Below, in pieces: positions 1 to 20,377 of a stretch of 20,377 bases of DNA. The number at the start of each line of letters is the position of its first letter. Within the stretch, counting starts at the first letter, position 1. This DNA comes from a virus, in the IMG/VR virus record IMGVR_UViG_3300030450_001717, positions 1-20,377 of that record; one strand, 5' to 3'. Made by a program: the position numbers and the translations under genes. The notes under the pieces are model-generated. The model was not told the origin of the DNA. It ran no database searches and was given only the letters and a program-made list of their open reading frames with translations.

Positions 1-115
1 TATGGGTAGCCGCCGTTGCGCGGTTGTGAGCATCAGTGGCATCAACGGCTGCTTGATGATCCATAAAACCTTTGGCGGCACCAAGAACAGCAAGGGCTGA
101 AGCTGGATCACACAT
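1..115 (-). CDS. Internal virion protein B (T7 gp14-like), N-terminal fragment
   Basis: The frame opens with ATG at 115 and runs off the left edge of the window, leaving about 38 codons. It begins MCDPASALAVLGAAKG and continues with an Ala/His/Asp-rich stretch likely to be helical. This MCD(P)-type opening followed by an alanine-rich helix is typical of the gp14-class core protein in marine T7-like phages, and T7 gp14 itself starts with MC. In T7 this protein is part of the internal core that is ejected into the cell and helps to build the channel for DNA entry. The ATG overlaps the stop of the upstream gp13-like gene by 8 bases (ATGTGTGA), and an AGGA Shine-Dalgarno sequence lies 7-8 bases upstream. 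Identity rests on the opening residues and on position directly after the gp13-like gene; most of the protein is not visible. Confidence 0.7.
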   Translation of the reverse strand, partial: MCDPASALAVLGAAKGFMDHQAAVDATDAHNRATAATH

Positions 116-581
116 CGTGTTTCCTAACAATAACAAATTCCATGAAATCCTCTCCTTTTAATCCAAGAGGTTTCTTGGAGATAAATGAGGCCCCACACCA
201 TTTTAACCATTTGATATGTAGAGCGTTTCTTGCATCTACAACATTCCATAAAACTGAAACATTAGAGATGTCATATAATTGATTGATTACGGTACGACAG
301 TGGCGAAGAAACGTTAACCCGTGATTCTCAAGTTCAACGGTAGCTAACATCCAGATAACGGCTATGTTATCGCCATCCTCCCAATGAGCACCAAATATGC
401 CGACAGGCAATCCTCCAGCGGTCTGTAAGACACGGACATACCTACCTTCAGAGACTCCAAGGAGAAGAGCTTCTTTAGGTGTATTACCACTAAGCGCGGC
501 GATCTCAGTCTTGTCCGAAGGACGCATGGTGTCAGCCAGCAACTTTACATCACTGGGGATCACCTGTCGTACATATTGCAT
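108..581 (-). CDS. Internal virion protein A, GNAT-like (T7 gp13-like, DUF2833 type)
   Basis: A 157-residue protein beginning MQYVRQVIPSDVKLLADTM. It has the pattern of the T7 gp13/DUF2833 group, which resembles GNAT acyltransferases: an N-terminal helix, a central sheet around GLPVGIFGAH and AVIWMLAT, a helix, and a C-terminal VVDARNALHIKWLKWCGA segment followed by a strand. T7 gp13 (about 138 residues) is needed for morphogenesis of the internal core; enzymatic activity is not established. An in-frame start 13 codons further upstream exists, but ATG at 581 is preferred: it shares its A with the stop of the tail tube gene (TAATG) and has GAGG about 8 bases upstream. The gene sits between tail tube protein B and the gp14-like gene, exactly as in T7. 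Confidence 0.85.
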   Translation of the reverse strand: MQYVRQVIPSDVKLLADTMRPSDKTEIAALSGNTPKEALLLGVSEGRYVRVLQTAGGLPVGIFGAHWEDGDNIAVIWMLATVELENHGLTFLRHCRTVINQLYDISNVSVLWNVVDARNALHIKWLKWCGASFISKKPLGLKGEDFMEFVIVRKHDV

Positions 582-2899
582 TACAACCTCACAGTCTTGG
601 CATGGTACATGGCTTCCCATTCAATCGAAGAAAAGTTAGATGGAAATGGGGAGTCATTAGTTACCTTGACAGTTATCCGGTCATTTTGTCCGGGTATCGC
701 AAAGCGAAATTCACCGTCTTCAGTTGCCACAGAACCAAGAAGGTTGTTGTTGGAACCAAATTTACGCCCAGTAAATGCTTGGGTGTATGTGGTTCCATTG
801 GTGTCAGTAAACGTTACATCGAAGTAAGAGGTTGACTGAAATAGGAACGATAGATACCGCATCTGAAGCCGCCCATCTTGAACAGCTTTATCGTTTTGCC
901 TGAGATAAATAGGATTCAAGGTATACTCAAAGGTGTACGGAACTCCTATGTAATATTTCTCACTTGTCAGATCACCAGTGAACGTTGCGGTAGTACCGGA
1001 GGTAGATGCTGGTTCATAAATAACTCCAGCTTCCCCTGCCCCACCAGGTGCGGTAACCATTTGAACGGTTTCACCTGATTGTAACTCATAGGGAAGTGTT
1101 ACAACAGTATTTGAACCAGATAACGCTGGTGTAGCAACAGTTTCTATAGCTCTACGATCTAGATGAACACCAATATCATCAAATGCAGCGATATACATTT
1201 CTTGAAAATCAATGACCTCAAGGAATACCCCATCAGTTTTTGCTAACAGAATATATAATTGGTTCTCTTGAAATTCCCCTGAGATTAACGTTGTATCAGA
1301 GGAGAATGTCCAAGTGTTCCATGAGGACATAACTTTTCCATCATTACCCCAATGATATTTATAGAGGTAGATGTTATTAACCGCTCCCGAAGTAAACACC
1401 GCAACAGCATTTTCAGTAGTTGATGCCGTCATTTTAGTGACACCTGATGGCATATACTTTGGAACCTGAATGGTTACATCAGCGGAATCACCTTGGTTTG
1501 TATCTTGAGCGATAAAATATTCACGCATAGCCGCATAGGAATACCCAGTGGCATCATCAATAAACATAACATTGGAACCAACTAGTATCGGCTTACAAGT
1601 TGTTGAAGTATTAAACTGAGAGGTTACTACAAGTTGAACATCAGCAGGGGAAAGGAGTTCTTGATCTGTTAACTTGAACTGAGCTTTGTCGGAAAAGAGA
1701 AGAATATTCTGATTGAATGGAACCCCGTGATACATATTAGATACACGAGTATTTGTAGAAGCTACATCAATCGGATCACTATCTAAAAGTTGAACTAGGG
1801 TTGTCCGGTAAAAGTTCTCAAACTCCCCGACTTCTGACATCACAATATTTTCGTCTGTCAGAAAGACCATCCGGTTCTTATAAACAAATAAATCTTGAAT
1901 GGAATTCCCAACAAAGGAAGGACTTGGATTAGAGACATCATCTCCTGATAAGCGGTCTTTCCATGTGTGCTGTTTAAACGTCCACGTTCCATCTTTGTTA
2001 TCCACTAATACATGAGGCATTGTGGATACGTCGAAGGTTTCTCCTTTATTATAAGCGTAGGTTTCTACCCAGAGTTCGTCATCACGAAATACGTAATAGT
2101 CATCCCCTGCCTCTTCCATATCACCTTGGACACGAATTAGACGGCCTTGGGAATCATAGGGGGGTAGATCACCAAATTTATTTACGGAGTCTTTAATAGC
2201 TTTCGTACCACGATCTCCATAACCATCCTTTGCGCGAACTTCATCACTGGCACTTAATGCTGTAAATGTAATAGAGGAGGAAACCGTTCCGGTAGTATAT
2301 CCAGCGGAATTTAAAGTGCCTGATAGATTATCGGCAATCTGATCCGTACCTTCCACAGAGGAATTATTAGTGGTCATGTTCGCTTTAAGAACATTATTCA
2401 CATAGACAGAGTAATTCTTATTTCCAACCGCCTGTTTAATGTAAACGGTAGCTGCTGTATCAGGATCAATACGTGTACCTGTTTCTGCAACGGACGATAC
2501 AGCGGTGGTCTTTGTGGTATTTAAAAGGAATACCGTATCCGCAATAACTAGTAATCGAAATTGAGTAGAGGGGGAGGTTGCGCTTAGATATCCTTTACCA
2601 TCAGGGAACGATACCGTTTCTTCAGTGCCAGTATCAGTAAAGACCTTGAGATCACCATTGGTGACCGTAACGATATTTGTGCCATAACCAATCCGATTAA
2701 ATACTTCAACGTGCATCGAACCGGGGTTACTGGTGTATATCTTTTTAATGTGTTTTGAAGGAGGACGTTTTTGTAACCCTTCAACCACAGATGGTACGGC
2801 ATTTTTTAAATCTTGCGCTGAGTTGGAAGTTCTAAGTGCAGGGGCTTGTTGTGAAATACCCCCGATAAGATTGGGAATCGAGTCACTAACTAGAGGCAT
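581..2899 (-). CDS. Tail tubular protein B (T7 gp12-like nozzle)
   Basis: A 772-residue protein close to the size of T7 gp12 (about 794). The N-terminus contains SIPNLIGGISQQAPALR and VVEGLQKRPPSKH, which match the strongly conserved gp12 opening (SIKNLKGGISQQ and EGLQKRPP). The rest is beta-rich with many Thr/Ser/Asn residues, as expected for the propeller and nozzle domains that close the distal end of the short tail and carry the fibres. The start ATG at 2899 shares a base with the stop of tail tube A (TAATG) and follows a strong GGAGGG Shine-Dalgarno sequence. The gene is intact, and its own stop forms another TAATG with the gp13-like gene. It forms one transcription unit with its neighbours downstream of the capsid terminator. 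Confidence 0.95.
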   Translation of the reverse strand: MPLVSDSIPNLIGGISQQAPALRTSNSAQDLKNAVPSVVEGLQKRPPSKHIKKIYTSNPGSMHVEVFNRIGYGTNIVTVTNGDLKVFTDTGTEETVSFPDGKGYLSATSPSTQFRLLVIADTVFLLNTTKTTAVSSVAETGTRIDPDTAATVYIKQAVGNKNYSVYVNNVLKANMTTNNSSVEGTDQIADNLSGTLNSAGYTTGTVSSSITFTALSASDEVRAKDGYGDRGTKAIKDSVNKFGDLPPYDSQGRLIRVQGDMEEAGDDYYVFRDDELWVETYAYNKGETFDVSTMPHVLVDNKDGTWTFKQHTWKDRLSGDDVSNPSPSFVGNSIQDLFVYKNRMVFLTDENIVMSEVGEFENFYRTTLVQLLDSDPIDVASTNTRVSNMYHGVPFNQNILLFSDKAQFKLTDQELLSPADVQLVVTSQFNTSTTCKPILVGSNVMFIDDATGYSYAAMREYFIAQDTNQGDSADVTIQVPKYMPSGVTKMTASTTENAVAVFTSGAVNNIYLYKYHWGNDGKVMSSWNTWTFSSDTTLISGEFQENQLYILLAKTDGVFLEVIDFQEMYIAAFDDIGVHLDRRAIETVATPALSGSNTVVTLPYELQSGETVQMVTAPGGAGEAGVIYEPASTSGTTATFTGDLTSEKYYIGVPYTFEYTLNPIYLRQNDKAVQDGRLQMRYLSFLFQSTSYFDVTFTDTNGTTYTQAFTGRKFGSNNNLLGSVATEDGEFRFAIPGQNDRITVKVTNDSPFPSNFSSIEWEAMYHAKTVRL

Positions 2900-3510
2900 T
2901 AATCCCTCCAGTAATCCATGCGTTTACGCTCAAGTATACGCCTCATGCTTTGGGAAGCGAGGCCCACATTTCTTCGAGCACTTGCATTTTCTTCTTGGCG
3001 TAGGACGGCAAAAGCACGAGCTTCGTCATGCCTATTTTGTTGGGAGATTGTGTTAACCCCTAACTTACGCTCTTGGAATAACCGTGCGGCAATCAATGTG
3101 ATGTAACGTCTGGCCGTTTCAGGAAGGACTGTAAAAGCTAATTCTTGAACAGATTCAACTTCAACCCCCTCATCAAACTCAGTCGTATTTTTGAAGGGTT
3201 CACGGTTGTACATTTTACCATCACGGTAAATATAAGCGTAGCGAGAATATTGATTTATGGGTCTAGCACGGAGAGTGTTGCCCGGAAGGATAAGCTCTTT
3301 GTTGGAATCTGGGGTTAACTCTAGAAGTTCAGTGTTCCAAAACCAGCCTCTTGATTGAACGTCACGAGATGATTCATTTAGCACGGTCTGTGCCGTAGAA
3401 GCATCCAAGCCTACCCCTGATGATAACGAGTTTACTGGAGCTTCACCGATATTCGTCAACATGACGTTCACAGCTTCTAACTCTGTGGTCGGTGCATAAG
3501 AGGTAGCCAT
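2899..3510 (-). CDS. Tail tubular protein A (T7 gp11-like adaptor)
   Basis: A 203-residue protein, similar in size to T7 gp11 (about 196). The conserved N-terminal part reads ELEAVNVMLTNIGEAPVNSL, followed by the ALxESSRDVQSRGWFWNTE type region, matching the gp11 pattern of a helix, a VxxxLxxIGExPVxSL segment and a QxxGWxFN segment. It forms the ring between portal and nozzle. The ATG at 3510 is preceded by GAGG 8-9 bases upstream (GAGGATTAAAATATG). It is the first gene after the capsid terminator, so its transcripts must come from read-through or from a promoter in the short gap; no clear promoter is visible there. It is coupled to the nozzle gene by TAATG. Confidence 0.93.
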   Translation of the reverse strand: MATSYAPTTELEAVNVMLTNIGEAPVNSLSSGVGLDASTAQTVLNESSRDVQSRGWFWNTELLELTPDSNKELILPGNTLRARPINQYSRYAYIYRDGKMYNREPFKNTTEFDEGVEVESVQELAFTVLPETARRYITLIAARLFQERKLGVNTISQQNRHDEARAFAVLRQEENASARRNVGLASQSMRRILERKRMDYWRD

Positions 3511-3533
3511 ATTTTAATCCTCATTAGAAAGAG

Positions 3534-3564
3534 AAAAAGGGGAAGCCCTAAAAAGAGCCTCCCC
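3534..3564 (-). terminator. Intrinsic terminator after the capsid gene
   Basis: Read on the minus strand, GGGGAGGCTC - TTTTTA - GGGCTTCCCC can form a 10-bp stem (8 Watson-Crick pairs and 2 G-T wobbles) with a 6-base loop. It is followed at once by TTTTTCTCTTTCT. The stem is at 3539-3564, 32 bases past the capsid stop. T7 has its main terminator T-phi in the same place, after gene 10. Partial read-through would supply the tail genes. Confidence 0.85.
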
Positions 3565-3595
3565 TCCCAATTCAACTGAATTGTGCTACACGTTA

Positions 3596-4579
3596 TTAGC
3601 TGGTTGCGGCATCAATACCGTAGATGCACTCCGGGCGAAGAACCCCGTGACCTATAGCCATACGAGAAAGCATCAAGGTGCCTTGGCGTTCAATCTGGTA
3701 CTCGCTTTCCGAAGCGATATCCATTAAGTGAACGGACCCTAGCCCTTGTTTCTGCATAACCATTGCTACGTATGTACGAGCGTCATGGTCATAATCAGTT
3801 GTGGCTGATCCAGCTTGAGAACCACTTAATGTAGCCGTTCCATGCTGTAACGCCATGTTGTTTGTGGGAACAACTTCAAAGCCAGCAACTTTCATTAAGT
3901 TGCCATCAGCTTTAGAACCATTACCTTCCCCACCGAAATCACGATCCAAGAATGATCCATCTTGAATTAAATCCCAATAGACCGTAGGTGTCACAAAGAC
4001 AGTGCGATCTTCGTCAGGAATACTACCAGCATCAAAGGCGGCAGCGGCGGTGTAGATAGCGTCAATAATCTGCGTGATAGTTGGAGTAGCGGTTCCAATA
4101 GCAACACGAGTTGCGGAACCTTGCTCCGTAACCGCACCAGCGGTTCCAGCGGCAATAGCCTTAAACGCCATACCAAACAGGTTAGTGTCGTATACCTGTG
4201 CTAAAGCATCACCCATCTGACGAGTGTATTCACCACGAACTTCGTAGTGATTCTTAGCCTCTTCGTAATTACTGAGAAATACGTCAGTTACTAAGAGGTC
4301 ATCAATGGTAATTACTTTTTCACCTTGGTTTACGGCTTGACCTAAAATGACTTGACCTGGTTGGTGGTAGCCAGCGTTTACGCGGCCTATGGCAGGGAAC
4401 TGTGCGCTGGACCCTGACGAAATGTTACGAATACGGTGACGTTCCTTCATCACCGTCTTCTTGTTGAACGTTGCCATGACTTCGCCGCTCCAAACCTTTA
4501 AGAAAAGGTTATTGGAATCCTTCGGACCAGCCGAAGTTGCAGCGTTAGTCGCAGAAAACGATCTAGCTGAATAACTCAT
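3596..4579 (-). CDS. Major capsid protein (T7 gp10A-like)
   Basis: A 327-residue protein (T7 gp10A is 344). Conserved blocks match T7 gp10: NLFLKVWSGEVMATF near residue 25, RNISSGSSAQFPAIGR near residue 52, EKVITIDDLLVTDVF, NHYEVRGEYTRQMGDALA, and near the C-terminus MAIGHGVLRPECIYG. It is an HK97-fold shell protein. A longer reading frame starts 11 codons upstream, but ATG at 4579 has AAAGGA 7-8 bases before it and gives the normal N-terminus, so it is chosen. The gene has its own 232-base leader containing a promoter-like repeat and hairpins, and its own terminator 32 bases after the stop, so it is set up as a separately expressed unit, fitting its need for high copy number. Confidence 0.95.
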   Translation of the reverse strand: MSYSARSFSATNAATSAGPKDSNNLFLKVWSGEVMATFNKKTVMKERHRIRNISSGSSAQFPAIGRVNAGYHQPGQVILGQAVNQGEKVITIDDLLVTDVFLSNYEEAKNHYEVRGEYTRQMGDALAQVYDTNLFGMAFKAIAAGTAGAVTEQGSATRVAIGTATPTITQIIDAIYTAAAAFDAGSIPDEDRTVFVTPTVYWDLIQDGSFLDRDFGGEGNGSKADGNLMKVAGFEVVPTNNMALQHGTATLSGSQAGSATTDYDHDARTYVAMVMQKQGLGSVHLMDIASESEYQIERQGTLMLSRMAIGHGVLRPECIYGIDAATS

Positions 4580-4644
4580 TAGTTTATCCTTTATGAGTGT
4601 TTTGATGAGCAAACATCAACGGACTCACAAATTGTCTCTTTAGG

Positions 4645-4677
4645 TTGTCCTCGCAAGGGCCTATTTAACGCTTGTGT
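4645..4677 (-). promoter_or_regulatory. Candidate phage RNA polymerase promoter, copy 2 (capsid leader)
   Basis: On the minus strand this reads ACACAA-GCG-TTAAATA, then GGCCC, TTGCGA and GGACAA. The same string, with the same 3-base spacer between ACACAA and TTAAATA, occurs at 8309-8342; about 27 of 35 aligned positions agree. Both copies lie in the only two long intergenic gaps, downstream of a hairpin terminator and upstream of a structural gene block. A block of about 17 bases ending in ATA followed by GG is the size and shape of T7-class promoters (T7: CACTATAGGG). If transcription starts at the GG, the capsid leader would be about 80 bases. The function is inferred. Confidence 0.55.
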
Positions 4678-4702
4678 CTGTTTATTCGTTTGCGATAGAA
4701 AG

Positions 4703-4723
4703 CGGTGAATGATCGGTTCACCG
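4703..4723 (-). other. Perfect 7-bp hairpin in the capsid leader
   Basis: Minus strand CGGTGAA - CCGATCA - TTCACCG: seven Watson-Crick pairs with a 7-base loop. It lies between the upstream terminator and the promoter-like repeat. Possible roles are an RNase III processing site, as found upstream of late T7 genes, or stabilisation of the 3' end of the upstream transcript. No run of T follows, so it is not a simple terminator. Confidence 0.5.
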
Positions 4724-4725
4724 GA

Positions 4726-4748
4726 GGTGTTCCTAAAGAGGAACCACC
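4726..4748 (-). other. Hairpin with TCTTTA loop in the capsid leader
   Basis: Minus strand GGTGGTTCC - TCTTTA - GGAACACC forms an 8-bp stem with one bulged G. The stretch CTCTTTAGG, spanning the loop, is the exact complement of CCTAAAGAG at 4644-4636 further down the same transcript, so two alternative structures are possible. It forms a tandem pair with the hairpin at 4703-4723. Confidence 0.5.
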
Positions 4749-4762
4749 CTGACACTCAAGGA

Positions 4763-4803
4763 AATTAAGCCCCCTCCCCGTAATACGTTTTAAGGGAAGG
4801 GGC
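4763..4803 (-). terminator. Terminator between the HNH gene and the capsid gene
   Basis: Minus strand GCCCCTTCCC and GGGGAGGGGGC pair over 10 positions (one G-T wobble), with a loop of about 14 bases that contains AAAACGTATTAC. The following bases TTAATTT are T-rich but not a pure T run. It begins 8 bases after the HNH-type gene stop. It would cut transcripts coming from the portal block and leave the capsid to its own promoter. Confidence 0.7.
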
Positions 4804-4811
4804 AATGTTGT

Positions 4812-5048
4812 TTAGGAATTACGTGATCGGTTTCGTTTTTTAGATTGAATTCTAAGATTAGTGAAACTGTTATTCGTTGGGTTACGATCACGGTGGTCAA
4901 CGTCTTTACCTTTAATCGTTAACTCACCATACCTTTTAGCCACTGCGCGACGAGCACGTTTACGTGCGGCATTACGCACTCGTTGCTTCGGTTGCTTATG
5001 GTAATTATCGTATTCTTTTCGGTAGTTTCGCTTAGATGCTATAGTCAC
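4812..5048 (-). CDS. Small HNH-endonuclease-like protein
   Basis: A 78-residue, very basic protein. An Arg/Lys-rich N-terminal half (residues 1-40) leads into KDVDHRDRNPTNNSFTNLRI at about residues 48-67, the DxDHxDxNPxNNxxxNLR core of HNH-type nucleases, and it ends in KKRNRSRNS. Small proteins with this core are common in marine phages and are usually annotated as HNH endonucleases; with only the core and a basic arm, it may also act as a DNA-binding protein without cleavage. The start is GTG at 5048, supported by GAGGG 7 bases upstream; that Shine-Dalgarno sequence overlaps the stop of the preceding hydrolase gene. It lies between that gene and the terminator upstream of the capsid. It is not flanked by signs of an intron, so it looks like a free-standing accessory gene. 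Confidence 0.7.
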   Translation of the reverse strand: MTIASKRNYRKEYDNYHKQPKQRVRNAARKRARRAVAKRYGELTIKGKDVDHRDRNPTNNSFTNLRIQSKKRNRSRNS

Positions 5049-5052
5049 GGGT

Positions 5053-5514
5053 TCACCCTCGTTGCTCGTAGAATATATGTTCGCCTATTTTTAGACAGGG
5101 CTGAAAGTGAGCAGCCCATGAAGGGTTCACCGTAGTTGTGTGATAATGAGTAGCATTTTCTAAACCTAGTAAGACTAAGTTTGTCTCTAGCACTAATCGC
5201 GCTAAAGATTGGGCTATAGTCCATGCCACTAGGTCGGTAGGACGTTCCGGTTTCCCATCACAATAGTATGAGAATTGACACTGGTAACGCCGCATTCTCC
5301 CGTTTAGCCGTCTTCCTTGGCGTACTACCTCACATACCGTTGTGGGATAGTTAGGATGATTGACGCGGTTGGTTATAACTACACCTACCGCAAGCATCCC
5401 GTAAGTACCTTGATTTCGTGCTTCAAAATACATAGCTTCTGCCATGCATTGTAAGGGAGTAGCCAAGGCTCTAATCGGAAAGAGGAGAATGATTAGAGCT
5501 AAAAGGACTCTCAT
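5053..5514 (-). CDS. Secreted cell wall hydrolase, SleB/CwlJ family (endolysin)
   Basis: A 153-residue protein. Residues 1-19 (MRVLLALIILLFPIRALA and following) form a signal peptide: an Arg, a hydrophobic core and an AxA-type cleavage site. The mature part matches the Hydrolase_2 (SleB) domain: CMAEAMYFEARNQGTYGMLAVG with the expected catalytic Glu in YFEAR, then VITNRVNHPNYPTTVCEV, a CQFSYYCDGK block and an ATHYHTTTVNPSWA block. It cleaves peptidoglycan and is probably the lysis enzyme; the signal peptide suggests export through Sec rather than release by a holin. No T7 gp3.5-type amidase is seen in the window, so this may replace it. It sits between scaffold and capsid, unlike T7. The start at 5514 is 2 bases after the scaffold stop and has no clear Shine-Dalgarno sequence, so translation probably depends on reinitiation. 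Confidence 0.88.
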   Translation of the reverse strand: MRVLLALIILLFPIRALATPLQCMAEAMYFEARNQGTYGMLAVGVVITNRVNHPNYPTTVCEVVRQGRRLNGRMRRYQCQFSYYCDGKPERPTDLVAWTIAQSLARLVLETNLVLLGLENATHYHTTTVNPSWAAHFQPCLKIGEHIFYEQRG

Positions 5515-5516
5515 AA

Positions 5517-6305
5517 TTACATAATGTTAGATCGTGATAACTTTGTTTCGACATCTGAACGAAAGGCAGGGTCTTTTCTATAACGATCATCGTTCATATC
5601 GGTTAGTAATTCCGAAACAGAGCGATAAGCATTACCTTGCGTCGATGCATTAGCTCCTTCAAGAGATGCATTAGGTTCAAATGAACCGTTAGATTGAAAT
5701 CGTGCTTGAAGTCCTTTAACAGCTAAAATCATCTGATCTTTCTGTCCAGACGTAACTGCATCGTTAAACGTGGAGATTTCCGAAGGTTCTAAGGTATCTT
5801 GTGCCCAAGAAATCATTGAGTCATACGTTTCTTTACCACCCACCGAAGTGTATATGGCACTGGTAGTTGCGTCTGCCAATGCCGCTTGACCTTCGATATA
5901 TTGGTTAACCAATGCTTTCGGAATTCCAGCATCTTCCAGTGATTTATAGGAATCTGTTGATAGCTCTCCGTTAGAATCGTATTCCGCTTGTAAGTCATCA
6001 AAGTCTAATCCAGCTTTTTGGATTATCTCTTCAGCTTCATCTTGAGGTGAACTCTCTGTTTCCTCGTTAGTCCCTTTTGCTTTCTCAAGCTCTGTATAGG
6101 ACTTCAATAAAGCATCGACGTTGACCTCACCACTTTCAGCGTTCCAGAATTTCGCTGGTACGCCTTCAGGTGGGCTGGACGAACTAGGTTCAGAGTCCGA
6201 AGACTCTTGAGGTGCTTCGTCGGTCAACCCCATTTCACGAGCCTCTTCCTCAAGGGAAGGTCCAGTATTTTCGGTACTGGTATCTATTGTAACTCTATCA
6301 ACCAT
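5517..6305 (-). CDS. Capsid assembly scaffolding protein (T7 gp9-like)
   Basis: A 262-residue acidic protein with low-complexity Ser/Glu/Pro sequence in the first 50 residues, then the scaffold signature EGVPAKFWNAESGEVNVDAL and LLKSYTELEKAKG at about residues 47-75. The middle is helical, and the C-terminus is charged (YRKDPAFRSDVETKLSRSNIM), the end expected to contact the capsid protein. T7 gp9 is about 307 residues. It guides assembly of the procapsid around the portal and is then lost. Its ATG shares a base with the portal stop (TAATG), and AAGGAG lies 10-11 bases upstream. It is placed between portal and capsid as in T7, but here separated from the capsid by two accessory genes. Confidence 0.9.
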   Translation of the reverse strand: MVDRVTIDTSTENTGPSLEEEAREMGLTDEAPQESSDSEPSSSSPPEGVPAKFWNAESGEVNVDALLKSYTELEKAKGTNEETESSPQDEAEEIIQKAGLDFDDLQAEYDSNGELSTDSYKSLEDAGIPKALVNQYIEGQAALADATTSAIYTSVGGKETYDSMISWAQDTLEPSEISTFNDAVTSGQKDQMILAVKGLQARFQSNGSFEPNASLEGANASTQGNAYRSVSELLTDMNDDRYRKDPAFRSDVETKLSRSNIM

Positions 6306-7882
6306 TATTCAGTAGGTGCTCCTTGTTCCGCTACAGTATCGGCTGCTACTTTTGCTGCTGGTGCAACCGCTGGTTTAGCCATATCCATCATCATGGCTTG
6401 TTGTTGTTGTTGTTGAAGGGCTTGTTCTTCTTGTTGCATTTGTTCAGGAGATTTAACCAAACCATCCATATCAATACCAAGAGATACACCACCTCGTTTA
6501 ATTAGATCATCGATGTTTATTCGCTTGAAACCTTCTTCACCAAGAGGCATCACCACTTGTTGAATAAAGACTTGTATTTTCGTTAGATCGTGTCCTCGTC
6601 CCAACGCTTCTAGCCCTGTGGTTATTTGAGGTTCAACCACTCCTTTAGGGAGTTTAGGAAGTTTTTTGGAACGTTCCATTCGGTCTTCGACCCGTTGCAC
6701 TAAAGGTAATTGTAACTCTTGAGAGAAAACCGCAAAGTTTCCTCCAAGTGCATCCTCTAGCTCTTGGGCCATTCGTCTTATTTCTTCAGCCGTTACTCTT
6801 TCTGCTTGCCTTTGAATCGCAGTATTGAGAAGGAACGCGAAAGAGAGTCGCGTATTGACTTCAGAAAGAACCCGTTCTGCCGTAGCCATATCAGCTTGCT
6901 TATGAATTTGGAGAACAGAAACATCACCATCTTGACCAGTGACAACATCAAGGTTTTCACTCTCTGCCAAATCTTTTTCATCAGTAACTCCGTTTGGGGA
7001 AACAAGAAAGAGAACTTTAGCGGCGGCTGCTGCGCTTTCGACGATGGCGCGAGACAATCCTTCAGAAGTAATGAGATCACCTTTGTGTTCCTCCGCGTAT
7101 GAACGCCCCCAATCCTCCCCGTCAATTCCGGTCCAGCGTAAGGCTAGAACTGGAGGTCTGGTAACGTCCCATTTTCCTTCAGAGCCAGGAATTAATATTC
7201 CTCTTATTTCCTGATACCCAATAATATGTTTGCCTTGCCTCACGTACTTCGTGAAAACTTCACAAATATCAGGGCCTTTAGAATTAGAATCCGAAGGAAG
7301 TGTTTGCGCGTAGGACTTCTCTGGAAGTAAAGCAAGAAGTTCTTCAGGTAGCGCATCTTTATGGATTTCCTCTTTAATGAGTATCTCCACAAATTCTCCC
7401 CCCGGAGAGCGTTTAATAACGTACTGATCCATTTGGAAAATACGCATCCCTATTTTTTTCGGGAAGGTAAGTAGCACGTTTCCACAAACGATCAACTGCT
7501 TGAACGCTTCGTTCAGCTTTGGTCGCAAACCGGAAGTTTCAATTTCGGTCTGAACCGCTCGTTCACGGGTATTTAACGCTTCTTCGATTTGAGATCGGGC
7601 TGTAGGGTCTTGAGCTAGTTCTTCTAACGTGTAGTCATCAACTGAGTAACGGAAGAATGGCGTGTTCGGAGGGAATAATGATAGCATTAACTTTGCCGCT
7701 AAATTATTCACCCCTCTCGCCCCGATACCTTGGTATGGGGTGTATAGGACCGTATGCCGTCCATGTTCCGACTCTGGCATTAAGGCTGGTATTGTTAATC
7801 GAGCACACTCCCGTGCTCGTTTTAAATACGGGTCACGGTCAGTAGCAAGTTTATCGTAACGTTGCTTGCAAGTCTGAGCCAT
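6305..7882 (-). CDS. Head-tail connector / portal protein (T7 gp8-like)
   Basis: A 525-residue protein (T7 gp8 is 536). The N-terminal part DRDPYLKRARECARLTIPAL, then YTPYQGIGARGVNNLAAKLM, then LSLFPPNTPFFR matches gp8 closely, as do FKQLIVCGNVLLTFP and RQAERVTAEEIRRMAQELE in the stem and clip region. It forms the dodecameric ring at the capsid vertex through which DNA is packaged and ejected. The C-terminal tail is Gln/Met-rich, with a run of CAA codons near 6397-6416, followed by an Ala-rich end; such a tail is usual in this family. ATG at 7882 has AAGGTG 8 bases upstream, which overlaps the stop of the preceding small gene. It is intact. Confidence 0.95.
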   Translation of the reverse strand: MAQTCKQRYDKLATDRDPYLKRARECARLTIPALMPESEHGRHTVLYTPYQGIGARGVNNLAAKLMLSLFPPNTPFFRYSVDDYTLEELAQDPTARSQIEEALNTRERAVQTEIETSGLRPKLNEAFKQLIVCGNVLLTFPKKIGMRIFQMDQYVIKRSPGGEFVEILIKEEIHKDALPEELLALLPEKSYAQTLPSDSNSKGPDICEVFTKYVRQGKHIIGYQEIRGILIPGSEGKWDVTRPPVLALRWTGIDGEDWGRSYAEEHKGDLITSEGLSRAIVESAAAAAKVLFLVSPNGVTDEKDLAESENLDVVTGQDGDVSVLQIHKQADMATAERVLSEVNTRLSFAFLLNTAIQRQAERVTAEEIRRMAQELEDALGGNFAVFSQELQLPLVQRVEDRMERSKKLPKLPKGVVEPQITTGLEALGRGHDLTKIQVFIQQVVMPLGEEGFKRINIDDLIKRGGVSLGIDMDGLVKSPEQMQQEEQALQQQQQQAMMMDMAKPAVAPAAKVAADTVAEQGAPTE

Positions 7883-7893
7883 ATGAAATCACC

Positions 7894-8106
7894 TTACGTG
7901 GGTATAGAGAGTCCGGTAGTCGGAGCGGAACTGTTAATAGCAAGCGCATTAGTTCGATACTTCTTCGTACCTTTTTTCTTCGCTTTTTGGGTATCAGATG
8001 TTTTCTTAATTGTCTCAGGAGCCTCTTGCTCAAGAACTGGAGGGGGTGCAGGGGGTTCTGGAACTGGCTGTGGGGCTGGGGCTGGTGCCGCTCGACTCAT
8101 ACACAT
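7894..8106 (-). CDS. Small proline-rich virion/tail-assembly protein (T7 gp7.3-like position)
   Basis: A 70-residue protein with a Pro/Ala-rich N-terminal half (APAPAPQPVPEPPAPPPV), a Lys-rich centre (KKTSDTQKAKKKGTKKYRTN) and a C-terminal GLSIPT. A small protein with this make-up directly upstream of the portal is common in marine T7-like phages. Position and the basic segment before a short Gly-containing C-terminus recall T7 gp7.3, a tail assembly and host-range protein (which ends KKSLSVARSSGGGINI), but similarity is limited to composition and the tail end. ATG at 8106 has AGGA 8-9 bases upstream; a second in-frame ATG lies two codons later. The stop lies within the Shine-Dalgarno sequence of the portal gene. 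Confidence 0.6.
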   Translation of the reverse strand: MCMSRAAPAPAPQPVPEPPAPPPVLEQEAPETIKKTSDTQKAKKKGTKKYRTNALAINSSAPTTGLSIPT

Positions 8107-8111
8107 GAGGA

Positions 8112-8306
8112 TTATCCTATTAAATTATCTTGTTGACTTTCATAGAGTTGCTTGAGTTTTCTAACAACACTGACTTGACCAATCTTAATATAAATGTCTT
8201 CTTGAGAAGTTCCTTTATTTGGGCAAGTATCTGGAAATAGTGTCTCTAAATACTCAAGTAATTCTGCGTTAACTTGAGGTAATGGGAGAGATTTTTTCTT
8301 CATCAT
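8112..8306 (-). CDS. Small conserved phage protein of unknown function
   Basis: A 64-residue protein: MMKKKSLPLPQVNAELLEYL, a short loop with a Pro/Cys/Lys segment, then a helix around IYIKIGQVSVVRKLKQLYES. I have an impression of similar short proteins upstream of the portal in marine T7-like phages but no function. It contains no motif I can name; a helix-turn-helix-sized fold is possible but not shown. It is the first gene after the promoter-like repeat at 8309-8342, so its leader would be under 25 bases. Two ATG codons in a row (8306 and 8303) follow the weak GGACAATA; the second gives better spacing. Five bases separate it from the next gene. Confidence 0.65.
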   Translation of the reverse strand: MMKKKSLPLPQVNAELLEYLETLFPDTCPNKGTSQEDIYIKIGQVSVVRKLKQLYESQQDNLIG

Positions 8307-8308
8307 TA

Positions 8309-8342
8309 TTGTCCAGTAAGGGGCCTTATTTAAAAGTTGTGT
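8309..8342 (-). promoter_or_regulatory. Candidate phage RNA polymerase promoter, copy 1 (structural block)
   Basis: Minus strand ACACAA-CTT-TTAAATA, then AGGCCCC, TTACT and GGACAA. It matches the element at 4645-4677 in the capsid leader at about 27 of 35 positions, with both conserved boxes at identical spacing. It begins directly after the T-run of the terminator that closes the reductase gene and ends 3 bases before the first structural-block gene. The paired arrangement terminator then repeat, seen twice, supports a promoter read by the phage-encoded polymerase. Confidence 0.55.
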
Positions 8343-8397
8343 AAAAACAAGGGCTTACAAAAAGATGAATACGTGCGTATTTACCTCTTTGTAGCCC
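8341..8397 (-). terminator. Long hairpin terminator after the ribonucleotide reductase gene
   Basis: Minus strand GGGCTACAAAGAG - GTA - AATACGCACGTATT - CAT - CTTTTTGTAAGCCC: an outer stem of 13 pairs (one bulged A, G-T pair included) and an inner AATAC/GTATT stem on a 4-base loop, stem span 8351-8397. It is followed by TTGTTTTTAC. It lies 27 bases past the reductase stop and separates the replication/nucleotide genes from the virion genes. Confidence 0.75.
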
Positions 8398-8423
8398 CAT
8401 GTCTTTATTTAAAAAGGGATTTT

Positions 8424-10103
8424 TTATACTCCGCAGCTACCCCCGTGTCCGGTAATATCGCATACATCATGCGTTTCAACGTGTTCCTCAAACTCTTCAC
8501 CAAGTTTAGAAACAGCCTCACCGTATGGGACACTAACCAAAGGCTGACCACCACGAGAGCCATCAGGATAACAAGTGAAACCCCGAAGCCTATGAGCATA
8601 CTTTGCAAGGGTATGAGCAAAATCTGTAACGCCATCTTCGTTATTCTCCTTCGTGCCCCATGCTGGAAGGTTAATGGTCGAAGAAATAGCCATATCTACA
8701 TAGTCTTGAACATCTGCTTGGAAGGCTATTCGCCGCTCGTAATCAGATGCTAGGTCGATAGAACTTTCAATGGACTCCGGTTTAACACCATAGAGGTCGA
8801 TCAGTTCTTGAGCGGCAGCATCAATTACGTATTGGTAGTGCCATCGTGTTCCTGATTTAAGGTAACGCCGTCTATAAGCGACTGCGTAAACTGGCTCAAT
8901 TCCCGTAGAGGTTCCTGCAAGGATGCCAATGGAACCTGTAGGTGCGACGGCGCGGTTGGCGATAGGGCGGCTAATTGAGAGTGTATCTGCAAAACAAGCT
9001 GACGTATGGTCACTAACGTGCTTATATACTTTGAGCCATCTATGGAGTTCTGGTGAGACATGATATTTTTCTCCATGTTTTATTAGCATCTCATGGACAC
9101 CCATCATCCCAAGTCCAAGCCTCCGGTTTTTCATACGGGTTTGCTCGACTTTAGGGTACGGCAATTCAGCTTTCATGGTTCCACAAAGCAGAAACTTTGT
9201 TGCCAACTCAGTGATCTCTTTGAGTTCATTGAGGTCAGAGATTCGTCCAAAGTTTAAACTACCTAAGTTACAAACATCAGAGTCATCAGATGAGGTCACT
9301 TCGGTACAAGCATTGCGAAGAGTTTCACCTTCCTTCTCAAAGAAGTTAAAACTAAATCCTGGTTCCGCTGATGATAAAGCCTGTTTGACATTGGTAAGAA
9401 AAGTTGAACCAACTTTACCTGTATTCCAATATTTAAGTAACCAATCTGTGTCGTAATTAACAGAGATGTTTGTCATATCCATAGGGGCTGGAAAGTTGAA
9501 ATCTTGTATCTTTACATCTGCTAACGTTAACCCACTTGTTCCCACCTTTTGTGTATGCCAATCCTTACATGAGAGAAACTCTTGTATATCCCCATGTTTC
9601 CAGTTGAGGCTGGCGTAGATAGCAGATCGACGGGAACCCCCCTGCATCACCCGTCTACCAATCTCGTTTATCATTTGCATCTTGGGGATAGGCCCAGAGG
9701 ATAAACCTCCGGTCCCACCCAATGTCTGACCAGCAGGGCGATACACAGAGTAATCAACCCCGATACCACCGCCTGTCATTAATGCACTTTCAGATTTCCA
9801 TGAGAGGTTTGCCCAATCTTCACGAGTATCTTCTTCTGCTTTAAGTAAATAGCAGTTATTGTAAAAGGAACGCTGTCTCCCGGCATAGTATAAGTATCTT
9901 CCACCGGGAATAAATTTTAGGTCGGTGACATAATGTATGAGTGTTTCAATTTCATCGTTGCTTAAATAGGGGGTGCACACTTCCGTTATTAATACACGAG
10001 ATAGATCAGCCCATGTTTCACAACCCGTGTGTGCGTACTTATAGTTAAAGATGTCCTCGCTAAATTGAGAGCGGAACATAGGATTCCTGTTGGATCGAAA
10101 CAT
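8424..10103 (-). CDS. nrdJ: Ribonucleotide reductase, probably class II (adenosylcobalamin-dependent)
   Basis: A 559-residue catalytic subunit that makes deoxyribonucleotides for phage replication. Visible residues are: NNC at C84 and C278 in DVCNLGSLNFG as the redox pair of the active site; N264-A-C266-T-E268 as the Asn/thiyl Cys/Glu triad; SALMTGGGIGVDYS near 106-119; APTGSIGILAG and TGIEPVYAVAYRRRY around 387-414, a PTGxIxxxAGxSxGIEP pattern that fits class II enzymes well; and a C-terminal Cys pair, C548 and C557 (CDITGHGGSCGV), for reduction by a thioredoxin-like partner. No ATP-cone domain precedes the core, and no small radical subunit is seen in the window, which favours class II. It is shorter than typical bacterial NrdJ. 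The start at 10103 is supported by AAGGA 7-8 bases upstream. Placement between exonuclease and portal is as in marine cyanopodoviruses. Class I remains possible if a small subunit lies outside the window. Confidence 0.85.
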   Translation of the reverse strand: MFRSNRNPMFRSQFSEDIFNYKYAHTGCETWADLSRVLITEVCTPYLSNDEIETLIHYVTDLKFIPGGRYLYYAGRQRSFYNNCYLLKAEEDTREDWANLSWKSESALMTGGGIGVDYSVYRPAGQTLGGTGGLSSGPIPKMQMINEIGRRVMQGGSRRSAIYASLNWKHGDIQEFLSCKDWHTQKVGTSGLTLADVKIQDFNFPAPMDMTNISVNYDTDWLLKYWNTGKVGSTFLTNVKQALSSAEPGFSFNFFEKEGETLRNACTEVTSSDDSDVCNLGSLNFGRISDLNELKEITELATKFLLCGTMKAELPYPKVEQTRMKNRRLGLGMMGVHEMLIKHGEKYHVSPELHRWLKVYKHVSDHTSACFADTLSISRPIANRAVAPTGSIGILAGTSTGIEPVYAVAYRRRYLKSGTRWHYQYVIDAAAQELIDLYGVKPESIESSIDLASDYERRIAFQADVQDYVDMAISSTINLPAWGTKENNEDGVTDFAHTLAKYAHRLRGFTCYPDGSRGGQPLVSVPYGEAVSKLGEEFEEHVETHDVCDITGHGGSCGV

Positions 10104-10112
10104 AAACGTTCC

Positions 10113-10520
10113 TTAAACCAGATCAATGAGATTAGGAGCTTTGTAATTAGGGCCTTTGAGAACCTTTCCATCTTCACGATAGATAGGCTTCCCATCTTCC
10201 CCAAGTTTACTCATGTTAGATGAGTGAACGCGATTGAATGCTGCTTGAAGATTGCACCCAAATGTGACGGCATTACCACTGATAATGTACTGTATATCGG
10301 CTAATTCTTTTAAATGTCGAGCTTGAGTTTCAAGATGAGGTCTTCCATGCCGCAGAACTTCTACAGCCATAACATCAAGCTCGTGATTATACTCATTTAC
10401 TTCTTCAAGAAGAAGGTTCTTCCGAAGCTCAAGTAATTCCACGGTGTATTGGGCATCAATAGGGAGGCCCATAGCTGAATGAAATTGTGAGACATGAGTT
10501 TCACGATTAACTTTCATCAT
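10113..10520 (-). CDS. MazG-like nucleotide pyrophosphohydrolase
   Basis: A 135-residue, mostly helical protein of the all-alpha NTP pyrophosphatase superfamily (MazG / phosphoribosyl-ATP pyrophosphatase-like). The metal-binding pattern is visible: LLLEEVNEYNHEL with E39, E40 and E43, and KELADIQYIISG with E72 and D75. The C-terminal half has the SSNMSKLGEDGKPIYREDGK and VLKGPNYKAPNL segments usual in phage members. It likely hydrolyses (d)NTPs to monophosphates; the true substrate is not known from sequence. It sits directly upstream of the reductase (9-base gap) and overlaps the DUF3310-like gene by ATGA, so it belongs to the nucleotide block. Two ATGs occur in tandem at 10520 and 10517; GAGTG lies a few bases upstream. 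Confidence 0.82.
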   Translation of the reverse strand: MMKVNRETHVSQFHSAMGLPIDAQYTVELLELRKNLLLEEVNEYNHELDVMAVEVLRHGRPHLETQARHLKELADIQYIISGNAVTFGCNLQAAFNRVHSSNMSKLGEDGKPIYREDGKVLKGPNYKAPNLIDLV

Positions 10521-10753
10521 GTGTCACTCATAACGATTCGGTCAATTTCTCGCTCTGCAAACCATATAATTTTATTAAGGTCATACAGTGCATCAGAACC
10601 TTGTTTTTCCCCAAGGCGATAACAAGCCTTGAATATATTACCTCTCGAAAAGTTCATGTTCTTGTACTCAATAAGGTCCATCAATTCGTATGCTTGTTCA
10701 GGCAACTCATAATAACTCGTTGCTAATCCATCTGATTCTATTTGGGTGTCCAT
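10517..10753 (-). CDS. DUF3310-like protein
   Basis: A 78-residue protein with the pattern of DUF3310 (SaV-like) phage proteins: a helix ELMDLIEYKNMNFSRGNIFK, then ACYRLGEKQGSDALYDLNKI and IWFAEREIDRIV. Members often stand near nucleotide metabolism genes in phages; some are labelled as kinase-linked, but no kinase motif is present here. The start ATG at 10753 lies inside the 3' end of the exonuclease gene (16-base overlap) and is preceded by an AGG about 8 bases upstream. The stop overlaps the MazG-like start. A role in nucleotide supply is inferred from position only. Confidence 0.7.
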   Translation of the reverse strand: MDTQIESDGLATSYYELPEQAYELMDLIEYKNMNFSRGNIFKACYRLGEKQGSDALYDLNKIIWFAEREIDRIVMSDT

Positions 10754-11445
10754 AAAGCAACCTGTCCTTTACCAAGGTAATCACTACAGCGTAAGATTTT
10801 AGATAAACGTGCTTGAAGTAAGGCATCTTGTTCAGTTAACCCTGCTTTCTCAAACAGAGCTAATACGTCAGCCCACTCCGTAACACCTTCAGCTTTCTTC
10901 GGCCCAATACCCGGACATCCCTTGTACCCATCTGTCGGATCACCACAGAGCGTTTGGAACATATGGAAGTTATCCCCTTGTTCCTCTGTGATGGTTATGA
11001 TTTCGTCATCTACAAGGTGTTTTCCTGGTATCTGCTTTAGGTCTTTATCAGGTGACCAAATAATTGTGTTATCTAATTGAGTCTGAAGGATGCCAAGAAC
11101 ATCATCAGCTTCACAGTTTACTTCAGTACGTGAAGTATGTTTTTCCTCGACGTACTTTCGTAAGGCTTTATAGATAATAGGTTTACGAACACTTTTACGA
11201 TGCGCTTTGTAACCAGACCATAACGCCTTACGCCAGTTACCTTTATCGGAAAAAGCGAAGATTAAATCATCAGTGTTCGCTTGCTCTCTTAAATCATCAA
11301 CCATTAATTGAAGTTGAGAAGTAGCGTCTTCCATTGTTGCATGAAGAGTAAAGGTATCATCGGCCCACTCAATAACGTGTTCAACAACGGATGCTACTTG
11401 ATAGCAGACGATATCAGCGTCAATTAACAGGGTGGGGGAATTCAT
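10738..11445 (-). CDS. 5'-3' exonuclease (T7 gp6-like, FEN family)
   Basis: A 235-residue protein with the acidic motifs of flap nucleases: LLIDADIVCY (D9, D11), AFSDKGNWRK (D67), NCEADDVLGIL (E112, D114, D115), SPDKDLKQIPG (D133, D135), CGDPTDGYKGCPGIGPKKA (D169, D172, then the helix-hairpin-helix turn that grips DNA). In T7, gp6 (300 residues) removes primers and degrades host DNA to recycle nucleotides. The frame is open 34 codons further upstream, but ATG at 11445 has AAGGGA 7 bases before it and starts just ahead of the first catalytic strand, so it is chosen. It overlaps the preceding small gene by 26 bases and precedes the nucleotide genes, which would reuse its products. Confidence 0.92.
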   Translation of the reverse strand: MNSPTLLIDADIVCYQVASVVEHVIEWADDTFTLHATMEDATSQLQLMVDDLREQANTDDLIFAFSDKGNWRKALWSGYKAHRKSVRKPIIYKALRKYVEEKHTSRTEVNCEADDVLGILQTQLDNTIIWSPDKDLKQIPGKHLVDDEIITITEEQGDNFHMFQTLCGDPTDGYKGCPGIGPKKAEGVTEWADVLALFEKAGLTEQDALLQARLSKILRCSDYLGKGQVALWTPK

Positions 11446-11641
11446 GTACAATCCCTTTATGAGTTTTAGAAAACTGTATGACCATATCCGAAGACATGGC
11501 GTGTAGTACGGCAATGAGAGCATCTCGTATGTCTTTATTGTTCTCATCCAAGTCAGCAGCTACGGAAGCCACAAGTGTTAAGCTATGAAAGGGAGTCCAT
11601 ATCCCCATATTAGCCAACAGATCGTCCATCTCTTCGGACAT
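11420..11641 (-). CDS. Small unknown protein between DNA polymerase and exonuclease
   Basis: A 73-residue protein, MSEEMDDLLANMGIWTPFHS followed by a TLVASVAADLDENNKDIRDALIAV helix region and a short C-terminal tail ending FPHPVN. I do not recognise it. It has an acidic N-terminus and is probably helical, with no transmembrane segment or metal motif. The start at 11641 shares its A with the DNA polymerase stop (TAATG) and has AAGGA 10 bases upstream. An in-frame TTG 6 codons earlier is less likely. The 3' end overlaps the exonuclease start by 26 bases, so translation of all three genes is linked. Confidence 0.7.
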   Translation of the reverse strand: MSEEMDDLLANMGIWTPFHSLTLVASVAADLDENNKDIRDALIAVLHAMSSDMVIQFSKTHKGIVHEFPHPVN

Positions 11642-13545
11642 TAATGTGTTTCCTTCCAAGTGTTACCGATTTTATATTCGCCAGTTAACTCTACGCGGCA
11701 TTTAAAATGTTTCCCGGCTAGTCTAATTGCTTGAACGGCGATTTCTCCCACTCGTCTAGCTCTTTCAGTACAGACTTCCAACTGAATCTCGTCATGTATC
11801 CACGCCACTTGTTTGACACCCAAGCAATCAGGTTCTTTATTGAGTAACCCCCAAAACTCCACCATCCACTGCTTACATAATAACCCCCCTGCGCTTTGTA
11901 AGAGTGTATTGAGTGCTGAATGGTGAGAGCGGCAGTACAACCGTCTACGGTCCAATCCAACCAAGTATCCGTTCTTCTCTGTAGAAACTCGTACACCTTC
12001 AATGAGCCTCTTGAGCGCAGGAGTTTTAGCGAGAAAGCGAGATTTAAGACGAGCACCCTCACGCGGAGATTTAAGGCCAAGGTCCAAGGCAATCTTTGGG
12101 GGTCCAGCCCCGTATAAAAACATATAGATGAATTTTTTAGCAGCGGCTCTATCTGGTAATCCAGCGGCATCTTGATTAGCCGTGTGGATGTCTCCATTAA
12201 CAACCTCCTTTGCGTAAGCACCTTTGTCATACTTAGCCATATAATGACCAAGCATCCGTAACTCTAAGCCAGAAACATCCACCCCAACTAAGGAATGTCC
12301 TTTTGGAACATGAAATAAATCACGGCACTCTGCCCCGAAGGGTACACCGACGCTAGGCACTTGGCCGATATTGGGAGAACTATGCGTAGCGCGGCCAGTG
12401 ATAGCACCATTGGTATTAACGTTACCGTGAATACGTCCCGTGTTTGGATTGATGGACCTTAACCAAGCGTTATCCCCTTCTGCTAACTGCCCAATCCTTT
12501 TCTGGATCAGGAAGTATTCCGCTAATCGTTTAGCTTCAGGGTATGGGAGTTTGGCTAAAACCGATTCATCAATCTTAGGTTTCCCATTCGGAGTAAACTC
12601 CTTTGGTTTCCATTTATATAAGGCAATAAGTCGGTCAGCTATATGGTCACGGCTACCTGGATTAAACACCATATGTTTCACTGGGGAATATGAACATCCC
12701 TCAGTTCGCGTTGGCTTCAAAGGGTCTTTATAGTTTAACGTTTTAGTGGGGGTTTTTATATCCCCATGTGAAGCAAACCAAGGTTCAAATACATTTTGTA
12801 ATTCCTCACTTAAATCCTCACGTTTCTTTACAAGCGCAGCATATAATTTTACAGCTTTAGCTTCATCGAAGAGAAAGCCGTTACGTTCTTGTTGAGCGAT
12901 AATCCAAGCTACCTGATGCTCTAGTTTAAGCGCAGAACTTGGATAGTCCTTACTAATAATGAGATCGAATAACTTTCGAGTAACAACAACGTCTTGTATA
13001 CAGTAGGTCTGCATATCTTCATTCCATGTAGACCAAGTAAATTTTAGTAACCCCTCATCCCATTCTTGGCGATCAGGGCTACTAGCTATGGGACGTTCAC
13101 CGTGAATTTCTATCCACCATTCTCGACGAGCGGCTTGGTAGTCTCCTTTATGTTCACCTAAACGGTGACCCCACGCCTCTAAAGCATGGCTACCAATCCG
13201 CTTGCCAGGAATATTAAGTGTACCCTTATCAATCTTTGCAAAGTCAATATTAGTTAGGTTTGTCCAGATCAAACGGCTGGCAACCAACGTATCAAATACT
13301 TTACCTTCATCGACTTTAAAATGAGGGTACACTTTTTGAATTAGAGGAATGTCAAACTTAATGATGTTATGACCAACAATTTGTTTAGCCTTCATCAGTA
13401 ACTTTAGACCTTCCTCAATATCGTTATCGTTAGCACTAAAGGATATGATATCGCCCGTATGTACTTCTTGGAGAACGAGAGAATGAATACACGTAGCGGT
13501 ATCTAATAACCCATCAGATTCTAAGTCGAAGATGTAACTTTGCAT
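11641..13545 (-). CDS. DNA polymerase, family A with 3'-5' exonuclease (T7 gp5-like)
   Basis: A 634-residue replicative polymerase (T7 gp5 is 704). Proofreading domain: ExoI FDLES (D7, E9), ExoII VGHNIIKFDIP (N60, D65), ExoIII YCIQD (Y181, D185). Polymerase domain: motif A VGVDVSGLELRMLGHYM (D423), motif B RAAAKKFIYMFLYGAG with K471 and Y474, motif C AWIHDEIQLEV (H584, D585, E586), and a C-terminus NTWKETH recalling T7. Tyr474 corresponds to T7 Tyr526 / E. coli position 762, and Tyr there is usual in strictly lytic phages. The segment between the exonuclease/thumb region and YSPVKHMVFNPGSRDH is about 32 residues shorter than in T7, where the thioredoxin-binding loop is found. The start at 13545 has an ideal AAGGAGGT 5 bases upstream, the strongest Shine-Dalgarno sequence in the window. 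Confidence 0.96.
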   Translation of the reverse strand: MQSYIFDLESDGLLDTATCIHSLVLQEVHTGDIISFSANDNDIEEGLKLLMKAKQIVGHNIIKFDIPLIQKVYPHFKVDEGKVFDTLVASRLIWTNLTNIDFAKIDKGTLNIPGKRIGSHALEAWGHRLGEHKGDYQAARREWWIEIHGERPIASSPDRQEWDEGLLKFTWSTWNEDMQTYCIQDVVVTRKLFDLIISKDYPSSALKLEHQVAWIIAQQERNGFLFDEAKAVKLYAALVKKREDLSEELQNVFEPWFASHGDIKTPTKTLNYKDPLKPTRTEGCSYSPVKHMVFNPGSRDHIADRLIALYKWKPKEFTPNGKPKIDESVLAKLPYPEAKRLAEYFLIQKRIGQLAEGDNAWLRSINPNTGRIHGNVNTNGAITGRATHSSPNIGQVPSVGVPFGAECRDLFHVPKGHSLVGVDVSGLELRMLGHYMAKYDKGAYAKEVVNGDIHTANQDAAGLPDRAAAKKFIYMFLYGAGPPKIALDLGLKSPREGARLKSRFLAKTPALKRLIEGVRVSTEKNGYLVGLDRRRLYCRSHHSALNTLLQSAGGLLCKQWMVEFWGLLNKEPDCLGVKQVAWIHDEIQLEVCTERARRVGEIAVQAIRLAGKHFKCRVELTGEYKIGNTWKETH

Positions 13546-13554
13546 CTAACCTCC

Positions 13555-13749
13555 TTAACCAACGTCTAAGCGTAATCTCCCATCAAAATCGTAACCAGAT
13601 TGTCTGAGAAACGATTCAAACGTTCTGATGACTTCATATAAGTTGGTAGGATTATCCATGCCTTGTTCCACATGAATAAACGAATTCTCGTTGTTTCGCG
13701 TGGACCGGAATTCAATATCAACAATTTCCAGTTCGGGCTTGGTAATCAT
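13555..13749 (-). CDS. Small unknown protein upstream of DNA polymerase
   Basis: A 64-residue protein: MITKPELEIVDIEFRSTRNN, then a central Gly-Met segment, then NLYEVIRTFESFLRQSGYDF and DGRLRLDVG. I do not recognise a family. The pattern is strand(s), a helix and a last strand (a beta-beta-alpha-beta-type small domain). The ATG at 13749 is 2 bases after the stop of the HTH gene, with a GGGT-type weak Shine-Dalgarno sequence, so reinitiation is likely. Its stop is 9 bases before the polymerase ATG, overlapping the polymerase ribosome site. Coupled expression with the polymerase is inferred. Confidence 0.65.
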   Translation of the reverse strand: MITKPELEIVDIEFRSTRNNENSFIHVEQGMDNPTNLYEVIRTFESFLRQSGYDFDGRLRLDVG

Positions 13750-13751
13750 TC

Positions 13752-14126
13752 TTATTTACCCAAGCTATAACGGGTGTAACGTTGTCCGGTAGTAGGGTGA
13801 TAGCGGAGATGTCCTACAAGGTTATGCCCTTGTTCGCGCAAGTCAGTTAAACGGCGGTGGAAGGACTGAACGCCGTAATCAATGTAAGCCTCACGCTGTG
13901 AGATACTTCCGGTACGTTCGATGTGGTTGAGAATTCTTTGAGTCTGGGTCATGCCAGTGCTCCTTTTCCATCCTGAATGTTCAAGTGATGCAGCAAGTTT
14001 GGTATATTTTTCAGCAAGATCGTTTACCCATGAGGAATTGTTTTCCACTGCACGGCGGCACCATTCCTCTGCGAGATAAAAGATTCCACTGCTATCAGTA
14101 AGTTTGAGTGTCATCTTCTTCATCAT
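13752..14126 (-). CDS. Helix-turn-helix protein with possible internal start at 13952
   Basis: The longest reading is 124 residues. Residues 59-124, MTQTQRILNHIERTGSISQR, then EAYIDYGVQSFHRRLTDLRE and a basic wing YHPTTGQRYTRYSLGK, fit the small HTH_39-type winged-helix domain often found in phages. Residues 1-58 (SGIFYLAEEWCRRAVENN and following) look like a separate helical piece. The upstream starts at 14126, 14123 and 14114 have only weak ribosome sites and overlap the primase-helicase gene by 32 bases, whereas the ATG at 13952 has AAGGAG 7 bases upstream. A 66-residue HTH protein starting at 13952 is therefore likely to be a main or additional product. The role could be transcription control or a DNA-binding accessory to replication; no target is evident. 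Confidence 0.75.
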   Translation of the reverse strand: MMKKMTLKLTDSSGIFYLAEEWCRRAVENNSSWVNDLAEKYTKLAASLEHSGWKRSTGMTQTQRILNHIERTGSISQREAYIDYGVQSFHRRLTDLREQGHNLVGHLRYHPTTGQRYTRYSLGK

Positions 14127-15762
14127 CGAAGAAACCTGACTCTTCTGCTAATCGTCCCGTGTCTTTATCCCATCGTAAATCACAGGCTTCACCTGTTTCT
14201 CCGGTGAACCTGTTTTTCAAGACACGTATTGTGGTGCGATCCTTATTATCAGGGTCTTGCTGGTTGCGTTCCATGCCTAGTACAAGGTCAGACAGTTGAG
14301 CAATTCCAGCCGATCCCCTAAGTTGAGCCAAGGTAACCTTTGCTCCTTCCTCATGTCCTTTACCTTCGGGACGCTTGAGGTGTGATACAAGGATCAATCC
14401 GATCCCTGTCTCCTCTACTAAGGATCGTAACTTCGTCATAGTAACGTCAATGGCTCGTCGCTCATCACCAATAGTTTCATCACCGGAAACTACAATCGAA
14501 AGGTGATCTAGGATAACCCACTTAACACCTAAACCAGTGGCAAGGTAGCGCACATGGTCAATCAAGCGTTCTGAATGTAGTGAGCCAAAGTGGTCGTAAA
14601 GATAACAGTTATCTTCTGTTATTATATTATTAAAGCCAACCTGAAGAACCTTCTCATCCACCCCATCCATATCAATAGATAGACGGCGGTTTAACTCTAG
14701 TCCTACAAGAGCTTTTAAGGTTATACGAACTGATTCCTCTAAGGCAATGTAGCCAATCTTTTCACCTTTACTTAAAAGGTAATGGGCAATTTCTCTACAA
14801 GCCGTAGACTTTCCAATTCCGCTCCCTGCACAGAAGGTAACAATTTCTCTAGGCCGAAATCCACGGGTAACTTTTGTCAAGCCTTCCCACGGGTATTCAA
14901 CAGCCCCTTCATTGTCTAAAGCAAGTAACTCTTTAAACATATCACGGGCATTCACAATGCCGTCTGGCCTCCATTCCTTTGCACCCCAAATAGCATCTAT
15001 TACTTCGCTTCCACGCCCAGCTTGGTGCATATCTGATGCGTCTTTTAAAGGAAGGTGAGCGATATATGCTTTTCCAGGAGGAAGTGCAGACACGCATTCA
15101 TCCACAGCCGCTTTTCCGGGGGCATCATTATCGAACATGAATACCACTTTCTCAAAGCGGTTAAGCCATTTCAGACTTTTCTTAATAGACTTAGATGCAG
15201 CCTTGGAACCATTAGGTACGGAAACCACAGGCCACTTATTACCTTGAAGATGGCTCACAGTAAGAGCGTCAAGTTCCCCTTCTGTAATGACAACCATCTT
15301 ACCGCCATCTCGCCAAAGCCATTGTCCATACAGTCCAATGTCTCTAGTCTCCCCTAAGAACAAAAAATCCTTATTGGGATACCGCACTTTTTGAGCAACT
15401 TTGTTACGGTTCTCATCAAAGTAGTTAGCGATCTGAACGGTCTTACCGTTGTGTCGAGCTATTTGATAGCCCCACTTTTTGCAAGTTGCCTCACTTATTT
15501 TTCGTTTCTGAAGGGCTTTAAACTCTGTCCCTTCCGTGAGTAAACCTTTTTGCTTTTTACTGTTTGAGGTTGAAATATTTTGTGCGATAGCGTCGAAGCT
15601 ATCGGGTTCCGACGTTTGGGCTTGCCCCATGTTTTCGCCTTTTTCATAATATCCACATCCAAAGCAGTGACCATGCCCATCATCGTACCGCCCAAGATTA
15701 TCCTTGGAGCCGCACTTAGGGCATGGTTCGTGTCTTAAAAACTCACTCTCTCTTTCAACCAC
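14095..15762 (-). CDS. Primase-helicase (T7 gp4-like)
   Basis: A 555-residue fusion (T7 gp4A is 566). Zinc-binding primase domain CPKC (14-17) and CFGC (33-36); TOPRIM: VITEGELDAL (E161) and FMFDNDAPGK (D211, D213); RecA-like helicase: Walker A GSGIGKST (313-320), VILDH with D419 as Walker B, SHLKRPEGKGHEEG, LRGSAGIAQLSD, and KNRFTGETG with the likely arginine finger. The C-terminal tail FFDDEEDDTQTY is acidic with an aromatic last residue, as in T7, where it docks onto the polymerase. The start is GTG at 15762 with AAGGAG 11 bases upstream. An internal ATG at 15630 (M45) has AAAGG 7 bases before it and would give a zinc-less short form, like T7 gp4B. It overlaps the endonuclease gene by 28 bases. 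Confidence 0.96.
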   Translation of the reverse strand: MVERESEFLRHEPCPKCGSKDNLGRYDDGHGHCFGCGYYEKGENMGQAQTSEPDSFDAIAQNISTSNSKKQKGLLTEGTEFKALQKRKISEATCKKWGYQIARHNGKTVQIANYFDENRNKVAQKVRYPNKDFLFLGETRDIGLYGQWLWRDGGKMVVITEGELDALTVSHLQGNKWPVVSVPNGSKAASKSIKKSLKWLNRFEKVVFMFDNDAPGKAAVDECVSALPPGKAYIAHLPLKDASDMHQAGRGSEVIDAIWGAKEWRPDGIVNARDMFKELLALDNEGAVEYPWEGLTKVTRGFRPREIVTFCAGSGIGKSTACREIAHYLLSKGEKIGYIALEESVRITLKALVGLELNRRLSIDMDGVDEKVLQVGFNNIITEDNCYLYDHFGSLHSERLIDHVRYLATGLGVKWVILDHLSIVVSGDETIGDERRAIDVTMTKLRSLVEETGIGLILVSHLKRPEGKGHEEGAKVTLAQLRGSAGIAQLSDLVLGMERNQQDPDNKDRTTIRVLKNRFTGETGEACDLRWDKDTGRLAEESGFFDDEEDDTQTY

Positions 15763-16154
15763 TGTACGGGTATCTCCTTATCGGCATACTGAAATCCCTT
15801 CAGTTCGCACCATCTTGCGTAGGTAGTGCGTGAAGTTTTCGATATGCGTTGACGGGAATTGGAGAACACGAAACGTATGTCTAGTTCAGGGTGTTGGTCT
15901 TTAATGAGAAGTTGCTTTTGTCGATCAGCCGTTAAGAACCGTCCCTTTGCCTCAATGATAATACCATTAGGTAAAATGAAATCCGGTGTATATTTAGAAA
16001 CTCTTGCTGGTCGAAGGTATTCAATTTTCTCTGACTCATAAGAGAAGTCTATCCCAAGAGCCGCTAGGTTCTCAGCAATAGACCTCTCTAAACCCGATCT
16101 AAATGAATATGCCTCAGTAGTCTTCTTCGTCGTTTTCGCTCGATTCCGTTGCAT
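15735..16154 (-). CDS. Endonuclease I / Holliday junction resolvase (T7 gp3-like)
   Basis: A 139-residue protein (T7 gp3 is 149). The order FRSGLE (E23), FSYESEK (E40), YTPDFILPNGIIIEAKG (D58, E68, K70), then LLIKDQHPELDIRFVFSNSR and a C-terminal YADKEIPVQWLKE matches T7 endonuclease I, with the catalytic Glu/Asp/Glu-x-Lys set complete. It cuts branched DNA, resolves replication intermediates and helps to break down host DNA. The frame is open for 94 codons upstream, but that stretch is the shadow of the SSB gene; ATG at 16154 has GAGGA 5-6 bases upstream and gives the right N-terminus. It overlaps the SSB gene by 41 bases. Confidence 0.94.
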   Translation of the reverse strand: MQRNRAKTTKKTTEAYSFRSGLERSIAENLAALGIDFSYESEKIEYLRPARVSKYTPDFILPNGIIIEAKGRFLTADRQKQLLIKDQHPELDIRFVFSNSRQRISKTSRTTYARWCELKGFQYADKEIPVQWLKERVSF

Positions 16155-16725
16155 TGGTTTCCTCAAAAGGCATATCTTCCTTGACCTCATCAGAGGTGTA
16201 GCCTTCTGTTTCACCAAAACCGAAGTTGGAACCGTTCCCACCACCGTTTCCAGTGACAAGCTCAGTAATCTGAACAGCGAGAGGCTGAAGGGATACACCC
16301 TTCTTACCCCCTGCATTCCAACCATAAACTTCTGCCGCAACAGACATGATGGTTCCACCCCAAGGGTTAGTACCATCCGAAATGGGTTTATTTTTCGCAT
16401 CGAACATACGAGGACGGCGATCCCATATTGTGCCATCCTTTTTCGCTTTGTTCTTTACCCGAAACTTAAAGATAACATTCCCGGTTTCGTTGCCGTCATC
16501 ATCTTCTTCAACCTTCCACATTGTATTTTCTTTTTTAGAGGGGGCTTTACCCATGTGGCTTTTGAAGTGTTCAGACAAGTTAGCCATAAACTTCTTTGCT
16601 TCCTCAATAGGAATGCGAAGATCAGCTTTATACATCCCTAGATCATCAAATTTACAATCTGGGCGCGAAAGGGCTGGAAAAACAGCAGCCCCTTTCGGGG
16701 AAACAACAGTTATCTTTTTAGCCAT
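16114..16725 (-). CDS. Single-stranded DNA-binding protein (T7 gp2.5-like)
   Basis: A 203-residue protein (T7 gp2.5 is 232), placed just before the endonuclease gene as in T7. It has the OB-fold-sized core (residues about 1-150: SPKGAAVFPALSRPDCKFDD, GMYKADLRIP, VIFKFRVKNKAKKDG, RRPRMFDAKNKPI, SVAAEVYGWNAGGKKGVSLQ and PLAVQITELV), a Gly/Asn linker (TGNGGGNGSNFGFGE), and an acidic C-terminal tail ending SSENDEEDY. In T7 the tail recruits polymerase and primase-helicase and ends in an essential Phe; here the last residue is Tyr. ATG at 16725 has GAGGAG about 10 bases upstream and overlaps the preceding gene by 8 bases. Confidence 0.92.
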   Translation of the reverse strand: MAKKITVVSPKGAAVFPALSRPDCKFDDLGMYKADLRIPIEEAKKFMANLSEHFKSHMGKAPSKKENTMWKVEEDDDGNETGNVIFKFRVKNKAKKDGTIWDRRPRMFDAKNKPISDGTNPWGGTIMSVAAEVYGWNAGGKKGVSLQPLAVQITELVTGNGGGNGSNFGFGETEGYTSDEVKEDMPFEETNATESSENDEEDY

Positions 16726-16864
16726 AGTGGTTGTGCTCCTCTTTGGCTGTTTTCTCTAGTATGTAGCCTTCACCCATAAGGTGAACCGCAATGTCCAACG
16801 GCATAGGCTCTTCGAGTAAGTCAGCATGGAATGCCGACTCAATTAGTTTTGGGCTTAGTTGCAT
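16718..16864 (-). CDS. Small unknown protein upstream of SSB
   Basis: A 48-residue protein, MQLSPKLIESAFHADLLEEP then MPLDIAVHLMGEGYILEKTA and a short tail ending HNHYG. I do not recognise it. It is acidic and mainly helical. The frame is open 27 codons further upstream inside the zinc-ribbon gene, but the ATG at 16864 has GAAGG close upstream (short spacing of about 3-4 bases) and is preferred. It overlaps the zinc-ribbon gene by 26 bases and the SSB start by 8 (ATGGCTAA), so it is probably translated in a coupled chain. It is a real gene by spacing and coupling rather than by homology. Confidence 0.6.
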   Translation of the reverse strand: MQLSPKLIESAFHADLLEEPMPLDIAVHLMGEGYILEKTAKEEHNHYG

Positions 16865-17024
16865 TCGCCTTCTTTCGTGTAGGTAAGATAGCTTTTTGAC
16901 CAGAAGATTTTCCTGGTTCCACTGAAGGTTTTTCTGTGGTTCCACATTTCTGGCAGTTGTCTTGAAATGTCACGGCGTAGAATGTAACCCCACAGGAGTT
17001 GCACCGTGATCTGCGTAATGTCAT
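16839..17024 (-). CDS. Small zinc-ribbon protein
   Basis: A 61-residue protein with C8-x2-C11 and C24-x2-C27 (RCNSCGVTFYAV and QDNCQKCG), a spacing of 12 between the pairs typical of zinc ribbons, followed by a basic Lys/Pro/Gly tail (GQKAILPTRKKANATKPK) that could bind nucleic acid. ATG at 17024 overlaps the stop of the upstream small gene (ATGA) and has GAGG 9 bases upstream. It lies in the cluster of small genes between RNA polymerase and SSB, where T7 keeps host-takeover genes. The zinc site is seen; the role is unknown. Confidence 0.75.
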   Translation of the reverse strand: MTLRRSRCNSCGVTFYAVTFQDNCQKCGTTEKPSVEPGKSSGQKAILPTRKKANATKPKTN

Positions 17025-17194
17025 TTAGTTGTGCCTCTGCGTTTACGGACAGTTTCAACTGCCGTCTTGTGATCGTCACAGACATCAATCGTTATCCAAC
17101 GCCGCTCACCGTTAACATCAGCAAGGGCAACAATTTCAAACTTCTTATCGTATGCACGTTTAGAGAAGTGCACGGTGTTTGGGATATACGACAT
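17021..17194 (-). CDS. Small protein (57 aa) directly after RNA polymerase
   Basis: A 57-residue protein: MSYIPNTVHFSKRAYDKKFE, IVALADVNGERRWITIDVCD, DHKTAVETVRKRRGTTK. The pattern is strand (KKFEIVALAD), strand (RRWITIDV), helix (DHKTAVETVRKR). The start at 17194 has AAAGGT about 10 bases upstream, 25 bases after the RNA polymerase stop, and the stop overlaps the zinc-ribbon start by ATGA. I recognise no family with certainty. Position between RNA polymerase and SSB, size and strand order are reminiscent of T7 gp2, the host RNA polymerase inhibitor (64 residues, KKFWATVESS opening), but similarity is too weak to name it so. Confidence 0.65.
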   Translation of the reverse strand: MSYIPNTVHFSKRAYDKKFEIVALADVNGERRWITIDVCDDHKTAVETVRKRRGTTK

Positions 17195-17219
17195 AGTATT
17201 AGCTACCTTTCGGTAATGA

Positions 17220-19688
17220 TTAGGAGAAAAAATAGTCAGATTCTAAAACCCCAGTAAGGTCTAGAGTTCCCATCGAAGGTTTTTCAGGAATATCTCCATG
17301 ATGTTCGCTTTTTATGTAAGGGGCATTATCAAGCCAGAAGTCCTCTAAGACATCATTGGTTTCATACATCTCAACGAACGCTTCCCTAATTATTCGATTG
17401 AACTGGGGAATATCCGTACAGTGAACCCCGAAAGAATCATGTACGGCAGCAAAATACTGTAAACCCTCATCATGTGCCTTGGATATCGTTAATTGCATAT
17501 GACAGGCATCTAACGAGTGCACAAAGGATGGAGGTACACAGTTAGCCATCAACCGTGGGTCTAACTCGTCTTTCTCCACGGTTAACCTTGGCTTCCATAA
17601 CGAGCCGTCTAGAATAGTCTTAACTCGTTTTGATCCAAGTTTGAATTTACGTTGGCGTACCGGAAAACCTACCGGAGTTGTCCATCGTATATATTGTTCA
17701 ACAGGAGCCGACTTAGCTACTGCCTTTGTTACCGCTGATAACCAATACATAGCGTTAATAGCTGATGGTACAGTATCAGCAATAGCCGCCCATAATCTAG
17801 TTGAACCATATGTTATAAAGGGGGAAAGTTTTCCATGCCAAGGCAGGGGTTCGCCCTTTTTTAACCGTTTATGAACAGCCTCTTCCACATACGTCATACA
17901 AGCATGAAAGGTTCCTTTATAGGGAACTATCATTACCGGACGTTTAGCAATAGAGCGATCTAAAGTAAAATCGACCCATGCCTGTTTAAGTTCACTAGTA
18001 GTATCACTCATGTCCTGATTGATACGAACCTCTGCTCGTGAGGCAGTATCCTGATAAACATCCTGACGAGTGGTATTCGGTGTCATATTTACGGAGTGTC
18101 CACATATTTCATCCCGTAGCATTGCGCTAAAATGCTGCAAACCAGAACAGGTTGCATCGACATCAACATGAATATGTGAAACCATGTTATAACCCATCTT
18201 GATAAACGTATGCCACTCAAAACAGAACGACAGGAATTGGGCAGGGCTATCGGCTTCTGTCCAACGTAAATCCTTCTTTGGGTCACAGGCACATTGGATA
18301 ATCATATCTTCGTTTTCGACTACCCAATCAACACGTTCTTGTAGAGTACCTTTATCAAAGCCCCATGAGTTAGCCCCGTGAAAGGCTAACCAACACGCAT
18401 CCTGTTCATTCACTATCGGTTTACCATCAGCAAATTCTAATAGAGCTTTAGCAAAGTCAGGACCTTGAGGATTTAACAAAGCAGGTTTTGGGTATGCTCG
18501 TGATCTACTATCAAGATCGTGGGGCATATAAAACCGCTCATGTACCTTATACTCATTTGCAAGATGAAAAATCCTGGCGGCTTGGATACGCTTACCAGTA
18601 TTCCTTCTGTTTTCTTCGTGAACGAGATAACAATCCCTCCGATACTGCTTAGATAATTCCGAAGTGAAATCATCAGGAGCCAGTGCATTAGGACGTTGTG
18701 GAACTTCTTTAGGATTTAATGAGGGAAGTCCAGCAAGTTCTTCATCACGTTGAAAAACGTAAAGCAATACATCCAATACTTTTGTATTAATACGCCACGG
18801 TGTCCTTTGAAGGGCATTAATTGCCTTGAACACATGAGGCATATCCTCTGGTTTCAAATTGTTTCGATAATCTGAAGTTGACCCCTTAACTAAGGGATAC
18901 GCTGAGAGATTAGATGTAAGGTAACCACCTCTATTGGTATTCTTCTCTGACCAATCCCGTGGAGGAACCACCATAATCGGGTAGGTTGTGAACAGGGCTT
19001 CCGTTGCGGCTACCCTCTTCTCAACAAAATCTAACAACGAGAGTTGAGGCTCGACTATCATAGCGTGATGACGGCCTCGTTTAACACTGACAAAATCAAT
19101 GTCACCAGTTACAGCCTTAAAGATTTCAGCAAGGCGAGTACCCACAAGGACCATTTCCTCTTTAGACCAAACCGCCCAATCGATCTCTAGATTGTTAAAC
19201 TGTTTACGGATAAGCTCCTTCCGTTTGTAACGAGGTAGTTCCCTGCTAGCAAAATCAGTAATGAGTTTACGAGCTAGGGAACGCCAATGTTTCTGGAAGT
19301 ATCTTATTCGCAATTCGTCGTGGATAAGACCAGCCCCATATATAGCTAATCCAGTAAGTGTGGCGTAACTACCACGAGCATGAATAGGGACTCTATTAAA
19401 AATAGCTTTAGCAAAAAGAAAAGCCACTACCTCCGGTTCAATATCCTTTAACAGTTTAGCCGCTACACTTCGACGGCCAGCCTTTCCAGATAAAGCACTA
19501 GAGATAAACTCAGAGATACCCTCTGAGTAACTCTTGAGGTAATTAGAGATTAGATAAGAACCAGTAGAGGTATCACTATAGGTTCCTTTAGTATGATGCT
19601 TATGGTGTTCTCTGTGGAATTTACGGATAGTTTCACCACGAGCATTTTCTTCAAGTTTAACTTGTAGTTCTCTGAGATTATCGATCAT
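17220..19688 (-). CDS. Phage DNA-dependent RNA polymerase (T7 gp1-like)
   Basis: An 822-residue single-subunit polymerase (T7: 883). Motif A: HVDVDATCSGLQHFSAMLRD with D511 as the T7 D537 equivalent. Motif B: RSIAKRPVMIVPYKGTFHA with K582 (T7 K631) and Y590 (T7 Y639); the residue after that Tyr is Lys591 where T7 has Gly640. Motif C: AAVHDSFGVH with D751 (T7 D812). The specificity-loop region precedes CVPPSFVHSLDACHMQLTI, and the C-terminus VLESDYFFS mirrors the T7 ending ESDFAFA. It transcribes the middle and late phage genes from phage-specific promoters, probably including the repeats at 8309 and 4645. ATG at 19688 has AGAGGA 6-8 bases upstream. An inverted repeat lies just before the ribosome site and another within codons 54-61. 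Confidence 0.97.
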   Translation of the reverse strand: MIDNLRELQVKLEENARGETIRKFHREHHKHHTKGTYSDTSTGSYLISNYLKSYSEGISEFISSALSGKAGRRSVAAKLLKDIEPEVVAFLFAKAIFNRVPIHARGSYATLTGLAIYGAGLIHDELRIRYFQKHWRSLARKLITDFASRELPRYKRKELIRKQFNNLEIDWAVWSKEEMVLVGTRLAEIFKAVTGDIDFVSVKRGRHHAMIVEPQLSLLDFVEKRVAATEALFTTYPIMVVPPRDWSEKNTNRGGYLTSNLSAYPLVKGSTSDYRNNLKPEDMPHVFKAINALQRTPWRINTKVLDVLLYVFQRDEELAGLPSLNPKEVPQRPNALAPDDFTSELSKQYRRDCYLVHEENRRNTGKRIQAARIFHLANEYKVHERFYMPHDLDSRSRAYPKPALLNPQGPDFAKALLEFADGKPIVNEQDACWLAFHGANSWGFDKGTLQERVDWVVENEDMIIQCACDPKKDLRWTEADSPAQFLSFCFEWHTFIKMGYNMVSHIHVDVDATCSGLQHFSAMLRDEICGHSVNMTPNTTRQDVYQDTASRAEVRINQDMSDTTSELKQAWVDFTLDRSIAKRPVMIVPYKGTFHACMTYVEEAVHKRLKKGEPLPWHGKLSPFITYGSTRLWAAIADTVPSAINAMYWLSAVTKAVAKSAPVEQYIRWTTPVGFPVRQRKFKLGSKRVKTILDGSLWKPRLTVEKDELDPRLMANCVPPSFVHSLDACHMQLTISKAHDEGLQYFAAVHDSFGVHCTDIPQFNRIIREAFVEMYETNDVLEDFWLDNAPYIKSEHHGDIPEKPSMGTLDLTGVLESDYFFS
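19508..19528 (-). repeat. Perfect 8-bp inverted repeat inside the RNA polymerase gene
   Basis: Plus strand ACTCAGAG - ATACC - CTCTGAGT: eight perfect pairs with a 5-base loop, in codons 54-61 of the RNA polymerase. In the transcript it would form a stable short hairpin early in the reading frame. No T-run follows. It may be chance or an RNA processing or translation signal. Confidence 0.4.
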
Positions 19689-19699
19689 CAGTTATCCTC

Positions 19700-19720
19700 T
19701 AAACGTTGTGATTACGTTTA
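19700..19720. promoter_or_regulatory. Inverted repeat (operator-like) just upstream of the RNA polymerase ribosome site
   Basis: TAAACGT - TGTGATT - ACGTTTA: a 7-bp perfect inverted repeat with a 7-base spacer, abutting the AGAGGA Shine-Dalgarno sequence of the RNA polymerase gene (19700-19695). Directly upstream in the direction of transcription lies CACTATAAACG (19725 to 19715 region), which contains both a T7-class CACTATA core and a TATAAA -10-like hexamer. It could be an operator or an RNA hairpin that exposes or masks the ribosome site. Otherwise the 93-base gap 19689-19781 holds no reading frame. Confidence 0.4.
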
Positions 19721-19781
19721 TAGTGCAGTATGGGTCCCTAATGGTGCCCACCTCTATCGTATTTGCTAGTAAGTTTCGGCA

Positions 19782-19976
19782 TTACTTAGTAGCATAACGC
19801 TTATTGTATTCTGCTTGGCAACGCTTGCTTATCTCACCAAGGATGCTGTCTCTCTCCTCATGCAGCTTAAGGACGTAGGTATCAGTCACTGGCTTGTCCT
19901 TATGAAGGGCTAGGGTTTCTTTGATATCCCTCATCGCATAACTAAGCTGGGCATCTGTATAATTAGAATGTGTCAT
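19782..19976 (-). CDS. Small unknown helical protein upstream of RNA polymerase
   Basis: A 64-residue charged protein: MTHSNYTDAQLSYAMRDIKE, TLALHKDKPVTDTYVLKLHE, then ERDSILGEISKRCQAEYNKRYATK. Two helices joined by a Pro-containing turn are suggested. I do not recognise a family. The ATG at 19976 overlaps the end of the preceding small gene by 14 bases, with a purine-rich GGAAGAAGATAGAG stretch upstream. It is followed by the 93-base gap before the RNA polymerase gene. By position it belongs to the early gene group. Confidence 0.6.
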   Translation of the reverse strand: MTHSNYTDAQLSYAMRDIKETLALHKDKPVTDTYVLKLHEERDSILGEISKRCQAEYNKRYATK

Positions 19977-20118
19977 CTCTATCTTCTTCCACTATAAATT
20001 GCACATTAAATATCCCTTCTGTATCCTTACCATATTGTGCATATATGGAGTTTTTTTCTATAAACTCGACTAAGAGTTTCTCTATTTTAGATCGTGGATA
20101 TATTTTGTATTCAGTCAT
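19963..20118 (-). CDS. Small unknown protein (51 aa), early region
   Basis: A 51-residue protein: MTEYKIYPRSKIEKLLVEFI, EKNSIYAQYGKDTEGIFNVQ, FIVEEDRDDTF. It has a helix followed by a strand and an acidic C-terminus. I do not recognise it. The ATG at 20118 follows AAAGAGAAAGATA, a usable purine-rich ribosome site, and lies 32 bases after the stop of the nuclease-like gene. Its end overlaps the next gene by 14 bases in another frame (ATGACACATTCTAA), an arrangement typical of coupled phage genes and the main support for its being real. Confidence 0.55.
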   Translation of the reverse strand: MTEYKIYPRSKIEKLLVEFIEKNSIYAQYGKDTEGIFNVQFIVEEDRDDTF

Positions 20119-20150
20119 TATCTTTCTCTTTTTGTTTTAACCTACCATTA

Positions 20151-20377
20151 TCAGCTAGGAGTCCCGAAATACCATTTATGAGTAGCACCCCTAGGGTTTT
20201 TTACAAAGGATATCTCATCCCCCCAACAAGGTTTAAGGTAGTTACAATACCTACAGTTCAAAGCTATAGTGTAGTTACCAGTTATCTTATTTCTAAACTT
20301 TTCTGGTACTTTCTTAAATTGCCTTTTAAAAGGGGCATCATCTACAAGAGCCTTTATATTACGTTTAGCTTTATTAA
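20151..20377 (-). CDS. C-terminal part of a nuclease-like protein with a Cys cluster (PD-(D/E)XK / Cas4-like?)
   Basis: The frame is open from the right edge to a TGA at 20151-20153, giving 74 residues with no start inside the window. The visible part reads FKRQFKKVPEKFRNKITGNY, then TIALNCRYCNYLKPCWG, then a C-terminal ATHKWYFGTPS. The C-x2-C-x5-C plus Trp arrangement near the C-terminus resembles the iron-sulphur-binding end of RecB/Cas4-type PD-(D/E)XK nucleases found in many phages, where the catalytic core lies further N-terminal. The core is outside the window, so this is an inference. It is the first gene seen upstream of RNA polymerase. Confidence 0.5.
   Translation of the reverse strand, partial: NKAKRNIKALVDDAPFKRQFKKVPEKFRNKITGNYTIALNCRYCNYLKPCWGDEISFVKNPRGATHKWYFGTPS

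Follow-up and report, generated by a model that had tools for sequence, protein, structure and literature searches.

A repeat pair in a T7-like virus genome: probably a phage-polymerase promoter and a capsid-leader RNA hairpin

Two gaps between genes of a virus with a T7-like RNA polymerase hold similar stretches of about 34 bases ahead of structural genes, which a sequence-only reading had taken for two copies of a promoter of the phage polymerase. The question is whether both copies are promoters and, if so, where their conserved part lies. The DNA analysed here (the window, 20,377 nt of IMG/VR record IMGVR_UViG_3300030450_001717) covers most of a 24.3-kb virus record and carries its genes on the minus strand (Table 1). 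They follow each other as RNA polymerase, replication genes, a ribonucleotide-reductase-like gene, two small genes and portal, and then scaffold, endolysin, HNH, capsid, and tail tubular A and B. The RNA polymerase retains the T7 catalytic residues D537, K631, Y639, H811 and D812. From the comparison of sequences we consider it probable that the pair is composed of two unrelated elements. One would be a T7-class promoter ahead of the portal unit, the other a hairpin of the capsid leader RNA with a presumably post-transcriptional role.

The relatives used in the comparison include G003 (IMGVR_UViG_3300031162_000053; 87% identity to the window in the capsid, 77% in the portal and 59% in the RNA polymerase), the L055-L060 group (portal 75% identical), and L003g and L004g (RNA polymerase 47-48% identical). 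Nucleotide searches of named phages with the window and with its capsid leader gave no match.

Table 1. Features of the window discussed in the text.
Feature	Position	Strand	Evidence or remark
Predicted portal-unit promoter, AATAAGGCCCCTTACT followed by GGA	8312..8330	-	predicted +1 at 8314; matrix rank and orthologous sites
Predicted RNA polymerase gene promoter, ATTAGGGACCCATACT followed by GCA	19724..19742	-	predicted +1 at 19726; 0 mismatches to the L003g/L004g motif
HP-B, UAGG-C-CCU-UGCG-AGG-ACAA-CCUA	4641..4663	-	covariance model and family evidence
HP-A, second leader hairpin, GUUCCU-CUUU-AGGAAC	4729..4744	-	U-NNUU-A loop
Box ACACAAGCGTTAAATA, capsid copy	4662..4677	-	exact match; 3' end overlaps HP-B; unconserved in relatives
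Box ACACAACTTTTAAATA, portal copy	8327..8342	-	exact match; 3' end overlaps upstream edge of promoter; unconserved in relatives
T7-like single-subunit RNA polymerase, 822 aa	17220..19688	-	phrog_414, E=2.7e-226
Ribonucleotide-reductase-like gene	8424-10103	-	
Portal unit	6305..8306	-	small genes 8112-8306 and 7894-8106, portal 6305-7882
Major capsid gene, downstream of HP-B leader	3596..4579	-	start codon 4579; phrog_267, E=7.5e-69

The repeat pair

Both copies of the proposed box, ACACAA-N3-TTAAATA, are present on the minus strand without mismatch (4677-4662 and 8342-8327), and no other copy with up to two mismatches is found in the 24.3-kb record. The claimed identity of about 27 of 35 positions came down slightly, to 25 identities over 35 columns with one gap, upon local alignment of the two gaps. 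This alignment (score 14) has a p of 0.011 against dinucleotide shuffles if taken as a single pair and of about 0.1 once the roughly ten available gap pairs are counted; the portal gap is nearly as similar to the gap upstream of the RNA polymerase gene (p=0.027). The similarity is real, but marginal and by itself weak evidence. The two copies look alike because each has an AT-rich run and then GGCCC(C)TT...GGACAA. In the portal copy the last of these motifs immediately precedes the start codon (8306) of the gene that follows, and in the capsid copy it forms part of a hairpin. A search with the 13 fixed letters of the box at up to three mismatches gave 8 matches where 11.5 are expected, which is not above chance.

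A hairpin terminator had been described ahead of each copy. In the portal gap a terminator-like hairpin, GGGCTACAAAGA...TCTTTTTGTAAGCCCTTGTTTTT, can be recognised by eye and is missing from the list of a simple hairpin scan, while the capsid gap carries a strong hairpin, GCCCCTTCCC...GGGAGGGGGC, that has no U-run. A lack of conservation in related genomes had been named beforehand as one of the results that would refute the box. No copy was found in close relatives, including the orthologous gaps of those with structural proteins 75-87% identical (G003 and the L055-L060 group), and the box was rejected as a conserved promoter element on this ground. The gap upstream of the window's RNA polymerase gene does not contain it either.

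Predicted promoters of the portal unit and of the RNA polymerase gene

The L003g and L004g genomes each carry three copies, one of those in L004g with one change, of an [AT]-rich motif, ATTAGG[GT]NCCCATAC[AT]G. One copy precedes the RNA polymerase gene, another directly follows a terminator-like hairpin ahead of the portal unit, and the third is located in the late region. In the window the same motif is present without mismatch upstream of the RNA polymerase gene (ATTAGGGACCCATACTGCA), and a diverged copy (AATAAGGCCCCTTACTGGA), in which 3 of the 15 fixed positions depart from the consensus, is found upstream of the portal unit. With a matrix built from L003g, L004g and the window's RNA polymerase site, the portal site ranks 2 among about 48,600 positions; with a matrix from L003g and L004g only, the RNA polymerase site ranks 1 and the portal site 3 over the same number of positions. 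Inside its own gap the portal site has a p of 0.0018 in the matrix scan. Orthologous promoter-like sites occur in G003, the L055 group, L003g and L004g. In G003 a version particular to this genome, ATTACCNCTCANTACAG, stands in perfect form both before the RNA polymerase and before the portal unit, and the CRP roseophages have a separate promoter set of the TTAATCACCCTTATTAGA type.

These data point to a lineage-specific promoter of the T7-like polymerase that overlaps the copy at 8309 ahead of the portal unit, as had been proposed for this copy. Its core had been misplaced. The proposal put TTAAATA in the core and the start at the following GG (about 8325), while the conserved part is AATAAGGCCCCTTACT followed by GGA, with a predicted +1 at about 8314. 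TTAAATA would only form the upstream edge of this promoter, ACACAA falls outside it, and the core lies about 10 bases downstream of the proposed one. The partner of this promoter, assigned earlier to the capsid copy, instead precedes the RNA polymerase gene (19742-19724), where it had been overlooked. Both sites belong to a genome that encodes a T7-like single-subunit RNA polymerase, and their motif occurs more than once in this genome and again, in the sense direction, at the corresponding positions of relatives.

The leader predicted downstream of the portal promoter is just 8 nt long, and the GGA at its +1 may double as ribosome site. The mapped promoters of Pseudomonas phage LUZ100, which share this anatomy, help to place the +1 at the G after TACT. 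Scanning IMG/VR for the promoter core gave just L003/L004 and scattered single matches without related genes, so that few phages seem to share this version of the promoter. A promoter of the sigma-70 type was also considered for the portal site and rejected, since its -35/-10 hexamers are not above chance: there is one weak 9/12 match (8334-8305), and four matches were found in the region where shuffles give six. A further match to the promoter motif with two mismatches, GTTAGTGTCCCATACGG, is located at 8521-8537 (minus strand) within the ribonucleotide-reductase-like gene, close to its 3' end; it is probably a chance match, since it encodes the conserved residues VSVPYG.

The motif also varies with the specificity loop of the polymerase, taken as T7 residues 740-770. 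The loop of the window resembles that of L003/L004 (RVKT...DG...KPR, with lysine at 748 and 758) and their promoters are of a GGG/CCC type, whereas the G003 loop reads RIET..., with E748 and Q758, and its promoter has CC...CTCA. The promoter type thus tracks residues 748 and 758, although by overall identity G003 is nearer to the window than L003/L004 are. Such a pattern would not be expected of a motif found by chance. The G003 promoter, ATTACCCCTCACTACAG, is close to the T3 promoter. T7 polymerase is switched to the T3 promoter by an acidic side chain at position 748, as in the N748D mutant (PMC11477551, PMC4633624), and the G003 polymerase likewise has an acidic residue at this position. 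The window-L003-L004 type and the G003 type appear to constitute two new promoter/polymerase pairings in which promoter and specificity loop change together.

These promoters add new members to a class already known. They share with T7/T3-class promoters the length of about 17-19 bp, the start at G, the AT-rich upstream part and the location before the RNA polymerase and structural genes. The window type differs from these by GG(G) at -10 to -12 and CCC at -6 to -8, by lysines at 748 and 758, by the few copies per genome and by a promoter placed ahead of the polymerase gene itself. The latter arrangement, a positive-feedback layout, is reported for LUZ100, where ONT-cappable-seq mapped eight promoters of the type AATTACCACACAG..TGG, among them phi1 before the RNA polymerase gene and promoters before structural genes (PMC10134795). 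The window resembles LUZ100 in having a phage-specific motif and in promoter placement and start register, and differs in sequence and in number, two or three promoters found here against eight mapped ones (PMC10134795). The phage polymerase of the window would read the portal promoter (-16 to -1, start at G8314) and also that of its own gene, from 19726, which would amount to positive feedback.

The hairpin of the capsid leader

The capsid copy (4677-4645) probably carries no such promoter. In the gap that holds it the best score of the promoter matrix is -6.4, rank 72, which gives no ground for placing this site in the T7 class. In L003g, L004g, CRP-804, G003 and the window, the 400 nt ahead of the capsid gene contain no copy of the promoter that the respective phage uses elsewhere (best matches with 6-8 mismatches, 6 in the window). 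For CRP-403 and CRP-118 it is the hairpin itself that matches best near the capsid gene, and poorly so, with 5 mismatches. LUZ100, in which the presence of the hairpin is doubtful, has its nearest mapped start about 560 nt upstream of the capsid gene. Of the earlier claim that both copies are promoters, the part on the portal copy stands, with its core shifted, and the capsid copy is better described as an RNA hairpin.

This hairpin, HP-B, is found about 60 nt upstream of the capsid start (4641 to 4579 in the window). It is characterised by an invariant bulge, A[CU]AA, opposite a C, a UNCG-type loop and a covarying stem; further outward the core continues with GG/CC, a mismatched step and a weaker three-pair stem. 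HP-B is conserved before the capsid gene in phages which differ in their promoters. G003 has CUAGG-C-CCC-UGCG-GGG-ACAA-CCUAG, and counterparts are seen in L051 (CUAGA...UCUAG), L060 (GAAG...CUUC) and L003 (CGC-UUCG-GCG-AUAA). Hairpins were aligned in subsets of equal length. A covariance model built from nine sequences with the window left out shows strong covariation. It finds HP-B as the sole good match in the window (E=0.0076, the next match having E=2), while the portal copy is at background (E 4.3). The window's hairpin, GGCCC[U]UGCG[A]GGACAACC, agrees with the family definition in having its free positions paired and lying on the same strand shortly before the capsid gene. Its inner stem is short (3 bp); taken alone it folds no better than shuffles, and it is not present in the lowest-energy structure of the whole window leader.

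A subset of the leaders, including that of the window, has a second hairpin of the U-NNUU-A type (HP-A) upstream of HP-B; this type occurs in 10 of 63 thinned leaders, with 0.8 expected from shuffles. The capsid leader of L098 holds two HP-B hairpins in tandem, at distances of about 164 and 94 nt from the capsid start. In G003 (L120) the ACAACCU of HP-B matches as complement an AGGUUGU that lies just past the hairpin (from about 14760). By eye this suggests that the two segments might pair in an alternative structure, and L051 shows a partly compensated counterpart (UAAUC/GGUUA).

Distribution and possible role of the hairpin

The HP-B core, GGCCCNNTGCGNNGGACAACC, was searched in the 2.9 million viral contigs of IMG/VR and matched at least 120 stretches, of which 119 were examined. 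Among these listed matches 115 of 119 loci are followed on the same strand by a region with capsid homology, and in 112 of the 115 the capsid starts 50-175 nt from the core. In the three others of the listed capsid-linked loci this distance exceeds 500 nt; at least L144 (contig of L068) among them belongs to a group with an apparently intron-split capsid gene. Three of the four listed loci without capsid run off the contig. The reversed core pattern gave one match. The four free stem positions are paired in all 71 distinct sequences among the listed matches, by GC, CG, UA, AU and a few G-U pairs, and in 45 thinned sequences this pairing is above every shuffled and slid control, as is that of the structure as a whole. 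The shorter core of the window type is present at 37 loci, 34 of them with capsid.

The covariance model detects the capsid leaders of the pelagiphages HTVC019P, HTVC119P and Jormungand and of four further roseophages, with a weak match in RHEph01. Carriers comprise pelagiphages, roseophages, a rhizobiophage and many uncultured phages. The capsid leaders of T7, KP32, RHph_I20 and S-CBP1 gave no HP-B match, and in Rfam 15 no family was above its curated threshold in the window's leader or in 14 loci of relatives. No description of HP-B was found in the literature searched, which consisted largely of freely readable papers; the article on the roseophage genomes is silent on both promoters and hairpins. 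HP-B appears to be undescribed and matches no Rfam family.

That both copies are promoters with ACACAA-N3-TTAAATA as core and a start at the next GG fits the two exact copies ahead of structural genes and the single-pair similarity of their gaps. This reading is hardly credible, as the box is absent from orthologous places and from the gap of the polymerase gene, its three variable letters would occupy -8 to -10, where T7-class promoters have their specificity, and HP-B accounts for the capsid copy. It is improbable, to a lesser degree, that next to the portal promoter described above a diverged promoter is hidden in HP-B, with capsid RNA starting at or near the hairpin as in the phi10 RNA of T7. 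T7 and KP32 do have a promoter at the equivalent place, HP-B comes within 5 mismatches of the CRP-403/118 promoters and its core begins with GG; however, the rank of 72 in the window's capsid gap, the lack of matches within 400 nt in L003g, L004g, CRP-804 and G003, and the constancy of HP-B across phages with different promoters speak against it, as does LUZ100, without a mapped start there, for what its doubtful hairpin version is worth. Covariation by itself cannot tell RNA from DNA hairpins, so that HP-B might be a DNA element such as a hairpin promoter of the N4 virion polymerase type or a packaging or recombination site. We regard this as very unlikely in view of the capsid sense strand and the fixed distance to the capsid start at 112 of the listed loci, the asymmetric bulge and the few G-U pairs.

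A promoter function of HP-B being unlikely, and there being no recognisable promoter directly before the capsid gene, a post-transcriptional role is favoured and is the most likely one. From its place in the capsid messenger, HP-B would as a leader hairpin shape the stability, processing or translation of this RNA, the first two being placed ahead of the last. A translational operator, bound by the capsid or another phage protein and tuning capsid synthesis, is possible but somewhat doubtful: the invariant bulge and UNCG-type loop on a covarying stem and the near-constant distance to the capsid start would suit it, but no binding protein is known, and at about 60 nt upstream the hairpin leaves the ribosome site uncovered. 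With the T7 phi10 leader HP-B has in common that a hairpin is found in the leader of the capsid message; it differs by its fixed bulge, its UNCG-type loop and the lack of an adjoining promoter, T7 and KP32 having a promoter at that place and no HP-B match. On balance we lean towards a widespread, undescribed structured RNA in the capsid leaders of many autographivirid phages that controls capsid output after transcription and replaces the T7-type capsid promoter. HP-B makes a strong candidate for a structured RNA of abundant marine phages; pelagiphage and roseophage isolates carrying it exist.

The capsid gene of L088 is split by an apparent group I intron (3538-4065; RF00028, 42.8 bits, E=1.7e-8, under the gathering score of 50), which bears an endonuclease-VII-like reading frame, and similar sequence is present in L067, L068/L144 and L105. 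In the window a small HNH reading frame (4812-5048, minus strand) lies immediately upstream of the capsid leader. This position is kept in G003, G010, G011, L003g, L004g and the CRP roseophages, and the frame may encode a homing endonuclease associated with the capsid locus or its leader.
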